This document shows, in pieces, positions 1 through 64,000 of a stretch of DNA of 64,000 nucleotides (position 1 is the first letter of the stretch; every line of letters starts with the position of its first letter). The position numbers were made by a program, and so were the translations under genes. Under the pieces are notes generated by a model. It ran no database searches. It worked only from the letters and a program-made list of their open reading frames with translations, and was not told where the DNA came from. The DNA comes from Maribacter luteus (GTDB lineage Bacteria > Bacteroidota > Bacteroidia > Flavobacteriales > Flavobacteriaceae). The stretch spans positions 62,432 through 126,431 of the forward strand of contig NZ_WKJH01000028.1 in the NCBI RefSeq assembly GCF_009674825.1, in the 5' to 3' direction.

Positions 1-199
1 CCTCTTCTACGGCTTGTTGAATGGATTTTATGGTTTGTGTAATATTATTGACCACACCACGGTGTACACCTAAACTTTTTGACCTTCCGATACCCAAAAT
101 TTCAATTTTACCATATTCGTTTTCCTTACCGATTATGGCGACAATTTTGGTAGTTCCGATATCTAACCCAACTGAATAATTACCCTGTTCCATTTCCAT
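1..199 (-). CDS. ftsA: Cell division protein FtsA, N-terminal part (cut by window edge)
   Basis: The reverse strand from 199 gives a protein starting MEMEQGNYSVGLDIGTTKIV and running open to the window edge, about 66 residues. GLDIGTTK is the phosphate-1 loop of the actin/Hsp70 fold as found in FtsA, the membrane-tethering partner of FtsZ. The start ATG lies two bases beyond the ftsQ stop, which fits the usual ftsQ-ftsA order at the end of the dcw cluster. A second in-frame ATG six bases further in is an equally possible start. Only the 1A subdomain start is visible, so nothing can be said about the SHS2 domain or the C-terminal amphipathic helix. Confidence 0.9.
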   Translation of the reverse strand, partial: MEMEQGNYSVGLDIGTTKIVAIIGKENEYGKIEILGIGRSKSLGVHRGVVNNITQTIKSIQQAVEE

Positions 200-201
200 A
201 C

Positions 202-921
202 TTATATTTTGGTGCACACTACTTGATTGTTAAACTCTAGACTTACAACATTATAATCTTCCAAGGTTTCATCCTTGTTCGCTTTTGTATAAAATGCCTT
301 GAAGTTGTTGAATTTTTCATCTAAACCATCTACACCCCCCAAGTTCACTACAAACTGTTCCATACGAAACTTTAATTGGTATTTCCCTTCATCTGCAATA
401 TGGATACCAATTACGTTCTTACGTAAAAAGTCATCATTGTTTATGTATTTTAAAATCTCATAAACATCTTCAAGACTTTTTCCCGTCACCTTTCCTGTAA
501 TTATAGGTACCCTAGCAGAATGACTCACGGAAAACGGCATACGTCTCCCATCTTCATCCAGATAAAACTTAGAATCCCCTTCTATTCTTCCGATTGGCCT
601 ACGCTGCTCGATTTTTGTCGTAAGCTCCCCATTTACAGTAAGATACACTTGGGCACTTTTCACCATTTCATTGGCCTCAATGACCTTCTCTATAGTATTC
701 AAAACTAATTTTTCTTTAGGCTCATTTGTAAGGGGGCCATATTTTTGTATTAACAATTTATTAACCATGCCCTGAGTGATATACAAATTGTTATCACCAA
801 CGAATTCTATATTCAACCCATTGACCGATCTTTGCTTACTTCTTACGTTTGAAAACGCATAAAGTCCTGTTACAATAAACAGTAGAGCTATCAGTTTTAT
901 GTAGTCCCAATTAATGCGCAT
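202..921 (-). CDS. ftsQ: Cell division protein FtsQ
   Basis: A 239-residue bitopic membrane protein of the divisome. A short cytoplasmic N-terminus is followed by one membrane segment (about residues 8-24, ending at YAFSN). An extracytoplasmic part follows, starting with a POTRA-like stretch (VNGLNIEFVGDNNLYIT, about 34-50). In the family FtsQ recruits FtsL and FtsB and binds other divisome proteins through its periplasmic domain. Primary sequence conservation is low, so identification rests on topology, length and position between murC and ftsA. Its start overlaps the 3' end of murC by 11 bases, consistent with coupled translation. Confidence 0.85.
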   Translation of the reverse strand: MRINWDYIKLIALLFIVTGLYAFSNVRSKQRSVNGLNIEFVGDNNLYITQGMVNKLLIQKYGPLTNEPKEKLVLNTIEKVIEANEMVKSAQVYLTVNGELTTKIEQRRPIGRIEGDSKFYLDEDGRRMPFSVSHSARVPIITGKVTGKSLEDVYEILKYINNDDFLRKNVIGIHIADEGKYQLKFRMEQFVVNLGGVDGLDEKFNNFKAFYTKANKDETLEDYNVVSLEFNNQVVCTKI

Positions 922-2263
922 TTTCCAGTTCTTTTTTGATTTTCGACACTTCTAACCCAATATCCCCGGCTCCCATAGTCACCAGTACATCAGGACTTTG
1001 TGATTTTATCTCAGTTATAAGCTCTTCTTTACTTACTAATTTTTTCTTCGGATTTGTTATTTTCCCCAACAACCAAGAAGAATTGACACCTGCCAATGGC
1101 TCTTCCCTTGCCGGATAGATATCCAACAAAAGGATACTATCGAATTTTGACAAACTTTCGGCAAAAGCGTCTACGAAATCCCTGGTCCTAGAGAATAAGT
1201 GGGGTTGAAAAACAGCCAATACTTTTTTATTCGGATGCATCTCGGAAATCGCTTGATAAACAGCATTTATTTCTGTAGGATGATGTGCATAATCATCAAT
1301 AAAAACAAAGCCTCCTTCTTTTATCTTATAAGAAAACCTTCGCTGCACACCTTTAAAAGTTTCCAATCCCTTTGCCAATATAGTTGGCGAAGAACCTGAT
1401 TCTATCGCCATAGCAAAAGCCACAAGTCCGTTCAATAGATTATGTTCCCCAGGTTTATTGAACTTAACACCCATCAACGTTGTTTCCGGGGTCTTCAAAT
1501 CAAAAATATAGGTCCCATGCTCTATTTTAAGGTTCTCGATACAATAATCGGATCCATCCTCAATACCGTATGTCAACCCACCAATCGGCAATCCTTTACG
1601 CACGAACAACTTACCATTAGGCTTTGTTTTATCAGCAAATTCTTCGAAAGATCTTACCATTTCATCATTGGTTCCGTAAATATCCAAATGATCGGCATCC
1701 ATAGAGGTAATGCAAGCTACATCGGGAAACAACCTTAGAAACGAACGGTCATATTCATCAGCTTCAACAACAGAATACTCAGAACCTTTAAATAAAAAGT
1801 TACTGTTGAAATCTTCTGAAACCCCTCCTAGAAATGCGGTAAACGGAGTTCCCGACTCATTAAGCAAATGTGCCAAAATACTCGAAGTGGTTGTTTTACC
1901 ATGCGTACCGGCAACTGCGAAACAAAATGTATCTTTTGTAATAATACCCAATACCTCAGAACGTTTTTTTACGGTAAAACCATTTTGAAAAAAGTACTGA
2001 TATTCCGAATGACTATCGGGTACAGCCGGCGTATAAACCACCAAGGTCTTACGGGAATCCATAAAGCGCCCATCAATAGCCTTGACGTCATCGCTATAAT
2101 GAATATGTATACCCAATTGAGAAAGCTCTTCTGTTAACGGGGTCTTAGTTTTATCATAGCCTGCCACATTCTTCTTAATATATACAAAATAACGCGCCAG
2201 GGCAGACATACCAATGCCCCCTATCCCTATAAAATAAACGTTATGTATTTGTTTAAGATCCAT
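911..2263 (-). CDS. murC: UDP-N-acetylmuramate--L-alanine ligase (MurC)
   Basis: 450 residues; adds L-Ala to UDP-MurNAc with ATP hydrolysis, the first amino-acid step of the peptidoglycan stem peptide, in the cytoplasm. The N-terminal Rossmann glycine motif GIGGIGMSALA is at 13-23. The Mur ligase ATP-binding loop GTHGKTT is at 119-125. ADEYDRSF in the central domain and DDYAHHPTEI in the C-terminal part are MurC-type signatures. Length is in the normal range. The gene directly abuts murG with no gap and overlaps ftsQ, so the whole stretch is one transcript. Confidence 0.97.
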   Translation of the reverse strand: MDLKQIHNVYFIGIGGIGMSALARYFVYIKKNVAGYDKTKTPLTEELSQLGIHIHYSDDVKAIDGRFMDSRKTLVVYTPAVPDSHSEYQYFFQNGFTVKKRSEVLGIITKDTFCFAVAGTHGKTTTSSILAHLLNESGTPFTAFLGGVSEDFNSNFLFKGSEYSVVEADEYDRSFLRLFPDVACITSMDADHLDIYGTNDEMVRSFEEFADKTKPNGKLFVRKGLPIGGLTYGIEDGSDYCIENLKIEHGTYIFDLKTPETTLMGVKFNKPGEHNLLNGLVAFAMAIESGSSPTILAKGLETFKGVQRRFSYKIKEGGFVFIDDYAHHPTEINAVYQAISEMHPNKKVLAVFQPHLFSRTRDFVDAFAESLSKFDSILLLDIYPAREEPLAGVNSSWLLGKITNPKKKLVSKEELITEIKSQSPDVLVTMGAGDIGLEVSKIKKELENAH

Positions 2264-3397
2264 CTATTCAGCTACCAATTTTTCAATTTCATCAACAATA
2301 GAAGCCGTCGCATTTGGCATGGCCAACTTCTTTATATTAAGCCCTAATTTTTCTTGTTTTTCTTTTGAACCGAACATCCCGGAGAAAACGCCCTCGAAAC
2401 GTTCGTCCAAATCTTTTTCTTTTACCATTATCGCGGCATCCTCATTCACCAAAGCCATGGCATTCTTGGTTTGATGATCCTCAGCGACATTGGGCGAAGG
2501 GATAAACAATACCGGTTTACCTACTATACACAGTTCGGATACTGAACTTGCACCAGCCCTGGATATGATAAAATCACTTGCAGTGTATGCATGGTCCATC
2601 CTATTCAGAAAATCGAGCACTTTTACATTTTCAGAGTTGAACTTTTTATATTCTTCGAAATAAAGTTTTCCGCATTGCCAGATCAATTGAATTCCCAAAT
2701 CTTTAAAGTAATCTAGTTTTTGAGCGATCAATTGGTTAACTCTTCTTGCCCCAAGGCTTCCGCCCAATACCAACAATGTGGGTTGGTCTGCTTGCAATCC
2801 GAAAAAGTCCAAAGCCTCTTTTTTATCTTTTCCTTTGGTAACCAAATCACCTCTTACGGGATTTCCCGTTTTCACGATTTTATCGGATGGAAAAAATGCC
2901 TCCATTCCGTCATAAGCCACACAGATCTTAGCCACCTTATCCTTCAACAATTTATTGGTTATGCCCGCATAAGAATTCTGTTCCTGTAAAACACACGGTA
3001 TTCCCCTGCCGGAAGCAACCTTTAACAAAGGGCCACTTGCAAATCCGCCCGTACCAACTACGGCATGTGGCTTGAATTTCGATACTATTTTACCTGCTTT
3101 GAACAAACTACTTATCAATTTAATCGGAAACATTAAATTTTTAAGGGTCAGTTTCCTTTGCAACCCTGATATCCATAACCCTTCGATCTTGTACCCAGCC
3201 TGTGGTACTTTCTCCATCTCCATCCTATCCTTTGCCCCTACGAACAGGAACTCAGCATTCGGATGTCTTTTTTTCAATTCATTGGCGATAGCTATTGCCG
3301 GATAAATATGTCCGCCAGTACCTCCACCGGAAAGGATAAACCGAAGAACTTGATCAGGGTTCTTCCCATCTGTCATAGATTGTTCTTTTGAGTTCAT
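2264..3397 (-). CDS. murG: UDP-GlcNAc:MurNAc-pentapeptide-undecaprenol GlcNAc transferase (MurG)
   Basis: 377 residues; converts lipid I to lipid II on the cytoplasmic face of the membrane. The first glycine-rich loop of the family, [11 protein letters not shown], is at 24-34. The C-terminal UDP-GlcNAc region is represented by [18 protein letters not shown]. It carries about 17 residues before the usual N-terminus, and an internal Met at residue 8 (start 3376) would give a more typical length; the long start leaves 7 bases from the ftsW stop. Flanked by murC and ftsW in the standard cluster order. Confidence 0.96.
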
Positions 3398-3404
3398 ATC
3401 CTTT

Positions 3405-4604
3405 TTATAATTGTCCGCTTAATATCTCTAAGGGATTGGTGTCATCCATTTCAATATGATTCTCCTCTATCTCTTCACTCTTTCTACTTGCACTTAGTAT
3501 TATCCCGATGGCCAAACATGTCATCCAACTGGAAGTACCACCGCTACTTATTAATGGCAAGGTTTGCCCCGTTACCGGGAACAGTTCTACCGCCACTGCC
3601 ATATTGATCATGGCCTGGAACACGATGGGCAAGCCCACACCTAATACCAACAACTTGCCAAATATGGTACGATTGGCATTGGCGACCACCACGATACGGA
3701 ACAACAACAACATATAGAAAAACATAAGCACAAAGCCTCCAAGTAATCCGTATTCCTCAACAATTATCGCATAGATGAAATCCGAAGAACTTTGTGGTAA
3801 AAAATTCTTTTGAACACTTTTTCCGGCCCCCTTACCAAAAACACCACCTGATGCTACGGCAATTTTGGCCCTTTCAATCTGATAATCGGCTTCCGTATCC
3901 TCAGGATTAGCAAAATTCTCAACCCTACTTATCCAAGTATCCACGCGGTTAGGAAACAAGTCAGGAGCCGCTTTCGCCGTTAAAACAAAGAGGGTTAGAC
4001 ATAATATGCCCGTACCGATTATGCCTATTAAATATTTTATGGGATACCCACCTAAGAAACACAACAACAATACCATGGAAAACATGATTGCGGCCGTAGA
4101 AAAGTTAGCAGGTAAAATCAATATTATGACAAGAAAAACCGGAAACCATAGTGGAAGGATACTCTCTTGAAAAGTAATTTCACTGTCCTTGATCTTGGTT
4201 AAGTAACGAGCGACATATATCATTAAAACCACTGCCGCCAGATTAGAGGTCTGAAAAGTAAAACCCACTAAGGGAATCCGAATCCATCTACTTGCATTGG
4301 CACCATCTATCGTAGTACCCTGAGCCATGGTGAATATCAGCAAAACCAAAACGATAGGCATGGCAATCAAAGAAAGACCCTTAAAGAAATGCACCGGTAT
4401 TTTATGCACCCCGTAAATAATACCGAAACCTAAAAACAACAGAAAGGCATGTTTTACCAAATGCCCTCCAGTAGTACCGTTACCAACTACATAGACCAAA
4501 TTACTACTGGCACTATAGACCGGCAAAAACGAAAACAAGGCCAACAGTGCCACAACGGCCCAAATGGCTTTATCCCCTTCGATATTTTTTAAAAATTTAA
4601 GCAC
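3405..4604 (-). CDS. ftsW: Lipid II polymerase / SEDS protein FtsW
   Basis: 399 residues, with about ten hydrophobic segments. SEDS proteins polymerise lipid II into glycan strands together with a class B penicillin-binding protein, here FtsI from the same cluster. The family signature [15 protein letters not shown] is near the C-terminus (about residues 345-360). A large extracytoplasmic loop with [17 protein letters not shown] precedes [16 protein letters not shown], as in FtsW/RodA. FtsW rather than RodA is inferred from its location between murD and murG. Two bases separate it from the murD stop. Confidence 0.95.
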
Positions 4605-4606
4605 TT

Positions 4607-5941
4607 CTATAAATTTTTAATGGCTTCTTTAAATTGATTACCCCTGTCTTCATAATTCTTGAACAGGTCAAAACTTGCACAGGCCGGTGACAACAATACG
4701 GTATCCCCGCGTTCTGCGATTTTATAGGCAACTTTTACTGCCTCTTCCATAGCATATGTTTCTACCAAAAGATCTACAACATTACCAAAAGCATCCACGA
4801 TTTTGGAATTATCGCTACCTAGGCAGATAATAGCCTTTACCTTTTCACGGACCAAAGGCATCAACTCTTTATAATTGTTCCCTTTATCAACCCCACCTAC
4901 GATCCAAACCGTTGGCGCGCTCATGCTGTCCAAGGCAAAATAGGTAGCATTGACATTCGTTGCCTTTGAGTCATTGATATACTGAACGTGTTGTATTTTC
5001 AACACCTTCTCCAATCTGTGTTCGGCGCCTTGGAAATTGGCGACACACTCACGAATGGTCTGCTTTCGGATTCCGACAAGTTTGGCCGCCAATGATGAAG
5101 CCATTGTATTCTTTACATTGTGTTTTCCTTCCAGTGCCAGTGTGCTCTCTTTCATTTTTATTGTCTCGTTATTAATCTTTAATACTATTTCCCCATTCTT
5201 TAAAAATGCCCCTTGCCCCATTTCCTTTTCAATAGAAAATGGCATTAATATGGATTTAACCGGGTGTTTTGCCAACCAATTCACGATTACTTCGTCATCG
5301 GCGTCATAAATAAGATAATCGTCCGACTCTTGGTTCTCCGTTATCCTGAACTTAGATGCTACATAGTTTTCGAATTTATAATCGTAGCGATCCAAATGGT
5401 CTGGTGTAATATTCGTTATAATGGCCACATGTGGTTTAAAATCCACTATACCGTCCAGCTGAAAACTACTTATCTCCAATACATAATTTCCATACTCCTT
5501 TTCAGCCACCATCTTTGCGAAACTATCCCCAATATTGCCCGCCATACCAACGCTCAGCCCACCTTCTTTCAAAATATGGTTGGTAAGCATGGTCGTAGTG
5601 GTTTTACCGTTACTCCCCGTAATCCCAATGATTCGTGCATCGGTAAACCGCGCCGCAAATTCAATCTCGGAGATTACAGGAATCCCCTTCTCCTTCAATA
5701 AAAGAACCAAAGGAACCGTGTCAGGTATCCCTGGACTTTTCATGACCACATCCGCATTTAAGATCTTTGCTTCGGTATGTGCTTTTTCTTCCCAATCAAT
5801 CCCATAATGTTCAAGAACTTTTTTATACTTTTCCTTTATTTCCCCTTTATCGGAAACAAAGATCCCATATCCTTTTTTCAACCCTAAAATGGCAGTACCT
5901 ACTCCACTTTCACCTCCTCCAAGGATAACCAAGCGTGCCAT
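4607..5941 (-). CDS. murD: UDP-N-acetylmuramoylalanine--D-glutamate ligase (MurD)
   Basis: 444 residues; adds D-Glu to UDP-MurNAc-L-Ala. The nucleotide loop reads GITGSNGKTTTT (about 105-116) and the C-terminal signature NDSKATNVNAT is intact. The N-terminal GGGESGVGTA is the Rossmann-like UDP-binding loop. The length matches the family. The gene abuts mraY without a gap, so it is within the single dcw transcript. Confidence 0.97.
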   Translation of the reverse strand: MARLVILGGGESGVGTAILGLKKGYGIFVSDKGEIKEKYKKVLEHYGIDWEEKAHTEAKILNADVVMKSPGIPDTVPLVLLLKEKGIPVISEIEFAARFTDARIIGITGSNGKTTTTMLTNHILKEGGLSVGMAGNIGDSFAKMVAEKEYGNYVLEISSFQLDGIVDFKPHVAIITNITPDHLDRYDYKFENYVASKFRITENQESDDYLIYDADDEVIVNWLAKHPVKSILMPFSIEKEMGQGAFLKNGEIVLKINNETIKMKESTLALEGKHNVKNTMASSLAAKLVGIRKQTIRECVANFQGAEHRLEKVLKIQHVQYINDSKATNVNATYFALDSMSAPTVWIVGGVDKGNNYKELMPLVREKVKAIICLGSDNSKIVDAFGNVVDLLVETYAMEEAVKVAYKIAERGDTVLLSPACASFDLFKNYEDRGNQFKEAIKNL

Positions 5942-7162
5942 TTATCTTACTTTAAGGGTAACAATCGTTATAATTGCCAGCATAATACCTACAATCCAGA
6001 AACGGGTTACTATTTTGCTTTCATGATATCCCCTTTTCTGATAATGATGATGTAATGGTGCCATTAAGAACACCCTTTTGCCTTCCCCTAACTTTTTCTT
6101 GGTGTATTTGAAATACCCGACTTGCAACATTACCGAGATCGATTCGGCAAAGAAGATTCCACATAAAACGGGTATCAATAATTCTTTTCGTATAATAATG
6201 GCAATTACCGCAATTACACCCCCGATGGTCAAACTTCCCGTATCCCCCATAAAAACGGTTGCCGGGAAAGCGTTATACCATAAAAAGCCTACCAAGGCCC
6301 CTACAAATGCCGTTACGAATACCAGCAACTCGCCAACCCCAGTGATATACATGATATCGAGATAATCGGAAAAAATAATATTACCCGAGACCCAAGTGAA
6401 AATACCCAAGGTAAAAACGATTATTGCCGAGGTACCTGCCGCCAAACCATCTATGCCATCGGTTAGATTTGCGCCGTTCGATACTGCCGTAACGATCAAA
6501 ATGATCATAGGAATGAAAATCAACCACACATAATCCTTGGCGCCTTCACCTGCCCAAGCTATGAGGTTACCATAATCGAATTCATTGTTCTTTATAAAAG
6601 GAACCGTTGTCCTAGTGGATTTAATATCCGCTCCCTTCACCTGTTCAACCTGATACTCTTTAGTGATAACGGTCTTATCATGGTCGCGCATCGTTACCTG
6701 GGGATGAAAGTATAAGGTAGCCCCAACGATGAGCCCCAAAACCACTTGACCTAGGATCTTAAACCTTCCTTTTAAACCTTCTTTATCCTTTTTAAAGGTC
6801 TTGATATAGTCATCAATAAAACCGATAACCCCCATCCAGACAGTCGTTACGATCAAAAGAATGATATAAATATTCAATATATCGGCAAATAACAACACCG
6901 GAATCAAAGTAGCCATGATGATGATAAGGCCACCCATCGTAGGCGTACCTGCTTTTTGCTCTTGTCCTTGCAAGCCCAAATCCCTAATGCTTTCACCGAT
7001 TTGCTTTCGCTGTAACAATAAAATCACCTTTTTACCGTAAACAGTGGCAATAATCAAAGAAAACAGAATGGCCATAGCCGCCCGAAAGGTGGTGAAACCA
7101 AATAGGCTTGCCCCTGGCAACTGATATTCTTTTTCTAAAAATTCAAACAGATAATATAGCAT
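5942..7162 (-). CDS. mraY: Phospho-N-acetylmuramoyl-pentapeptide transferase (MraY)
   Basis: 406 residues, polytopic inner-membrane enzyme that moves phospho-MurNAc-pentapeptide to undecaprenyl phosphate to give lipid I. Visible catalytic motifs are [22 protein letters not shown] and [12 protein letters not shown], followed by [12 protein letters not shown], the MraY histidine motif. It is about 45 residues longer than the E. coli enzyme. The extra length is an extracytoplasmic loop near residues 150-205 with hydrophilic sequence ([17 protein letters not shown]). I believe this insertion is common in Bacteroidota. Confidence 0.97.
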
Positions 7163-7183
7163 TCCTATTGGTCGTTATATCTT

Positions 7184-8647
7184 TTATTTATCCAGTGTTT
7201 TTAATACTTCCCTTACTATTTTGAAATCGTCAAAATCCACACGCTCGCCATTAGTTTCCTGATACGTTTCGTGCCCTTTACCGGCAATAAGGATAATATC
7301 ATTGGGCATGGCCAATTGACAAGCTGTCTTAATCGCCTGTTTACGATTTTCTATAGACAATACTTTTTTCACATTTTGGGGTTCTACCCCAACTTCCATT
7401 TCCTCAATGATCACAGCAGGTGACTCCGACCTTGGATTATCCGAAGTGAAAATGACCTTGCTACTCATTTGGGTAGCGATTTTACCCATTACCGGACGCT
7501 TAGACTTGTCTCTATCGCCACCACACCCCACAACGGTGATGACGTTTTCATTTCCAGTCCTCAATGTTCCGATTGTCTCGAGTACATTTTGTAAAGCATC
7601 CGGCGTATGGGCATAATCTACTATTGCCGTTATTTTTTCTTTTGATATATGGTATTGGAACCTTCCGTCAACGTTATCCAATTCACTGAGCAAACGAAGG
7701 GTCTCCAATTTTTCTAGCCCCAAAATATCTGCCGTAGCATAAATGGCCAAAACGTTGTAAGCATTGAAACTACCGATCAATTTGGTCCATAATTGATCGT
7801 CATCAATCCTTAATAATTGTCCGTCAAATTGATTCTCAAGAATCTGCCCCCTGTAATCCGCATATGATTTCAAGGCATAGGTAAACTTTCTTGCCTTTGT
7901 ATTCTGTAACATCACCAAACCATTCTTGTCATCGATATTCGTTAACGCAAAAGCGTTTTTCGGTAAATTATCGAACAGCGTTTTTTTGGTATCCCTGTAA
8001 TCCGCGAAGGTTTTATGATAATCTAAATGATCATGGGTGAGATTCGTGAAAATCGCCCCTTCGAACAACAGGCCCTCCGTTCTTTTTTGATGAATGCCAT
8101 GGGAACTCACCTCCATAAAGCAATACTCTACCCCTTCTTCACTCATCAATGCCAAGTGCCTATTAATGGTCAAAGCATCTGGTGTGGTATGTGTTGTTTG
8201 GTATTCTTTATCATCGACCATGATTTTTATGGTGGATATCAACCCTACCTTAAAACCGGCTTTTTTGAACAATTGAAACAAAAGACTACTAATAGTGGTC
8301 TTACCATTGGTGCCTGTAATACCTACCAACTTCAGGTTTCGTGATGGATTACCGTAATAATTGGAAGCCATGATAGCCAAGGCTTTATTTCCATTATCAA
8401 CTTCAACATAAGTTACCCCGTCTACCAATTGTCCGGGCATGGTTTCACAAACAATGCAGACCGCCCCCGAATCTATGGCTTTTTCAATATATTTATGACC
8501 ATCTGTCAATGTTCCCTTTATTGCAACAAAGACATCATCAAAACCCACTTTTCGCGAATCGAAAGTAATGGTATTGACCATAATAGTGGTAGAACCACTA
8601 ACCGCGGATAGGCTAACCCCGAATAATATGTCTTTTAATAAATTCAC
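7184..8647 (-). CDS. murE: UDP-MurNAc-tripeptide synthetase, meso-diaminopimelate type (MurE)
   Basis: 487 residues; adds the third stem-peptide residue. The ATP loop GITGTNGKTTISS is at about 110-122. The specificity motif DNPR (in TSDNPRSESP, about residues 405-415) is the one found in enzymes that add meso-diaminopimelate rather than lysine, so the wall is predicted to be A1-gamma type. The start codon overlaps the ftsI stop by four bases (ATGA-type overlap), and 21 bases separate its end from mraY. Confidence 0.96.
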   Translation of the reverse strand: MNLLKDILFGVSLSAVSGSTTIMVNTITFDSRKVGFDDVFVAIKGTLTDGHKYIEKAIDSGAVCIVCETMPGQLVDGVTYVEVDNGNKALAIMASNYYGNPSRNLKLVGITGTNGKTTISSLLFQLFKKAGFKVGLISTIKIMVDDKEYQTTHTTPDALTINRHLALMSEEGVEYCFMEVSSHGIHQKRTEGLLFEGAIFTNLTHDHLDYHKTFADYRDTKKTLFDNLPKNAFALTNIDDKNGLVMLQNTKARKFTYALKSYADYRGQILENQFDGQLLRIDDDQLWTKLIGSFNAYNVLAIYATADILGLEKLETLRLLSELDNVDGRFQYHISKEKITAIVDYAHTPDALQNVLETIGTLRTGNENVITVVGCGGDRDKSKRPVMGKIATQMSSKVIFTSDNPRSESPAVIIEEMEVGVEPQNVKKVLSIENRKQAIKTACQLAMPNDIILIAGKGHETYQETNGERVDFDDFKIVREVLKTLDK

Positions 8648-10650
8648 GAAAGTTCCAATATTATCTTTTCAACTTTATTTATGTCCGTTCCTTGGGAAAT
8701 GGATTGTTTTTTAACCTTGCCGTTACCCTTAACCTCTACCTTTATCCCAAGGTTTTCAAGAATGGAAACGGCATCCATTCCGCTCATTCCTTTTACATTG
8801 GGCACTTTGTTGTATTTTTTTTGTGCTTCGGCAAAGTACTTTTGATACGATTGCTCCAATCGACCATCATTACCCCCCATCATTTCCACCTCATCGATCA
8901 AAGGATTGGTAGCATATACTTTTTGGGCAACTGATTTAAATACAGGTCCAGAAACATCTGCCCCATAATACCCAACACTTTTATCAGGCTCGTGTATGAC
9001 TACAATACAGGAGTACTTAGGCTGTTCAGCCGGAAAATATCCTGCAAAGGTTGAAATATACCTTAGTTTATCAGGGTCCTTTGAAACGTAATTCTTTTGT
9101 GCCGTACCGGTTTTACCTGCCATGGAAAAATTCGGCGAATACAATCGATGTCCTGTCCCATGTTTTTTCTCTACCACATCTTTCAACAACTGCTGCACTT
9201 TTTCAACCGTTTCCTTAGAGCATATTGACGGATTGATCACCTCTTTCTCAAATTTCAGAACCGTCCTATCCCATTCTTTTACCTCTTTGATCAACCTAGG
9301 CTTCACCATTTCCCCATCATTTGCAATGGCATTGTAAAAGGTTAGCACCTGTAAAGGAGTCATGGATACCTCATAGCCATAAGCCATCTGTGCCAAGGAA
9401 AGACCCGACCAACCCTTATCTCCTGGAGAACGCAATACCGGTTTCCCTTCACCTTTGATAGGAAGGCCGATTTCATTGCCAATCCCCATACGTAACAAAC
9501 GATTTACATATTTCGAAGGCTCATCTTTATAACCATTGTGAATGGTCTTTGCAAATGCTGTATTCGAGGAAACCTCAAAAGCTTTTGCCATTGAAATTTT
9601 GCCGTATCCCCCGTGTTTGGAATCCCTGACCCTATGGTTATATATTTTCCAATACCCTTTCTCCGTATCGATTACGGAGCTGGTATCTATTACTTTATCT
9701 TCCAATGCAGCAACCAAACTCATTAGTTTAAATGTAGATCCCGGCTCATGGGATTCACCAATAGCGTAGTTCAATCGCTCATAATATTTACCTTCTTTCG
9801 TTCTTCCTAAATTGGAAATTGCCTTGACTTCACCCGTTTTTGTTTCCATAACGATTACGGTTCCGTGTTCGGCCTTATAGTGTTCCAATTGTCGCAACAA
9901 GGCGTGATGGGCAATGTCCTGGATATTGATATCTATGGTTGAGATCACATCGTAACCATCTTTTGGCTCTACAATGTTATCCATTCCTATAGGTTTCCAT
10001 TGGCCCTTAGCTATTTTCTGCTTTAATCGCTTACCTTCAACCCCTCTTAAATATTGGCCAAAAGCACCCTCTAACCCAACTCTGGTGTAATAACCGTTTT
10101 CATCTTTACGCTCGTAACCAACGCTACGCTCGGCAATTTTACCCAAAGGATGTTCCCGAACCGTTTTTTGTTCTACGATCAAACCTCCTTTATACGGACC
10201 TTTACGCAACAGTGGAAAATCCTTCACATCCATATAATCGGAATAATCAAGATTTCTCACCAAAAGGGTGTATCTGTTTTTATTGGCCTTGGCTTTTCGC
10301 AAGAGCTGTTGGTAATGGGAAGAAGTTTTCCCCGTAAGTTTCGACAAAGCTTCGGCCAAGGGTTTTACATTTGCCTTAAAATCGGCATCGCTAACGGTCA
10401 CAGCATCAAAACGAATCGTATACTTTGAAACCGAAGTGGCCAAAAGACTACCGTCATCGGAATACAGATTACCACGGTTTGGAGCAATAGTGAACATTTT
10501 TTCTGTTCTTTTATGCGCTAAATCACGATATTTATTACCGTCGACCATCTGTATGCTTACCAGTTTAAAGAGCACGGCACATGCGAACAGGAATAGGAAT
10601 CCCGCCACAACATATAACCTGTTCAATATTCTCTTTTCGGTAACCGCCAT
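8644..10650 (-). CDS. ftsI: Division transpeptidase FtsI (PBP3) with C-terminal PASTA domain
   Basis: 668 residues. One N-terminal membrane anchor (about 12-33) is followed by a dimerisation domain and a penicillin-binding transpeptidase domain. The active-site triad of motifs is complete: STFK (in HEPGSTFKL, near residue 310), SSN (EVSSNTAF) and KTG (AGKTGTAQK). The last 60 or so residues (VPNVKGMSGMDAVSILENLG) form one PASTA repeat, as in SpoVD-type proteins. It cross-links septal peptidoglycan with FtsW. The start shares one base with the upstream ftsL-like stop. Confidence 0.96.
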   Translation of the reverse strand: MAVTEKRILNRLYVVAGFLFLFACAVLFKLVSIQMVDGNKYRDLAHKRTEKMFTIAPNRGNLYSDDGSLLATSVSKYTIRFDAVTVSDADFKANVKPLAEALSKLTGKTSSHYQQLLRKAKANKNRYTLLVRNLDYSDYMDVKDFPLLRKGPYKGGLIVEQKTVREHPLGKIAERSVGYERKDENGYYTRVGLEGAFGQYLRGVEGKRLKQKIAKGQWKPIGMDNIVEPKDGYDVISTIDINIQDIAHHALLRQLEHYKAEHGTVIVMETKTGEVKAISNLGRTKEGKYYERLNYAIGESHEPGSTFKLMSLVAALEDKVIDTSSVIDTEKGYWKIYNHRVRDSKHGGYGKISMAKAFEVSSNTAFAKTIHNGYKDEPSKYVNRLLRMGIGNEIGLPIKGEGKPVLRSPGDKGWSGLSLAQMAYGYEVSMTPLQVLTFYNAIANDGEMVKPRLIKEVKEWDRTVLKFEKEVINPSICSKETVEKVQQLLKDVVEKKHGTGHRLYSPNFSMAGKTGTAQKNYVSKDPDKLRYISTFAGYFPAEQPKYSCIVVIHEPDKSVGYYGADVSGPVFKSVAQKVYATNPLIDEVEMMGGNDGRLEQSYQKYFAEAQKKYNKVPNVKGMSGMDAVSILENLGIKVEVKGNGKVKKQSISQGTDINKVEKIILELS

Positions 10651-10970
10651 TACTCCTTAATTGATTTTACTTTTATTTTTTTTGGTGGTGTTTCTGAAGG
10701 ATACAAACCCTTCCCTTCAACAATTTTTGTTATCGTAGATTCCAATTTTAAACGCTGAACATCTGACCTAAGGTCAACGAATTCGCTACGCAATTCCTTT
10801 ACTTCTTCATTCAAAGCGGCTATCTGATGTACTTTTTTATCGGCACTATGCGAACTCCCTATCATCACCGTTGCCAAAAACGAGACGAATATTATGAACA
10901 ACCAGTGTTTTGGGGCGTCCCCGCTCACCAAAAACTTACCTTTCAGTACATCTAATATTCCTTTTCTCAT
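10650..10970 (-). CDS. ftsL: FtsL-like divisome protein
   Basis: 106 residues with the FtsL layout: a short cytoplasmic part, one membrane helix (about 22-42, HWLFIIFVSFLATVMIGS) and an extracytoplasmic coiled coil rich in Leu/Glu/Lys (about 48-85, including LNEEVKELRSEFVDLR). Sequence similarity across phyla is minimal, so the call rests on topology and on its place between rsmH and ftsI, which is where ftsL lies in nearly all dcw clusters. It would form a complex with FtsQ and an FtsB-like protein. Seven bases separate it from rsmH. Confidence 0.8.
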   Translation of the reverse strand: MRKGILDVLKGKFLVSGDAPKHWLFIIFVSFLATVMIGSSHSADKKVHQIAALNEEVKELRSEFVDLRSDVQRLKLESTITKIVEGKGLYPSETPPKKIKVKSIKE

Positions 10971-10977
10971 CGTATTG

Positions 10978-11895
10978 TTATATGCGTTCCGCTATTCGCA
11001 ATTTTGCACTTCGCGCCCTATTATTCGTTGCAATTTCTTCTTTCGACGGCACTATTAACCCCCCTACTTTTTTCAAGGGCACATCTACATTCCCATAAAA
11101 ATCCTTTTCCGGCTCCCCTTCGAACAACCCCGACCTAATGAAACGTTTCACCAATCGGTCCTCCAAAGAATGATAACTAATAACACTTAGCCTTCCACCT
11201 GGATTCAACAACTCAGGCACCTGCATCAAAAACTCCTTTATGACCTCGATCTCTTGGTTCACCTCAATACGGATGGCCTGATAAATTTGCGCCAGGATCT
11301 TATGCTCCTTATGCTTTGGCAAAAATCTTCCTAATACCTCCTTTAATTGGGCCGATGTCTTAATCGGAGCCTCTTCCCTACTCATTATAATGGTATTGGC
11401 CATGGCATTTGCGTTACGTAAATCACCATATTGAAACAATACCCTTCTTAGATCATCATAGGAGTAGGAATTCACCACATCATAGGCCGAAACAATTCCT
11501 TTTTGACTCATCCTCATATCCAAATCAGCATCAAAACGAGTGGAAAACCCTCGCTCAGCCTTATCGAACTGATGTGACGAAACCCCAAAATCAGCTAGGA
11601 TACCATCTACTTTCCGAATGCCATAGAACTTTAAAAACTGCTTTATATATCTAAAATTCTCGTTGATAAGCGTTAACCTATCATCATCGACCTTATTTTC
11701 CAAAGCCTCTTCATCCTGGTCAAAGGCGAACAACCTACCTTTTGGTCCCAATCTTTTCAATATCTCTTTCGAATGGCCCCCACCTCCGTAGGTGACATCT
11801 ACATAAACGCCATCGGCCTTTATTCCAAGCCCATCAACGGACGCTTTTAGAAGTACGGGATTATGATACATCGGGAATGTTTTCATCAAAGCCAC
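10978..11895 (-). CDS. rsmH: 16S rRNA (cytosine1402-N4)-methyltransferase RsmH (MraW)
   Basis: 305 residues. The SAM-binding loop is YGGGGHSKEILKRLG (about 35-49) followed by AFDQDEEA. The conserved C-terminus SYHSLEDRLVKRF and NNRARSAKLRIAERI are RsmH signatures. It methylates C1402 of 16S rRNA in the P site. With the ATG at 11895 it overlaps mraZ by 35 bases; a second ATG at 11871 starts at the conserved MYHNPVLL and overlaps by only 11, and may be the true start. Confidence 0.96.
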   Translation of the reverse strand: MALMKTFPMYHNPVLLKASVDGLGIKADGVYVDVTYGGGGHSKEILKRLGPKGRLFAFDQDEEALENKVDDDRLTLINENFRYIKQFLKFYGIRKVDGILADFGVSSHQFDKAERGFSTRFDADLDMRMSQKGIVSAYDVVNSYSYDDLRRVLFQYGDLRNANAMANTIIMSREEAPIKTSAQLKEVLGRFLPKHKEHKILAQIYQAIRIEVNQEIEVIKEFLMQVPELLNPGGRLSVISYHSLEDRLVKRFIRSGLFEGEPEKDFYGNVDVPLKKVGGLIVPSKEEIATNNRARSAKLRIAERI

Positions 11896-12334
11896 CCATC
11901 ACATCCTCTGCCAAGACCTCGAATTCCTCATCTGTAATCTCAATAGCCTTTTCATAACTATCCTTATCCCATATTTCAATAATATCAACAGACGGACTCA
12001 AAGCGATCTCTTTCACTATACCCGCTATCGACATTAGATTTTTAGGAATCAACAACCTTCCCGCACTATCGATCTCTACCTCTTTGACCCCTGCCATGAA
12101 AATGCGTATGAAATCATTGTTCTTTTTAACAAAGCGATTTAACTTTTTGATCTTCAGCATCATATCGTCCCATTGGGACATTGGCCAAAGCTCCAAACAG
12201 GCACCACTGACCGAACGCTTTAAAACAAAGCCCTCTTTTAAAACAGGTAACAGCCTATTTTTAAGGGCAGACGGTATCATTACCCTACCTTTGGCATCAG
12301 CTTTACAATAATATGCTTCGTTAAAATTTATCAC
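11861..12334 (-). CDS. mraZ: Transcriptional regulator MraZ
   Basis: 157 residues with two SpoVT/AbrB-like halves, each carrying the family DXXXR motif: DAKGRVMIPSALK (about 14-26) and DSAGRLLIPKNL (about 90-101). MraZ oligomers bind tandem short repeats upstream of their own operon and repress it. Matching repeats are present directly upstream here. It is the first gene of the dcw operon and overlaps rsmH. Confidence 0.96.
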   Translation of the reverse strand: MINFNEAYYCKADAKGRVMIPSALKNRLLPVLKEGFVLKRSVSGACLELWPMSQWDDMMLKIKKLNRFVKKNNDFIRIFMAGVKEVEIDSAGRLLIPKNLMSIAGIVKEIALSPSVDIIEIWDKDSYEKAIEITDEEFEVLAEDVMGGFDENIPDVS

Positions 12335-12357
12335 CCTAAACGGTCGGTTTTCCTATA

Positions 12358-12408
12358 TAGAACTCAAATATATAGAATTTATTACCACAATTTACCACTA
12401 TTTACCAC
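12358..12408 (-). promoter_or_regulatory. dcw operon promoter with three MraZ boxes
   Basis: On the minus strand the exact Bacteroidota -7 box TATATTTG lies at 12372-12365, putting transcription start near 12358-12360, about 25 bases before mraZ. Just upstream are three copies of GTGGTAA (plus-strand TTACCAC at 12382-12388, 12392-12398 and 12402-12408), exactly 10 bp apart. E. coli MraZ binds direct repeats of TGGGN with the same 10-bp period. The boxes cover where the -33 element should be, so autorepression by occlusion is the natural reading. Confidence 0.8.
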
Positions 12409-12557
12409 TTTGTTAATAAATTCATTCCATTCAGAGCCATTTACAGTTAGGAGCTTACACAATTCCCCTACAAGTATTCAAAAAAACCTTTAGGCATTCT
12501 GCCTTTGGAACAACTAATTACTAGTGCAATCAATAGACAAATCAATAAGGAATTGCC

Positions 12558-12565
12558 TATATTTG
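12558..12565 (+). promoter_or_regulatory. -7 promoter box of the hydrolase-engB pair
   Basis: TATATTTG, an exact match to the Bacteroidota -7 consensus TAnnTTTG, 25 bases before the hydrolase ATG at 12591. No clear -33 TTTG is seen. This would give a leader of about 20 bases and divides the 12335-12590 intergenic region into two divergent promoters. Confidence 0.6.
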
Positions 12566-12590
12566 TCAATTCAGACCAGAAGTATTCTCA

Positions 12591-13355
12591 ATGGAAGAAA
12601 AGATTATCACAGAAGGCAAATACCGATATATTGAGAAAGGGGAAGGAACCCCAATTATTATTTTACACGGTCTTATGGGAGGGTTGAGCAATTTCAAAGG
12701 GGTTTCCGAGCATTTCCCTAAGAAAGGCTACAAGGTATTGATTCCGGAGCTCCCTATATATAGGATGCCCTTACTGAAAACCACCGTAAAAAGTTTTGCC
12801 AAATACCTTGAAAATTTTATAGAGTTCAAAGGCCTGAAAGATGTAATCCTCTTAGGAAATTCTTTAGGCGGGCATATAGGGCTGCTACATACCAAAATGT
12901 ACCCGGAAATGGTCAAGGCCCTAGTAATTACCGGAAGTTCGGGACTTTACGAAAGTGCCATGGGAGACGGCTACCCTAAACGTGGCGATTATGAATTCAT
13001 AAAGAAAAAGGCCCAAGATGTATTCTATGATCCCGCGGTTGCCACCAAAGAAATCGTAGATGAAGTTTTCGAAACGGTCAATGACCGGGTAAAACTTGTA
13101 AAAACATTGGCAATCGCCAAAAGCGCGATTCGTCACAATATGTCAAAAGACCTGCCCAAGATGAACACTCCCACCTGTATCATCTGGGGGGAAAACGATT
13201 CGGTGACCCCACCGAATGTAGCTAAGGAATTTCACGAACTACTGCCCGACTCCGATTTATTCTGGATCAAGAAATGTGGACACGCCCCGATGATGGAGCA
13301 TCCCGACGAGTTCAATGAAGTACTCGATGCCTGGTTAGAAAAACGGAACTTTTAA
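12591..13355 (+). CDS. Alpha/beta hydrolase
   Basis: 254 residues, cytoplasmic (no signal peptide). The oxyanion-side motif LHGLMGG is at 25-31, the nucleophile elbow GNSLGGH gives Ser91, and the remaining triad is Asp203 (WGENDSVTPP) and His231 (CGHAPMMEHP). The substrate cannot be inferred. It lies 11 bases ahead of engB on the same strand and is divergent from the dcw cluster, so it is probably co-transcribed with engB. It resembles the MhpC/2-hydroxy-6-oxo-dienoate hydrolase branch, but that alone does not set a function. Confidence 0.88.
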   Translation: MEEKIITEGKYRYIEKGEGTPIIILHGLMGGLSNFKGVSEHFPKKGYKVLIPELPIYRMPLLKTTVKSFAKYLENFIEFKGLKDVILLGNSLGGHIGLLHTKMYPEMVKALVITGSSGLYESAMGDGYPKRGDYEFIKKKAQDVFYDPAVATKEIVDEVFETVNDRVKLVKTLAIAKSAIRHNMSKDLPKMNTPTCIIWGENDSVTPPNVAKEFHELLPDSDLFWIKKCGHAPMMEHPDEFNEVLDAWLEKRNF

Positions 13356-13366
13356 ACCCGATTTAA

Positions 13367-13984
13367 ATGAAAATAAAGTCTGCCGACTTTGTGATGAGCA
13401 ATTCCGATGTTGCCAAATGCCCAAATGAGCCGTTACCAGAGTACGCGTTCATTGGACGATCCAATGTTGGAAAATCCTCTCTGATCAATATGTTGACCGA
13501 ACGTAAGAGCTTGGCCAAAACTTCTGGCAGACCCGGAAAAACACAACTTATCAACCATTTTAAAATCAATGAAAATTGGTTTTTGGTAGATTTACCCGGA
13601 TATGGTTACGCCCGTGTTTCTAAAAAGGATAAAAAGACCTTTCAAAAATATATTACGGATTACTTTTTAAAGCGCAAACAATTAGTAAGTGCCTTTGTTT
13701 TGGTCGATGTGCGCCATGCCCCCCAAAAAATAGACATGGAGTTCATGGAATACCTAGGTGAAAACATGATTCCTTTCAGCATCGTTTTTACCAAAGCGGA
13801 CAAACTAAAACCGAAAGCAATTGAAAAAAATGTTACCGACTATTTAAATGAACTAATGACGGGAGCTTGGGAAGAAGCCCCAAACCATTTTGTCACCTCA
13901 TCATCTAAAAATATTGGACGGGACGAACTTCTAGCGTATATTGATGAAGTTAACCAACTATATTTCGAAGAGAACAAATCATAA
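13367..13984 (+). CDS. engB: Ribosome biogenesis GTPase YsxC/EngB
   Basis: 205 residues, a TRAFAC-class GTPase needed for late assembly of the 50S subunit. Walker A GRSNVGKSS is at 30-38, the G3 loop is DLPGYGYARV, the base-recognition motif is TKADK, and the G5-like SSSK is near residue 177. The length is typical. Its last six bases overlap the stop of the convergent gene on the minus strand. Confidence 0.95.
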   Translation: MKIKSADFVMSNSDVAKCPNEPLPEYAFIGRSNVGKSSLINMLTERKSLAKTSGRPGKTQLINHFKINENWFLVDLPGYGYARVSKKDKKTFQKYITDYFLKRKQLVSAFVLVDVRHAPQKIDMEFMEYLGENMIPFSIVFTKADKLKPKAIEKNVTDYLNELMTGAWEEAPNHFVTSSSKNIGRDELLAYIDEVNQLYFEENKS

Positions 13985-14377
13985 TTTAATCCGTTTATTG
14001 ACCAGTTGGATCAATTCCTCCGGTTTTTCCAAACCTTCAAGTTCTTCTTTGGAAATGAATACCTCAAAATTTTCATTTGAAGCGATCAATATCACTGGAT
14101 ATTCGAACGCATATACGAATTTTGAAGCATAATTTTTTTGAAATTCATCTTTGTGCAAGAACTCCATTTCACAGGATGCTTTTTCCCTGAAATCTTTCCA
14201 AATCTTCCTTTCGCCAAATACACCAAACGTTATGCCGCAAAGTTTACAATCATAAGTTCCAGGACTTAAGATTTTATGCGCACTGTCGATAATTGCATTT
14301 CGAATACCGGAATCGGCATTGTAAACGAACACAAGTTTTTCTTGATTTGATTCCCCTTTAAATGAAGTCTTCAACAC
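13979..14377 (-). CDS. Conserved small protein of unknown function
   Basis: 132 residues, no signal peptide or membrane segment. It begins with KLVFVYNADSG, a beta-strand/turn start, and has a CKLC pair at about residues 43-46 followed by GITFGVFGERKIWKDF. I recognise this as a protein family common in Flavobacteriaceae, sometimes labelled GTPase in databases, but it contains no Walker A motif and I do not assign a function. It is convergent with engB, with their stop codons overlapping by six bases. Confidence 0.7.
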   Translation of the reverse strand: MLKTSFKGESNQEKLVFVYNADSGIRNAIIDSAHKILSPGTYDCKLCGITFGVFGERKIWKDFREKASCEMEFLHKDEFQKNYASKFVYAFEYPVILIASNENFEVFISKEELEGLEKPEELIQLVNKRIKL

Positions 14378-14454
14378 TATGTTTCTTTTCTTTTTTTTTG
14401 TCTTTATAAAACCGAAAAGCTTACATAATGAAGTATGGGTAGATCGCAGTACCG

Positions 14455-14486
14455 ACCGATATTTAAATCATATGTAAATACCGGTC
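14455..14486. repeat. Imperfect inverted repeat downstream of phosphofructokinase
   Basis: GACCGATATTT (14455-14465) and AAATACCGGTC (14476-14486) pair at ten of eleven positions around a 10-base loop. It sits just downstream of the pfkA stop on the minus strand. No U-run follows in either direction, so it may stabilise the 3' end rather than act as an intrinsic terminator. Confidence 0.45.
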
Positions 14487-14505
14487 CGTAATACTTTATT
14501 GAAAA

Positions 14506-15834
14506 TTATCTCATCTCGAAAGGTTGCCCGGTACTCTCCAAGGCAGCGAACCAAAATCCACCCTCCATATTTATTTTCTTACGCGAGGATGTCACTGCAG
14601 AAATGGGCAGATACACATATTGGTTGTTTACCCGGCCTACAACGAACTTCGTTTTACCGGCCATAGCCCCATGTAATGCATGGTAAGCCAAACCACTACA
14701 GAATACGCTATCTCCAGGATTCGCAGGTGCACTTCTGATAATATAACTAGGGTCAATGTATTTGATGGTCACTTCATAATCCTTTTTCTTAAAGAATTCA
14801 GCGATTTCATTCTTCAACAACAAACCTATATCATCATGTTGAACATTTCCTGATGCATCGGTGACCTTTTCCTTACCTTCTTTATTGAATAAATTTTGAC
14901 CAGCCCCTTCAGCAACCACGATAACCGCATGCTGTTTGGCATCCAATCGTTTTTTAAGGGTTTCCAAAAATCCATTTTCACCTTCAAGTTCAAAATGCAT
15001 TTCAGGTACCAAAACAAAGTTGACCACCGGCATTGAGATTGCAGCTGAGGCTGCGATAAATCCACTATCGCGACCCATAAGTTTTACAATTGCGATACCG
15101 TTATACGCACCCGTAGCTTCATTATGGGCATCCCTGATTATCGGATTAGCAACATGATATGCGGTTTCAAAACCGAATGTTTTATCTATGATACTCACAT
15201 CATTATCAATGGTCTTAGGAATACCAATTACTGAAATATTCAAACCTCTTTTAGCAATTTCATCACCAATGGCATTGGCACCCTTAAGCGTACCGTCACC
15301 ACCAATGGCAAACAACATATCTATTCCGTTATTGTATAATGTATCGACCATTTCGCCGACATCTTGACCTCCTCTTGAAGAACCTAAGATCGTTCCTCCA
15401 AATTGATGTATATCTTTTACATACTCGGGAGTTAAATCTACAAAACCATGCCCGTATGAAGGAATTAACCCCTCATAACCATATCGTACACCAAGTATCT
15501 CTTTGACCTCATAAAAATAATGAAGGCCCATGACCAAACTACGGATCACATTATTGATTCCGGGACACAAGCCCCCACAAGTGACTATCGCCGCTTTTGT
15601 TTTTTTAGTATTGAAGTATATCTTTTCCCTAGGGCCCGCTTTCTCAAGTGCTACAGGTTCTTGTTCACCCTTTACACAATTATTATGGTCATTCAAGGAA
15701 ATGTACCGTAAAACCCTATCTTTATCGGTAACAAAATTAAAAATATCATCACCTTTTCTTTTACTTAAACCTAAAGGTGAATCATATAAAGCCTCACCTA
15801 AAACATCGATATCAAATTTCTCTACGTCTTCCAT
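14506..15834 (-). CDS. pfkA: ATP-dependent 6-phosphofructokinase
   Basis: 442 residues from the chosen start. Signatures of the PFK family are GGLCPGINNVIRSLV, GGDGTLKGA and GIPKTIDND (catalytic Asp in the last). A Gly after GGD rather than Asp points to ATP, not pyrophosphate, as phosphoryl donor; the overall form is the plant-like, long group. It phosphorylates fructose 6-phosphate in glycolysis. An upstream in-frame ATG at 15873 exists, but the -7 box at 15871-15878 lies on it, so transcripts would start after it; I therefore use the ATG at 15834, MEDVEKFDIDV. Confidence 0.92.
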   Translation of the reverse strand: MEDVEKFDIDVLGEALYDSPLGLSKRKGDDIFNFVTDKDRVLRYISLNDHNNCVKGEQEPVALEKAGPREKIYFNTKKTKAAIVTCGGLCPGINNVIRSLVMGLHYFYEVKEILGVRYGYEGLIPSYGHGFVDLTPEYVKDIHQFGGTILGSSRGGQDVGEMVDTLYNNGIDMLFAIGGDGTLKGANAIGDEIAKRGLNISVIGIPKTIDNDVSIIDKTFGFETAYHVANPIIRDAHNEATGAYNGIAIVKLMGRDSGFIAASAAISMPVVNFVLVPEMHFELEGENGFLETLKKRLDAKQHAVIVVAEGAGQNLFNKEGKEKVTDASGNVQHDDIGLLLKNEIAEFFKKKDYEVTIKYIDPSYIIRSAPANPGDSVFCSGLAYHALHGAMAGKTKFVVGRVNNQYVYLPISAVTSSRKKINMEGGFWFAALESTGQPFEMR

Positions 15835-15870
15835 ATTTCGATTGTTTATTGTTGTAACTAAAACAAGCCT

Positions 15871-15878
15871 CAAAAGTA
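15871..15878 (-). promoter_or_regulatory. -7 promoter box of pfkA
   Basis: Minus-strand TACTTTTG, exact TAnnTTTG. Predicted transcription start is near 15864, about 30 bases before the ATG at 15834. The box decides the start choice for pfkA. Confidence 0.65.
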
Positions 15879-16035
15879 CTACAATTACTTAAAATTCACA
15901 TACTGAATCAAGTCAATCTTATATTAAATTTTGCTATTTTTTAAGGTTTTTGGTAAGATTGGATTTACATTTCGAAAACGCTTTAGGCCTATCGTCTCTT
16001 TATGAACCTCGAAATCACCCAAACTTATTATGGGA

Positions 16036-16371
16036 TCATTTATTCAATTCCAGCTTTTCAGCAAAATACGCACAAAAATCTTTCATGGTAGCTGTCATTT
16101 TTTCATCTTGGGTGGCTTTCATAAAGGTATCTGACATGGAGACCAAGGTTTGGTGGAAAAACACCTTCATTTCATCAACGGGCATATCTTTTGTCCATAA
16201 ATCAATCTTCAAGGATTCCTGGTTCTTACTATCCCATACAGAAAGCATCATTGCCTTTGCCTCTTCATTATCAATACCGCCGTCCTCAGCTGACCAGGTT
16301 AGTCTTTCAGGTACCCGATTCTCATCCAACCCCACTTTTAAACGTATCTCCGATGTATGTAATTTTGCCAT
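16036..16371 (-). CDS. gldC: Gliding motility protein GldC
   Basis: 111 residues, soluble, beginning MAKLHTSEIRLKVGLDENRVPE, a pattern I recognise as GldC of flavobacterial gliding. It has no signal peptide or membrane segment. In Flavobacterium, gldC mutants glide less well and GldC is thought to act alongside GldB. Here it directly follows gldB with no intergenic base, as in other gliding flavobacteria. The molecular role of GldC is not established. Confidence 0.92.
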   Translation of the reverse strand: MAKLHTSEIRLKVGLDENRVPERLTWSAEDGGIDNEEAKAMMLSVWDSKNQESLKIDLWTKDMPVDEMKVFFHQTLVSMSDTFMKATQDEKMTATMKDFCAYFAEKLELNK

Positions 16372-17328
16372 TTATTTATTTGGTTTGTAATTGGATTTCT
16401 TAAATATTTCCTCTGCAGAGAGGTTCAAAAGTTGTTGTAAGGACACGTCGTTGCGATCCATAAAGGAACGTACGATCTGCCAACCTAAATAACGCCCTAA
16501 TCGTCCTGGGGATTCATTATCAAGTTCCAATCCGAATTTAGAAAACGGAGCAGGGTCCAAAAATCGTAATGCCAACTTATTGTCGGTACTGTAAAGTAGT
16601 TCCCTTTCTATAAAATATCTCCACATAGGCTCTTCGTTAGCATGCGCCCATGCCAATTGATCTTCTGAGTAACCTATTTTTCGACTATCGGATTGAAAAG
16701 GCATTATCTTATCCTTTAGGTACAAGATCTTACCATAGTAAATTACCTGATCCAAAAAAGTTCTTCCCCTAGGCCTTGGCACCACTTTATTGGCAAATGC
16801 ATTTGCGATGTCACTTACCATAAAATCCCGATTCATGGCCGCAGCAATATATTTTTGCATTCCCGTATAATACTTATGATCGGGTCCTAAATAATTATCT
16901 AACCCCACAAGCAATAAACTATCGGCCAAAATAATGCGGTTCTCATAATCCACATCATTGGTAACGGTAATCAAAGTAGGCACCTCACTTTTAGGGAAGT
17001 AATATTTTATATACTTGAACAGCATTTCAATATCCGTTAGCTCCGCATCAAAATCACTAAACTCATTCATCACTTCCCCCCTTAGCTCTATCTGTAGGGA
17101 ATCTTGCAATTTAGCTACCCAAACGCTATCGGGCGCAGGAAATAAATAAGGATACGTTTTTCTTAATTTTGGAATATCGGCGGGTGTTGCTTTCGCAAAT
17201 TCACTATCGAATCTGGAAACCTTGAGCTGCAATGGTATTTTATTAACAGCTTCCGCTATTTTGTCCTCATTTTTGCAACCCATGAAAGTTAAGGCCAGCA
17301 TCAACGATAAAAAAAATGGTTTTTTCAT
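16372..17328 (-). CDS. gldB: Gliding motility lipoprotein GldB
   Basis: 318 residues with a lipoprotein signal: a hydrophobic stretch ending in the lipobox FMGC, the lipidated Cys being residue 18. The rest is a soluble domain with SRFDSEFAKATPADIPKLR after the N-terminal region. GldB is required for gliding and Type IX secretion-related motility in Flavobacterium and is anchored in the cell envelope. gldB and gldC form a two-gene transcript with the promoter at 17386-17393. Confidence 0.92.
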   Translation of the reverse strand: MKKPFFLSLMLALTFMGCKNEDKIAEAVNKIPLQLKVSRFDSEFAKATPADIPKLRKTYPYLFPAPDSVWVAKLQDSLQIELRGEVMNEFSDFDAELTDIEMLFKYIKYYFPKSEVPTLITVTNDVDYENRIILADSLLLVGLDNYLGPDHKYYTGMQKYIAAAMNRDFMVSDIANAFANKVVPRPRGRTFLDQVIYYGKILYLKDKIMPFQSDSRKIGYSEDQLAWAHANEEPMWRYFIERELLYSTDNKLALRFLDPAPFSKFGLELDNESPGRLGRYLGWQIVRSFMDRNDVSLQQLLNLSAEEIFKKSNYKPNK

Positions 17329-17385
17329 ATAAAAAATTATCCTTTAAATTTTAATACAAAACAGTAAGGCTCTATTTTTCATCGG

Positions 17386-17393
17386 CAAAGTTA
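17386..17393 (-). promoter_or_regulatory. -7 promoter box of gldB
   Basis: Minus-strand TAACTTTG, an exact TAnnTTTG match, about 58 bases before the gldB ATG. A TTTG lies 11 bases upstream of it, too close for a normal -33 element. Confidence 0.55.
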
Positions 17394-17928
17394 ATTGTTT
17401 TAACCAAATAATATCCCCTTGTGAAAATCAAAAAGGTATTTGAGTATGCCCCCGACAAGTAATGAACCCCGCATGACCATATAAGTGGAACCTGATAATT
17501 TGTAATAGGCGTACCGAGAGGAATTGACCCAATGACCATAGTCGCATATCAAGACCCTTAGCATTTGACAACGCCCATTTAGCCCAACATTGTAATTGCG
17601 CACGCCAACTATGTGCCAAATACCATAGGGAACGAGCAACAAAAGAAAGGTAATCGACAATTATTGTGATGCAAAAGAGGTATTTTCCCAAACAAACAAA
17701 AGTAGATTCCGTCCTCCAATTTTATTTGAAATCTTTACCCATTTACCTTAAACCAAGCCTACAAAAACAACCGCTTAACTAATAATCAAGCACATAAGAC
17801 GAGTAAAATACCATATTTCCTCAAATAAATTCAAATTTGCTTATTGAATTACAGGATTTAGCCCTACATTGTGTGTCATAATTTAAATACACCTAAATGG
17901 GCAGAATTTCTCGAAAAAAAGTAACAAG
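17394..17928. other. Gene-poor stretch between gldB and the response regulator
   Basis: About 535 bases with no convincing gene. The part 17430-17660 is noticeably richer in G+C than ordinary spacers in this window and holds two overlapping minus-strand reading frames (17400-17660, 17428-17691) of 86-87 codons without recognisable motifs. On the minus strand this part contains GTTGGGC, and GGCGT near 17605 is complementary to ACGCC near 17508, so the segment could fold. It may be a structured RNA or a decayed element; I cannot decide. The remainder (17700-17928) is AT-rich and probably carries the regulator promoter. Confidence 0.4.
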
Positions 17929-18558
17929 ATGATTAAAGTGTTAATTGCTGACAACCATCCAATTATAAGAATGGGAGTTAAACAAGTATTGAACAATGCA
18001 AGTGGATTTGAAGTTATCGATGATGTTTCAACTACCTCCGAGCTTTTCAAAAAGCTAGAAACAACTTCCCCTGATGTGGTTATGTTGGAAATGGACATCC
18101 CGGAAATAAATGGTATAGCCACTTTAAGGAGAATGAAAAAAGAATATCCTGATGTAAGGGTTTTAATGTACAGTGGACAATCTGAAGATGTCTATGCCTT
18201 AAGTACAATTAGGGCCGGTGCATTCGGCTACCTTTCAAAAGCTTCTGACATTGACTACATAATATCTGCAGTCAAGAAGGTAAGTGAAGGCAATATGTTC
18301 ATTACCAACGAACTAGCTCAACGTTTAGCATTTGACGAAGGCACCCAAAAACCACGTAGATTCTTTAGAAAATTATCTACAAGGGAAGTCGAGGTCCTTA
18401 AATTATTGGCCAGCGGAAAACGTAACAAAGATGTTGCCGAAGGTCTTAACCTTAACGAAAAAACCGTTAGCACCTATAAAGCCCGTTTAATGAAAAAGTT
18501 AAATGTGGACAATATGGTCGATTTATTGCAACAAGCCAAAGCTCTGGAGTTGTATTAA
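17929..18558 (+). CDS. NarL/FixJ-type response regulator with Glu at the phospho-acceptor site
   Basis: 209 residues. Receiver domain (about 1-120) with the acidic-pocket start ADNHPIIRMG and the conserved Lys in GYLSKAS; C-terminal LuxR-type helix-turn-helix (about 140-205) with LSTREVEVLKLLASGKRNKDVA and LNLNEKTVSTYKARLMKKL. The position normally occupied by the phosphorylated Asp (LLDxxMP) reads LEMDIP, giving Glu54 (codon 18088-18090). The second acidic residue of the DD pair is Asn9. No histidine kinase lies nearby. A constitutively active or phosphorylation-independent regulator is likely. The target genes are unknown. Confidence 0.88.
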   Translation: MIKVLIADNHPIIRMGVKQVLNNASGFEVIDDVSTTSELFKKLETTSPDVVMLEMDIPEINGIATLRRMKKEYPDVRVLMYSGQSEDVYALSTIRAGAFGYLSKASDIDYIISAVKKVSEGNMFITNELAQRLAFDEGTQKPRRFFRKLSTREVEVLKLLASGKRNKDVAEGLNLNEKTVSTYKARLMKKLNVDNMVDLLQQAKALELY

Positions 18559-18580
18559 ATTCAAAAAAATCATAAAACTG

Positions 18581-18612
18581 AAAAAACCTGACCGATCGGT
18601 CAGGTTTTTTTT
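18581..18612. terminator. Bidirectional intrinsic terminator
   Basis: AAAAAACCTGACC, loop GATC, GGTCAGGTTTTTTT: a GC-rich perfect stem flanked by A and T runs. It lies between the convergent response regulator (ends 18558) and dnaG (ends 18642) and can terminate both. Confidence 0.9.
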
Positions 18613-18641
18613 ACCCTTACACCCTTATTCTTTTTTTAAGT

Positions 18642-20621
18642 TTAGGACAGCACCCTGTTCAATTTTTTATTCAACAGTTTATTCAGTTGCAAATAATTCA
18701 TGATCTCTTCCAACGTCTCACTGTTATCGGTGGTATTTTCCTCCGTGCTATTTTGCAGGGTCTCCATTCTTTTCTTGATCAAGTAACAGCGTAGGGTCAA
18801 TATGGTTTCGCTTACCAATTGGGATATACCGATATTTTTATCTTTGGGATATATGTCTTTACTTTCCCAATTATGTAAGGTATACTTCTCCTCTTCCATT
18901 AAAATAGAAGATATTTCAATCACCATTTCTTGATCAAGTTCAGCAATAAAGGTATTGACCGTAAAATCCTCGGCTTGGTTTAATTCCTCAATCAATTTGT
19001 AGTAAATATTCTTGAAATTCGGATTCGTCAATTCTATTTCATCATCTTGAAGATCTAAATAGATTTTCTCAAAAACCCTGGCCTCTACCGACTCGGGCTC
19101 TAAAACAAGATCACCCTCCTCATTTTCCTTCAATATCAAATCCTCAAATTTCTCTTGGTTCTTGCCGTATAACAACAACAACTCTATAATCTTCCGCTCC
19201 AATTCATATTGTACATCAACTTTTTGGGGTACGGGATCATTCTTGACTACATCGAAAGCCTTTTGTTCCTGTTTTACTTTTTTCGTGGCATCTGCAATAT
19301 CCTTTTTACTGATCTGCGCCAAGGTATTGAACAGAACAGCTTCTGAAATGTTCATTATCTGGGCACATTCCTGAATATAGATCTCTTTTTGTATACGATC
19401 GGGAATCTTGGAAATACTATGTACAATATCCCTAACCGTATCGGCCCTTTTTATGGGATCATTGGCCGCTTCTTTAACCAATAATGATGCTTTGAACTGA
19501 ATAAAGTCCTTGGAATTATCTTGCAGATACTGACTAAGTTCCTCTAAATCATTGTTCTTGGCAAAACTATCCGGGTCTTCCCCTTCTGGAAAAGTACAGA
19601 CCTTTACGTTCATCCCCTGCTCAAGAATAAGATCTATACCCCTGAGAGATGCCCTTAGACCTGCCGCATCCCCATCAAAAAGGACCGTTATATTTTTAGT
19701 GAGTCGATTAATAAGTCGAATTTGTTCGGGAGTTAAAGCCGTACCACTGGAAGCCACCACATTATGAATGCCCCTTTGATAAAATTGGATCACATCGGTA
19801 TACCCCTCGACCAAATAACAATTATCTTCTTTGGCAATGGCCTGTTTGGCGTAATAAATGCCATAAAGCACCTTGCTCTTATGGTAAATATCACTTTCAG
19901 GGGAATTTAAATATTTGGCCGCTTTTTTATCATTGGTTAAAATTCGACCTCCAAAACCCAACACCCGTCCGCTCATGGAATGTATCGGAAACATTACCCG
20001 CCCTTTAAAACGATCGAATTTTCGTGGATTGTTAGGGTTATTGGCATCTTCTTTAACAATGGTAAGTCCCGTTTTCTCCAAATAGTGGAGTTTATACCCT
20101 TTATCCAAAGCGGCATTGGTAAAGCCATCCCATTGGTCCAGACAATATCCCAATCCGAATTTCTTGATGGTCCCATCGGTAAATCCCCTTTCTTTAAAGT
20201 AGGTCATACCTATAGCTTTCCCAAGCTCGGACTCCCATAGCATTTCCGAAAAATGGGCCTGGGCAAATTCAGAAACCAAATACATACTCTCCCGTTCATT
20301 AGCTTCTTGCTTTTGTTCATCGGTACGTTCTGTTTCCTCTATCTCGATATTGTATTTTCTGGCCAAATACTTTATGGCTTCGGGATAGGTAAAATGCTCA
20401 TGCTCCATTAGAAAGGCAACAACATTACCCCCTTTACCGCTACTGAAATCTTTCCAAATCTGTTTTACGGGCGATACCATGAAACTCGGCGTACGCTCAT
20501 CGGAGAACGGACTTAGCCCCTTAAAATTGGACCCCGATTTTTTTAACTGCACAAAATCACCGATCACCTCCTCTAAACGGGCACTTTCATATACTTTGTC
20601 TATGGTCGATTTTGAAATCAT
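18642..20621 (-). CDS. dnaG: DNA primase DnaG lacking zinc ligands
   Basis: 659 residues from the ATG at 20621 (MISKSTIDKVYE, the conserved primase start; a longer in-frame start at 20654 adds 11 unlikely residues). Domains in order are a CHC2-type zinc-binding fold (about 30-95), the catalytic core with TOPRIM motifs (LVEGYTDVIQFYQRG, LFDGDAAGLRAS, EGEDPDSF) and a C-terminal helicase-interaction region. The zinc-ligand positions of the canonical CPFH and CFGC read SPFS (37-40) and DFSS (58-61), so no Cys or His is left. It synthesises primers for replication. The gene is convergent with the response regulator. Confidence 0.95.
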   Translation of the reverse strand: MISKSTIDKVYESARLEEVIGDFVQLKKSGSNFKGLSPFSDERTPSFMVSPVKQIWKDFSSGKGGNVVAFLMEHEHFTYPEAIKYLARKYNIEIEETERTDEQKQEANERESMYLVSEFAQAHFSEMLWESELGKAIGMTYFKERGFTDGTIKKFGLGYCLDQWDGFTNAALDKGYKLHYLEKTGLTIVKEDANNPNNPRKFDRFKGRVMFPIHSMSGRVLGFGGRILTNDKKAAKYLNSPESDIYHKSKVLYGIYYAKQAIAKEDNCYLVEGYTDVIQFYQRGIHNVVASSGTALTPEQIRLINRLTKNITVLFDGDAAGLRASLRGIDLILEQGMNVKVCTFPEGEDPDSFAKNNDLEELSQYLQDNSKDFIQFKASLLVKEAANDPIKRADTVRDIVHSISKIPDRIQKEIYIQECAQIMNISEAVLFNTLAQISKKDIADATKKVKQEQKAFDVVKNDPVPQKVDVQYELERKIIELLLLYGKNQEKFEDLILKENEEGDLVLEPESVEARVFEKIYLDLQDDEIELTNPNFKNIYYKLIEELNQAEDFTVNTFIAELDQEMVIEISSILMEEEKYTLHNWESKDIYPKDKNIGISQLVSETILTLRCYLIKKRMETLQNSTEENTTDNSETLEEIMNYLQLNKLLNKKLNRVLS

Positions 20622-20689
20622 TCGCTGAATAAAATAGCCAATAAAAATAGGCAATTTTTAGCTTATCTTAGACATTCAATCCTACGCAT

Positions 20690-20947
20690 ATGATTCTATT
20701 CTTCGGTACCCGCCCCGGAAAGGAGCAAATACGAAAACTTACCAATGTAAAATGCAGTTTTTGCGAACAGACCAACACCCTTACCGCTTATATCCGCTCC
20801 AATTACTTTCACCTATTTTGGATCAAGCTTTTTAAAATATCCACAAGCGAGGTTATCGAATGTTCCCATTGTAAACGAGTATATTATAAAGAGGAGTTTA
20901 CAGAGGAAATGAAAGATGCTTTAAACCGAAAAGTCCTTATAGAATAA
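20690..20947 (+). CDS. Small zinc-ribbon protein
   Basis: 85 residues with two CxxC pairs, CSFC (about 22-25) and CSHC (about 58-61), spaced as in a zinc ribbon, plus an aromatic stretch between them (YFHLFWIKLF). No signal peptide. It starts MILFFGTRPGKEQ and is divergent from dnaG. The family is widespread in Bacteroidota; function unknown, possibly protein or nucleic-acid contact. A near-consensus -7 box TATCTTAG lies just upstream (20663-20670). Confidence 0.8.
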   Translation: MILFFGTRPGKEQIRKLTNVKCSFCEQTNTLTAYIRSNYFHLFWIKLFKISTSEVIECSHCKRVYYKEEFTEEMKDALNRKVLIE

Positions 20948-21013
20948 ATATCGCAATTAACGGGCCAGTAAAAAACAAGCCCTTTCCGCAAAAGCTTCTA
21001 GGGCCGATTTTAA

Positions 21014-22099
21014 TTAAAGGTCGAAACGAAGGCCAAGGGATATATTGTGCTGATCCACCAAGGCATCCTTGAATAGAGGGTTCAGATCATATTTTGCATA
21101 TAATAACACCCCTTCCACACCGGCATAGGCACTTAGACCATACACCAGATCATTGGTATTGTACCCTCTTTTTAATTTGTCCTTTACATTATCCCCATTA
21201 CGATTATATTTCAATTTTTGACGGGTACCCAGATTAAATCCGCCGTAAGCACCGACCCCTAAACGGAACTGGTTCCTTAAAGAATATCGTATGGTTTTAT
21301 CTGTTTTATGAAGTTTTGATGGGCCGAATTCCAAATGGACCGGAAAAACAAGGTTATCCATTCTCAATTTGGATTTCTTTAAATCATATTCAAACTCCTG
21401 CAATTCAACCTGGCCATTTTCCGCAACGAAATATTGGTTATCCTTGGGTTTAAGTCCGTTGAACTGAAAAGAAAACCCATAATTCAACCGCACAAAATTG
21501 GTGTTTTTAAAAACCCTTGTGCGCCATGACCAGCCCATTTCAAAAAACCGGCTGCCTCCTATTTTATAAGGGGAGTCGTTTATCGACTGCCCATCGATTA
21601 GGGCATTGTTGAGACCAATAGCCAATACAAAATCAGAATAGGTTCGTCTATCATATTTCAATTCTTTCTTCTTACGTCTTAGCTTCTCCCATTTAAAGGA
21701 AGATCCATCCCCTCTCGTCAGGTCCAATTTAATGGCCAAACCTGTATTACCCGTGCTATCGATAGTTTCAGCTTCCAGTACATTGCCATCATTTCGCTCC
21801 AATAGGAGAATTTCGTTATCCACGATCGCTATGCGGTTTTCTATGTTCAATGCCCTCTTTTTAGCTACGGACTCCTTTAAGATTTTAGCCTCTTCATAGC
21901 TTATTTGATTTTTTTCGTACCGTTTGTTGATTTCCTCAACCTCAATTTTCAATGCCTCCTTTTCCTGTTGGCCAATTTGCTCTTTTTTGGCTTTTAGCAT
22001 TTCAATCTTGTGTTGATAATCCTGATTTTCCTGAGCAGCGACTTTCTGAACTGCAAAAGCGGCAAACCACACTACTAAATAGATAATAATAACCCTCAT
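21014..22099 (-). CDS. Outer-membrane beta-barrel protein with N-terminal coiled coil
   Basis: 361 residues from the ATG at 22099, chosen because it gives a normal signal peptide (MRVIIIYLVVWFAAFAVQKVAAQ) while the ATG at 22132 puts 11 charged residues before it. After the signal there is a highly charged coiled-coil region (about 28-95, rich in EKKEQ repeats), then a porin-like region with alternating hydrophobic strands (FVLAIGLNNALIDG, SWRTRVFKNTNFVRLNYGF) ending SLGLRFDL, a typical barrel end. It is the third gene of an ECF sigma, putative anti-sigma, barrel set. The substrate is unknown. Confidence 0.78.
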   Translation of the reverse strand: MRVIIIYLVVWFAAFAVQKVAAQENQDYQHKIEMLKAKKEQIGQQEKEALKIEVEEINKRYEKNQISYEEAKILKESVAKKRALNIENRIAIVDNEILLLERNDGNVLEAETIDSTGNTGLAIKLDLTRGDGSSFKWEKLRRKKKELKYDRRTYSDFVLAIGLNNALIDGQSINDSPYKIGGSRFFEMGWSWRTRVFKNTNFVRLNYGFSFQFNGLKPKDNQYFVAENGQVELQEFEYDLKKSKLRMDNLVFPVHLEFGPSKLHKTDKTIRYSLRNQFRLGVGAYGGFNLGTRQKLKYNRNGDNVKDKLKRGYNTNDLVYGLSAYAGVEGVLLYAKYDLNPLFKDALVDQHNISLGLRFDL

Positions 22100-22183
22100 A
22101 CTGATTTTGATTTTATGACCTTCCTTTCCCACCCTCTTTAATAGAGGGCAGGCTAAAGAAGATCGTTGATTGATTGATGAATA

Positions 22184-22924
22184 TTAATTGTTGCGATCGG
22201 CGACCGCTGTTCTTACTTTAAGGAATCCCGTTTTCAAGGATTCAAAAATCTGTTCCCTGAATGTTTGGTCGAGCTCGTTTTCAACCTCATCTAATAACGC
22301 CATAGCATCGACCTTGCCCTTTTCAATGAAAATTTTATCAGCCAGAATTTCCCGTTGGGCCTTCCGGAGCAAGGAATCTACCTCCGCATCAGTCACCTGA
22401 ATGTCGGCACCCTCCAAAAATTGGACCTGGGTTGCCAATTCCGCGATTTTAGCATCTATAAGTTCTTCGGTTTTTGTTTTTACCATATCTGAACTTTCAT
22501 TGGTGATTTTATCTTTTTCCAATACGGCAAACTTGGGCTCATCTTTTATCGCTGTTTTCGATAGAACTTCAATGGGGGCCTTAGCTTTTTTGATTTCACT
22601 CTTTTTTACCACAACCAACTTATCCTCTTCTTTCATCGGAACCATCACATCCCTATCATTTTCAGGAACATTGATTTCTTGCGGCTTTTCAACAACTTCA
22701 ATTGGCATTTCGGTAGGTGCCTGATTTCTATTGACATAAAGCGTTGACACGATCAATACCCCAATAAATACGGCCGCCACGCTATACCAAAAGAATTTAT
22801 TTTTTTTCTTCGTTCCTACCTTTGGCAACTGTTCGGACAATGTATCCCACGCACTTTCTGAAGGAGTGATTTCCCTTTCATTCAGATGCCTTTTTATGTG
22901 TTTTTCAAATTTATCGACTTCCAT
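22184..22924 (-). CDS. Putative membrane anti-sigma factor of the adjacent ECF sigma
   Basis: 246 residues. A cytoplasmic N-terminal part of about 40 residues (MEVDKFEKHIKRHLNEREI) precedes one membrane helix (about 43-63, FFWYSVAAVFIGVLIVSTLYV). Then comes a Lys/Glu-rich extracytoplasmic region with little sequence complexity. It overlaps the ECF sigma gene by 14 bases. This arrangement is that of single-pass anti-sigma factors, but it has neither a FecR nor a zinc anti-sigma signature, so the role is inferred from position and topology. Confidence 0.65.
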   Translation of the reverse strand: MEVDKFEKHIKRHLNEREITPSESAWDTLSEQLPKVGTKKKNKFFWYSVAAVFIGVLIVSTLYVNRNQAPTEMPIEVVEKPQEINVPENDRDVMVPMKEEDKLVVVKKSEIKKAKAPIEVLSKTAIKDEPKFAVLEKDKITNESSDMVKTKTEELIDAKIAELATQVQFLEGADIQVTDAEVDSLLRKAQREILADKIFIEKGKVDAMALLDEVENELDQTFREQIFESLKTGFLKVRTAVADRNN

Positions 22925-23474
22925 AACCTATAATATTTTGTTGTTGCAATTGCTCTTGCAACATTTTCCGAGCCTTGAACAACTGGGATTTCGAGGTGTT
23001 TTCCGAGATTTGAAGAAGCTCTGCGATTTCCTGATGTTTGTATCCTTCAACCACATACAGTACAAAAACCACTTTATACCCTTCGGGCAAGGCATCTATA
23101 AGCATTTGGATATGCTCAACATCCATATCAGTTGAAATGGTATTGCCTTCGAGCTCATTTCTTTCATATAATTCGTCATCATATACAACAAACTGTTGCT
23201 TTCTTATATACGAAATACTTTCCCGTATCATGATTTTGCGAATCCACCCCTCAAAACTCCCATGAAACCCAAAAGACCCCAAGTTTTTAAAAACCTTTAG
23301 AAAACCACTGATCATAACGTCCTCGGCATAGTGTAAATCCTTCACATATTGCCTGCAAACCCCAAGCATTTTAGGAGAAAACTTATCATAAATACGCTTC
23401 TGCGCTTCCGGATTACCGGCAGTTGCTTTCTTTATGAGTTGTTTCTCGTTGTTGTATATGGTTATGATCTTCAA
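22911..23474 (-). CDS. ECF RNA polymerase sigma factor
   Basis: 187 residues with sigma region 2 (about 20-90: AEDVMISGFLKVFKNL and FEGWIRKIMIRESISYIRK) and region 4 (about 125-175: LPEGYKVVFVLYVVEGYKHQEIAELL, then SENTSKSQLFKARKML). There is no region 1 or 3, which defines the ECF class. It is preceded by an ECF-type promoter (23503-23529), so it probably transcribes its own operon. Regulon beyond the two downstream genes unknown. Confidence 0.93.
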   Translation of the reverse strand: MKIITIYNNEKQLIKKATAGNPEAQKRIYDKFSPKMLGVCRQYVKDLHYAEDVMISGFLKVFKNLGSFGFHGSFEGWIRKIMIRESISYIRKQQFVVYDDELYERNELEGNTISTDMDVEHIQMLIDALPEGYKVVFVLYVVEGYKHQEIAELLQISENTSKSQLFKARKMLQEQLQQQNIIGYGSR

Positions 23475-23502
23475 AATGATTTAATTGGCTTCTATAAAGA
23501 TA

Positions 23503-23529
23503 GACGCATTAAAAGAAGAGATAGTTGCC
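23503..23529 (-). promoter_or_regulatory. Candidate ECF-dependent autoregulatory promoter
   Basis: On the minus strand GGCAAC (23529-23524) and CGTC (23506-23503) are 17 bases apart, matching the AAC/CGTC layout of ECF promoters. The predicted start is about 25 bases before the sigma-factor ATG. No TAnnTTTG box is present nearby. Confidence 0.5.
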
Positions 23530-23588
23530 TGGAAAAAAAATATTTTCTAAAAATTACTTCAATTACCTGATTTACAGTTTATTGAAAA

Positions 23589-24566
23589 TTATTTTTTTCT
23601 ATCAACCACATAATTGACCATAAGCTCTAGGGAGTCCCGATAATTTGTTTGGGGATAGGTTAGTAGAATATCCAAAGCTAGTCGTTTAAATTCGTGCATT
23701 TTGTTTTCGGCATAATCCAATCCCCCTTGCTCTTTTACAAATTGAATTACCTCCCTTACCCTTTTTTTATCACGATTGTGGTTTTTGACCGAATTGATCA
23801 ACCATTTTTTTTCAGCTTTTGAGCAGGTATTGAGTACATGGATCAAGGGCAAGGTCATTTTTTGCTCTTTTATATCAATACCCGTGGGTTTCCCAATTTG
23901 CCGATCACCATAATCAAAAAGGTCGTCTTTTATCTGAAAGGCCATACCGCAATATTCCCCGAACTTTCGAAAAGTCTCAACTTCTTCAGAATCCGGTTTT
24001 ACAGAGCAGGCACCCATACTACAGCACGCCGCAATAAGCGTTGCGGTTTTTTGTCGAATTATATCATAATAGACGTCTTCAACAATATCCAGTCTACGGG
24101 CTTTCTCAATTTGTAGCAATTCACCTTCGCTCATTTCACGAACGGCGACTGAGATAATTCGAAGTAAATCAAAATCGCTGTGATCCAAGGACAATAACAA
24201 TCCTTTTGAAAATAGATAATCACCGACGAGTACGGCAATTTTATTCTTCCAAAGGGCATTTATAGAGAAAAATCCACGTCGTTTGTTGCTTTCATCAACA
24301 ACATCATCGTGAACCAGACTTGCCGTATGTATAAGTTCGATAATCGATGCCCCACGATACGTACGCTCGTTAACCTCCCCGTTATTGAGTAATTTGGCCG
24401 TCAAAAACACGAACATTGGCCTCATCTGCTTGCCTTTACGGTTTACGATGTAATAGGTGATCCGGTTCAATAAGGCAACTTTCGAAGACATGGAATCCCG
24501 GAACTTATTTTCAAAAAGTTCCATTTCCTGATTTACGGGATCCTTTATTTGGGCTACTATTTTCAA
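23589..24566 (-). CDS. Polyprenyl diphosphate synthase (trans-isoprenyl type)
   Basis: 325 residues. The first Asp-rich motif is HDDVVD (about 87-92) and the second KDDLFDYG (about 217-224); GKQMRPMFV and the GDYLFSKGL/RQKTATL segments are also family-typical. It elongates farnesyl or geranylgeranyl diphosphate; in flavobacteria the long-chain product usually serves the menaquinone side chain. The chain-length residue cannot be judged reliably by eye. It has its own spacer (24567-24658) downstream of rlmN. Confidence 0.92.
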   Translation of the reverse strand: MKIVAQIKDPVNQEMELFENKFRDSMSSKVALLNRITYYIVNRKGKQMRPMFVFLTAKLLNNGEVNERTYRGASIIELIHTASLVHDDVVDESNKRRGFFSINALWKNKIAVLVGDYLFSKGLLLSLDHSDFDLLRIISVAVREMSEGELLQIEKARRLDIVEDVYYDIIRQKTATLIAACCSMGACSVKPDSEEVETFRKFGEYCGMAFQIKDDLFDYGDRQIGKPTGIDIKEQKMTLPLIHVLNTCSKAEKKWLINSVKNHNRDKKRVREVIQFVKEQGGLDYAENKMHEFKRLALDILLTYPQTNYRDSLELMVNYVVDRKK

Positions 24567-24658
24567 GAAATCGGTTTATTGTCTTACCTGGTTCGGTGGA
24601 TAAATTTAGGCAAAATTTCGGGGTAAACTCAGAATTCGGAATTTTGACATCAAAAATG

Positions 24659-25705
24659 TTATGACTTATTGGCCAATTGACCACAGGCGGCATCAATATC
24701 CTTACCTCTGGATCGGCGAACGGTTACCGTAATACCCTTTCTCTCCAAAGTGGTCACGTACATTTCAATGGCCTTGTCATTTGCCTGTTGAAACTCACCA
24801 TCATCTATAGGGTTATACTCGATCAAATTTACTTTTGAAGGAGCAAAACGACAAAATTGAACCAAAGCATCGGCATCTTTCTGTGAATCATTGATTCCTT
24901 TCCACACCACATATTCATAGGTAATCCTATTTTTGGTCTTCCCATACCAATATTGCAATGCTTCCCTTAGATCGGCCAAATTCATTTTGGCATTAAATGG
25001 CATTATCGAAGTACGTATCTCGTCAATGGCGGAATGTAAGGAAACCGCCAAATTGAACTTTACACCCTCATCGGCCATTTTTCTGATCATTTTTGGCACA
25101 CCTGAAGTAGATACGGTGATTCTTTTAGGAGACATGCCCAAACCGTCGGGTGAAGTTATTTTTTCTATGGCCTGCAAAACATTGTTGTAATTCATCAATG
25201 GCTCTCCCATACCCATGAAAACAATGTTACTTAAAGGACGGTCAAAATACAAACGACTTTCATTATCGATCGCAACTACTTGGTCATAGATTTCATCGGG
25301 ATTCAAATTACGCATACGTTTTAGCCTGGCCGTTGCACAGAACTTACAGTCCAAACTACAACCTACCTGACTGGAAACACAGGCCGTTGTTCTTGTTTTG
25401 GTAGGAATCAATACCGACTCGACCACTAAATCATCATGCAGACGAACAGCGTTCTTTATGGTCCCATCCGAGCTTCTTTGCATTAAATCTACCTTGATAT
25501 GATTGATCACAAAATTGGCAGCCAGCAAATCCCTGGTTTCTTTTGAAATATTGGTCATAACCTCAAAAGTATGGGCAGATTTTTGCCATAGCCATTCATA
25601 GACCTGATTACCCCTGAACGCTTTGTCCCCACTTTGTACGAAAAAATCGCGGAGCTGTTCCAGGGTCAATGCCCTAATATCCTTTTTAGTTGTTTTTTCC
25701 TCCAT
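24659..25705 (-). CDS. rlmN: 23S rRNA (adenine2503-C2)/tRNA methyltransferase RlmN
   Basis: 349 residues from the ATG at 25705 (MEEKTTKKDIRALTLEQL). A longer in-frame start at 25738 would run through the terminator stem, so it is rejected. Radical-SAM cluster motif CSLDCKFC follows VSSQVG; the two catalytic cysteines are the one in TACVSSQ and the one near the C-terminus in DAACGQLA. It methylates A2503 of 23S rRNA and A37 of some tRNAs by a radical mechanism. It follows queA across an intrinsic terminator, so the two are probably separate transcripts or attenuated read-through. Confidence 0.95.
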   Translation of the reverse strand: MEEKTTKKDIRALTLEQLRDFFVQSGDKAFRGNQVYEWLWQKSAHTFEVMTNISKETRDLLAANFVINHIKVDLMQRSSDGTIKNAVRLHDDLVVESVLIPTKTRTTACVSSQVGCSLDCKFCATARLKRMRNLNPDEIYDQVVAIDNESRLYFDRPLSNIVFMGMGEPLMNYNNVLQAIEKITSPDGLGMSPKRITVSTSGVPKMIRKMADEGVKFNLAVSLHSAIDEIRTSIMPFNAKMNLADLREALQYWYGKTKNRITYEYVVWKGINDSQKDADALVQFCRFAPSKVNLIEYNPIDDGEFQQANDKAIEMYVTTLERKGITVTVRRSRGKDIDAACGQLANKS

Positions 25706-25721
25706 TTCATTTAGGCAATAA

Positions 25722-25763
25722 AAAAATCCCACATTCAATACAAATCGATAAAGTGGGATTTTT
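25722..25763 (-). terminator. Intrinsic terminator between queA and rlmN
   Basis: Minus strand AAAAATCCCAC and GTGGGATTTTT flank a 20-base loop; the stem is an 11-bp perfect inverted repeat followed by a T run. It lies 49 bases after the queA stop and before rlmN. Confidence 0.8.
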
Positions 25764-25811
25764 CATTTCGGTAATTTCAATATTTCCTTCTAAACGGAAA
25801 TAATTATATCG

Positions 25812-26861
25812 CTATAAGATCAACATGGCATCACCATAAGAATAGAACTTATAGTTTTCCAATATGGCTTCTTTATATGCCCTTTTCATCAAATCGTGAC
25901 CTATAAAAGCAGAGACCATCATCAACAATGTTGATTTTGGCAAATGGAAATTGGTAATCATACAGGTTGCTATACTGAACTCGTAAGGAGGGAAAATGAA
26001 TTTATTCGTCCACCCATTAAAGGTATTCAGTGTATGTTCGGATGAAACCGCACTCTCTAACCCACGCATGGCCGTAGTACCAACGGCACATACCTTTCTT
26101 TTATTGGCTTTTGCCGCATTTACTATTTCAGTCGCTTTTTCATCAATGATCAACTCCTCACTATCCATCTTATGCTTGGAAAGGTCCTCAACCTCAACAG
26201 GATTAAAAGTACCAAGCCCAACATGTAAGGTCACCTCGGCAAAATCGACCCCTTTAATCTCCAATCTCTTTAATAAGTGTCTGGAGAAATGCAATCCGGC
26301 AGTTGGCGCAGCAACCGCACCTTCATGTTTCGCATAAATGGTTTGGTAACGATCCTCATCTTCGGGTGTAACTTCCCTCTTAATGTATTTAGGCAATGGG
26401 GTTTCCCCTAATTCACGAAGTTTTCTCCTAAAATCAGAATAAGACCCGTCATATAAAAAACGTAATGTTCTACCTCTTGAGGTCGTGTTATCAATAACTT
26501 CAGCTACCAAACTTTCATCTTCCCCGAAATAAAGTTTGTTCCCAATACGTATTTTACGTGCAGGATCGACCAAAACATCCCATAGACGTTGTTCCTCATT
26601 AAGTTCCCTAAGAAGGAAAACCTCGATACGCGCACCGGTTTTTTCTTTGTTACCATATAATCTTGCAGGGAAAACCTTGGTATTGTTCAAGACCATTACA
26701 TCACCTTCATCAAAATAATCGATAAGATCTTTGAACATTTTATGCTCGATCTTTCCGGTTTCCCGGTGAATGACCATTAATTTGGATTCGTCCCTGTTTT
26801 CCGCAGGATACTCGGCCAATAATTCTTTTGGAAGTTCAAAATTGAAGTGTGATAATTTCAT
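25812..26861 (-). CDS. queA: S-adenosylmethionine:tRNA ribosyltransferase-isomerase QueA
   Basis: 349 residues, beginning [20 protein letters not shown], the standard QueA start, with motifs [42 protein letters not shown] and THVGLGTF-like [12 protein letters not shown]. It transfers the ribosyl part of SAM to 7-aminomethyl-7-deazaguanine in tRNA, giving epoxyqueuosine. Length is typical. The other queuosine genes are not in the window. It has its own promoter. Confidence 0.96.
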
Positions 26862-26905
26862 ATGGTGTACGTATTGTAAGTTTTATTAGCAAAATTTTGC
26901 GGCTG

Positions 26906-26937
26906 CAAATATACGACCTCGAGATAGGGGTTGTCAA
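26906..26937 (-). promoter_or_regulatory. queA promoter
   Basis: Minus-strand TATATTTG (26913-26906) is an exact -7 box, with TTG (26937-26935) 21 bases upstream as a -33 element. The predicted leader is about 38 bases. Confidence 0.65.
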
Positions 26938-26960
26938 GTAAAACGATGATTAAATGACAA

Positions 26961-28190
26961 TTATAACTCTTTGGACCGAAAACCCAACTTTTTAAGGTCT
27001 TCCCAAAAATCTGGATAGGATTTTGAAACCACCTCGGCATCATTGACCACAAAAGATGTTTTCAATGCCAAAGGGGCAAAGGCCATAGCCATTCTATGAT
27101 CATTATAGGTATCTACGGCCACTTCGGATTTTAATCCGTTAGAAGGCTCCAACAACAATGACCTGTCGGTTATTTGAACCTTGGCCCCGAATTTTGATAG
27201 TTCGGCATGCATGGCCAATAATCTATCTGTTTCTTTGATTTTTAGCGTATGCAATCCGGTCAACTCACAACCCATTCCCAATCCTAGGCAAGTAACCGCA
27301 ATGGTCTGGGCAATATCAGGGGCGTTGGCCAAATCGCACTCCAAAATGGTCAGCTTTGGAATCCGTTCTTTTTTTAAAACAACTTTGTTCCTTTGAAAAG
27401 ATGTTTCAACGCCAAAACTTTTATAAATATCCGCAAGAACACTATCACCTTGCAAACTGTCTTTTTTATAGGACCCCAATTCTATTTTGGACCCGACCTC
27501 ACATAATGCAACGATACTATAGAAATAAGAAGCTGAACTCCAGTCCGACTCAACAACCAACTCAACTGGGGCAACCTGTTTTTTGGATGAAACCTTTATC
27601 GTATTACCTGCAAACGAGGAGGCGACCCCGATTTGACCTAGTAAACTTAAGGTCATTTTTATATATGGGACGGAGGTGATTTTCCCGATCAACTCCATTT
27701 CAATACCATTTTCCAAACTGGGGGCAATCAAAAGCAAAGAAGAAATATATTGACTACTTATATTGGCCGGAAGGCTCACTTTGTTCTCAGTAAGTTTCTT
27801 ACCTTTTATTTTAATCGGAGGATACCCTTCTTCATTTACATATTCAATATCGGCCCCTAAACTACGTAAGGCTTCGACCAAAACCTTCACAGGTCTTTCG
27901 GTCATTCGCTTTGAACCGGTCAATATTACATCTTTACCTTCTTGGGAGGCAAAATACCCCGTTAAGAAACGCATTGCGGTACCTGCATGGTGAATATCCA
28001 CTTCGCCTTTACTGATTTTCAGGCCTTTTTGCATCACCCTCGCATCATCAGAATTAGATAGGTTTTGAATTGAAATGGTAGGATACAAAGCCTGTAACAA
28101 TAGCGACCTGTTCGATTCACTCTTAGAACCGGTTATCTGTATGTTGGATGTTAATAAATGTTCTGACGGACCAGTTAGGTGTAGCTTCAA
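26961..28190 (-). CDS. aroA: 3-phosphoshikimate 1-carboxyvinyltransferase (EPSP synthase)
   Basis: 409 residues; transfers enolpyruvyl from PEP to shikimate 3-phosphate, the sixth step of the shikimate pathway. The phosphate-binding start reads ITGSKSESNRSLLLQAL (about 19-35), the PEP loop HHAGTAMRFLTG (about 65-76), and DTYNDHRMAMAFAP is near the C-terminus. The loop has His and Phe where E. coli has Asn94 and Pro101. The gene lies apart from the other aromatic genes at 32-36 kb and has its own promoter. Confidence 0.95.
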   Translation of the reverse strand: MKLHLTGPSEHLLTSNIQITGSKSESNRSLLLQALYPTISIQNLSNSDDARVMQKGLKISKGEVDIHHAGTAMRFLTGYFASQEGKDVILTGSKRMTERPVKVLVEALRSLGADIEYVNEEGYPPIKIKGKKLTENKVSLPANISSQYISSLLLIAPSLENGIEMELIGKITSVPYIKMTLSLLGQIGVASSFAGNTIKVSSKKQVAPVELVVESDWSSASYFYSIVALCEVGSKIELGSYKKDSLQGDSVLADIYKSFGVETSFQRNKVVLKKERIPKLTILECDLANAPDIAQTIAVTCLGLGMGCELTGLHTLKIKETDRLLAMHAELSKFGAKVQITDRSLLLEPSNGLKSEVAVDTYNDHRMAMAFAPLALKTSFVVNDAEVVSKSYPDFWEDLKKLGFRSKEL

Positions 28191-28215
28191 CTTGATTGTT
28201 TTTTTAAAGAAGACC

Positions 28216-28223
28216 CAAATATA
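28216..28223 (-). promoter_or_regulatory. -7 promoter box of aroA
   Basis: Minus-strand TATATTTG, exact TAnnTTTG, four bases after the stop of the upstream pyrophosphohydrolase gene. Predicted start near 28209 gives a 19-base leader for aroA. Confidence 0.6.
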
Positions 28224-28226
28224 CTA

Positions 28227-28553
28227 TTATTTGAGTTTTTCGTTGTTTTGGTGCCTATCGTGGTCCCTCTTTGTTTTTATATCCATTTTCTTATTGAAAG
28301 CCGCTTCTAGATCTATCCCTGTTTGGTTTGCCAAACACAGGACCACAAAAAGTACATCGGCGAGCTCCTCCCCAAGATCCTTATCCTTATCCGATTCCTT
28401 TTCGCTCTGCTCGCCATATCTACGGGCAATGATACGTGCCACTTCCCCTACCTCTTCGGTAAGTTGGGCCATATTGGTCAGTTCATTAAAATAACGTACC
28501 CCATGCTCCTTGATCCAATTATCTACCTCCTGTTGTGCTTTCTGTATTCCCAT
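28227..28553 (-). CDS. MazG-like nucleotide pyrophosphohydrolase
   Basis: 108 residues, all-alpha NTP-PPase. The metal-binding pattern EExxE ... ExxD is visible as EEVGEVARIIA (about 31-41) and ELADVLFVV (about 63-71). Such enzymes hydrolyse NTPs or dNTPs to monophosphates and pyrophosphate and often clean up non-canonical nucleotides. It shares one base with dtd and follows rsgA-dtd, so it belongs to that operon. Confidence 0.88.
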   Translation of the reverse strand: MGIQKAQQEVDNWIKEHGVRYFNELTNMAQLTEEVGEVARIIARRYGEQSEKESDKDKDLGEELADVLFVVLCLANQTGIDLEAAFNKKMDIKTKRDHDRHQNNEKLK

Positions 28554-29005
28554 TATTCCTTATTTTTTGTATCGATTACTATGGTTACAGGACCATCATT
28601 CAATAAATCAACTTTCATATCTGCACCGAAAACACCTGTACCCACTTCCTTTCCAAGATCTTTCTGTATGGTTTTAACAAATTCCTCGTACAAAGGGATG
28701 GAAATGTCGGGCTTGGCCGCTTTAATATAAGAAGGCCTATTTCCTTTCTTTGTTGAAGCCTGTAGAGTAAACTGGCTTACCACAATGGCATCTCCCCCGT
28801 TTTCAAGCAGAGACTTGTTCATAACCCCGTTTTCATCATTGAAAATTCGAAGATTCACGATTTTCCGGGAAAGCCATTCAATATCTTTTTCATCATCCCC
28901 ATTCCTTATCCCCAATAAAATAAGTAATCCATTCCCAATACTCGAAATGAGTTCCCCCTCTACGGTAACACTGGCCTTAGAGACCCTTTGAACAACAGCT
29001 TTCAT
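28553..29005 (-). CDS. dtd: D-aminoacyl-tRNA deacylase
   Basis: 150 residues, typical length. The two conserved DTD motifs are present: SQFTL (about 80-84, in VVSQFTLQAST) and the C-terminal GPVT (in LLNDGPVTIVID). It removes D-amino acids, and glycine from tRNA-Ala, to protect translation. The start MKAVVQRVSKASV is family-standard. Twenty-one bases separate it from rsgA. Confidence 0.96.
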   Translation of the reverse strand: MKAVVQRVSKASVTVEGELISSIGNGLLILLGIRNGDDEKDIEWLSRKIVNLRIFNDENGVMNKSLLENGGDAIVVSQFTLQASTKKGNRPSYIKAAKPDISIPLYEEFVKTIQKDLGKEVGTGVFGADMKVDLLNDGPVTIVIDTKNKE

Positions 29006-29026
29006 GACAATTCAGTTCAAAATAAT

Positions 29027-29977
29027 TTATGGCTTCTCAAAAATATCAATTCTATAGGTATCGTCATCACCGGTAACCATTTGAACATAACTTTTGTATC
29101 TGCTCCAGGCCACCTCATCATTTTCCAGTGCTTCCTTCACTGCGCATTTAGGCTCATCTAAATGCAGGCAGTTATTGAATTTGCATCCGCCTTTCAACTT
29201 GAAGAATTCAGGGAAATAGTCACCTATTTCATCTTTCTCCATATCGAAAATACCAAAGCCACGAATCCCAGGGGTATCGATTATCTGGGCATCGAAACTT
29301 AAATCGAACATTTCAGCGAAAGTTGTGGTATGCTGCCCCTGAAGGTGTTGCTCGGAAATTTCAGTGGTCTTAATCTTTAACGAAGGCTCCAAAGCGTTGA
29401 TCAGGGTTGATTTTCCCACCCCCGAATTTCCTGAGAACATACTGGTCTTCCCTATCATTAATTCCTTTACCTTATCAACGTTTTTGCCTGTCGTTGCAGA
29501 AATCCCGATGCAGGTATATCCGATTTTACGATAAAGGGCCGCCAAATACTTAACCTCGAGCAACTCATCTTCATCATAACTGTCTATCTTATTAAAAAGT
29601 AAAATGGCCGGAATGTCATAGGCTTCGGCAGTAACCAAAAAACGATCAATGAAAATCGTATAGGTCTTGGGGTTCTTAATGGTGACCAACAGGAAAACCT
29701 GATCCAGATTAGATGCGATTATATGTGTCTGCTTCGAAAGTTTAACCGATTTTCGAACAATATAATTCTTACGATCTTCGATTTCGGTAATAATCCCAAT
29801 GGTCTTTTCGTCAGCATTCTCAACTTCGAATATAACGTGATCCCCTACAGCGACGGGATTTGTGCTTTTTATCCCTTTTATACGAAACTTGCCTTTTATG
29901 CGACATTCGTAAAAATCCCCATCTTCCGATTTAACGGTATACCAACTCCCTGTCGACTTATAAACTATGCCTTTCAT
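29027..29977 (-). CDS. rsgA: Ribosome small subunit biogenesis GTPase RsgA
   Basis: 316 residues, circularly permuted GTPase that checks 30S maturation. An N-terminal OB-fold (about 1-75) is followed by the permuted G domain with NKID (G4) before the Walker A GNSGVGKST (about 182-190) and DTPGIRG (G3). The C-terminal zinc site reads CKFNNCLHLDEPKC. First gene of rsgA-dtd-MazG-like. Divergent from the secreted protein gene at 30085. Confidence 0.96.
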   Translation of the reverse strand: MKGIVYKSTGSWYTVKSEDGDFYECRIKGKFRIKGIKSTNPVAVGDHVIFEVENADEKTIGIITEIEDRKNYIVRKSVKLSKQTHIIASNLDQVFLLVTIKNPKTYTIFIDRFLVTAEAYDIPAILLFNKIDSYDEDELLEVKYLAALYRKIGYTCIGISATTGKNVDKVKELMIGKTSMFSGNSGVGKSTLINALEPSLKIKTTEISEQHLQGQHTTTFAEMFDLSFDAQIIDTPGIRGFGIFDMEKDEIGDYFPEFFKLKGGCKFNNCLHLDEPKCAVKEALENDEVAWSRYKSYVQMVTGDDDTYRIDIFEKP

Positions 29978-30034
29978 TAATGAACAAATTTCACTATTTT
30001 ACAAAGTAACTGTTTTTATTAACATAAAATACTA

Positions 30035-30042
30035 TAAATTTG
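30035..30042 (+). promoter_or_regulatory. -7 promoter box of the secreted-protein gene at 30085
   Basis: TAAATTTG, exact TAnnTTTG, giving a leader of about 35 bases. No obvious -33 TTTG. Confidence 0.55.
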
Positions 30043-30084
30043 GCGCAGTTCCTATTAACTCTATAAACAAAAAACAAAGCAAAA

Positions 30085-30897
30085 ATGAATCTAGTAAAGA
30101 AAACTATTTATCTCTTATTATTTACCTTTTCGGGCGTATTGGTGGCGCAAGAAACCATTACCAACGAATCTGTTGTACAGATGATGGAACTTGGTTTCGA
30201 TGATTATATGATCATCGACAAGATCAATACCTCAGACGTGAAATTCGACGCTTCTATATCAGCATTGGGCAATTTAAAAAAAGCCGGTGTTTCTTCCGAG
30301 GTCATTTCGTTGATCATGGATAAATCCAAACAAAATACCAAATCAAAGACAGGTATCTATTACTTGGCCGAAAATGGAGAGGATAAGTTAATACATCCAA
30401 GTGTTTTTTCCGGTTCAAACTCAAATGCAGTTGCCCAAAAATTGGTCTCTGGATTGATCAATTCAAAGAAAAAAGCACAATTACCAGGTGTTCACTCGAA
30501 CAATGTGCTTAAAACCAATTCACCTGAATTCACATTTATATTCGACCCAAGTGTAACGGAAGTTGACAATATGCAGAACAACCAAGGTGGCGATACAGGC
30601 ATTTTCAATTGGTGGTTCAGAATGGCCAGCAACCCTAATGAATTCGTTCTGGTTAAACTAACGGTTAAGGAGCGTAAAAATTTAAGGGAAGTAATTACAG
30701 GAAAGGATAGTTGGATTACAAGTAGTAGTGGTATCGACCCTAAATATGCCCTTAACTTTTCAATGGAAGAAATAGAAGGAAATAAATTCAAAGTAACTCC
30801 AGATGCCTTAGAGCCAGGGGAGTATTGCTTTATTTACCAAGGGCAAGTACCGCAAGGAAGAGAAAATCAATCTGTTTTTGATTTCTCTATTCAATAA
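30085..30897 (+). CDS. Secreted protein of unknown function
   Basis: 270 residues with a signal peptide (MNLVKKTIYLLLFTFSGVLVAQ). After it comes a helical segment (about 25-80, NESVVQMMELGFDDYMIIDKI ... GVSSEVISLIMDKS). I recognise this segment as a recurring N-terminal module of Bacteroidota envelope proteins. The rest looks beta-rich. No catalytic motif is apparent. It is monocistronic, bounded by its own promoter and terminator. Confidence 0.75.
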   Translation: MNLVKKTIYLLLFTFSGVLVAQETITNESVVQMMELGFDDYMIIDKINTSDVKFDASISALGNLKKAGVSSEVISLIMDKSKQNTKSKTGIYYLAENGEDKLIHPSVFSGSNSNAVAQKLVSGLINSKKKAQLPGVHSNNVLKTNSPEFTFIFDPSVTEVDNMQNNQGGDTGIFNWWFRMASNPNEFVLVKLTVKERKNLREVITGKDSWITSSSGIDPKYALNFSMEEIEGNKFKVTPDALEPGEYCFIYQGQVPQGRENQSVFDFSIQ

Positions 30898-30924
30898 CAC
30901 GGATACTTAAATGATTTTTAACTT

Positions 30925-30955
30925 AGACCCAGCTAAACAGTTGGGTCTTTTTGTT
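30925..30955 (+). terminator. Intrinsic terminator
   Basis: AGACCCA and TGGGTCT flank a 10-base loop and are followed by TTTTTGTTTT. It ends the gene at 30085-30897. Confidence 0.85.
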
Positions 30956-31015
30956 TTGAACAACCCGGACACCCAATTAAAAAAATATTAATCCAAAACC
31001 TTAAAAACACGTATT

Positions 31016-31459
31016 ATGAAAAAACCAGTAGTATTAGTCTGTCTTCTTTTAAGTCTAATCTCTTTAGACCTAAGTGCGCAAGAGTACACCGTAATCACAA
31101 GCGTTGAATCAATTGTTCCCAGTGGCATCGGAAGGTCTCGTTTGATCAGCACCTTGGAAGAAAAAGATTATAAGGAATTCACAAGTGTACAATCTGAAGA
31201 GGACAAGACACGAAATAAATCTAAAAGGGATGAAATCAGGGTGAAGAATTTTGAAGAGACCAAATTATTGAACTTTTTCAATATTGGTGGAATCCGTTTT
31301 CAGAACATCGCTGCAAATGATGCTGTAATCACTTCGAAGTTGAATGCCATGGTTGCCGAGGGATGGGAACTGGCTTTCGTGACCAGTGCCGTGGAAAGCG
31401 ACGGCGGCAAAGGTGATGGGCAGGGCATATTCATTACCCGATACATTTTTAAGCGATAA
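31016..31459 (+). CDS. Small secreted protein of unknown function
   Basis: 147 residues with a signal peptide (MKKPVVLVCLLLSLISLDLSA, cleavage near residue 22). The C-terminal part (WELAFVTSAVES ... GIFITRYIFKR) resembles the strand-turn-strand end of small DUF4177-type proteins, but I would not name a family firmly. It is flanked by two intrinsic terminators, so it is transcribed alone. Confidence 0.7.
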   Translation: MKKPVVLVCLLLSLISLDLSAQEYTVITSVESIVPSGIGRSRLISTLEEKDYKEFTSVQSEEDKTRNKSKRDEIRVKNFEETKLLNFFNIGGIRFQNIAANDAVITSKLNAMVAEGWELAFVTSAVESDGGKGDGQGIFITRYIFKR

Positions 31460-31488
31460 AAAAAGCCGGTCTTGGACCGGCTTTTTTT
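31458..31488. terminator. Bidirectional intrinsic terminator
   Basis: AAAAAGCCGGTC, loop TTG, GACCGGCTTTTTTT. A perfect GC-rich stem flanked by A and T runs between convergent genes ending at 31459 and 31493. Confidence 0.92.
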
Positions 31489-31492
31489 ATTT

Positions 31493-32170
31493 TCAATCTA
31501 TTATATGAACCCTGCCACCGGCCAGGGTTTTTTTATTGACATCCCGTGGATTACCATAGACATAAACATCGCCACCGGCCCTCACTTTGACATCTACTTT
31601 TTCAGAGGCAAAGACCTCGGCCTCACCTGCTGCGGTAATTTTTACATCCGTATACGATGTTTGCAATTCCTTTCCTTCAAAAATACCACCAGTATTCAAT
31701 ACGATCCATTGGTTTTTTGCCAAACCTGAAGCTTCCACGATTCCACCGGTCACTGCCCTAACCTCCAAATCAACGACATTCAATCCTGCCTTTATCTGGG
31801 CCCCTTCTTGGGAACGGATTTCAAGATGGTCCTGCTCGATCAATTCATTACAAACGATCTTGGCACCTTCGTTACCATCAATAACGTCTAAATGTTTGTA
31901 AAACACTTCAATAAAGGTATCTTCCCCGGTGAATTTTTTCTCCAATTGCATTCGTAATTTCAAAGTACCATCCGTATTTACAAATTTGATATCATAAACA
32001 TTCTCACCTTTAATGATAATCCTATTTTCGTCGGATTTTATAAGATTCACCTCTATAAGATCAAAAACCTTTATTTTATTGAAGTCCCCGACTTCCTTGT
32101 CTATCATTCTTTGGGCCGATGCCGTTATGGAACCCATTACCACTAAAAGGAAAAGTATTTTCTTCATCAT
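31493..32170 (-). CDS. DUF2807 (head GIN domain) secreted protein
   Basis: 225 residues with a signal peptide (MMKKILFLLVVMGSITASA). The rest has the repetitive short-strand pattern of the DUF2807/GIN fold, a parallel beta-helix-like domain: FNKIKVFDLIEVNLIKSDE at the start, DLEVRAVTGGIVEASGLA and VKVRAGGDVYVYGNPRDV towards the end. Such proteins are common and mostly uncharacterised in Bacteroidota. A second, lipoprotein-type member lies at 37657. Confidence 0.82.
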   Translation of the reverse strand: MMKKILFLLVVMGSITASAQRMIDKEVGDFNKIKVFDLIEVNLIKSDENRIIIKGENVYDIKFVNTDGTLKLRMQLEKKFTGEDTFIEVFYKHLDVIDGNEGAKIVCNELIEQDHLEIRSQEGAQIKAGLNVVDLEVRAVTGGIVEASGLAKNQWIVLNTGGIFEGKELQTSYTDVKITAAGEAEVFASEKVDVKVRAGGDVYVYGNPRDVNKKTLAGGRVHIID

Positions 32171-32227
32171 TACTCGTTTAGATTTATCTAAAGATGGTAA
32201 ACAAATAAAAGTGTTACAGTTTTCAAA

Positions 32228-32256
32228 AAAAAAATCCCGATTTAAATCGGGATTTT
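32228..32256 (-). terminator. Terminator of the aromatic amino-acid operon
   Basis: AAATCCCGATTT and AAATCGGGATTT form an almost loop-less perfect inverted repeat with A/T runs on both sides, five bases beyond the stop of the DAHP synthase gene. Confidence 0.8.
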
Positions 32257-32260
32257 AATT

Positions 32261-33343
32261 CTAGCCTTGCATTATCTTTTCTTGATGGTTGATTGATTCT
32301 TGGTGAATCGCTTTGAACATCCGAAGTATAAACTCCTCGCTCAACCCTTTTGATTCCCCTTCTAGGATCATACTTCCTAAAATCGAATTCCATCGATTAC
32401 TTTGAAGTATAGCCACGTTCTTTTGTTTCTTAAGACTGCCAATACCATCAGAAATCTTCATTCTCTTACCTAACATATCGATCAATTGATTATCTATGAT
32501 ATCGATTTGTGTCCTTAGGTTACTCAATTTACTATTGAATTCCGCTTCTTCATCGGTTTCCTTACGTATACGTAGATCTTTCATGATCTGCACCAGGGTC
32601 TTTGGTGTTACCTGCTGGGCAGCATCACTCCAGGCATTATCTGGATCAAAATGGGTCTCAACAATGAGTCCGTCAAAATTAAGATCCAATGCGGTTTGGG
32701 AAACATCAAAGATCATGTCCCTATTGCCTGTAATATGCGATGGATCGTTGATCAATGGTAAATCAGGGAATTTGGTCTGTAATTCAATGGCCAATTGCCA
32801 TTCCGGAATATTTCTATATTTAGATTTTTCATAGGTTGAAAATCCCCTATGGATAACACCCAACTTCTTGATATTCTTGCTATGCAGTCTTTCTACAGCC
32901 CCTAACCATAAAGATAAATCCGGATTTACCGGGTTCTTCACCAATACGATTTTATCGGTACCTTCCAAAGCATCTGCGATTTCCTGTACTATGAACGGAC
33001 TAACCGTTGAACGGGCACCAATCCACAATAGATCGATGTCATGTTCCAAAGCCAATTCCACATGGGCCTTATTGGCCACTTCGGTCGCGGTCTTCAATCC
33101 TGTTTCTTCCTTTACCCTCTGTAACCATTTAAGGCCCAAAGCACCAACACCTTCAAAATTACCTGGGCGTGTTCTTGGTTTCCAGATACCTGCCCTAAAG
33201 TAATTAACATCTGTGTCTTTTAGCTCATGGGCTATTTTCATGACCTGCTCTTCTGTCTCTGCACTACATGGCCCTGCAATTACCAAAGGATGATCTAGTC
33301 CCAAATCATCTAACCACGTTCTCATTTCTTTTGAATTCTCCAT
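32261..33343 (-). CDS. 3-deoxy-7-phosphoheptulonate synthase fused to chorismate mutase
   Basis: 360 residues with two enzyme domains. The N-terminal domain (about 1-260) is a type I-beta DAHP synthase with PLVIAGPCSAET, FRAGIWKPRTRPGNFEG and INDPSHITG; it condenses PEP and erythrose 4-phosphate. The C-terminal domain (about 275-355) is an all-helical AroQ chorismate mutase with LRTQIDIIDNQLIDMLGKRM. In B. subtilis the mutase is N-terminal; here it is C-terminal. Last gene of the operon, so first-step flux and the Phe/Tyr branch are controlled together by the upstream attenuator. Confidence 0.95.
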   Translation of the reverse strand: MENSKEMRTWLDDLGLDHPLVIAGPCSAETEEQVMKIAHELKDTDVNYFRAGIWKPRTRPGNFEGVGALGLKWLQRVKEETGLKTATEVANKAHVELALEHDIDLLWIGARSTVSPFIVQEIADALEGTDKIVLVKNPVNPDLSLWLGAVERLHSKNIKKLGVIHRGFSTYEKSKYRNIPEWQLAIELQTKFPDLPLINDPSHITGNRDMIFDVSQTALDLNFDGLIVETHFDPDNAWSDAAQQVTPKTLVQIMKDLRIRKETDEEAEFNSKLSNLRTQIDIIDNQLIDMLGKRMKISDGIGSLKKQKNVAILQSNRWNSILGSMILEGESKGLSEEFILRMFKAIHQESINHQEKIMQG

Positions 33344-33355
33344 TTTACTTTCCTC

Positions 33356-34213
33356 TTATTTGTTCAAAGGTATTCCTTTTAATATTTCCTTGATTTTATT
33401 CGTATTGTTCATTTCATCATAAATGCCCTCATAATCGTTCTTGACCAACAATTCTTTAAATGCCTGAAGGTTTTCGATATACTCATCCAAACTGTCAACG
33501 ACATTTTCCTTGTTCTGTTCAAAAATAGGGGCCCACATGGCCGGTGAACTTTTTGCCAAACGTACGGTGCTTTCAAATCCACTTCCCGCCATGTCAAATA
33601 TATCCCGTTCATTTCTTTCTTTATCAATTACCGTCTTACCTAACATAAAAGAACTTATGTGTGATAAATGGGATACGTAGGCGATATGCTTATCATGCGC
33701 TTCAGGATTCATGTACCGTATTCGCATGCCCAATTGTTGAAATAGCGCTAATGCCCTTTCCTGAAGTTTAAAAGCGGTCTTTTCAACCTCACAGATAATA
33801 TTGGTCTTTCCTTGGTACAAATTTTCTATTGCCGCTGAAGGGCCTGAAAATTCAGTACCCGCAATAGGGTGGCATGCTAAAAAGTTTCTTCGTTTCTCAT
33901 GGTCGTCCAGACTTTTACACAAAGCCGCTTTGGTAGAACCTGCATCGAGCACAACGCAATCATCATTAATTTGATCCAATATTTTCGGAATCTCGGTAAG
34001 CATAGCGTTTACCGGAATACTTACTATGACAACATCTGCCAAACCCAAATCTTCATAACCCGCCTTGGTATCAATCAAATCTAGGGCCATTGCCTCTTCT
34101 AAATGGATAACATTGGTGTCTACACCATAAATCTTGGCTTCAGGATGCAACCGTTTAATATCCTTGGCCATACTGCCCCCAATCAAACCTACACCGACTA
34201 CAAATACATTCAT
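33356..34213 (-). CDS. tyrA: Prephenate dehydrogenase (TyrA)
   Basis: 285 residues. N-terminal NAD(P) fold with VVGVGLIGGSMAKDI (about 5-19), followed by the helical dimerisation domain with HPIAGTEFSGP and AYVSHLSHISSFML, the TyrA substrate-site signatures. It oxidatively decarboxylates prephenate to 4-hydroxyphenylpyruvate for tyrosine. There is no ACT domain. One base separates it from the upstream aminotransferase and twelve from the DAHP synthase gene. Confidence 0.94.
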   Translation of the reverse strand: MNVFVVGVGLIGGSMAKDIKRLHPEAKIYGVDTNVIHLEEAMALDLIDTKAGYEDLGLADVVIVSIPVNAMLTEIPKILDQINDDCVVLDAGSTKAALCKSLDDHEKRRNFLACHPIAGTEFSGPSAAIENLYQGKTNIICEVEKTAFKLQERALALFQQLGMRIRYMNPEAHDKHIAYVSHLSHISSFMLGKTVIDKERNERDIFDMAGSGFESTVRLAKSSPAMWAPIFEQNKENVVDSLDEYIENLQAFKELLVKNDYEGIYDEMNNTNKIKEILKGIPLNK

Positions 34214-34214
34214 C

Positions 34215-35360
34215 TTAAAATCTATCTAATGCTTCTTTAATTTTTTCCTCTTTTACGCAAAGTGAGAATCGAATATAGCCCTCCCCATTACTACCGAATA
34301 TAGTTCCTGGAGCTATGAATATATCCTTATCATACAACACCTTATCAATAAAATCCTCGGAAGCCAGTGAATTTTCGGGCAATTTTGCCCAAACGAACAT
34401 TCCCACTGCATTTTTATCATACGTACAATTCAATGCGTCGGCCAATTCAAAAATCAATTCCCTCCTTCTTTGGTAAACTTCATCCAAAGACCTGAACCAA
34501 TCTTCCCCGCTTTTCAATGCTGCGATCGCACCTTTTTGAATACCGTAGAACATTCCGGAGTCCATATTGCTCTTCACTTTTAAAATAGCGTCGATATGGG
34601 CGGCATTGCCCAATACCATACCAACACGCCAACCTGCCATATTAAAGGTCTTGCTCAACGAATTCAGTTCCAACGCGACCTCTTTTGCCCCTTCGATAGC
34701 CAAAATACTCGATGGATCATTGTTCAATACAAAACTATAGGGGTTATCGTTTATCAGTAGTATATCGTTTTCTTTGGCAAAACTTATCAATCTTTTCAAT
34801 TGATCCTTACTTGCGGTAGCACCTGTAGGCATATGTGGATAACTGACCCACATTAATTTTACTTTGGACAGATCTTGTTGTCTCAATGTATCTAAATCAG
34901 GAAACCACTCCCCTTCAGCATTTAGGTCATAAAGCTTAGGAACCCCACCGACCAATTTAGTTACCGATGTATATGTTGGATAACCAGGATTTGGTATTAA
35001 AACCTCATCACCGGCATTCAAAAAGGCCATGCTTATATGCATGATTCCTTCCTTGGAACCCATTAAGGGCAAAACCTCAGTATTGGAGTCAAGTATTACA
35101 TCGAATTTTGTTTTGTAAAAATCCGCAAAACTTTCCCTAAGTTCCGGCAGTCCCTGATAACTTTGATATTGATGTGCCCCGTCATCCGCCAAGGATTCGG
35201 TAATGGCATCTAGGACACTTTTCGAAGGAGCCAGGTCCGGACTTCCTATTCCCATATTTATTATGGGCTTTCCTGCTGCGATAAGTCCACGCACTTCCCT
35301 TAATTTTTTAGAGAAGTAGTATTCTTCAACCGTTTTTAATCTATCCGCAGTAACAATCAT
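34215..35360 (-). CDS. PLP-dependent aminotransferase, probably aromatic
   Basis: 381 residues, fold-type I class I/II aminotransferase. The PLP-binding Lys lies in LNSLSKTFNMAGWRVGM (about 230-246); NPGYPTY and SYPHMPTGATA are family motifs. Its place between pheA and tyrA strongly suggests that it transaminates phenylpyruvate and 4-hydroxyphenylpyruvate. By sequence alone it could equally be a diaminopimelate- or aspartate-type enzyme. The start overlaps the pheA stop by four bases. Confidence 0.9.
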   Translation of the reverse strand: MIVTADRLKTVEEYYFSKKLREVRGLIAAGKPIINMGIGSPDLAPSKSVLDAITESLADDGAHQYQSYQGLPELRESFADFYKTKFDVILDSNTEVLPLMGSKEGIMHISMAFLNAGDEVLIPNPGYPTYTSVTKLVGGVPKLYDLNAEGEWFPDLDTLRQQDLSKVKLMWVSYPHMPTGATASKDQLKRLISFAKENDILLINDNPYSFVLNNDPSSILAIEGAKEVALELNSLSKTFNMAGWRVGMVLGNAAHIDAILKVKSNMDSGMFYGIQKGAIAALKSGEDWFRSLDEVYQRRRELIFELADALNCTYDKNAVGMFVWAKLPENSLASEDFIDKVLYDKDIFIAPGTIFGSNGEGYIRFSLCVKEEKIKEALDRF

Positions 35361-36184
35361 ATTCTTGCATTTTTATATTCCCCCAAAACCTTAAAATCAT
35401 GGGTCATGATTCTCAAAAGTGATTTTGCCTTGGCAAAATTATCATATTCATCAAATGTAACATCAACAAAAAAGGCATATTTCCAAGGAGATTCAATAAT
35501 GGGCAAAGACTGTATTTTGGTTAAGTTCAAATTACAATCGCTCATTACATTCAAAACCGTAGCTAGACTACCTCTTTTATGATCGGTAACGAAACGTATA
35601 GAAGCCTTATTGATTTCACTTTTCGGCAATTCTTTATTGGTGGTCTTTACGATAATAAATCGGGTGGAGTTATCTTTAATGGTCTGTATATCAGGTGAAA
35701 TAATGTTCAGATCATATAAATCTGCCGCAACCTTAGGTGCGATCGCCGCAATTCCTTTTAATTGCTTGTCATGAATCTGTTTAGCGGTCTCTGCGGTATC
35801 TACATCTTCAACCATTTTAATATGGGGGTAGGTCTTTAAAAACTCCCTACACTGTAAAAGTGCCATAGGATGCGACCGCACTTCCGATATATCTTGGATC
35901 GTTTGCCCTCTTAGCCCCATTAAATTATGGTGTATATTTAAATAATACTCTCCTATAATGTGCAGGTTTTTATCATTTACAAGGGCATAATTAGGTATTA
36001 TCGATCCTGCAATAGAATTCTCAATAGCCATTATACCTTTATCTGCCGTGGCATCCAATAAATGATCTACCAAGCTATGGAAAGACATACACTCTACCAG
36101 ATCAACCTCATTTTCAAAATAATCCAAGGCCACTTGATGATGGTTAGACCCCTTGATTCCCTGTATGGCTATTTTTAAACCCAT
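35357..36184 (-). CDS. pheA: Prephenate dehydratase (PheA) with ACT domain
   Basis: 275 residues from ATG 36184 (MGLKIAIQGIKGS). A longer in-frame start at 36223 would begin inside the attenuator T-run and is rejected. The catalytic domain ends with STRFIIV, containing the catalytic Thr-Arg-Phe motif. A C-terminal ACT domain follows (about 190-270, IRFVTDHKRGSLATVLNVM). The allosteric motifs GALV and ESRP of well-studied enzymes read GSLA and QSLP here, so Phe inhibition may differ. First gene of the Phe/Tyr operon behind the attenuator. Confidence 0.94.
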   Translation of the reverse strand: MGLKIAIQGIKGSNHHQVALDYFENEVDLVECMSFHSLVDHLLDATADKGIMAIENSIAGSIIPNYALVNDKNLHIIGEYYLNIHHNLMGLRGQTIQDISEVRSHPMALLQCREFLKTYPHIKMVEDVDTAETAKQIHDKQLKGIAAIAPKVAADLYDLNIISPDIQTIKDNSTRFIIVKTTNKELPKSEINKASIRFVTDHKRGSLATVLNVMSDCNLNLTKIQSLPIIESPWKYAFFVDVTFDEYDNFAKAKSLLRIMTHDFKVLGEYKNARI

Positions 36185-36221
36185 TTTTACTTTGGTTATA
36201 TTAAACCGATATTTTTTCAAC

Positions 36222-36248
36222 AAAAAAAGTCCCGTTTTTCACGGGACT
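36222..36248 (-). terminator. Attenuator (terminator) in the pheA leader
   Basis: Minus strand AGTCCCG (36248-36242), 7-base loop, CGGGACT (36234-36228), then a run of T (36227-36222). The stem is 7 bp, perfect and GC-rich. It lies between the leader peptide and pheA, the place expected of a transcription attenuator. Confidence 0.88.
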
Positions 36249-36277
36249 CAATGTTATATTTTAGTACTAGCAATACA

Positions 36278-36349
36278 CTACAACAGTCCCGTTCCTCCTT
36301 TATAAAAGAAGAAAAAATAAAAACTGTTAAAGAAATACTGCTTACTCAT
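36278..36349 (-). CDS. Phe/Tyr-rich leader peptide of the pheA operon
   Basis: 23 codons plus stop TAG, starting MSKQYFFNSFYFFFFY. Residues 5-16 hold seven Phe and three Tyr, ten aromatic residues out of twelve. This is far above chance and matches control-codon clusters of amino-acid attenuators. The last codons overlap antiterminator strand 2. No function as a protein is expected. It is followed by the attenuator stem and then pheA, and it covers both Phe and Tyr, the two end products of the operon. Confidence 0.88.
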   Translation of the reverse strand: MSKQYFFNSFYFFFFYKGGTGLL

Positions 36350-36473
36350 TATCTTTGTAAATCTGGGACTAAGGTAATTATTAAATTTAAAAAACAAATC
36401 CAAAGTCGGTCTTTTTTTGAATTTTTCTAAAAAAACCAATTCCGTTGTTTATTTTTCTCTAAAAACATACTTT

Positions 36474-37571
36474 TTATTGGGAATCAACAAGGAAAATATT
36501 TACCGCCGCATCCAAAACATCTTGAATACGTGGGTTGGTGCAATTGGTCAAAATAGAAAAAACCATTTCCTCTTTAGGGTAAATGAAGAGATTGGAATAC
36601 CCTCCAATACCATTACCTACATGACCAAAATAAGATCTTCCGCTTGCATCAAGGCTAACTTGCCACCCTAGACCATAATAGGTAGATTTTCCTCCAATCT
36701 TCTCCGCAGTTAAAAATTCGGAAATCACCTTATCTTTTAAAATATCGGCTTTCAAATATGCCTGACCGAAATTCGCAATATCTTCAGAAGTTGACAAATA
36801 GCCACCCCCTGCTAATTTGTAATGGTTATTTACAGGCATTGCCTTTCTAAAACCTGATTTTCTCCTAGAATAAAAAGTAGCCATATGACCGGCAACCTCC
36901 TCATCGATTTCGATTTTATCAGTTTCAATGGGTTCCCCAAAGGTATTCAAGAGCCCCATCGGCAACAATACTTTTTCGCGAACATAATTTTCAAAGGAAA
37001 CACCGCTGGCTTCTTGCATTGCCAAGGAAATCAATACCCAATCAAAACTATTGTAATGATAATCCGTACCAGGTTTAAAAAGCAGGTCATCATCTTTGAA
37101 TATCCGTAGGCTTTCCTTTATGGAAAATGGTTGGTTCAATCCATATTCCATTCCTTTGTATCCCCGTATGCCTGCAGTATGGTTCGCCAATTGCCGAATA
37201 GTAAAATCATATTCCTTCTTCGGAAAATAAGGAACGTAGTCATATAAAGAGGCATCCAAATCTATCCCGTTTTCCTTTACCATTTGAGCCAGTGCAGTGG
37301 CCGCTATGTTTTTTGATACACTTGCTATCCTGAAAACCGTACGCTTTGGATCTACTTTTATATTTGCTTCAATATCGGCATAGCCATAGCCTTTTTGAAA
37401 TACCACCTCTCCATGTTTACGTACGGTAATCGCCAATCCTGGCAACTTTTTTTCTGTAATAAGCGTATTCAGTAAATCATCAACCTTTGCTTTACCTTTT
37501 AAACCTGGTTGTTGATGTAATTCACTTTCAGAAGTAAATATGCTTTTCAGATATGTAAGGAAGGAATTCAA
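36474..37571 (-). CDS. Serine beta-lactamase-like hydrolase
   Basis: 365 residues, beta-lactamase/class C penicillin-binding fold. The SxxK nucleophile motif is SVSK (in FRIASVSKNIAATAL, near residue 85), the second motif is YNS (in YHYNSFD) and the third HVGNGIGG. These proteins include esterases, D-aminopeptidases and carboxypeptidases; activity on beta-lactams cannot be assumed. There is no strong signal peptide at this start (the first 20 residues, MNSFLTYLKSIFTSESELHQ, are only mildly hydrophobic), so location is unclear. Confidence 0.85.
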   Translation of the reverse strand: MNSFLTYLKSIFTSESELHQQPGLKGKAKVDDLLNTLITEKKLPGLAITVRKHGEVVFQKGYGYADIEANIKVDPKRTVFRIASVSKNIAATALAQMVKENGIDLDASLYDYVPYFPKKEYDFTIRQLANHTAGIRGYKGMEYGLNQPFSIKESLRIFKDDDLLFKPGTDYHYNSFDWVLISLAMQEASGVSFENYVREKVLLPMGLLNTFGEPIETDKIEIDEEVAGHMATFYSRRKSGFRKAMPVNNHYKLAGGGYLSTSEDIANFGQAYLKADILKDKVISEFLTAEKIGGKSTYYGLGWQVSLDASGRSYFGHVGNGIGGYSNLFIYPKEEMVFSILTNCTNPRIQDVLDAAVNIFLVDSQ

Positions 37572-37656
37572 CTATACCACACTTTTATAGGTATTAAAAT
37601 GATAGTTTTAAGTATTGATCATTCATTGGAAATCGGAAAACACCTTTTCCTTGGAA

Positions 37657-38409
37657 TCAATCCTTAAAAATAAGCTTTCCTGTATACAATTCCCCAACAT
37701 CGACCGTATCAGGTCGGTTATAACTGATCACATCACCAGTACCACGGATAGTTCCGGAAATAGATTCTTGTGGATTAACTTGAATATCATTGGTGCCACG
37801 ATGGTTCAATTGTACCGAATTGGCCACAAGGTTTTCCGCTTCAATCCTAGAATCCCCTGCGGCAACGAGTATATTAAGACTATTTGTGGCTCCTTTTAAT
37901 TTGAAGTATGCAATGCCATTTGTAGTTATAGCCAGACCATTGGTGTCCACATCCAAATCAAACTCCCCATCAGTGGTTTCTGCTTCTGGGTCTGAAAAAC
38001 TTTCAGAAAACAGCGTAAGGTTTGAATAACCTAATACACCATCACTTTTAATGGCCAAACCCGTATTACTTTTAATTTCTGTGATTTTCGGGGCCGTTAC
38101 ATAAACCGTTGTAAGCGCATAGTCCCTAAAAAGGTTACAACCAATATCGTTGCCCAACACCAATCTACCATCAACGACTTCCGCAGTAACCTCATCCAGC
38201 AGAAACTCCCCTGTTTCAATTTCAACCTTCTGTGTATCACCTTGTTTCAAAACCAGACCAACCTTTTCATTGACCGTTATCTTGGTAAAAGCAGGCAAAC
38301 TGAATTCGGAACGAACAATATCTCCCGCATCTTGAAGGCAATCCGGGGCATTTTCACTATCACACGAAAGAAAGAAAAACAAAAAAACAATCATGCAACC
38401 CTTGAACAT
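37657..38409 (-). CDS. DUF2807 (head GIN domain) lipoprotein
   Basis: 250 residues from ATG 38409, chosen because it gives a good lipoprotein signal (MFKGCMIVFLFFFLSC, lipidated Cys16); an ATG at 38457 adds 16 residues. Mature part starts with AGDIVRSEFSLPAFTKITVNEKVGLVLKQ and has the repeated short-strand pattern of DUF2807, as in the protein at 31493, ending TGDVISYNRPDTVDVGELY. Function unknown; likely on the periplasmic or outer face of the envelope. Confidence 0.8.
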   Translation of the reverse strand: MFKGCMIVFLFFFLSCDSENAPDCLQDAGDIVRSEFSLPAFTKITVNEKVGLVLKQGDTQKVEIETGEFLLDEVTAEVVDGRLVLGNDIGCNLFRDYALTTVYVTAPKITEIKSNTGLAIKSDGVLGYSNLTLFSESFSDPEAETTDGEFDLDVDTNGLAITTNGIAYFKLKGATNSLNILVAAGDSRIEAENLVANSVQLNHRGTNDIQVNPQESISGTIRGTGDVISYNRPDTVDVGELYTGKLIFKD

Positions 38410-38468
38410 ATTCAAGGGTATCTTGTTTTGATAATTAAGTGTTCTTTTTATTTTCAATTTAACATCTT

Positions 38469-39572
38469 TTATAACCTTATGCCTATTCCAAACTCTACGG
38501 CCTCTGCCTTGGCTCCGTGCGATTTTAAAGTGACAGCACCGAACATCTTTTTACCAAAATAACGCTTAAGGCCAATTCTATTGTACATACGCCCTTCAAA
38601 ATCAAAAGGATAGTATACATAATAACCCAATTGTGTAATTACGGACATTCTATTGATAAAAAGCTCATGCCCTAAAAATACCCCGACCCGTTTATAATCG
38701 TCATCAGCCGAAACCCCGTTTTCAGGAAAAGCGATGGACTGGAAACGAATCAGCTCCTTCAAAAAGCGGGAAAAATAAACATCGGCCCCTATTTGGATGG
38801 CACTCTTTCTTCCGATGCGTTTATCGGCATATGCCGAAACTATATAAAATGGATATTGTCCCATATCAATTACATCACTTTCATTCAACCCGGCCCTAAA
38901 AACCAAATTGTATTTAACAGGTTCTGTAATTTTCACCTTTTCACGTGTCGGCAAAAAAGCTATTTCCTGACCTCCGTCCAAATCATACGTTAAACCGGCA
39001 TTAAAAGCAAAAGTATTGGTCGATGTATTGGGAGCCTTGAAATTGGCATTTGAATAATGGATCAATGTAATACCAGCCTTAAAACCCAGTCCTTTAAATA
39101 TATTTTCCTTATGATAATTCAACATTAAATAGGTAGAACTCAGTAATCGGGAGCCATAGGCATTGTTCCTGAAGTTCTCATATTTATCATATGGATTGGT
39201 ATTATAGGCAATTCCTTGCCCTATTCTAAACTGCATTAATCGCTGAAAGAAATAAAAATTATAATGGGCATATAATCCATAATTTTCACCCAAAGTACTA
39301 TTGTTCATGTTTTGATAGATGAACGAACCACCGATATCTGGATAATTGAAATCTTCTTGCCAAGCCTCATCCCCGTAGGTCTTGCGGTTATAACTAAGAA
39401 TCAATCCGGCAGGGTGGTTAGAAATCAGGTGGGATATATCGGTGTTATGAAGCAACACCGAACCGTAAAACTGGTTGACATCAATGGTATGTTTTTTAAC
39501 CTCCACATTTTCGGTTTGGGAAAAACCAATACTGAGTACCAAAAGAAAAACGGGGAGCAACCTAAAATTCAT
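38469..39572 (-). CDS. Lipid A 3-O-deacylase (PagL)-like outer-membrane protein
   Basis: 367 residues with a signal peptide (MNFRLLPVFLLVLSIGFSQ). The following part is a small beta-barrel. The sequence LIHYSNANFKAPNTSTN (about 170-186) matches the His-Ser active-site strand of PagL-type acyloxyacyl hydrolases. These remove an acyl chain from lipid A in the outer membrane. The protein is longer than classical PagL (about 150-190 residues), with an extra C-terminal barrel region ending EFGIGIRL. Activity is inferred, not shown. Confidence 0.72.
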   Translation of the reverse strand: MNFRLLPVFLLVLSIGFSQTENVEVKKHTIDVNQFYGSVLLHNTDISHLISNHPAGLILSYNRKTYGDEAWQEDFNYPDIGGSFIYQNMNNSTLGENYGLYAHYNFYFFQRLMQFRIGQGIAYNTNPYDKYENFRNNAYGSRLLSSTYLMLNYHKENIFKGLGFKAGITLIHYSNANFKAPNTSTNTFAFNAGLTYDLDGGQEIAFLPTREKVKITEPVKYNLVFRAGLNESDVIDMGQYPFYIVSAYADKRIGRKSAIQIGADVYFSRFLKELIRFQSIAFPENGVSADDDYKRVGVFLGHELFINRMSVITQLGYYVYYPFDFEGRMYNRIGLKRYFGKKMFGAVTLKSHGAKAEAVEFGIGIRL

Positions 39573-39672
39573 GAAGTGCCTAAAAATTATACAATGCTAA
39601 CGCAGGGCGCGAAGTTAATACTTTTGAACGCACTATACACAACCTTCCCCTATTGAATTAATTTCAAAAAGA

Positions 39673-40626
39673 TCAAAACACCTCTTTTGCAATGGCATGT
39701 ATATTATCAGATTTACCCATGGAATAGTAGTGCAAAACCGGGACACCGGCCGCTTTCAACTCCTTTGATTGTTGAATGGCCCACTCAACACCAACCTGAC
39801 GAACTGCTTTATTGTCGGCACACCCATCAACGGCATCTATCAAATCCTGGGGTAGGTCTATACGGAAAACCTGAGGTAATAATTGTAAATGCCTTTTAAC
39901 CGCAATGGGTTTAATACCAGGAATAATAGGCACGGTAATGCCCATGTTCCTTGCTGCTTCCACAAATTGAAAATACTTTTGATTATCGAAGAACATTTGG
40001 GTCACAACATAATCGGCCCCGGCATCAACTTTTTGCTTCAATCGTTTAAGATCTGACTGCAGGGAAGGTGCTTCCAAGTGCTTTTCAGGATAGCCGGCCA
40101 CTCCGATACAAAAGTCCGCATTATCATCATTCTCTATCATTTCGTGCAAATATTTACCTTTATTCAGGTCATTTATCTGCTCCACCAAATTCAATGCATA
40201 GGCATGCCCCCCTTTAGTGGGCTCAAAATATTTCTGTTCCCTACGGGCATCTCCACGTAAGGCCATCACATTCTCAATTCCCAAATAATGGCAATCGATC
40301 AACACATATTCGGTTTCCTCTTTGGTAAATCCACCACATAAGATATGCGGAACGGTATCTACCTGATATTTATGCTTTATCGAAGCACAAATACCGACCG
40401 TACCTGGCCGCATACGTGTCAATTTTTTATCCAGCAGACCGTCTCGATCAATATAGATATACTCCTCCCGGGAAGTGGTTACATCAATGAATGGAGGTTT
40501 AAACTCTATCAACGGATCGATATTATTATACAACTCCTGTATATTTCTTCCTTTTACCGGCGGAATCAACTCAAAAGAGAACAACGTCTCGCCTTTGGCA
40601 TTTTTTATATGGTCTGTTACTTTCAT
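39673..40626 (-). CDS. metF: Methylenetetrahydrofolate reductase (MetF)
   Basis: 317 residues, TIM barrel. It starts MKVTDHIKNAKGETLFSFELIPP (the FEFFPP-like start with the catalytic Glu) and shows NVMALRGDARREQ and DAGADYVVTQMFFDN, the flavin and folate motifs. It reduces methylene-THF to methyl-THF, the methyl donor for MetH. It lies downstream of the split metH genes across a 162-base spacer that holds a structured repeat. Confidence 0.96.
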   Translation of the reverse strand: MKVTDHIKNAKGETLFSFELIPPVKGRNIQELYNNIDPLIEFKPPFIDVTTSREEYIYIDRDGLLDKKLTRMRPGTVGICASIKHKYQVDTVPHILCGGFTKEETEYVLIDCHYLGIENVMALRGDARREQKYFEPTKGGHAYALNLVEQINDLNKGKYLHEMIENDDNADFCIGVAGYPEKHLEAPSLQSDLKRLKQKVDAGADYVVTQMFFDNQKYFQFVEAARNMGITVPIIPGIKPIAVKRHLQLLPQVFRIDLPQDLIDAVDGCADNKAVRQVGVEWAIQQSKELKAAGVPVLHYYSMGKSDNIHAIAKEVF

Positions 40627-40651
40627 ATATGCTGAACTTGTTTCAGTATGT
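40627..40651. repeat. REP-like palindrome CTGAAACAAGTTCAG
   Basis: TATGCTGAACTTGTTTCAGTATG is an inverted repeat (GCTGAAC ... GTTTCAGT, one mismatch). From memory, variants of CTGAAACAAGTTCAG are common intergenic palindromes in Flavobacteriaceae. It sits directly before the metF ATG. Confidence 0.45.
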
Positions 40652-40669
40652 ATTCTTATTTCATTTTTT

Positions 40670-40778
40670 GGCGTTCCCCAAAATGGGTCGGGCTATTCGC
40701 TATATTTTTTTCGTAAAACAATTTTACCAAACACAATTGAACGGTCCCGAAAAAAGATGCCGCTGCTATCCCTAACGC
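40670..40778 (-). ncRNA. Flavobacterial structured repeat (Flavo-1-like), copy A
   Basis: Minus strand reads GCGTTAGGGATAGCAGCGGC ... AATAGCCCGACCC, hairpin CCCATTTTGGGG, AACGCC. Outer ends GCGTT and AACGC pair, and CTTTTTTCG pairs with CGAAAAAAA inside. The layout recalls a structured repeat that I have seen often downstream of flavobacterial genes, possibly the Flavo-1 motif; I cannot check the covariance model. It begins 11 bases after the metH stop and lies before metF. Confidence 0.5.
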
Positions 40779-40788
40779 AAATCCTTCT

Positions 40789-43512
40789 TTAATCCTCACT
40801 AATATTCGGTGCCAACCACTTTTTGGCATCCGCAATCGGCATTCCTTTGCGCGCTGCATAATCCTGTACCTGATCTTCTTTTATTTTCCCTAATCCAAAA
40901 TACCGGGCCTCAGGGTGTGCAAAATAATAACCACTTACACTGGCTGCAGGCCACATGGCCAAGCTCTCGGTCAGTTCTACCCCGATTTTTTCCTTTACAC
41001 CCAATACTTCCCATAAGGTTAATTTTTCCAAATGGTCCGGGCATGCAGGGTATCCTGGTGCCGGTCTAATACCTTTATACCCCTCATTGATCAGATCCTC
41101 ATTGCTCAATTGCTCTTCCTTGGCATATCCCCAATAATCAACACGAACCTCCTTGTGTAAATATTCCGCAAATGCTTCGGCCAATCGATCGGCCAATGCC
41201 TTGATCAAAATAGCATTGTAATCATCATGGTTCTTTTCATATTCCGCGGCCAATTCCGCAGTACCAAAACCAGCACTTACACAAAAACATCCTATATAAT
41301 CCTGTAAACCTTGGTTCTTGGGAGCAATGAAATCGGACAGCGCAAAATTAGGCACTCCATCCCGTTTTTTCAATTGTTGGCGTAGGGTTCGGAATATATA
41401 ATTTTTTCCATCGGCCTCTATTTCTATATCATCTTCATTAATAGTGTTGGCTTTGAACAAACCGAAAACTGCTTTTGCCTTCAATAATTTCTTTTCTACC
41501 ACCTCTTTCAACATTTCCTGTGCATCTGCAAAAAGCTCTGTGGCTTGTTCCCCAACAACATTGTCCGTAAGGATATCGGGGAATCTACCATGCAATTCCC
41601 AGCTTCTGAAAAACGGGGTCCAATCAATGAACGGCAGTAATTTATTCAGGTCCAGATCATCGATAACCTGAATACCCATTGAATTTGGATTAACAAGATC
41701 GGTACCTTTCCAATCTATTTGAAACTTGTTCGCCCTAGCATCTTCGATAGATCTATATTCTTTATGTTTTGCCCGGTTCTTAAACTTATCACGGAACGTT
41801 TCATAATCGAGTTTTATCGATTGCTTGTAGGTTTCGGAGGTTTCTTTTTGCAAAAGATCACCAACCACCGTTACGGCCCTAGAAGCATCATTTACATGCA
41901 CTACCGCATTCTGGTATTCAATATCTATCTTCACGGCAGTATGGGCCTTGCTGGTCGTGGCTCCCCCTATGAGCAAAGGCACGTTGAAATTCTGACGTTG
42001 CATTTCCTTAGCCAAAAACACCATTTCATCCAATGAAGGGGTAATCAAACCACTTAAACCGATTACATCTACATTTTCTTTTTTGGCAGCCTCGATGATT
42101 TTTTCCGGAGGCACCATTACCCCTAGGTCAATAATATCATAATTGTTACAGGCCAAAACAACACTTACTATATTTTTCCCTATATCGTGTACATCGCCCT
42201 TAACAGTTGCCATTAAAATTTTTCCAGCCGAACCACCAGAGACCGCATCGGGATTGTTTTTCTTTTCTTCTTCAATATACGGCAATAGATACGCTACCGC
42301 CTTCTTCATGACACGGGCAGACTTTACAACTTGAGGCAAAAACATTTTACCACTTCCGAACAGATCACCCACAACGTTCATACCCGTCATTAAATGACCT
42401 TCGATGACCTCAATAGTATTATCTACACTTTTACGGGCGGTTTCTACATCTTCAACGATATACTGGTCGATACCTTTGACCAAAGCCCTAGTAATCCTAT
42501 TCTGCAGAGGTTCCTCTCTCCATGAAAGATCGATTTTATTCTCTTTGGCCTTACCAACCACGGATTCTGCAAAATCGAGCAATCTCTCAGTTGCATCGTC
42601 CCGGCGATCAAGAATCACATCTTCAACATGTTCCAACAAATCTTTCGGAATATCATCATAAACCTCTAACATCGTAGGGTTTACGATTCCCATATTCATA
42701 CCTGCTTTTATGGCATAATACAGAAAAACCGAATGCATGGCTTCCCTCACTGGATTATTACCGCGAAAACTAAAGGAAACATTACTAACACCACCACTTA
42801 CACTACAGTAAGGGAGGTTTTCGCGCACCCATTTGGTGGCCTCGATAAAGTCAAGGGCATTTCGCCTATGTTCATCCATTCCCGTAGCAACGGGGAACAC
42901 ATTCAAATCGAAAATAATATCCTCGGGGGCAAAATTCACTTCATTGACCAAAATGTCATATGAGCGTTTTGCTATCTCAACCCTTCGTTCAAAATTATCA
43001 GCTTGGCCTACCTCATCAAAAGCCATTACGATAACGGCAGCCCCATAACGCCTTATTAATTTGGCATGTTGAACGAATTGTTCCTCACCCTCTTTTAGAC
43101 TTATGGAATTCACAACGGATTTACCTTGTACCACTTGAAGACCTGCCTCGATAATCTCCCATTTAGAACTATCTATCATAATGGGCACCCGGGCTATATC
43201 GGGTTCTGCCATTAAAAGGTTCAGGTACTTTACCATGGACTCTTTCCCGTCTATGAGTCCGTCATCCATATTAATATCAATGACCTGTGCACCACCTTCT
43301 ACTTGATGACGGGCAACATCAAGGGCTTCTTCGAATTTCTCCTCTTTGATAAGACGAAGGAATTTCCTTGATCCGGCCACATTGGTACGTTCCCCAACAT
43401 TAATGAAATTACTTTCAGGAGTAACTATCAATGGCTCTAGACCGCTTAATTTCAAATATTTGGATTCCTGACTATGATTAACGGTGGTTCTTATGTTGGA
43501 TGCATCACTCAT
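40789..43512 (-). CDS. metH: Methionine synthase MetH, pterin/cobalamin/AdoMet-activation part
   Basis: 907 residues carrying three of the four MetH modules: methyl-THF (pterin) domain (about 30-310, [44 protein letters not shown]), cobalamin domain (about 330-560, [13 protein letters not shown] with the Co-ligating His) and AdoMet reactivation domain (about 580-900, ending near [11 protein letters not shown]). The homocysteine domain is encoded by the separate gene 155 bases upstream. Together they methylate homocysteine. The structured repeat copy A follows its stop. Confidence 0.96.
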
Positions 43513-43666
43513 TACTGAAAGTTGTTTTTAAAATTGACAAATCCATCATGCAATTCTTTGCGTTTTTTCCCTGTCCCTGAAAATCCACAGAACTATTTCT
43601 ATTTAAAGAATCCTGACCCATAGCTAGGAATAACGGTGTATTCAATTCAATATATGCCATATACTT

Positions 43667-44674
43667 CTACTCTAAACTATTTGCCAAAGATTTTCTTGGC
43701 TTAAAGCCCTTGACCAAACTTGCCATTGCCGAAATATGTTCCGGGGTAGTTCCACAGCATCCGCCAACGATATTCACCAATCCTTTTTCTAAATATTCTT
43801 TTATCTGTTCCGCCATTTGTTCGGGGGTTTCATCATATTCCCCAAAAGCATTAGGCAAACCGGCATTAGGGTGTGCCGAAACCGCGAAATCGGTTTTTGA
43901 AGACAAGACTTCTAAATGGGGCACCAACTGACTTGCCCCCAGTGCACAATTGAAACCTACGGATAGTATTGGAATATGTGATACGGAAATCAAAAATGCC
44001 TCCGCCGTTTGACCCGACAACGTTCGTCCTGAAGCATCTGTAATGGTACCGCTTACCATAACCGGCACATCAACCTTACGTTCTTCCTTTACTTCTTCAA
44101 TTGCAAACAGGGCCGCCTTGGCATTTAATGTGTCAAAAATAGTTTCGACAAGAAGAAGATCCACGCCCCCATCCACTAAAGCCTCAACCTGCTGTTTATA
44201 AGCAATTCGTAGTTCGTCAAATGATACAGCCCTAAACCCTGGGTCATTAACATCCGGGGACATACTTGCCGTTTTATTGGTAGGGCCTATGCTGCCAGCA
44301 ACAAAACGTGGTTTATCGGGTTCTTTTGCCGTGAATTCATCTGCTACCTTACGTGCAATCCGGGCACTTTCATAATTAAGTTCATATACCAAATCTTCCA
44401 TATGGTAATCAGCCATGGCTATGGTAGTACCTGAAAAGGTGTTGGTTTCAATAATATCGGCACCCGCCTCAAGATACTTGGCGTGAACCGTTGCTATGGC
44501 CTCTGGTTGGGTAAGTGAAAGAAGGTCATTATTACCTTGTAAGGGACTCGGCCAGTCCTTGAATCTATCCCCACGAAAATCCTCTTCAGTAAATTTATAG
44601 CGCTGTAACATGGTACCCATTGCACCGTCTAAAACCAAAACCCTCTCTTTTAATATACTCCTTATGTCTTTCAT
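43667..44674 (-). CDS. metH: Methionine synthase MetH, homocysteine-binding part
   Basis: 335 residues, a TIM barrel equal to the first MetH module: [26 protein letters not shown] at the start, zinc-ligand cysteines in GFNCALG and [10 protein letters not shown]. It ends SLANSLE in a linker position, and the second part begins with its own Met, so the split is at the domain boundary and not a frameshift. It must associate with the downstream product to be active. Its long leader carries a SAM-I riboswitch. Confidence 0.95.
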
Positions 44675-44715
44675 GTTTTCGGATTGCCAAATAAATATTT
44701 AATCTTTCCTATATT

Positions 44716-44781
44716 TTACTGTAGTTTCTTAAAAAACACAGTAATAGCCCGACCAAATTCATTTTTTTTGAATGGTAACGC
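44716..44781 (+). ncRNA. Flavobacterial structured repeat, partial copy B
   Basis: Plus strand has a hairpin TTACTGT ... ACAGTAA (44717-44745), AATAGCCCGACC (44743-44754), hairpin ATTCA/TGAAT and AACGC (44777-44781). AATAGCCCGACC plus AACGC after a hairpin are the same as in copy A, in the opposite orientation to metH. The 5' half is not found. Being inside the metH leader, the minus-strand complement also folds into two hairpins. Confidence 0.4.
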
Positions 44782-44858
44782 TCTACTATTTTTATTTATC
44801 AAGGAAAGGGCTAAGACATATGTCCTTATGATGGGGTTATCTTTCACGCCCATGGCCT

Positions 44859-44951
44859 GATAGAATTTAGCACCTTCTTATTCCCGTAACGGACTGGAAA
44901 AAAGGGTTGCCAAGGTTTCATAGGGTCTAGTCCCTCCGCCTTTCTTGATAA
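44859..44951 (-). promoter_or_regulatory. SAM-I riboswitch upstream of metH
   Basis: Minus strand contains the S-box core: TTATCAAGAAAGGCGGAGGG, ATGAAACCTTGGCAACC, a P3 hairpin, then GGTGCTAAATTCTATC. These are the invariant SAM-binding segments. Unlike the metY copy, no P1 partner follows immediately after P4. Instead TTATCAAGGAAAGG on the plus strand (44796-44809) marks a downstream strand complementary to P1+P2. About 185 bases lie between aptamer and metH start. Confidence 0.88.
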
Positions 44952-45424
44952 CTTCTTCAATGTATTAAAGAACTCGTTGCAAATTAACGGCACTGTTTGC
45001 TCAAAAACAAGGAATAACCTTAGTTTTAGGCTATTGCTTTAAATTTCACCAATTGTAGTCAAAAACTTCCTGACCCTTCCCTCATCTTTACAACTTTTGC
45101 TCAAAGTTCCCCTAAAGGGTATCCTTAAAAGCATTTAGACCGTATATCACATGATTATTTACTAGTGAAGGAATTCTGGATAAACCACCTCGAGCTTTTT
45201 GCTTTTGTCTAATTCATTGGATTTGTCGGAATAGCCATTCAAACATTACCTTTTCATAGCCATGACAACCATTCTACATTCATAATACGAAAGACAATCG
45301 ACCATGGCACCGCTGATAACAAGTACCCAATACAGGTGATAAAAGAAATTTAGGGTTTCGGAATGCCTTACTATCATTCCCAAACAAAGTTTTTAAGAAT
45401 AAAGCAATCAATGACCTTGAATAC
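44952..45424. other. Gene-free stretch downstream of cobA
   Basis: About 470 bases without a convincing reading frame on either strand. The left end (44952-45020) probably holds the metH promoter: minus-strand TTAATTTG near 44990 with TTTTTG about 14 bases upstream, an imperfect match. A 6-bp hairpin GGAATG/CATTCC (45360-45380) lies after the cobA stop without a U-run. Nothing else is recognised. Confidence 0.5.
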
Positions 45425-46222
45425 CTATTTTATGAAATTGATTCCGTTAGGCAAATCTGTTTGCACATCACTTTCTGAATAATTATTTTGAAGCTCCGAA
45501 ATACGTTCTCGATGTTTAACCACATCCCCGATAATAATAATCGCGGGATTTTTCAATTCCTTCTTTTCAACCGTCTTAACAATGGTACTTATGGTTCCTA
45601 CACCGACTTTCTCATTTTTTCGAGTGCCGTTTTGAATAATGGCAATGGGCATATTTGACTTTCCTTCTTGTTTGAAAAGATCAACTATCGCACCTAATTT
45701 ACTCATCCCCATAAGAATAACCACGGTAGCATTGGATTTTGCCGCCAAACGAACATCTTCAGATAATTTATGTTCCTTTGTTGTCCCTGTTATTACCCAA
45801 AAACTTTCCGATGAACCCCTTTTGGTTACAGGAATCTGTTGGGAAGCCGGTACGGACACCGAGGAGGATATACCCGGAACCATAGCTACTTCTATTCCTT
45901 GAGCAGCTGCATATTCCATTTCCTCAGCACCTCTCCCAAAAACAAATGGATCACCCCCTTTTAATCGTACCACATGACCATGGCTCAACGCCCTACTTAC
46001 AATAAGTTCATTTATTTGGTCCTGTTCATAGGAATAACACCCTCTTCGCTTACCCACAAAAATATGTTCGGCCTTTGGCGCATAACCCAGCAAGACATCG
46101 TCTACCAAAGCATCGTACAAAATAACATCGGCACTTGCCAAGACCTTGACCCCTTTTACGGTAATCAAATCCACATCGCCAGGCCCTGCCCCGACCACTG
46201 TTAATTTGGGTTGCTTAAACAT
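45425..46222 (-). CDS. cobA: Uroporphyrinogen-III C-methyltransferase (SUMT)
   Basis: 265 residues. It shows the SUMT pattern VVGAGPGDVDLITVKG (about 9-24), YDALV, RLKGGDPFVFGRGAEE, VPGISSSVSVPA and GMSKL. It makes precorrin-2 from uroporphyrinogen III with two SAM, the first step to siroheme needed by the adjacent sulfite reductase. There is no fused precorrin-2 dehydrogenase/ferrochelatase, unlike CysG. The start overlaps the sulfite reductase stop by eight bases. Confidence 0.95.
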   Translation of the reverse strand: MFKQPKLTVVGAGPGDVDLITVKGVKVLASADVILYDALVDDVLLGYAPKAEHIFVGKRRGCYSYEQDQINELIVSRALSHGHVVRLKGGDPFVFGRGAEEMEYAAAQGIEVAMVPGISSSVSVPASQQIPVTKRGSSESFWVITGTTKEHKLSEDVRLAAKSNATVVILMGMSKLGAIVDLFKQEGKSNMPIAIIQNGTRKNEKVGVGTISTIVKTVEKKELKNPAIIIIGDVVKHRERISELQNNYSESDVQTDLPNGINFIK

Positions 46223-48308
46223 TGGATAAATCTAATTTTCTGTATGCATCAATACTCTCAAGAAAATCTTGAGCCTCCTTCAAGTAATTCTTGGCAAACG
46301 TTTCAGTAGGCTCATTTGACTTTATTTGAAGTACCATATCGGTAAAGCCACCTTCGACCTTTAATCGATTGGATTGTACAAAGATTTCATCAAAATCCTC
46401 TATTATACTAATATGGGTATTCGTTTTCGTATTTTCCGAAGTCAATAGCGCCTTTGCCGCATTTACCATTGCAGTATACGAATGATAGATACTGGCCGCC
46501 CATTTTTGCTCATGAATGGCTGAAATCGCATTAACGATTTTCTCCTCACTTTCGTAGAGTAAAGTCGCTACTAAATCTATGACCACTCCCGCACACTCGC
46601 CTACCCCGATCGCTTTTTGATATTTTTCCTCTGAACCCCAATCGATATAATCACTAGGGGTGATCGTATCTAAATTGCTTAAATGTTTTAATAGGTCATA
46701 AAAATAGGATTTTCCTTTTTCTGCATAGTATGTGACATAAGAAGCCCCATTACCATTGGCCTCAAAATCGTTCAGAATAATGCGGAGGGCTTCCGGTCCT
46801 CTTTTACTTGGCACTTTTAAAACTTTATCCGCAAAGGCCGCATTACCATCGCCTAAATTTCCTCCGCCCAATAAAATCTGTAATGCAGGGGCAACCAATT
46901 TATCCTTGGTTTTTATAGACATCCCTTGAAAACCAATGTTTGCCATGCTATGCTGCCCGCATGCATTCATACAACCACTAATTTTGATAAGTACATCGGG
47001 GTTATTAATATATTTTGGATATTCTGCTTTGATTACCCTTTCCAATTCCGTGGCGATTCCCGTACTACTTGCAATTCCCAAATTACAGGTATCGGTTCCT
47101 GGACAAGAAGTAATATCAACTGCCTTATTATAACCAGCATCCGCAAATCCCATTTTCAAGAGTTCTGAATAAAAGAAAGGTACCAATTCTTCTTTCACAT
47201 AAGGAATCAAAATATTCTGACGTAGGGATAAACGTAATTCCCCAGCCGCATATTTTTCGACCAATGTTGCCAATAAACGAGCTTTATCGGTATAGAAATC
47301 ACCTAAAAGTACCTTAATACCGATTGCCACATACCCTTCTTGTTTTTGAGGGACAAGATTCGTTGATTTCCACGTTTCAAAAGCAGCTTTATCAGCTATT
47401 TCAACTTGGGGCACATCGGTTATTGTTGAAATACTAGGTTTTGGATACGTTTCGGCAACTATAGCATATGACTTTAAAGGTACTGCTTTCTTCTCATCTT
47501 CGACCAATTGTTTAAAACCTTCCAAACCAACATCTTTCAACAAAAATTTTAATCTTGCCCTAGACCTACTCTTTCGTTCCCCATAGCGATCAAAAACTCG
47601 CACAACACCTTCCATTAAAGGAATAATCTTATTTGTAGGTAAAAACGGGAACAACTCATCGGCATGTCGGGGTTGTGATCCCAGACCACCGCCCAACATG
47701 ACCTTAAATCCGCGTACCCCATTTTCCACTTTGGCAATGAAGCCTAAATCGTGCATATAGGACAATCCCGTATCTGCATCACTAGCCGAGAAAGAAACCT
47801 TGAATTTTCGTCCCATTTCCTGACTAATGGGATTTCGAAGAAAATAATCGAAAAGGGCATGTGCATACGGTGAAACGTCAAAAGGTTCATCAACATCTAT
47901 CCCGGCCGTTTCGCTCGCCGTTACGTTTCTTACGGTGTTACCACAAGCTTCCCTTAATGTTATATCATCCTTTTCCAATTGGGCCCAAAGCTCGGGCGTC
48001 CTATCCAAATCCACATAGTGTATCTGAATATCCTGTCTTGTAGTAATATGCAATCTACCGGTTGAATATTCATCGGAAACCTCACAAATTCTTCTAAGTT
48101 GGGTCGATGTTACCTTACCATAGGGCAGTTTAATGCGAATCATCTGAACACCGAACTGTCGCTGTCCGTATACACCGCGGGCCAAACGAAGGCTTCGGAA
48201 TTTCTCTTCATCAAGCTTTCCATCTTTAAACTGACGGATTTTCGCCTCTAACTCGATGATATCCTTTTCTACCACCGGATTTTCTATTTCTGTTCTAAAA
48301 CTTCGCAT
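46215..48308 (-). CDS. Siroheme sulfite/nitrite reductase with C-terminal HEPN-like extension
   Basis: 697 residues. The first 550 form a ferredoxin-type nitrite/sulfite reductase: GVYGQRQFGVQMIRIKLPYG, then the [4Fe-4S]-siroheme cysteines in CPGTDTC (CX5C) and CMNAC (CX3C). Its place between cysN and cobA argues for sulfite reduction to sulfide. About 147 extra C-terminal residues are helical (SAIHEQKWAASIYHSYTAMV, HISIIEDFDEIFV) and look HEPN-like. The extension has no cysteine motif. The gene has its own 125-base upstream spacer. Confidence 0.9.
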   Translation of the reverse strand: MRSFRTEIENPVVEKDIIELEAKIRQFKDGKLDEEKFRSLRLARGVYGQRQFGVQMIRIKLPYGKVTSTQLRRICEVSDEYSTGRLHITTRQDIQIHYVDLDRTPELWAQLEKDDITLREACGNTVRNVTASETAGIDVDEPFDVSPYAHALFDYFLRNPISQEMGRKFKVSFSASDADTGLSYMHDLGFIAKVENGVRGFKVMLGGGLGSQPRHADELFPFLPTNKIIPLMEGVVRVFDRYGERKSRSRARLKFLLKDVGLEGFKQLVEDEKKAVPLKSYAIVAETYPKPSISTITDVPQVEIADKAAFETWKSTNLVPQKQEGYVAIGIKVLLGDFYTDKARLLATLVEKYAAGELRLSLRQNILIPYVKEELVPFFYSELLKMGFADAGYNKAVDITSCPGTDTCNLGIASSTGIATELERVIKAEYPKYINNPDVLIKISGCMNACGQHSMANIGFQGMSIKTKDKLVAPALQILLGGGNLGDGNAAFADKVLKVPSKRGPEALRIILNDFEANGNGASYVTYYAEKGKSYFYDLLKHLSNLDTITPSDYIDWGSEEKYQKAIGVGECAGVVIDLVATLLYESEEKIVNAISAIHEQKWAASIYHSYTAMVNAAKALLTSENTKTNTHISIIEDFDEIFVQSNRLKVEGGFTDMVLQIKSNEPTETFAKNYLKEAQDFLESIDAYRKLDLSNV

Positions 48309-48360
48309 ATTCTATTATTGATAAATTTTAAGCAAAATACCCTGCCATATTCTTCTATTT

Positions 48361-48378
48361 TGCCCATAGTTTTAATAG
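48361..48378 (-). promoter_or_regulatory. Third operator-like site upstream of the sulfite reductase gene
   Basis: Minus-strand CTATTAAAACTATGGGCA resembles the two sites near 51.6-51.7 kb (consensus CTAtyAAAwCnATrGGG). It lies 53 bases before the sulfite reductase start, in the only sizeable spacer after cysN. Confidence 0.35.
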
Positions 48379-48433
48379 GTAATTAAAACCACAAGCGATT
48401 GAATTTTGGTCAATTCGCTATGTGTTCAAAAAA

Positions 48434-49678
48434 CTAATTTATAAAACCGGCACCCACCGTGTTATTGGATTGTGTATCTATTAAGATAAATGACCCATTT
48501 GTTCTATGATCTTTAAAAGCATCAAAGAAAATTGGTTTGTTCAATTTAAAAGATACCTTGGCAATATCATTGATTTTTAGGGAATCTACTTCTTCGATAC
48601 CCGAATAATCAGGATTGATCTTGTGGTGAATACTATCAACTTTGGCCAAGACCTTGTTTACCCCATGCTGAATGATATATTTACCACCAGCATTCATGTT
48701 TTTGGCATCCATCCAAGATATGGTAGCGGTAAATTGTTTGTCTATTTTCGGCATATCACCGACTTTAACCAACATATCCCCACGACTTACATTGATTTCA
48801 TCTTCTAGGGTTATGGTCACAGAAGAACGTCTAGAAGCCGTCTCGAACTTCTTATCGTAAAAATAAATGTCCTTGATTTTTGATTTTGTCTGGGAAGGTA
48901 AGGCCACGACCTCATCCCCTACACTCAATTCACCTCCATAGACTTTACCAGCAAATCCCCTGAAATCATGGAATTCATCTGTTTTTGGTCGAATAACATA
49001 TTGAACCGGAAATCTTGGTGTACCCACGTTGAACACATCCTTTTTATCCAATTGTTCTAAATGCTCCAATAAGGTCTTACCATCATACCAAGAAAAATTC
49101 TCACCTTTATGAACTACATTATCCCCTTTAAGGGCACTAACCGGAATGAAGGTGATATTCTGGTCTTGATAATCCCTTTTCTCCATCAAAGTCTCAAAAT
49201 CGGCCTTAATCGCATTATAGGTTTCTTCGGAATAGTCAACCAAATCCATTTTGTTGATGGCAACGATAACATTCTTTATCCGCAAAAGGTTATTGATGAA
49301 AAAGTGGCGATTCGTCTGTTCAATCACTCCTTTTCTAGCATCGATCAAAATAATCGCTGCCTGTGATGTTGATGCCCCTGTTACCATATTCCTAGTATAT
49401 TCCACATGACCAGGAGTATCCGCTATGATATAACTTTTCTTGGGTGTTGAAAAATAGATATGGGCAACATCAATGGTAATTCCCTGTTCCCTTTCGGCTA
49501 CCAATCCGTCAGTAGCCAAGGAAAAATCCAAATAATCATATCCTTTCTGCTTACTGGTTTTTTCAATGGCCTCCAATTTATCAGTAGTCAACGATTTCGT
49601 ATCATATAAAAGCCTACCGATCAAGGTACTTTTACCATCATCAACACTACCGGCTGTCGCAATTTTTAATACTTCCAT
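48434..49678 (-). CDS. cysN: Sulfate adenylyltransferase subunit 1 (CysN)
   Basis: 414 residues, EF-Tu-like GTPase that drives ATP sulfurylase. G1 GSVDDGKSTLIGRLL (about 10-24), G3 DTPGHVEYTRNM, G4 NKMDLVD. Two beta-barrel domains follow. It is shorter than E. coli CysN, and has no APS kinase fused at the C-terminus (ends DTQSNNTVGAGFIN). It works with CysD; 105 bases separate the two genes. Confidence 0.96.
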   Translation of the reverse strand: MEVLKIATAGSVDDGKSTLIGRLLYDTKSLTTDKLEAIEKTSKQKGYDYLDFSLATDGLVAEREQGITIDVAHIYFSTPKKSYIIADTPGHVEYTRNMVTGASTSQAAIILIDARKGVIEQTNRHFFINNLLRIKNVIVAINKMDLVDYSEETYNAIKADFETLMEKRDYQDQNITFIPVSALKGDNVVHKGENFSWYDGKTLLEHLEQLDKKDVFNVGTPRFPVQYVIRPKTDEFHDFRGFAGKVYGGELSVGDEVVALPSQTKSKIKDIYFYDKKFETASRRSSVTITLEDEINVSRGDMLVKVGDMPKIDKQFTATISWMDAKNMNAGGKYIIQHGVNKVLAKVDSIHHKINPDYSGIEEVDSLKINDIAKVSFKLNKPIFFDAFKDHRTNGSFILIDTQSNNTVGAGFIN

Positions 49679-49686
49679 TCTATTTT

Positions 49687-49714
49687 GCTATTCGCCATTA
49701 GCTATTCGCTACTG
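49687..49714. repeat. Short tandem repeat in the cysD-cysN spacer
   Basis: GCTATTCGCCATTA followed by GCTATTCGCTACTG and GCTAAA: two copies of a 14-base unit and part of a third. No known function. Confidence 0.4.
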
Positions 49715-49783
49715 GCTAAATTTTAATGATTTGATTAAGCTGATGACCAAACGTCAAAAGCAAATTTTAAATTTTGAAAAAAT

Positions 49784-50692
49784 TTAAAAATATCCTTGTT
49801 GTTTTCTTTTCTCCATGGCCGCTTCGGACCTTTTATCATCTATTCTCGCCCCTCTTTCCGAAATTGTGGACTCCCTGATTTCCTGAACCACACTGGAAAT
49901 ATCCGCAGCTTCCGAAAAAACGGCTGCCGTACAACTCATATCTCCTACCGTTCTAAAACGAACCAGCTCTTCCAACACCTCTTCATGATCTTCTTGATAC
50001 ACATAATCAGAGTGCGACCAAATCATCCCGTCCCTTAAGAAAACTTTTCTTTTATGTGCGAAATAGATTGATGGTATTTCAATATTCTCCTTTTCAATAT
50101 AGGACCATACATCCAACTCGGTCCAGTTACTTATTGGAAAAACACGAACGTTTTGACCCAAATCAATTTGCCCGTTCAACATATCGAACAATTCCGGTCT
50201 CTGATTTTTTTCGTCCCATTGGCCAAAATCATCCCTTACAGAGAAAATACGTTCTTTGGCCCTTGCTTTTTCCTCATCACGTCTTGCCCCACCTATACAA
50301 GCATCGAACTTGAATTCTTCGATGGCATCCAATAAGGTAGTGGTCTGCAACGCGTTTCTACTGGAATAACGACCTGTCTCCTCTTTAACCTTTCCTTGGT
50401 CTATAGAGTCCTGGACATTCCTTACGATAAGCTCCAAACCTAATTCTTTTACCAATCTATCGCGAAACTCAATGGTTTCGGGAAAATTATGACCGGTATC
50501 TATGTGCATCAGTGGAAAAGGTATCTTGGCAGGGTAAAACGCTTTCTGCGCCAAACGTACCAAGGTTATCGAATCCTTTCCACCGGAAAACAAAAGAACA
50601 GGTTTTTCAAACTGCGCCGCCACTTCCCGAATAATGTAAATGGCCTCATTTTCCAATGGGTTTATGTGTGATGTATCTTTCATTAATTCCAT
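49784..50692 (-). CDS. cysD: Sulfate adenylyltransferase subunit 2 (CysD)
   Basis: 302 residues, PP-loop ATP pyrophosphatase fold. PP-loop SGGKDS is at about 34-39 (LLFSGGKDSITLVRL), and MHIDTGHNFPET and GGARRDEEKARAKER are CysD signatures. With CysN it makes adenosine 5'-phosphosulfate from sulfate and ATP. It follows cysH by 14 bases. Confidence 0.97.
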   Translation of the reverse strand: MELMKDTSHINPLENEAIYIIREVAAQFEKPVLLFSGGKDSITLVRLAQKAFYPAKIPFPLMHIDTGHNFPETIEFRDRLVKELGLELIVRNVQDSIDQGKVKEETGRYSSRNALQTTTLLDAIEEFKFDACIGGARRDEEKARAKERIFSVRDDFGQWDEKNQRPELFDMLNGQIDLGQNVRVFPISNWTELDVWSYIEKENIEIPSIYFAHKRKVFLRDGMIWSHSDYVYQEDHEEVLEELVRFRTVGDMSCTAAVFSEAADISSVVQEIRESTISERGARIDDKRSEAAMEKRKQQGYF

Positions 50693-50706
50693 ACTAAAAA
50701 TCTAAT

Positions 50707-51330
50707 TTAGATGTGTAATCCACACTCACGGTTCTCAAGAACCTTCGTAGGATCAAAATATCTATGTTCATTCGGAAGTTTTCTTTCCTCCAAATATTTA
50801 TCCAACTGCTCATCTGTCCAGCTATAAAACGGACTAACTTTTAAAATACCGTCTTTACTTAAGCTGAAAATATCCAATGTATCCCTAAGTGCGGTCTGCC
50901 CTTTTCTTAAATTGGTAAACCAAACATCGGGTTTTATCTCTGCCATGGCCCTTTTAAAAGGTTCTAATTTAACCTGATCGGTGAACACGGCATGTCTTGG
51001 ATCGTCTATTCCAGGTATACCCATAACAACATCCCGATGTGCCGCGGTCTGTCTGGGTACATATAATTTCACATTCAATTTTAATGTACCGATCAGCTCC
51101 TCTGCATGGGCATAAGTCTGGGGCGTATTATATCCCGTATCGCACCATACAACAGGAATATCCTGTTCTACTTTGGTAACCGCATTGAGAATAACAACCT
51201 CGTAAGGTCTGAAATTCGTTGTCACCACAGCATTTTTTGAATGCTCAATGGCCCAAGAAATAATTTCCTCGGGCTTTGCATCCTTAAATTCTATATTTAA
51301 TTCTTTGATTTGATCTTCAGTAAAAGCCAT
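50707..51330 (-). CDS. cysH: Phosphoadenylyl-sulfate reductase (CysH)
   Basis: 207 residues, PP-loop fold, with WCDTGYNTPQT, LRKGQTALRDTLD and the C-terminal ECGLH, whose Cys is the sulfite-carrying nucleophile. The CC and CxxC pairs that bind the iron-sulfur cluster in APS-type reductases are absent; the only two cysteines are in VVWCDTG and ECGLH. It therefore looks like the PAPS-using, thioredoxin-dependent type. No APS kinase gene (cysC) lies in this window. Confidence 0.93.
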   Translation of the reverse strand: MAFTEDQIKELNIEFKDAKPEEIISWAIEHSKNAVVTTNFRPYEVVILNAVTKVEQDIPVVWCDTGYNTPQTYAHAEELIGTLKLNVKLYVPRQTAAHRDVVMGIPGIDDPRHAVFTDQVKLEPFKRAMAEIKPDVWFTNLRKGQTALRDTLDIFSLSKDGILKVSPFYSWTDEQLDKYLEERKLPNEHRYFDPTKVLENRECGLHI

Positions 51331-51348
51331 AGTCCAATTTTTATCGAT

Positions 51349-51615
51349 TTACTTTTTTCCCCAATTCACAAGGTTCCATGCCCTTTCATGAAAAAAGTAC
51401 AAAATCATCTTTGTGATAAAATCTATTGAAGCTATAGACGCAGCTATGGTGATTTCCCCCGTCAAAAGATACGATATAACCAACGTATCCAAGGTTCCTA
51501 CAACTCTCCAGCTCAATGCTTTTGCTATACTGCGTACTGGACTTTCTGATTTTTTATCCGTGCCAAAATCACTCTTGGTCGTTTTTTTATTTAAAATCAA
51601 TTGGTCTGCAATCAT
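51349..51615 (-). CDS. DUF2061 small membrane protein
   Basis: 88 residues. RSIAKALSWRVVGTLDTLVISYLLTG and AASIASIDFITKMILYFFHERAWNLV are the two conserved helices of DUF2061, each membrane-prone. It is the first gene of the sulfate-assimilation transcript, 18 bases before cysH. The association of DUF2061 with sulfate genes is common in Bacteroidota, suggesting a role in sulfate uptake or an accessory membrane function, but nothing is proven. Confidence 0.88.
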   Translation of the reverse strand: MIADQLILNKKTTKSDFGTDKKSESPVRSIAKALSWRVVGTLDTLVISYLLTGEITIAASIASIDFITKMILYFFHERAWNLVNWGKK

Positions 51616-51630
51616 TATGTTTCAGTTTAA

Positions 51631-51663
51631 TACCCTATCGATTTGATAGACTATGCAAATTTA
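51631..51663 (-). promoter_or_regulatory. Promoter and operator of the sulfate-assimilation operon
   Basis: Minus-strand -7 box TAAATTTG (51663-51656, exact). Just downstream is CTATCAAATCGATAG (51649-51635), an inverted repeat CTATC-N5-GATAG continuing as GGTA. The predicted transcription start (about 51650) is at the edge of this site, so a bound repressor would block initiation. The Rrf2 regulator encoded next door is the obvious candidate. Confidence 0.6.
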
Positions 51664-51710
51664 GAATTATATATGAAATTGACACGTTAATTTTTTATAA
51701 ATATTAGATT

Positions 51711-51729
51711 TACCCTATTGATTTAGTAG
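51711..51729 (-). promoter_or_regulatory. Second operator-like copy
   Basis: Minus-strand CTACTAAATCAATAGGGTA matches CTATCAAATCGATAGGGTA at 16 of 19 positions, starting 80 bp upstream of the first copy. It lies about 50 bp upstream of the -7 box, where an activator or a looping repressor could bind. Confidence 0.5.
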
Positions 51730-51839
51730 ATTTTTAAATTTTAAGCTATTTATCAAAAGAATTATCGATCAATAATTGGTATCATTGACGAATCTTTTAA
51801 ATAATAGGGAAATCGTTAAACCTTAAGTACAATCGAGAT

Positions 51840-52250
51840 TTACTTAATTAAATCCGCCAAGGTATTATGCCTATAAACGGTCAAAGCGCTATCCCTGACC
51901 TGCAGCATTAATTTATGTACCGAGCAAGTTGCCTCATCTGGGCAGTCTTCACATTTTTCATAAAAATTAAGGCTTACGCATGGTACTAGGGCAATTGGCC
52001 CTTCAAGAATACGCATGACGTCGGTCATTAAAATATCTTTGGGATCTTTAATGAGGTAATACCCACCACCTTTACCTTTTTTAGAGCCCAGCAATCCTGA
52101 TTTACGGAGCGTAAGTAGAATACTCTCCAGAAATTTCTGGGAAATGTTTTCATGCTTCGCAATTTCAGCGATCTGTACAGGCTGTCTATCTTCTAATGAA
52201 GCGAGGTAACTCAAAGCCTTTAAACCGTATTTCGTTTTCTTGGAAAGCAT
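51840..52250 (-). CDS. Rrf2-family transcriptional regulator
   Basis: 136 residues. Winged helix-turn-helix at the N-terminus (about 1-65: LSKKTKYGLKALSYLA, VQIAEIAKHENISQKFLESILLTLRKSGLL, GKGGGYYLIKDP). A cysteine cluster follows (about 93-112: CVSLNFYEKCEDCPDEATC), suitable for an iron-sulfur cluster as in IscR/RsrR-type members. Gene context (sulfate and cysteine/methionine genes) suggests a CymR-like sulfur regulator. Ligand and DNA site not shown. Confidence 0.88.
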   Translation of the reverse strand: MLSKKTKYGLKALSYLASLEDRQPVQIAEIAKHENISQKFLESILLTLRKSGLLGSKKGKGGGYYLIKDPKDILMTDVMRILEGPIALVPCVSLNFYEKCEDCPDEATCSVHKLMLQVRDSALTVYRHNTLADLIK

Positions 52251-52300
52251 TTTGCGAAGATATGCAAAATCTTAGATTCATTTTATCTATTATGGTAAAA

Positions 52301-53476
52301 CTAACCAAGGGCTTGTTCAATATCTTGAATAATATCGTTAATGTTCTCAAGGCCTACCGAGATCCGAACCGAACCATCACTTATACCCACCGATGCCCTT
52401 TCTTCGGCCGACAACTTACTGTGGGTCGTTGATGCAGGATGGGTAACGATACTTCTTGAATCCCCTAAATTGGCCGATAAAGACAGTAATTGTATCGCAT
52501 CGAAAAATTTACGTCCTTCTTCCAATCCCCCTTTTACCTCAAAGGCCACTACACAACCACCAGCTTTCATTTGCTTTTTGGCTATTTCAAATTTTGGATG
52601 GGATTTTAAAAAAGGATATTTAACCCAATTCACTTTTTGGTGCTGCTCTAAGTATTGGGCCAATTTCAAAGCATTTTCACAATGCCGATCAACCCTTAAC
52701 GCCAACGTTTCAAGACTTTTCGACAACACCCATGCATTAAAAGGAGATAATGCAGGCCCCGTAATCCTAGAAAAACGATAAACTTTGTCTACCAATTCCG
52801 AACTACCTACGGTAATACCTGCCAGTACCCTACCCTGGCCATCCATTAATTTGGTACCTGAGTGAATGACCAAATCGGCACCAAATTTTATAGGTTGTTG
52901 TAAATAAGGAGATGCAAAACAATTATCAATGATCAAGATCAAATTATGTTTCTTGGCTATTTTGCCGAGCTCTTCGAGGTCCAAAACATCCACACCGGGA
53001 TTGGTCGGGGTTTCCGCATAAAGTATTTTAGTTCGTGGAGTTACCATTTCCTCAATGGTATGCAACTCATCTATCTTAAAAAAACTATGTGAAATGTTCC
53101 ACTTGGGGAAAAAATTCGTAAACAAACTATGAGTTGAACCAAAGACACTCCGGGCAGAAATGATATGATCACCACTGTTTAACAAGGCAGCCAAGGTCGA
53201 GAATACAGCCGCCATACCTGAAGCAAAGGCAAAACCGTCCTCTGCACCTTCCATCTTGCAGACCTTTTCAATGAACTCTGATGAATTGGGATTGGAATAT
53301 CGGGAATAGATATTCCTTTCTTTTTCTTCCGCGAACGAAGCGCGCATATCCTCGGCATCTTCGAACACAAAACTGGAAGTTAAATATAATGGAGCCGAAT
53401 GTTCCAAAAATTGCGAACGTTCTAACTGTGTTCTAATAGCTTCCGTTTCAAACTCATACTTTTTATTCATAATCAC
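52301..53476 (-). CDS. PLP-dependent O-acylhomoserine sulfhydrylase / cystathionine gamma-synthase
   Basis: 391 residues, Cys/Met-metabolism PLP enzyme. Key motifs are YSRYSNPNS, FASGMAAVFSTLAALL and VIHSGTKLMDGQGRVLAG with the PLP-Lys. It begins in an ATGA overlap with the MetX-ThrA fusion, which provides the acylated homoserine. MetZ-type sulfhydrylation seems likelier than MetB, given the sulfide-producing neighbours, but sequence alone does not separate them. A Met two codons in (53470) is an alternative start. Confidence 0.9.
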   Translation of the reverse strand: MIMNKKYEFETEAIRTQLERSQFLEHSAPLYLTSSFVFEDAEDMRASFAEEKERNIYSRYSNPNSSEFIEKVCKMEGAEDGFAFASGMAAVFSTLAALLNSGDHIISARSVFGSTHSLFTNFFPKWNISHSFFKIDELHTIEEMVTPRTKILYAETPTNPGVDVLDLEELGKIAKKHNLILIIDNCFASPYLQQPIKFGADLVIHSGTKLMDGQGRVLAGITVGSSELVDKVYRFSRITGPALSPFNAWVLSKSLETLALRVDRHCENALKLAQYLEQHQKVNWVKYPFLKSHPKFEIAKKQMKAGGCVVAFEVKGGLEEGRKFFDAIQLLSLSANLGDSRSIVTHPASTTHSKLSAEERASVGISDGSVRISVGLENINDIIQDIEQALG

Positions 53477-56400
53477 CCTTTTTCCGCGATTCTTAAAATA
53501 TCCCCGAACACACCCCTTGCCGTTACCGCCGCACCTGCTCCTGCGCCTTGTATGACCAATGGATGTTCCCCATAGGATTCCGTGTATATTTCTATAATGG
53601 AATCCGAACCTTTTACCTGTCCTAAAGCACTTTCTTTTGGGACCGATATCAATTTCACTTCCAATGTACCTTTTTCCTTTGTTAAATCACCATGTAAATC
53701 ACCAACATAGCGCAACACATGATCTGGTTTTTGATTTTTCTTCAACTCGTTGAAGGTTTCGTTCAACACGTTTAACTTACTTAAAAACGTATCAGCCGTT
53801 CCTGTTCGCAATTCCTCCGGAATAAGGTTTTGAATATGTATATCAGAAAACTCGTTCCTAAGATCCAACTCACGCGCAAGAATCAAAAGTTTACGACCTA
53901 CATCATTACCAGAGAGATCCTCCCTAGGGTCGGGCTCAGTGAACCCTTTGTTCATGGCATCTTCAACTATGGTCGCAAATGAGGCGTCGGCTTCTGAGAA
54001 AGTATTGAAAATATAACTCAACGAGCCTGAAAAAACCCCTTTGATCCGTGTTATGTTCTCTCCCGATAAATGTAATAATTTAATGGTATCGATCAACGGT
54101 AGGCCAGCCCCTACATTCGTCTCATATAAATACTGTTTTTGGTTTTTATCCAATTCCTCTCTCAGCAATTGATAATAATCGAACCCAAGGGTATTTGCTA
54201 TTTTGTTCGAGGAAACCAAATCGAATCCATTTTCCACCAAGTCAAAATAATGGGCGACAAAATCCTGGCTAGCGGTGTTGTCCACAGCAATTAAATTCTC
54301 TAAATGGTTCTTTTTGGCATACTCGAAAATATCCCCTATTTCATAGGGTACACCCTTGTCTTCCAAGGCCGCTAACCAATTCTTTGAAACGCCCTTTTTA
54401 TTCAAAAGAACCTTTTTCGAATTTGCTACGGCAAAAACATTCAAATCGATGCCTTTACGTTTTTCTATGGTTTTCGAAGATTTAAGGATCTGATCTATTA
54501 ACGTTCCACCAACATTACCATGCCCAAAAACAACGATGTTGACTTTTTTGCTAATTCCAAAAATCTGTCCGTGCATAACATTTAGCGCTTTGTTCAAATC
54601 AGTTTTTCGAACCACCAAACTTACGTTCTTACCCGATACCGTATTATTGAAAAGCAACGGCACTATTTGATTCTTTATTAAAGCGTTATACGGTTTATGG
54701 AAGGTACTTAGGTCTTGGCCCACAATTGAAATAACGGAAACATCTTCTGCAACTGTTATCTGATTAATGTCTTTCGACTGAAAGTCATGGGCAAACTCGT
54801 GCTGCAGGGCCAGCTTGGCCTTTTGTGCCTTATCCGCATTCACTACCAAACCGATCCCCCGTTCCGAAGAGCCTTGTGCCACAATGCTTACACTAATATT
54901 ATTATCCCCCAAGGATCTGAATATTCGGGCATCTACACCTACTTTGCCCAATAAGCCCCTACCTTCAAGATTGATCAAAGCTACATTTTCTATGACCGAT
55001 AAGGATTTTATTCCCTCTTTATTGGATTTGGCACTTATCAATGTTCCCTCATTATCGCTCTTGAACGTATTCAATATTCGTAAAGGAATATTTTTCTCAA
55101 TCAAAGGGATAATGGTCTTTGCATGTAAAATGGTTGCCCCGAAATTTGCCAATTCATTGGCCTCACTATATGAAAGCTCCGAAATTCGTTTTGCCTCTGA
55201 CACATAATCAGGGTTCGCTGTAAATATACCATCGACATGCGTATAGTTCTGAAGCTCTACCGCATCGAGGTAATTGGCCATCATGGCCGCGGAATAATTA
55301 CTGCCGTTTCTTCCCAAGGTTGTTGTTTCATCATCTTCCGTAGATGCTATAAAACCAGTTATAATAGGAACAGTATCATGATCCAAACGTGAAAATTCGC
55401 GCAATACGTTTTCTTTGGAAAGAGCTTCGATTACGTGGGCATCGCCAAAAGTATTATCTGTTTTGATCAATCTACGCGAATCCATCAACTTTGCCTTAAT
55501 CCCCCTTCCTATTAAAAGCTTGGTAACCAGTTTTGCGGAAATAAGCTCACCAAACGCCAAGACCTGATCCCTGATTTTAGGACTGTAATCCCCTAAAAGG
55601 GAAACACCTTCGAATAATTTGAACAATGCTTCATACTCCTTTTCCAGGTTCACGTTTTTAAAGGTATGCGTCTGGTAGTTTTCAAAAGCTGTGAAATCCT
55701 TTGAATAATCTTCTCCCCTTGCCGCTTTTTCCAGCATGGTCTCTAACTGGTCGGTAGCTTTCTCCCTGGCCGAAAGTACCACTGCAATGTTCTCCCCGTT
55801 TTCGACCTTATTGACAATAATATCCAAAACATGGCCCAAACCTTCCCCGTTGCTCAATGATTTTCCTCCGAATTTCAATATGGTAACCCGGTCGGTCTTT
55901 CCATCTGCATTAAAGATTCCGTTAAGGAGTTTTTGCATTTGTTCAAACTCGATCAGAAAGGCATCATGCCCATGTAACGATTGTACCTCACCATAGGTAA
56001 CATTGCTTTTGGCCTGTGCCAATTGCTTAAACGTTTCCTTGTTTTCCTTTGCCGTGAAGAACAAATCGGAATCAACCCCGATGATGTGTATATTGGTATC
56101 ACTGTTCTGAAGATCCACGAAGGCAGATTCCCCATTCCGAGTAATATCGATAGTTTTCAATAATTGGTTCATCAACTTATAAGCGGATAGTTGAAAACGG
56201 TCTTTCAACTTTTCCCCATGGTGCATTAACCAACTTTCCACATTAAAGACCTGTAACTCTTCATTGGTACTTCTCTTAAACCTTTCTTTGAAAGATTCTG
56301 GCGTTCTATAGCAAAGCATGGCATGCATACGGGCATCGTGTACCGGCTGTTTGGAGTTGACCAAGAACTGTTCTTGTATTTGGCAATTACCTATTAACCA

Positions 56401-56859
56401 ATCGGTAGATTTCCAGTCAGAAGCAACCGGAATCAAATGGGTCGTTAAACTGGGGTCAATCGCAGCCATTTCCCAAGCAATACCCCCACCTAAGGAACCT
56501 CCCAATAAAGCAAAGAGTTTATCTATTTTCAATGCCTTCAATCCCGATAAAAAAATACGGGCAATATCACCTGCTACAAAATCCTTATAGTTTTCAATGA
56601 CGAAACCGTCATAACCATTACCGGGTATATTGAAGGCCATTATCGTATACTTATTGGTATCGATACATTTTCCCTCCCCGATCAGGGCAGACCACCACCC
56701 GTCGGGCCCAGTTACATTGGAGTTTCCCGTAAGCGCATGATTGACCAAGACAATAGGTGCCTCATGAAGTGGTTTCCCAAAAAGCTGGTAAGACAGTGAA
56801 ATATCCTGGGACACTCCGCTTATTGTCTTAAAATCTTTAATTTCTAATTGATGTAGCAT
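53473..56859 (-). CDS. thrA: Trifunctional homoserine O-acetyltransferase-like / aspartate kinase / homoserine dehydrogenase
   Basis: 1128 residues in three parts. Residues 1-320 are an alpha/beta hydrolase of the MetX type: GGSLGGG with Ser122, Asp265 in DSDLFF and His298 in HGHDAFL. Residues about 326-770 are aspartate kinase (LKFGGKSLSNGEG, LGRNGSNYSAAMMAN) with ACT repeats. Residues about 775-1128 are homoserine dehydrogenase (VVFGHGNVGGTLIDQIL, EPDPREDLSGNDVGRKLLILAREL). It thus covers aspartate to aspartyl phosphate, semialdehyde to homoserine, and acylation of homoserine. Aspartate-semialdehyde dehydrogenase is not in the window. Confidence 0.93.
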   Translation of the reverse strand: MLHQLEIKDFKTISGVSQDISLSYQLFGKPLHEAPIVLVNHALTGNSNVTGPDGWWSALIGEGKCIDTNKYTIMAFNIPGNGYDGFVIENYKDFVAGDIARIFLSGLKALKIDKLFALLGGSLGGGIAWEMAAIDPSLTTHLIPVASDWKSTDWLIGNCQIQEQFLVNSKQPVHDARMHAMLCYRTPESFKERFKRSTNEELQVFNVESWLMHHGEKLKDRFQLSAYKLMNQLLKTIDITRNGESAFVDLQNSDTNIHIIGVDSDLFFTAKENKETFKQLAQAKSNVTYGEVQSLHGHDAFLIEFEQMQKLLNGIFNADGKTDRVTILKFGGKSLSNGEGLGHVLDIIVNKVENGENIAVVLSAREKATDQLETMLEKAARGEDYSKDFTAFENYQTHTFKNVNLEKEYEALFKLFEGVSLLGDYSPKIRDQVLAFGELISAKLVTKLLIGRGIKAKLMDSRRLIKTDNTFGDAHVIEALSKENVLREFSRLDHDTVPIITGFIASTEDDETTTLGRNGSNYSAAMMANYLDAVELQNYTHVDGIFTANPDYVSEAKRISELSYSEANELANFGATILHAKTIIPLIEKNIPLRILNTFKSDNEGTLISAKSNKEGIKSLSVIENVALINLEGRGLLGKVGVDARIFRSLGDNNISVSIVAQGSSERGIGLVVNADKAQKAKLALQHEFAHDFQSKDINQITVAEDVSVISIVGQDLSTFHKPYNALIKNQIVPLLFNNTVSGKNVSLVVRKTDLNKALNVMHGQIFGISKKVNIVVFGHGNVGGTLIDQILKSSKTIEKRKGIDLNVFAVANSKKVLLNKKGVSKNWLAALEDKGVPYEIGDIFEYAKKNHLENLIAVDNTASQDFVAHYFDLVENGFDLVSSNKIANTLGFDYYQLLREELDKNQKQYLYETNVGAGLPLIDTIKLLHLSGENITRIKGVFSGSLSYIFNTFSEADASFATIVEDAMNKGFTEPDPREDLSGNDVGRKLLILARELDLRNEFSDIHIQNLIPEELRTGTADTFLSKLNVLNETFNELKKNQKPDHVLRYVGDLHGDLTKEKGTLEVKLISVPKESALGQVKGSDSIIEIYTESYGEHPLVIQGAGAGAAVTARGVFGDILRIAEKG

Positions 56860-56935
56860 TCTATAAGTTCTGTATTAATTTGAACACCTCCTAACCTAAC
56901 TGTTGAAAAGTACTCTAAATTTAAGATAAATCCGA

Positions 56936-58213
56936 TTATCCAATTGTCGAAAAAGCTTGTTCTAAATCAGCCTTAAGATCTTCTATATCTTCCAATCCCA
57001 CAGATAAACGAATCAAATCCTGACCTACCCCTGCGGTTTCTTGTTGCTCTTCCGTCAATTGTTGGTGTGTTGTACTCGCAGGATGGATGATCAAAGATTT
57101 CGTATCACCGATATTGGCCAATAAAGAGAATATTTTAGTCGCATCGGTGACTTTTTTTGCAGCTTCGAACCCGCCTTTTACACCGAATGTCACCAAACCG
57201 CTTTGACCTTTTGGCAAATATTCCTGGGCCAAATCGTAGTACTTGCTACTTTTCAGACCTGGGTAATTTACCCACGCGACCTCTTCCCGTCCTTCTAACC
57301 ATGTAGCCAACTCCAACGCATTCTCACTATGCTGCTTTATACGAACGGATAATGTTTCCAAACCTTGAATGATCTGAAAAGCGTTAAACGGACTAAGTGC
57401 ACCTCCGAAATCGCGTAATCCTTCCAAAATCAATTTAAATGTAAATGCCGCTGCTCCTAAGGCTTCGCTATATACCAAACCGTGATAACCTGCAGAAGGT
57501 TCGGTGAATTCCGGATATTTGCCGTTTGCCCAATCAAATGTACCTGCATCGATTACAGCACCACCCAAAGAAGTTCCTTGGCCACCGATATATTTCGTCA
57601 GCGAATGGATCACAAGGTTCGCACCGTATTCAATAGGATTCAACAAAGCTGGCGATGCAACAGTATTATCGACAATGAAAGGCACTTGGGCTGTTTTGGC
57701 TTGTTCTGAAATAGATTTTAGATCCAACACATCTAATTTTGGATTTCCCAACGATTCCACAAAAATTGCCCTTGTATTATCTTGTACCGCTTTTCCGAAA
57801 TTTGCAGGTTCTGAAGCATCGACGAACGTGGTCGTAATTCCCAACCTTGGTAAAGTAACGTTCAATAAATTAAAAGTACCCCCATATAAACTACTGGAAG
57901 CCACAATATGATCTCCCGCCTTTAACAATGTCAATAAAGTTGTGGAAATAGCGGAAGTCCCTGAAGCAAAGACCACAGCACCTACACCACCTTCTACAGC
58001 AGCCAACCTATTCTGTAAAATTTCATTGGTCGGGTTGTTCAACCTTGTATAGATAAAACCCAGCTCTGCCAACGAAAATAAGTTAGCGGCATGATCGGTA
58101 TTATCGAATACATACGATGAAGTTTGATAAATAGGCACTGCTCGTGTTCCACCCGTTTTCGTGGTGTCATGACCGGCATGCAATGCGTTTGTTGTAAATT
58201 TTTGATTACCCAT
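56936..58213 (-). CDS. metY: O-acetylhomoserine sulfhydrylase (MetY)
   Basis: 425 residues, PLP enzyme of the same superfamily as the gene at 52301 but longer, as typical for MetY. It has FTTNALHAGHDTTKTGGTRA at the start, YTRLNNPTNEILQNRLAAVEGG, and the PLP-Lys in VIHSLTKYIGGQGTSLGG. It makes homocysteine from O-acetylhomoserine and sulfide. It is first in a minus-strand series metY, MetX-ThrA, sulfhydrylase, Rrf2 and lies behind a SAM-I riboswitch. Confidence 0.94.
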   Translation of the reverse strand: MGNQKFTTNALHAGHDTTKTGGTRAVPIYQTSSYVFDNTDHAANLFSLAELGFIYTRLNNPTNEILQNRLAAVEGGVGAVVFASGTSAISTTLLTLLKAGDHIVASSSLYGGTFNLLNVTLPRLGITTTFVDASEPANFGKAVQDNTRAIFVESLGNPKLDVLDLKSISEQAKTAQVPFIVDNTVASPALLNPIEYGANLVIHSLTKYIGGQGTSLGGAVIDAGTFDWANGKYPEFTEPSAGYHGLVYSEALGAAAFTFKLILEGLRDFGGALSPFNAFQIIQGLETLSVRIKQHSENALELATWLEGREEVAWVNYPGLKSSKYYDLAQEYLPKGQSGLVTFGVKGGFEAAKKVTDATKIFSLLANIGDTKSLIIHPASTTHQQLTEEQQETAGVGQDLIRLSVGLEDIEDLKADLEQAFSTIG

Positions 58214-58384
58214 GATTTTAATTTGTTTATGTTGTTAATAAAATAAATCAAAACACTAGTACCTGTGCTGCGATTCGCAACTAGGAATAATCAAAAAGTT
58301 AAAAAGAAAGAGACAATTACAAAAATGTAATTCGTTTCGTTATCTATTCTTGCCTAAATTAAAGGATACTGAAAACATTCAGCC
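58214..58384 (-). promoter_or_regulatory. Expression-platform region between the SAM-I aptamer and metY
   Basis: This 171-base untranslated segment contains, on the minus strand, a 7-bp hairpin AATTACA/TGTAATT (58332-58315) followed by a U-rich run, a possible weak terminator, and later a CTAGT/ACTAG hairpin around a second TGCGA/TCGCA stem (58286-58257 region). The exact switching mechanism is not clear from the sequence. Confidence 0.4.
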
Positions 58385-58470
58385 TCAAGATAGAATTTAG
58401 CACCTTCTTTGCACAGGAGGCAAAGGGTTGCTAAGGCTTCACAGGGTCTATTCCCTCCACCTTTCTTGAT
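58385..58470 (-). promoter_or_regulatory. SAM-I (S-box) riboswitch upstream of metY
   Basis: Minus strand begins ATCAAGAAAGGTGGAGGG, continues with GTGAAGCCTTAGCAACC, a P3 hairpin CTTTGC/GCAAAG, and GGTGCTAAATTCTATC. P1 closes with TCAAGA (58469-58464) and TCTTGA (58390-58385). The kink-turn/SAM-core sequences are those of class I SAM riboswitches. It is predicted to reduce expression of metY and genes behind it when SAM is high. Confidence 0.93.
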
Positions 58471-58503
58471 AACAATTCAATATGTGTTTGAACTTTTGAA
58501 CGG

Positions 58504-58511
58504 CAAATATA
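58504..58511 (-). promoter_or_regulatory. -7 promoter box of the metY riboswitch transcript
   Basis: Minus-strand TATATTTG, exact TAnnTTTG, placing transcription start near 58498, some 28 bases before the aptamer. It lies between the metK stop and the riboswitch, so metY is expressed independently of metK. Confidence 0.65.
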
Positions 58512-58551
58512 AGGCCGTGTATTTGGTTTTTCCTAATCTTTTTAAAAAAAA

Positions 58552-59808
58552 TCACATTTTAAATGCGGATTTTACCGCATCTACCATATCCAATTTTTCC
58601 CATGTGAACAACTCCACTTCTTTTTCAATCCTACCATTATAAGGGGATTCAAAAATCTTTGTTATTGTCTGGGGCTCTTTACCCATATGACCGTAAGCTG
58701 CGGTTTCCAAATAAATAGGGTTACGAAGCTTAAGTCTTTCTTCTATGGCAAAAGGACGCATATCGAACAATTGCGATACTATGGTCGCTATTTCCCCGTC
58801 TGAATATGAAATTTTAGACGTGCCGTAGGTGTTTACAAAAATCGATGTTGGCTCTACAACGCCTATGGCATAACTTACTTGTACCAATATTTCATCTGAA
58901 ACGCCAGCAGCTACTAAATTTTTTGCAATATGGCGTGCCGCATAAGCTGCACTACGATCCACTTTACTAGGATCCTTACCACTGAAAGCACCACCACCAT
59001 GTGCCCCTTTACCACCATAAGTATCCACAATGATCTTTCTTCCCGTAAGTCCCGTGTCACCGTGCGGACCTCCTATTACAAATTTCCCGGTCGGATTTAT
59101 ATGGTATTTTATTTGATCATCGAATAAAGCTTGGTCGCTTTCCGGTAATTGCTCAATTACCTTCGGCATTAAGATTGAAATAATATCTTCCTTGATCTTG
59201 GCAAGCATCTTATCATCATCAGCATCAAAAGCATCATGCTGTGTAGATACAACGATAGTATCGATACGCTGCGGAACATTATCGTCGGAGTACTCAATAG
59301 TTACTTGGGCCTTGGCATCTGGCCTTAAATATGAAATCTCGGTCCCTTCCCTTCTAATGGTTGCGAGGGTCTGCAATATCCTATGGGAAATATCCAAAGC
59401 CAAAGGCATATAATTTTCGGTTTCCTTGGTGGCATAACCGAACATCATTCCCTGATCCCCAGCTCCCTGCTCTTCTTTAGACCCACGGTCAACACCTTGG
59501 TTAATGTCTTGTGATTGTTCATGAATCAAAGAAATAACACCACATGAATCGCCACTGAATTGGTATTCCCCTTTCGTGTATCCTATTTTATTTACGACAT
59601 CGCGTGCAATATTCTGAACATCTAAATACGTATCACTCCTAACTTCACCGGCCAGGACTACCTGCCCCGTAGTTACCAAGGTTTCACAAGCTACTTTACT
59701 TTCGGGATCGAAAGCCAAAAAACTATCCAATAATGCATCACTGATTTGATCGGCAACTTTGTCCGGATGCCCTTCACTAACAGATTCTGAGGTAAATAAA
59801 TATGCCAT
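58552..59808 (-). CDS. metK: S-adenosylmethionine synthetase (MetK)
   Basis: 418 residues; makes SAM from methionine and ATP. Starts [25 protein letters not shown] (the first ATP site), with GEQSxDI-type [23 protein letters not shown] and the P-loop-like [21 protein letters not shown]. About 30 residues longer than the E. coli enzyme, mainly by a segment near 195-225. Preceded by a 190-base leader with a SAM-II-like pseudoknot. Confidence 0.97.
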
Positions 59809-59882
59809 TTTTATAAAAATAGATGGGAGGAAATAAAAAAAGATTGCGAAAAAGGCGAATAAACTGAATGAAATCAGTTATC

Positions 59883-59997
59883 ACTGCTTTAGCATTTTTA
59901 CAATACCGAACTTAGTCCAGTATCCAGTTCCCTTAAGAACCAGGCCCTAATTTAAATTTTAGGCTATGAGGTTGCAATCAGTCAAATCTTTCCTCTC
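59883..59997 (-). promoter_or_regulatory. SAM-II-like riboswitch with long inserted hairpins, upstream of metK
   Basis: Minus strand: P1 GAGG/CCTC encloses GATTTGACTGATTGCAA, close to the SAM-II loop GATTTAACCGTATTGCAA. The 3' strand AATGCTAAAGCAGT matches the SAM-II end (GCTAAA plus a pseudoknot strand). ACTG (59982-59979) pairs with CAGT (59886-59883), in the place where SAM-II uses CC and GG. Between them are three extra hairpins, including a 9-bp ATACTGGAC/GTTCGGTAT stem. I infer a long-loop SAM-II variant. Confidence 0.7.
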
Positions 59998-60008
59998 AAG
60001 ATTGGGGA

Positions 60009-60016
60009 CAAAAGTA
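60009..60016 (-). promoter_or_regulatory. -7 promoter box of metK
   Basis: Minus-strand TACTTTTG, exact TAnnTTTG. Start is predicted near 60003, so the transcript begins a few bases before the SAM-II-like element and the metK leader is about 195 bases long. The rest of 60020-60111 is AT-rich with no gene. Confidence 0.65.
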
Positions 60017-60111
60017 TAAAAAATGTTTTTCTTATATAATATAAACCGATTGTATTTTATCAAAAAAACACCAAAATAATCAATTGTATTCGTAATCAAT
60101 ACCTCAGCGTA

Positions 60112-62790
60112 CTATATATCATATTTAACCGTAAATAGCACATATCTCGGCTGCACAAAGTAAGATTGTGTGGTAAAGTACAAGTCGTTTGTACTATCCC
60201 TATTAAGGATACTGGTATTTAACAGGTTAGTCCCCTTAATTCCGAATTCCCATTTACTATCTTTCTGTTGGTAGGTTAAATCCGATTCCAAGAAGCTATA
60301 CTTATTATCAATAGTACCTTCTTTATCGGTGTAATCGTAATAATCATAATCTACGGTCAAGATAAAGTTCTTAAGGAAAGCCGTATCGAACCTGGCATAA
60401 GGTCTTTTAGTGAAATAGGTTGTTTCCCGCCCGCCGTTGTCATAATTGTTCACACTATAGCGATACCCTACTTCAAGATTGGGTGCATTTTTAAAATTTG
60501 TAGACACAGCCCCCTGATAATTTTGGGTAAATGCATTGGAAGTGAGTTGTGCATTGTCTACCAGGTTATTGGTGGTCGACCATGCCAAACTACCTCGCAC
60601 CGAACCCTTAATTTTACCAAAAGTACGCTCATAGCGCCCATTGGCCGAAAACGATTCATCTTCGAAGTTTGAATTGATCGTGGTACTGATACGGTTAATC
60701 CCCACAATTTCAGCACTGCTTTTCAGGGCGTCGATTCTTTTCGTATAAGTGACATTCCCGAAAATATTCGTGAAATTGAACATATTGAAACTGAAAAAAT
60801 TCAATGAGAGATTATGGTTCAAGGCACTTTCCAGACCTCTATTCCCTTGATAAACAGAGTTGTAGTTATTAAGTACATACCCCTGTGCAAATTTATTGAC
60901 ATCAGTAAACGACCGGGTTACCCTATAATTAAACCTAAGGTTTTCCGATTTTTTCAATTGGGCATTAATATAAACATCTGGCAACAAGGAAGTAAGATCA
61001 TCTTTTACCGTAGTTCCCAATTGTTCGTTCTTTACATTAAACTGATGCAAGGTAACCCCAGGGTTGAACGTGAAAATCCCGGATATAACCTTATAATGAA
61101 AACCTAAATAAAGATCAGAAACACTATAGGTCACATCGTTTTCATAGTCCGAGCCTTCAATATCCAAAATATTATCCCCGTCCAATATCTGATATATAGC
61201 GGAGTTGAAATTCTGATGGCTTTGTGTTGTCCCCAAAGTAAAGTTCAAATTACTTTTGTCTCCCAACACATAGTAATAGTCGACCTTCGCATCAACCTTA
61301 TTGGTTACCGTATTCTTTATTTGATTCAAATTATAAATTTCTTGATCTTCATCTACCGGAAAAATTTCGGTAAAAGCGAATTCACTTCGAATAGCCTCAT
61401 AAAATGGATCCTCATCTTGATACAGATACTGGGCCTCCACAGCAAAAATATTCCTGTCGTTCAAGGTGTAATACAAGTTGGCATTTTGGTTTATGGATAA
61501 TGGTTTCTGCCGTTTTTCTTCTGAGATCTCATCTGTAATATCCGATATGGACAATACACCAACCACCTCATTATCATTGGATTGCTTTAATAACACATCA
61601 TAATCTACCTGAAGATCGACACTAGGCTTATACCTTGCACTTAATTTCGCAAGCCCCAATTGCACCGTTTGATCGGTATTGGTTGTTGCATTCTCAATAT
61701 CGTTACTGGCAATATAGGTAGTAGTGCTTTGTGACTTCATCAAGGTGCCTGTGTAAGAATAAATTCCAAAACCGCTTAAATCCAATGATTTGGTCGGGGC
61801 ATAACTAAAATTAACCGCGGCAAATTTGGTATCAATATCGTTCGCCCTATTATTTTGGGCCGTAGTAAGACCCAGACCATCTGATCCAATATCAATTGAG
61901 CTACCTCCGCGTACATTTATACTCCGAAATCCTCCTGTGAAATTCCTATAATCACTACGGGTGAAGGGTACCTCACCCAAATTATTTAAATCGGTTATGA
62001 TATTTATACTATATTCAGGACTATAGTAAAACAGTTTTGGATGTGCCAGATAACGATCATCAGGCCCATAACCCGCTGTTAGCTCCCCGAACCAAAATTT
62101 CTTTTTACCTTCTTTTAATCGAATATTCAAGGCTACATTGTCATCATCATTGGTGAGACCTTTCATTTGTGAAACCTCGTTGTAATTTTTAAGTACCTCT
62201 ACCTTACTTAAAGCATTGGCGGGAATATTCTCAACGGCAATTTTGGAATCCCCATCGAAAAAGTCCTTTCCTTCGACCATTACCTTGGTCACGGTCTTCC
62301 CTTCAACTTCTATTTTTCCGTCGTCATCGATTTCTATTCCCGGAAGGTTTTCGAGCACATCCTTCAATTTTTTCTCTGTCCCCGAAACAAAGGAATCGGT
62401 ATCATAAACGATCGTATCCCCCTTGACCGAAACGGGCATTTCATAGGTAACCTCAACCTCATCTAACTGATTGGCCTGTTCCTCCATTACAATATCCTTT
62501 ACGGCATCCGTTTGCTGTGCGGTAAATGTAAAAGACTCGGTCTTTAGGCCTAAATAACTAACCTTGACCGTATATTGACTCCCGGTTTTTAAATTTAATT
62601 TGTATTGCCCGGAGTGATTGGTGATACCATAAGACTCCAAACCTTTTGTAGCCGTATTTATGGCAATCACATTGGCCATATCAACACCTGTTCCCGTGCT
62701 ATCTTTAACCGTTCCCGTTAATGTAATCTCTTGGGCCGAAACAAAAAATCCCAAGGCCAAAAAGACCAGCATATTCAACGTAATTTTCAT
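60112..62790 (-). CDS. Outer-membrane beta-barrel protein, TonB-receptor-like
   Basis: 892 residues. Signal peptide (MKITLNMLVFLALGFFVSA), a carboxypeptidase-regulatory-like beta-sandwich (about 20-105: ITLTGTVKDSTGTGVDMANVIAINT), a plug-like region (about 110-225: LKDVLENLPGIEIDDDGKIEVEG, IPANALSKVEVLKNY) and a long beta-barrel ending YVLFTVKYDI. This is the outer-membrane beta-barrel family close to TonB-dependent receptors, but without an evident TonB box. It follows a GLPGLI gene by 50 bases, a standard pairing. Ligand unknown. Confidence 0.85.
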   Translation of the reverse strand: MKITLNMLVFLALGFFVSAQEITLTGTVKDSTGTGVDMANVIAINTATKGLESYGITNHSGQYKLNLKTGSQYTVKVSYLGLKTESFTFTAQQTDAVKDIVMEEQANQLDEVEVTYEMPVSVKGDTIVYDTDSFVSGTEKKLKDVLENLPGIEIDDDGKIEVEGKTVTKVMVEGKDFFDGDSKIAVENIPANALSKVEVLKNYNEVSQMKGLTNDDDNVALNIRLKEGKKKFWFGELTAGYGPDDRYLAHPKLFYYSPEYSINIITDLNNLGEVPFTRSDYRNFTGGFRSINVRGGSSIDIGSDGLGLTTAQNNRANDIDTKFAAVNFSYAPTKSLDLSGFGIYSYTGTLMKSQSTTTYIASNDIENATTNTDQTVQLGLAKLSARYKPSVDLQVDYDVLLKQSNDNEVVGVLSISDITDEISEEKRQKPLSINQNANLYYTLNDRNIFAVEAQYLYQDEDPFYEAIRSEFAFTEIFPVDEDQEIYNLNQIKNTVTNKVDAKVDYYYVLGDKSNLNFTLGTTQSHQNFNSAIYQILDGDNILDIEGSDYENDVTYSVSDLYLGFHYKVISGIFTFNPGVTLHQFNVKNEQLGTTVKDDLTSLLPDVYINAQLKKSENLRFNYRVTRSFTDVNKFAQGYVLNNYNSVYQGNRGLESALNHNLSLNFFSFNMFNFTNIFGNVTYTKRIDALKSSAEIVGINRISTTINSNFEDESFSANGRYERTFGKIKGSVRGSLAWSTTNNLVDNAQLTSNAFTQNYQGAVSTNFKNAPNLEVGYRYSVNNYDNGGRETTYFTKRPYARFDTAFLKNFILTVDYDYYDYTDKEGTIDNKYSFLESDLTYQQKDSKWEFGIKGTNLLNTSILNRDSTNDLYFTTQSYFVQPRYVLFTVKYDI

Positions 62791-62840
62791 CTAAATATAT
62801 TTTTTAGGGAAGAAATAATGGATTCTGTCAATTGTCTGCA

Positions 62841-63785
62841 CTAAAATCTTGCACCTCCACGTCCGCCTCCGCCACTTCGATTGTTACGAAAGTTCTCCCT
62901 CATTTCTATCATTTTCTCGCGAGATATCTCATCGTATTCGGCTTGTGTGACCTTCTTTCCTTTTTTTGGAGCTTTGATTTCAATTTTATCCTTAGGGTTC
63001 AAGGTGATCTTGGAACAAATTATGGTAGTAACATCATCACTAACGGCCAAAATAAGTCCTGGTAATCCCCAATATTCAGAAGGACCATGATTTATAGGGA
63101 CTTCCGGTGTATACCATGCTTCTACGACAACCTCCTTCTCTATAAATTCGGGCTCGTTATTTTCTTTTTCCTTATTATCGGCGTTATCATTATCCCTTCT
63201 TCTACCACGGAACAATGCCTGCATATTGGGGCGTTTAACCGTTTTAACCGCAGTAGCTTTATATGCCGTGTAATTACCTATTTGTTTAGTATCGCTACCC
63301 AATTGCCAATTTAATCTTTCAAGAGTATCGTCTATTAAAAAAATCTTGCCAAAAAGTTCATTCTTAATAAGGTACTTTTCTTCTTTAATATTTTTATATA
63401 AATCACCTCCTGCTGATCCCATAGCCCCAAAGCGCATTCTTCTTGGCCCTGAATTACCGGGTTGTTCCAATTTTTCAACTTCTTCATATATTGATTCCGT
63501 GGCATTGAAAGAAAGTTCAAATGTCTTTTCATTTGCCTTCTTCATCCGTTCCATGATTTCCTTCTTTCGGTCTTCGGGAATTTGCCTATTACCAAAATCT
63601 ATATTCACTTGGGTCTTACTCTCATATGTGGCCTTTCCCTGAAAGTCCTGTGCAAAACCAGCATGCATACCAATGACCATTACAAGAATGAATAAAATAT
63701 TATTCCTTATTTGTTGGACAATTGTATCTTTAAAAGAATTTCTGCATCCAGGTCGATGTACTGAACTATGGTTTATTTTGGTCAT
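62841..63785 (-). CDS. GLPGLI family protein
   Basis: 314 residues. The signature WGLPGLILAV (about residues 223-232) defines the GLPGLI family of Bacteroidota secreted proteins. A hydrophobic stretch (about 28-45, NILFILVMVIGMHAGFA) is the likely signal peptide, but it is preceded by about 27 hydrophilic residues, so the true start may be internal and non-ATG. C-terminus is Gly/Arg-rich (NRSGGGGRGGARF), which is unusual. Function unknown; paired with the downstream beta-barrel. Confidence 0.85.
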   Translation of the reverse strand: MTKINHSSVHRPGCRNSFKDTIVQQIRNNILFILVMVIGMHAGFAQDFQGKATYESKTQVNIDFGNRQIPEDRKKEIMERMKKANEKTFELSFNATESIYEEVEKLEQPGNSGPRRMRFGAMGSAGGDLYKNIKEEKYLIKNELFGKIFLIDDTLERLNWQLGSDTKQIGNYTAYKATAVKTVKRPNMQALFRGRRRDNDNADNKEKENNEPEFIEKEVVVEAWYTPEVPINHGPSEYWGLPGLILAVSDDVTTIICSKITLNPKDKIEIKAPKKGKKVTQAEYDEISREKMIEMRENFRNNRSGGGGRGGARF

Positions 63786-63975
63786 GGTGAAATGTAAATC
63801 GAATTATATAGTGTAGGACTATAGGATAGGCATAAGGTTTAATCTGTAATTCAAAAAAAAAACACCTTTCAACTATTTTTTTTTCGATATTAACATAAAG
63901 GTTTTTTCATCCTGTAGTTATCTTGTATATTGTACTCCCCTAAACTCAATTGAAAAACACAAATCTGAATACCCT

Positions 63976-64000
63976 ATGCATATTGCCGTTGCAGGAAATA
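63976..64000 (+). CDS. Probable deoxynucleoside kinase, first eight codons (cut by window edge)
   Basis: ATG at 63976 opens MHIAVAGN and continues past the window. In Bacteroidota, deoxynucleoside kinases begin M-H-I-A-[IV]-A-G-N-I-G-A-G-K, so the visible part matches the P-loop start. It is divergent from the GLPGLI gene. Only the start is seen, so the call is tentative. Confidence 0.55.

Follow-up and report, generated by a model that had tools for sequence, protein, structure and literature searches.

A probable ribosome-mediated transcription attenuator upstream of the phenylalanine/tyrosine operon of Maribacter luteus

The region upstream of pheA in Maribacter luteus very probably encodes a ribosome-mediated transcription attenuator of a Phe/Tyr operon, a reading to which a probability of about 0.92 is assigned. 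It was identified in a window of 64,000 nucleotides, the whole stretch of DNA analysed here (contig NZ_WKJH01000028.1, positions 62,432 to 126,431). The reading rests on direct observation of a short aromatic-rich leader frame and its conservation, of the complementary strands, of covariation in two of the pairings that they form (2:3 and 3:4), and of the operon downstream. An attenuator covering both Phe and Tyr codons had been proposed for this position in the initial annotation, and the finding that 2:3 and 3:4 exclude one another and both covary supports that proposal. The coordinates of all features are collected in Table 1.

Table 1. Features of the leader region and operon in the window, numbered from the first letter of the window.
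Feature	Position	Strand	Basis or pairing partner
Promoter -7-like box TACCTTAG (TAnnTTTG type)	36376-36369	(-)	Box type in 79 of 81 close-set upstream regions
Putative leader peptide frame MSKQYFFNSFYFFFFYKGGTGLL*	36349-36278	(-)	23 codons, translation; 10 F/Y among residues 5-16
Strand 1 (corrected), leader codons 8-10	36328-36320	(-)	Predicted to pair with 36290-36282
Strand 2 ACGGGACTGTT, last leader codons	36292-36282	(-)	Partner is strand 1 or strand 3
Strand 3 AGTCCCGT	36248-36241	(-)	Partner is strand 2 (antiterminator) or strand 4 (terminator); both covary
Strand 4 ACGGGACT, terminator 3' arm	36235-36228	(-)	Terminator scan; 3:4 covariation
Run of 7 T, predicted attenuation site	36228-36222	(-)	Sequence, terminator scan
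pheA, prephenate dehydratase	36184-35357	(-)	PF00800, 191.6 bits; weak ACT, 23.1 bits, below cut-off 27
Class I/II aminotransferase	35360-34215	(-)	PF00155
tyrA, prephenate dehydrogenase	34213-33356	(-)	NF006307 over cut-off, PF02153
DAHP synthase fused to chorismate mutase	33343-32261	(-)	PF00793 and PF01817
Intrinsic terminator closing the operon	32256-32231	(-)	Terminator scan

The minus-strand frame of 23 codons, noted initially for its ten aromatic residues in twelve codons, agrees with its translation. Its stop codon lies 28 nt before the terminator, and a further 37 nt separate the terminator T-run from the pheA ATG. A leader and a terminator are present at 80 of the 80 loci most similar in pheA, the best of at least 569 (the close set, whose members are Flavobacteriaceae wherever they are named to that rank or below). 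In these best 80 of at least 569 loci the leader is 22-25 codons long, with the core YF[WFY]NGFYFYFFFKRGTGL[LF]. The start context in this set is A-rich: of 81 upstream regions, 68 have A at -3 and 6 contain Shine-Dalgarno-like words. Both observations agree with the description of the group in PMC9723704. Folding of the 161-nt leader gives z = -4.3, and none of 200 shuffled sequences is equally stable.

In the wider family, a leader with a terminator is called by a model-free procedure in 124 of the 130 genomes that have a pheA match, a set of 129 genera that includes the window's own genome. Most relatives thus possess the frame and its aromatic codons, the absence of which had been named in advance as grounds for abandoning the attenuator. 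Phe and Tyr codons are both present in all 124 called leaders, which contain on average 5.3 Phe, 3.5 Tyr, and 0.7 Trp codons. Read in frame, the TTN codons of the aromatic cluster in family leaders comprise 633 Phe and 1 Leu (TTR), compared with TTR fractions of 145/430 and 217/554 in the shifted frames, a contrast favoured by the drawing of cluster limits according to aromatic density.

The leader is followed by an intrinsic terminator (36249-36227, minus strand) of nine pairs including an outermost G-T, with a loop of 5 and a run of 7 T; a GC-rich stem with T-run was correctly recognized at the outset, but its length of 7 bp was an underestimate. The octamer ACGGGACT at 36292-36285 (codons 20-22) is, as had been claimed, an exact copy of the terminator 3' strand; it is identical to 36235-36228 in all eight letters. 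Since strand 2 therefore contains an exact copy of strand 4, the pairings 2:3 and 3:4 are mutually exclusive.

Covariation was assessed in 80 distinct rows from the close set (the best 80 of at least 569 loci by pheA similarity). In alignment A1 two or three codons were removed, with the frame kept, from the 5' ends of three leaders (L060, L065, and L075). For 3:4, 97.5% of cells are paired, and 44 cells are changed on both sides compared with a shuffled mean of 7.8 (reached in 0 of 500 shuffles, a test inflated by related rows, as are the shuffle tests that follow), while the number of further pair types is not above shuffles (486/500). For 2:3, 93.4% of cells are paired, and 5 pairs and 9 cells are changed on both sides, with 0 of 500 shuffles reaching the observed values for pairing or for either count. 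Sliding the 2:3 partner by +1 or +3 yields 12 double-change cells, more than the 9 in register, but paired cells then amount to only 44.8% and 22.8%. The two outer 2:3 pairs are broken in 24 and 15 of the 80 rows. In some relatives all three strands change together, CGGGAC/GTCCCG becoming CAGGAC/GTCCTG in one locus (L026) and CGAGGC/GTCTCG in another (L068). The competing antiterminator of the initial annotation is thereby borne out by the same alignment check across relatives that was proposed with it.

The 2:3 pairing also persists where leaders have diverged. The mean energy of a diverged leader's own 2:3 duplex is -14.1 kcal/mol, compared with -6.5 for shuffles and -8.7 when partners are exchanged. 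Of 49 such leaders, 48 are more stable than the exchanged mean, and for 45 no more than 5 of 100 shuffles do as well. Own duplexes of the family set average -11.6 versus -8.8, own being better in 118 of 124, and at most 3 of 60 shuffles reach the own energy in 111 of 124. In an uncontrolled count, pairing of strand 2 begins at the 9th to 13th nucleotide past the final aromatic codon in 111 of 124 leaders; this spacing of 9-13 nt is about the reach of a stalled ribosome.

The assignment of strand 1 differs from the original one, in which the 5' strand AGTCCCA (36370-36364) was to sequester strand 2. A box of TAnnTTAG type, resembling the flavobacterial -7 element TAnnTTTG, is shared by 79 of the 81 upstream regions in the close set (best 80 of at least 569 loci by pheA similarity), and AGTCCCA overlaps this conserved promoter-like box. 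The flavobacterial -7 box sits at -12 to -5 (PMC9723704), so that transcription is predicted from the box position to start near 36364 and all bases of AGTCCCA except the last would lie outside the RNA. Pairing at 6 or more of its 7 positions is possible in 6 of 79 rows, the window's own included, and not in the remaining 73. AGTCCCA is consequently rejected as a switch strand; it is promoter-like DNA and probably remains untranscribed.

Leader codons 8-10 (N8-S/G9-F10) appear to fit strand 1 better, on grounds of pairing and not of covariation. Across the 80 distinct rows 94.4% of 1:2 cells are paired, and covariation of 1:2 in this close set is not above shuffles. The 1:2 pairing belongs to the minimum-energy fold of the window's leader. 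Across the family its mean energy is -10.1, versus -7.6 for codon-permuted leaders, and 35 of 124 genomes reach 0.05 or below; for the genome of the window the pairing is no better than in codon-permuted leaders (0.405).

The computed energies for the window are -13.7 kcal/mol for 1:2, -14.6 for 3:4, and -16.7 to -17.8 for 2:3 with its inner hairpin. Stalling was modelled by treating as unoccupied all RNA from 12 nt downstream of the A-site codon's first base. When transcription has proceeded as far as strand 3 and the ribosome is placed at codon 5, 7, 10, 12, 14, or 16, the minimum-energy fold contains 2:3; for a ribosome that has reached the stop codon, the energy computation yields 3:4 alone. 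When strand 4 is also present, the terminator fold is lower than 2:3 at every one of the six stall positions (-20.8 versus -17.0 kcal/mol at codons 12 and 14). As the terminator state is lower in energy once strand 4 has been made, the decision of the switch would have to be kinetic.

These elements suggest the following course of events, in which we infer the 1:2 step, the stalling, the co-transcriptional kinetics, the start site, and the response to Phe and Tyr. Transcription would begin near 36364, with translation of the leader following during its synthesis. Under a shortage of charged tRNA-Phe or tRNA-Tyr, the ribosome would stall in the aromatic run and cover strand 1 (codons 8-10), leaving strand 2 free to form the 2:3 antiterminator, and the polymerase would continue into pheA. 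With ample Phe and Tyr, the ribosome would reach the stop codon and cover strand 2, allowing the 3:4 terminator to form, and termination near 36222 would release an RNA of about 143 nt. If the leader were not translated, 1:2 would form first and the terminator would again follow.

The genes downstream are those of the amino acids presumed to be sensed. The four-gene order of Table 1 is the same in 75 loci of the close set, the best 80 of at least 569, and in the other 5 the contig ends inside the operon, with agreement as far as it can be followed. More distant loci vary: in five of them (L096, L120, L122, L123, and L126) a DAHP synthase match comes next after pheA, and neither an aminotransferase nor a tyrA match intervenes. 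Four of the features expected of an attenuator are found at this locus: codons for the regulated amino acids in a short, putatively translated frame, a terminator between the leader and the first gene, a competing antiterminator (2:3), and downstream genes that make the sensed amino acids.

Sister leaders occur in the same genome. A leader MKNINTHHHHFYTCSQAR with an HHHH run and a terminator lies upstream of hisG (L167) and has no Rfam match at the gathering score, and a leader MKINGSNTWWWSNLRTTS with a WWW run and a terminator lies upstream of trpE (L168) and matches Rfam Bacteroid-trp at 67 bits. A leader was also sought upstream of ilvD, and none is evident there. Bacteroid-trp (RF01692) is a leader RNA of the same phylum, located before the trp operon and containing Trp codons (PMC2864571); the earlier remark that a trp version had been described for Bacteroidota is accurate, and applies to this very genome. 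At 36222-36349 RF01692, the cut-off of which is 49 bits, gives no match at the gathering score and is unlisted up to E = 10.

The sister leaders also bear on whether the nascent peptide rather than tRNA shortage arrests the ribosome, an aromatic peptide, perhaps together with free Phe or Tyr, acting in the manner of TnaC. Conservation of the leader peptide within the close set (best 80 of at least 569) would accord with such arrest. However, the 124 family leaders share little by eye beyond the aromatic run, the conserved C-terminal G-L and the N-G-F can be explained by RNA pairing, and the sister leaders of this genome use HHHH and WWW runs; peptide arrest is very unlikely. Even less likely is a T-box or metabolite riboswitch, which could be entertained given that riboswitches are present elsewhere in the window; no Rfam family is found in the leader at the gathering score and no T-box or riboswitch family up to E = 10, and the idea can practically be discarded. 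Because no Rfam family reaches its cut-off on this element, the attenuator could be registered as a family of its own.

The pheA leader of enterobacteria (E. coli pheL) consists of a Phe-rich peptide and overlapping 1:2, 2:3, and 3:4 stems, with a terminator before pheA. In contrast to that system, Tyr is mixed with Phe in all 124 leaders described here, and the operon additionally includes tyrA and DAHP synthase. The Rfam Phe_leader model (RF01859) scores 20.5 bits in the window's leader against a cut-off of 55, which gives no membership, and membership in Phe_leader or Trp_leader is rejected on score. A comparative prediction of amino-acid attenuators by Vitreschak et al. in 2004 reportedly included pheA and touched on Bacteroidetes/Chlorobi.

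A closer precedent is a 2021 study of Flavobacterium psychrophilum, which we take to be that of Guerin et al. It presents strong indications of leader-peptide attenuation at amino-acid operons and, upstream of pheA, a structured 5' element conserved in other Flavobacteriaceae genera and without an Rfam match (PMC9723704). That element is probably the same as the one described here. The section of PMC9723704 on the pheA element does not identify it as an attenuator, nor does it describe codons, strands, covariation, or an occurrence outside the family. The core of the interpretation first proposed is retained; the element itself, as a pheA 5' element already in print (PMC9723704), is less new than was suggested. 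The mechanism is classical; relative to the open-licence literature, what is added comprises the codons, the strands, the covariation, the corrected strand 1, and the reach through the family into the class. The mechanism depends on a ribosome that follows RNA polymerase closely, and the element could therefore be used as a natural reporter of transcription-translation coupling in Bacteroidota, a phylum in which promoters and translation starts depart from the usual models (PMC9723704).

The distribution was examined further with a covariance model (R1) built from 81 aligned leaders, which finds matches in 103 of 149 family genomes; of its 108 matches, 99 share the strand of pheA and are located no more than 600 nt upstream of it. 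Among family genomes in which no leader is called, three (G311, G321, and G332) appear to be without the element, G332 having 382 nt upstream before the contig ends. In others the call is limited by the sequence examined, G345 having only 137 nt upstream and G377 an R1 match partly outside the stretch. In G422 (L219) a leader with 10 of 12 aromatic codons is present, and a frame is inserted between it and pheA (420-1025) that by eye resembles a REP-type transposase.

The nine R1 matches away from pheA comprise L179-L184, L219, L220, and L221. The six of L179-L184 have a terminator; the frame of L179 contains 6 aromatics in 12, mixed with Leu and Ile, that of L182 contains 5 in 12, and those of L180, L181, L183, and L184 contain 3. 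The L221 match has neither a terminator nor an aromatic leader.

In a sample of the order and phylum, the element is called in 49 of 86 upstream regions, own genome included; these regions are loci returned or chosen among the matches, not all matches, and partly overlap the 130 family genomes. Control rates are 1/1720 for first-order Markov resampling of the upstream regions and 0/86 for reverse strands. The element is called in every region of the groups f1 (19/19), f17, f18, and f19 (5/5 each), f23 (2/2), f9 (2/2), and f3 (1/1), and in some regions of f2 (2/3), f22 (3/6), f15 (1/5), and other classes (4/19). None is called in f16 (600-kb genomes, 0/7), f5 (divergent pheA, 0/6), or f12 (0/1). 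Judging from its named close relatives, f1 would correspond to Flavobacteriaceae. Some of the negatives from other classes are weak, since in several of these genomes the dehydratase lies inside a longer frame (380-700 aa), so that the true gene start may not have been reached. Just below the call are L093-L095, with 5 of 12 aromatic codons and a terminator, and L100, with 8 of 12 and no terminator found. The classical attenuator layout is therefore seen at pheA through the family and in several other families of the class, on the basis of about one genome per genus and of covariation.

These controls also bear on the view that the locus contains a plain intrinsic terminator of fixed strength and that its short frame arose by chance from U-rich sequence. 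Phe codons do arise easily in U-rich DNA, but the frame-specific third positions, the 2:3 covariation, and the rarity of the element in resampled sequence leave this explanation scarcely credible, and attenuation by a translating ribosome remains the preferred reading.

A possible extension of the attenuator reading, which we regard as rather doubtful, is that the leader senses Phe, Tyr, and Trp together; the ground for it is that DAHP synthase, which catalyses the shared first step for all three, is likewise encoded in the operon. Of the 124 family leaders, 84 contain a Trp codon, in most cases 4-5 or 9-10 codons ahead of the point where the aromatic run ends; the window's own leader has none. 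The binomial test of this excess assumed a background of 1.2% and ignored relatedness. Among the 30 leaders called beyond the family, 8 contain a Trp codon, which in two of them lies outside the aromatic run; this is about the chance expectation and counts against Trp sensing. UGG can extend the 1:2 pairing in some close relatives (by eye), so the excess is not clean evidence of sensing. The Trp codons in 84 of 124 leaders are thus suggestive of three-amino-acid sensing, with relatedness and pairing of UGG in strand 1 as alternatives.

A natural variant that speaks for this extension is found in G330 (L220, 269-386), where the element precedes a DAHP synthase-chorismate mutase gene and the leader MTNNNTWWSNSKFYLKR contains WW and FY codons. 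This genome has no match to the prephenate dehydratase or dehydrogenase families, for which 14 of 14 control genomes are positive, and its predicted 2:3 pairing is weak (-8.4 kcal/mol). If the three-amino-acid reading were true, the leader codons would have been retuned to the enzymes downstream. The element as a whole offers natural leader variants, including this one before an isolated DAHP synthase.

Tandem leader and terminator units upstream of pheA are present in L132 (1 of 86 in the scan), and two tandem units before pheA were spotted by eye in L136 and L137, with terminators folded. Other structured RNAs in the 64-kb window comprise two SAM-I riboswitches and one SAM-II riboswitch identified with Rfam, at 58337-58475, 44834-44954, and 59879-60001, all on the minus strand and each located just upstream of a long frame on the same strand (56936-58213, 43667-44674, and 58552-59808, respectively). 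A match to Flavo-1 RNA (40682-40783, minus strand, 46.8 bits) lies between the frames 39673-40626 and 40789-43512.
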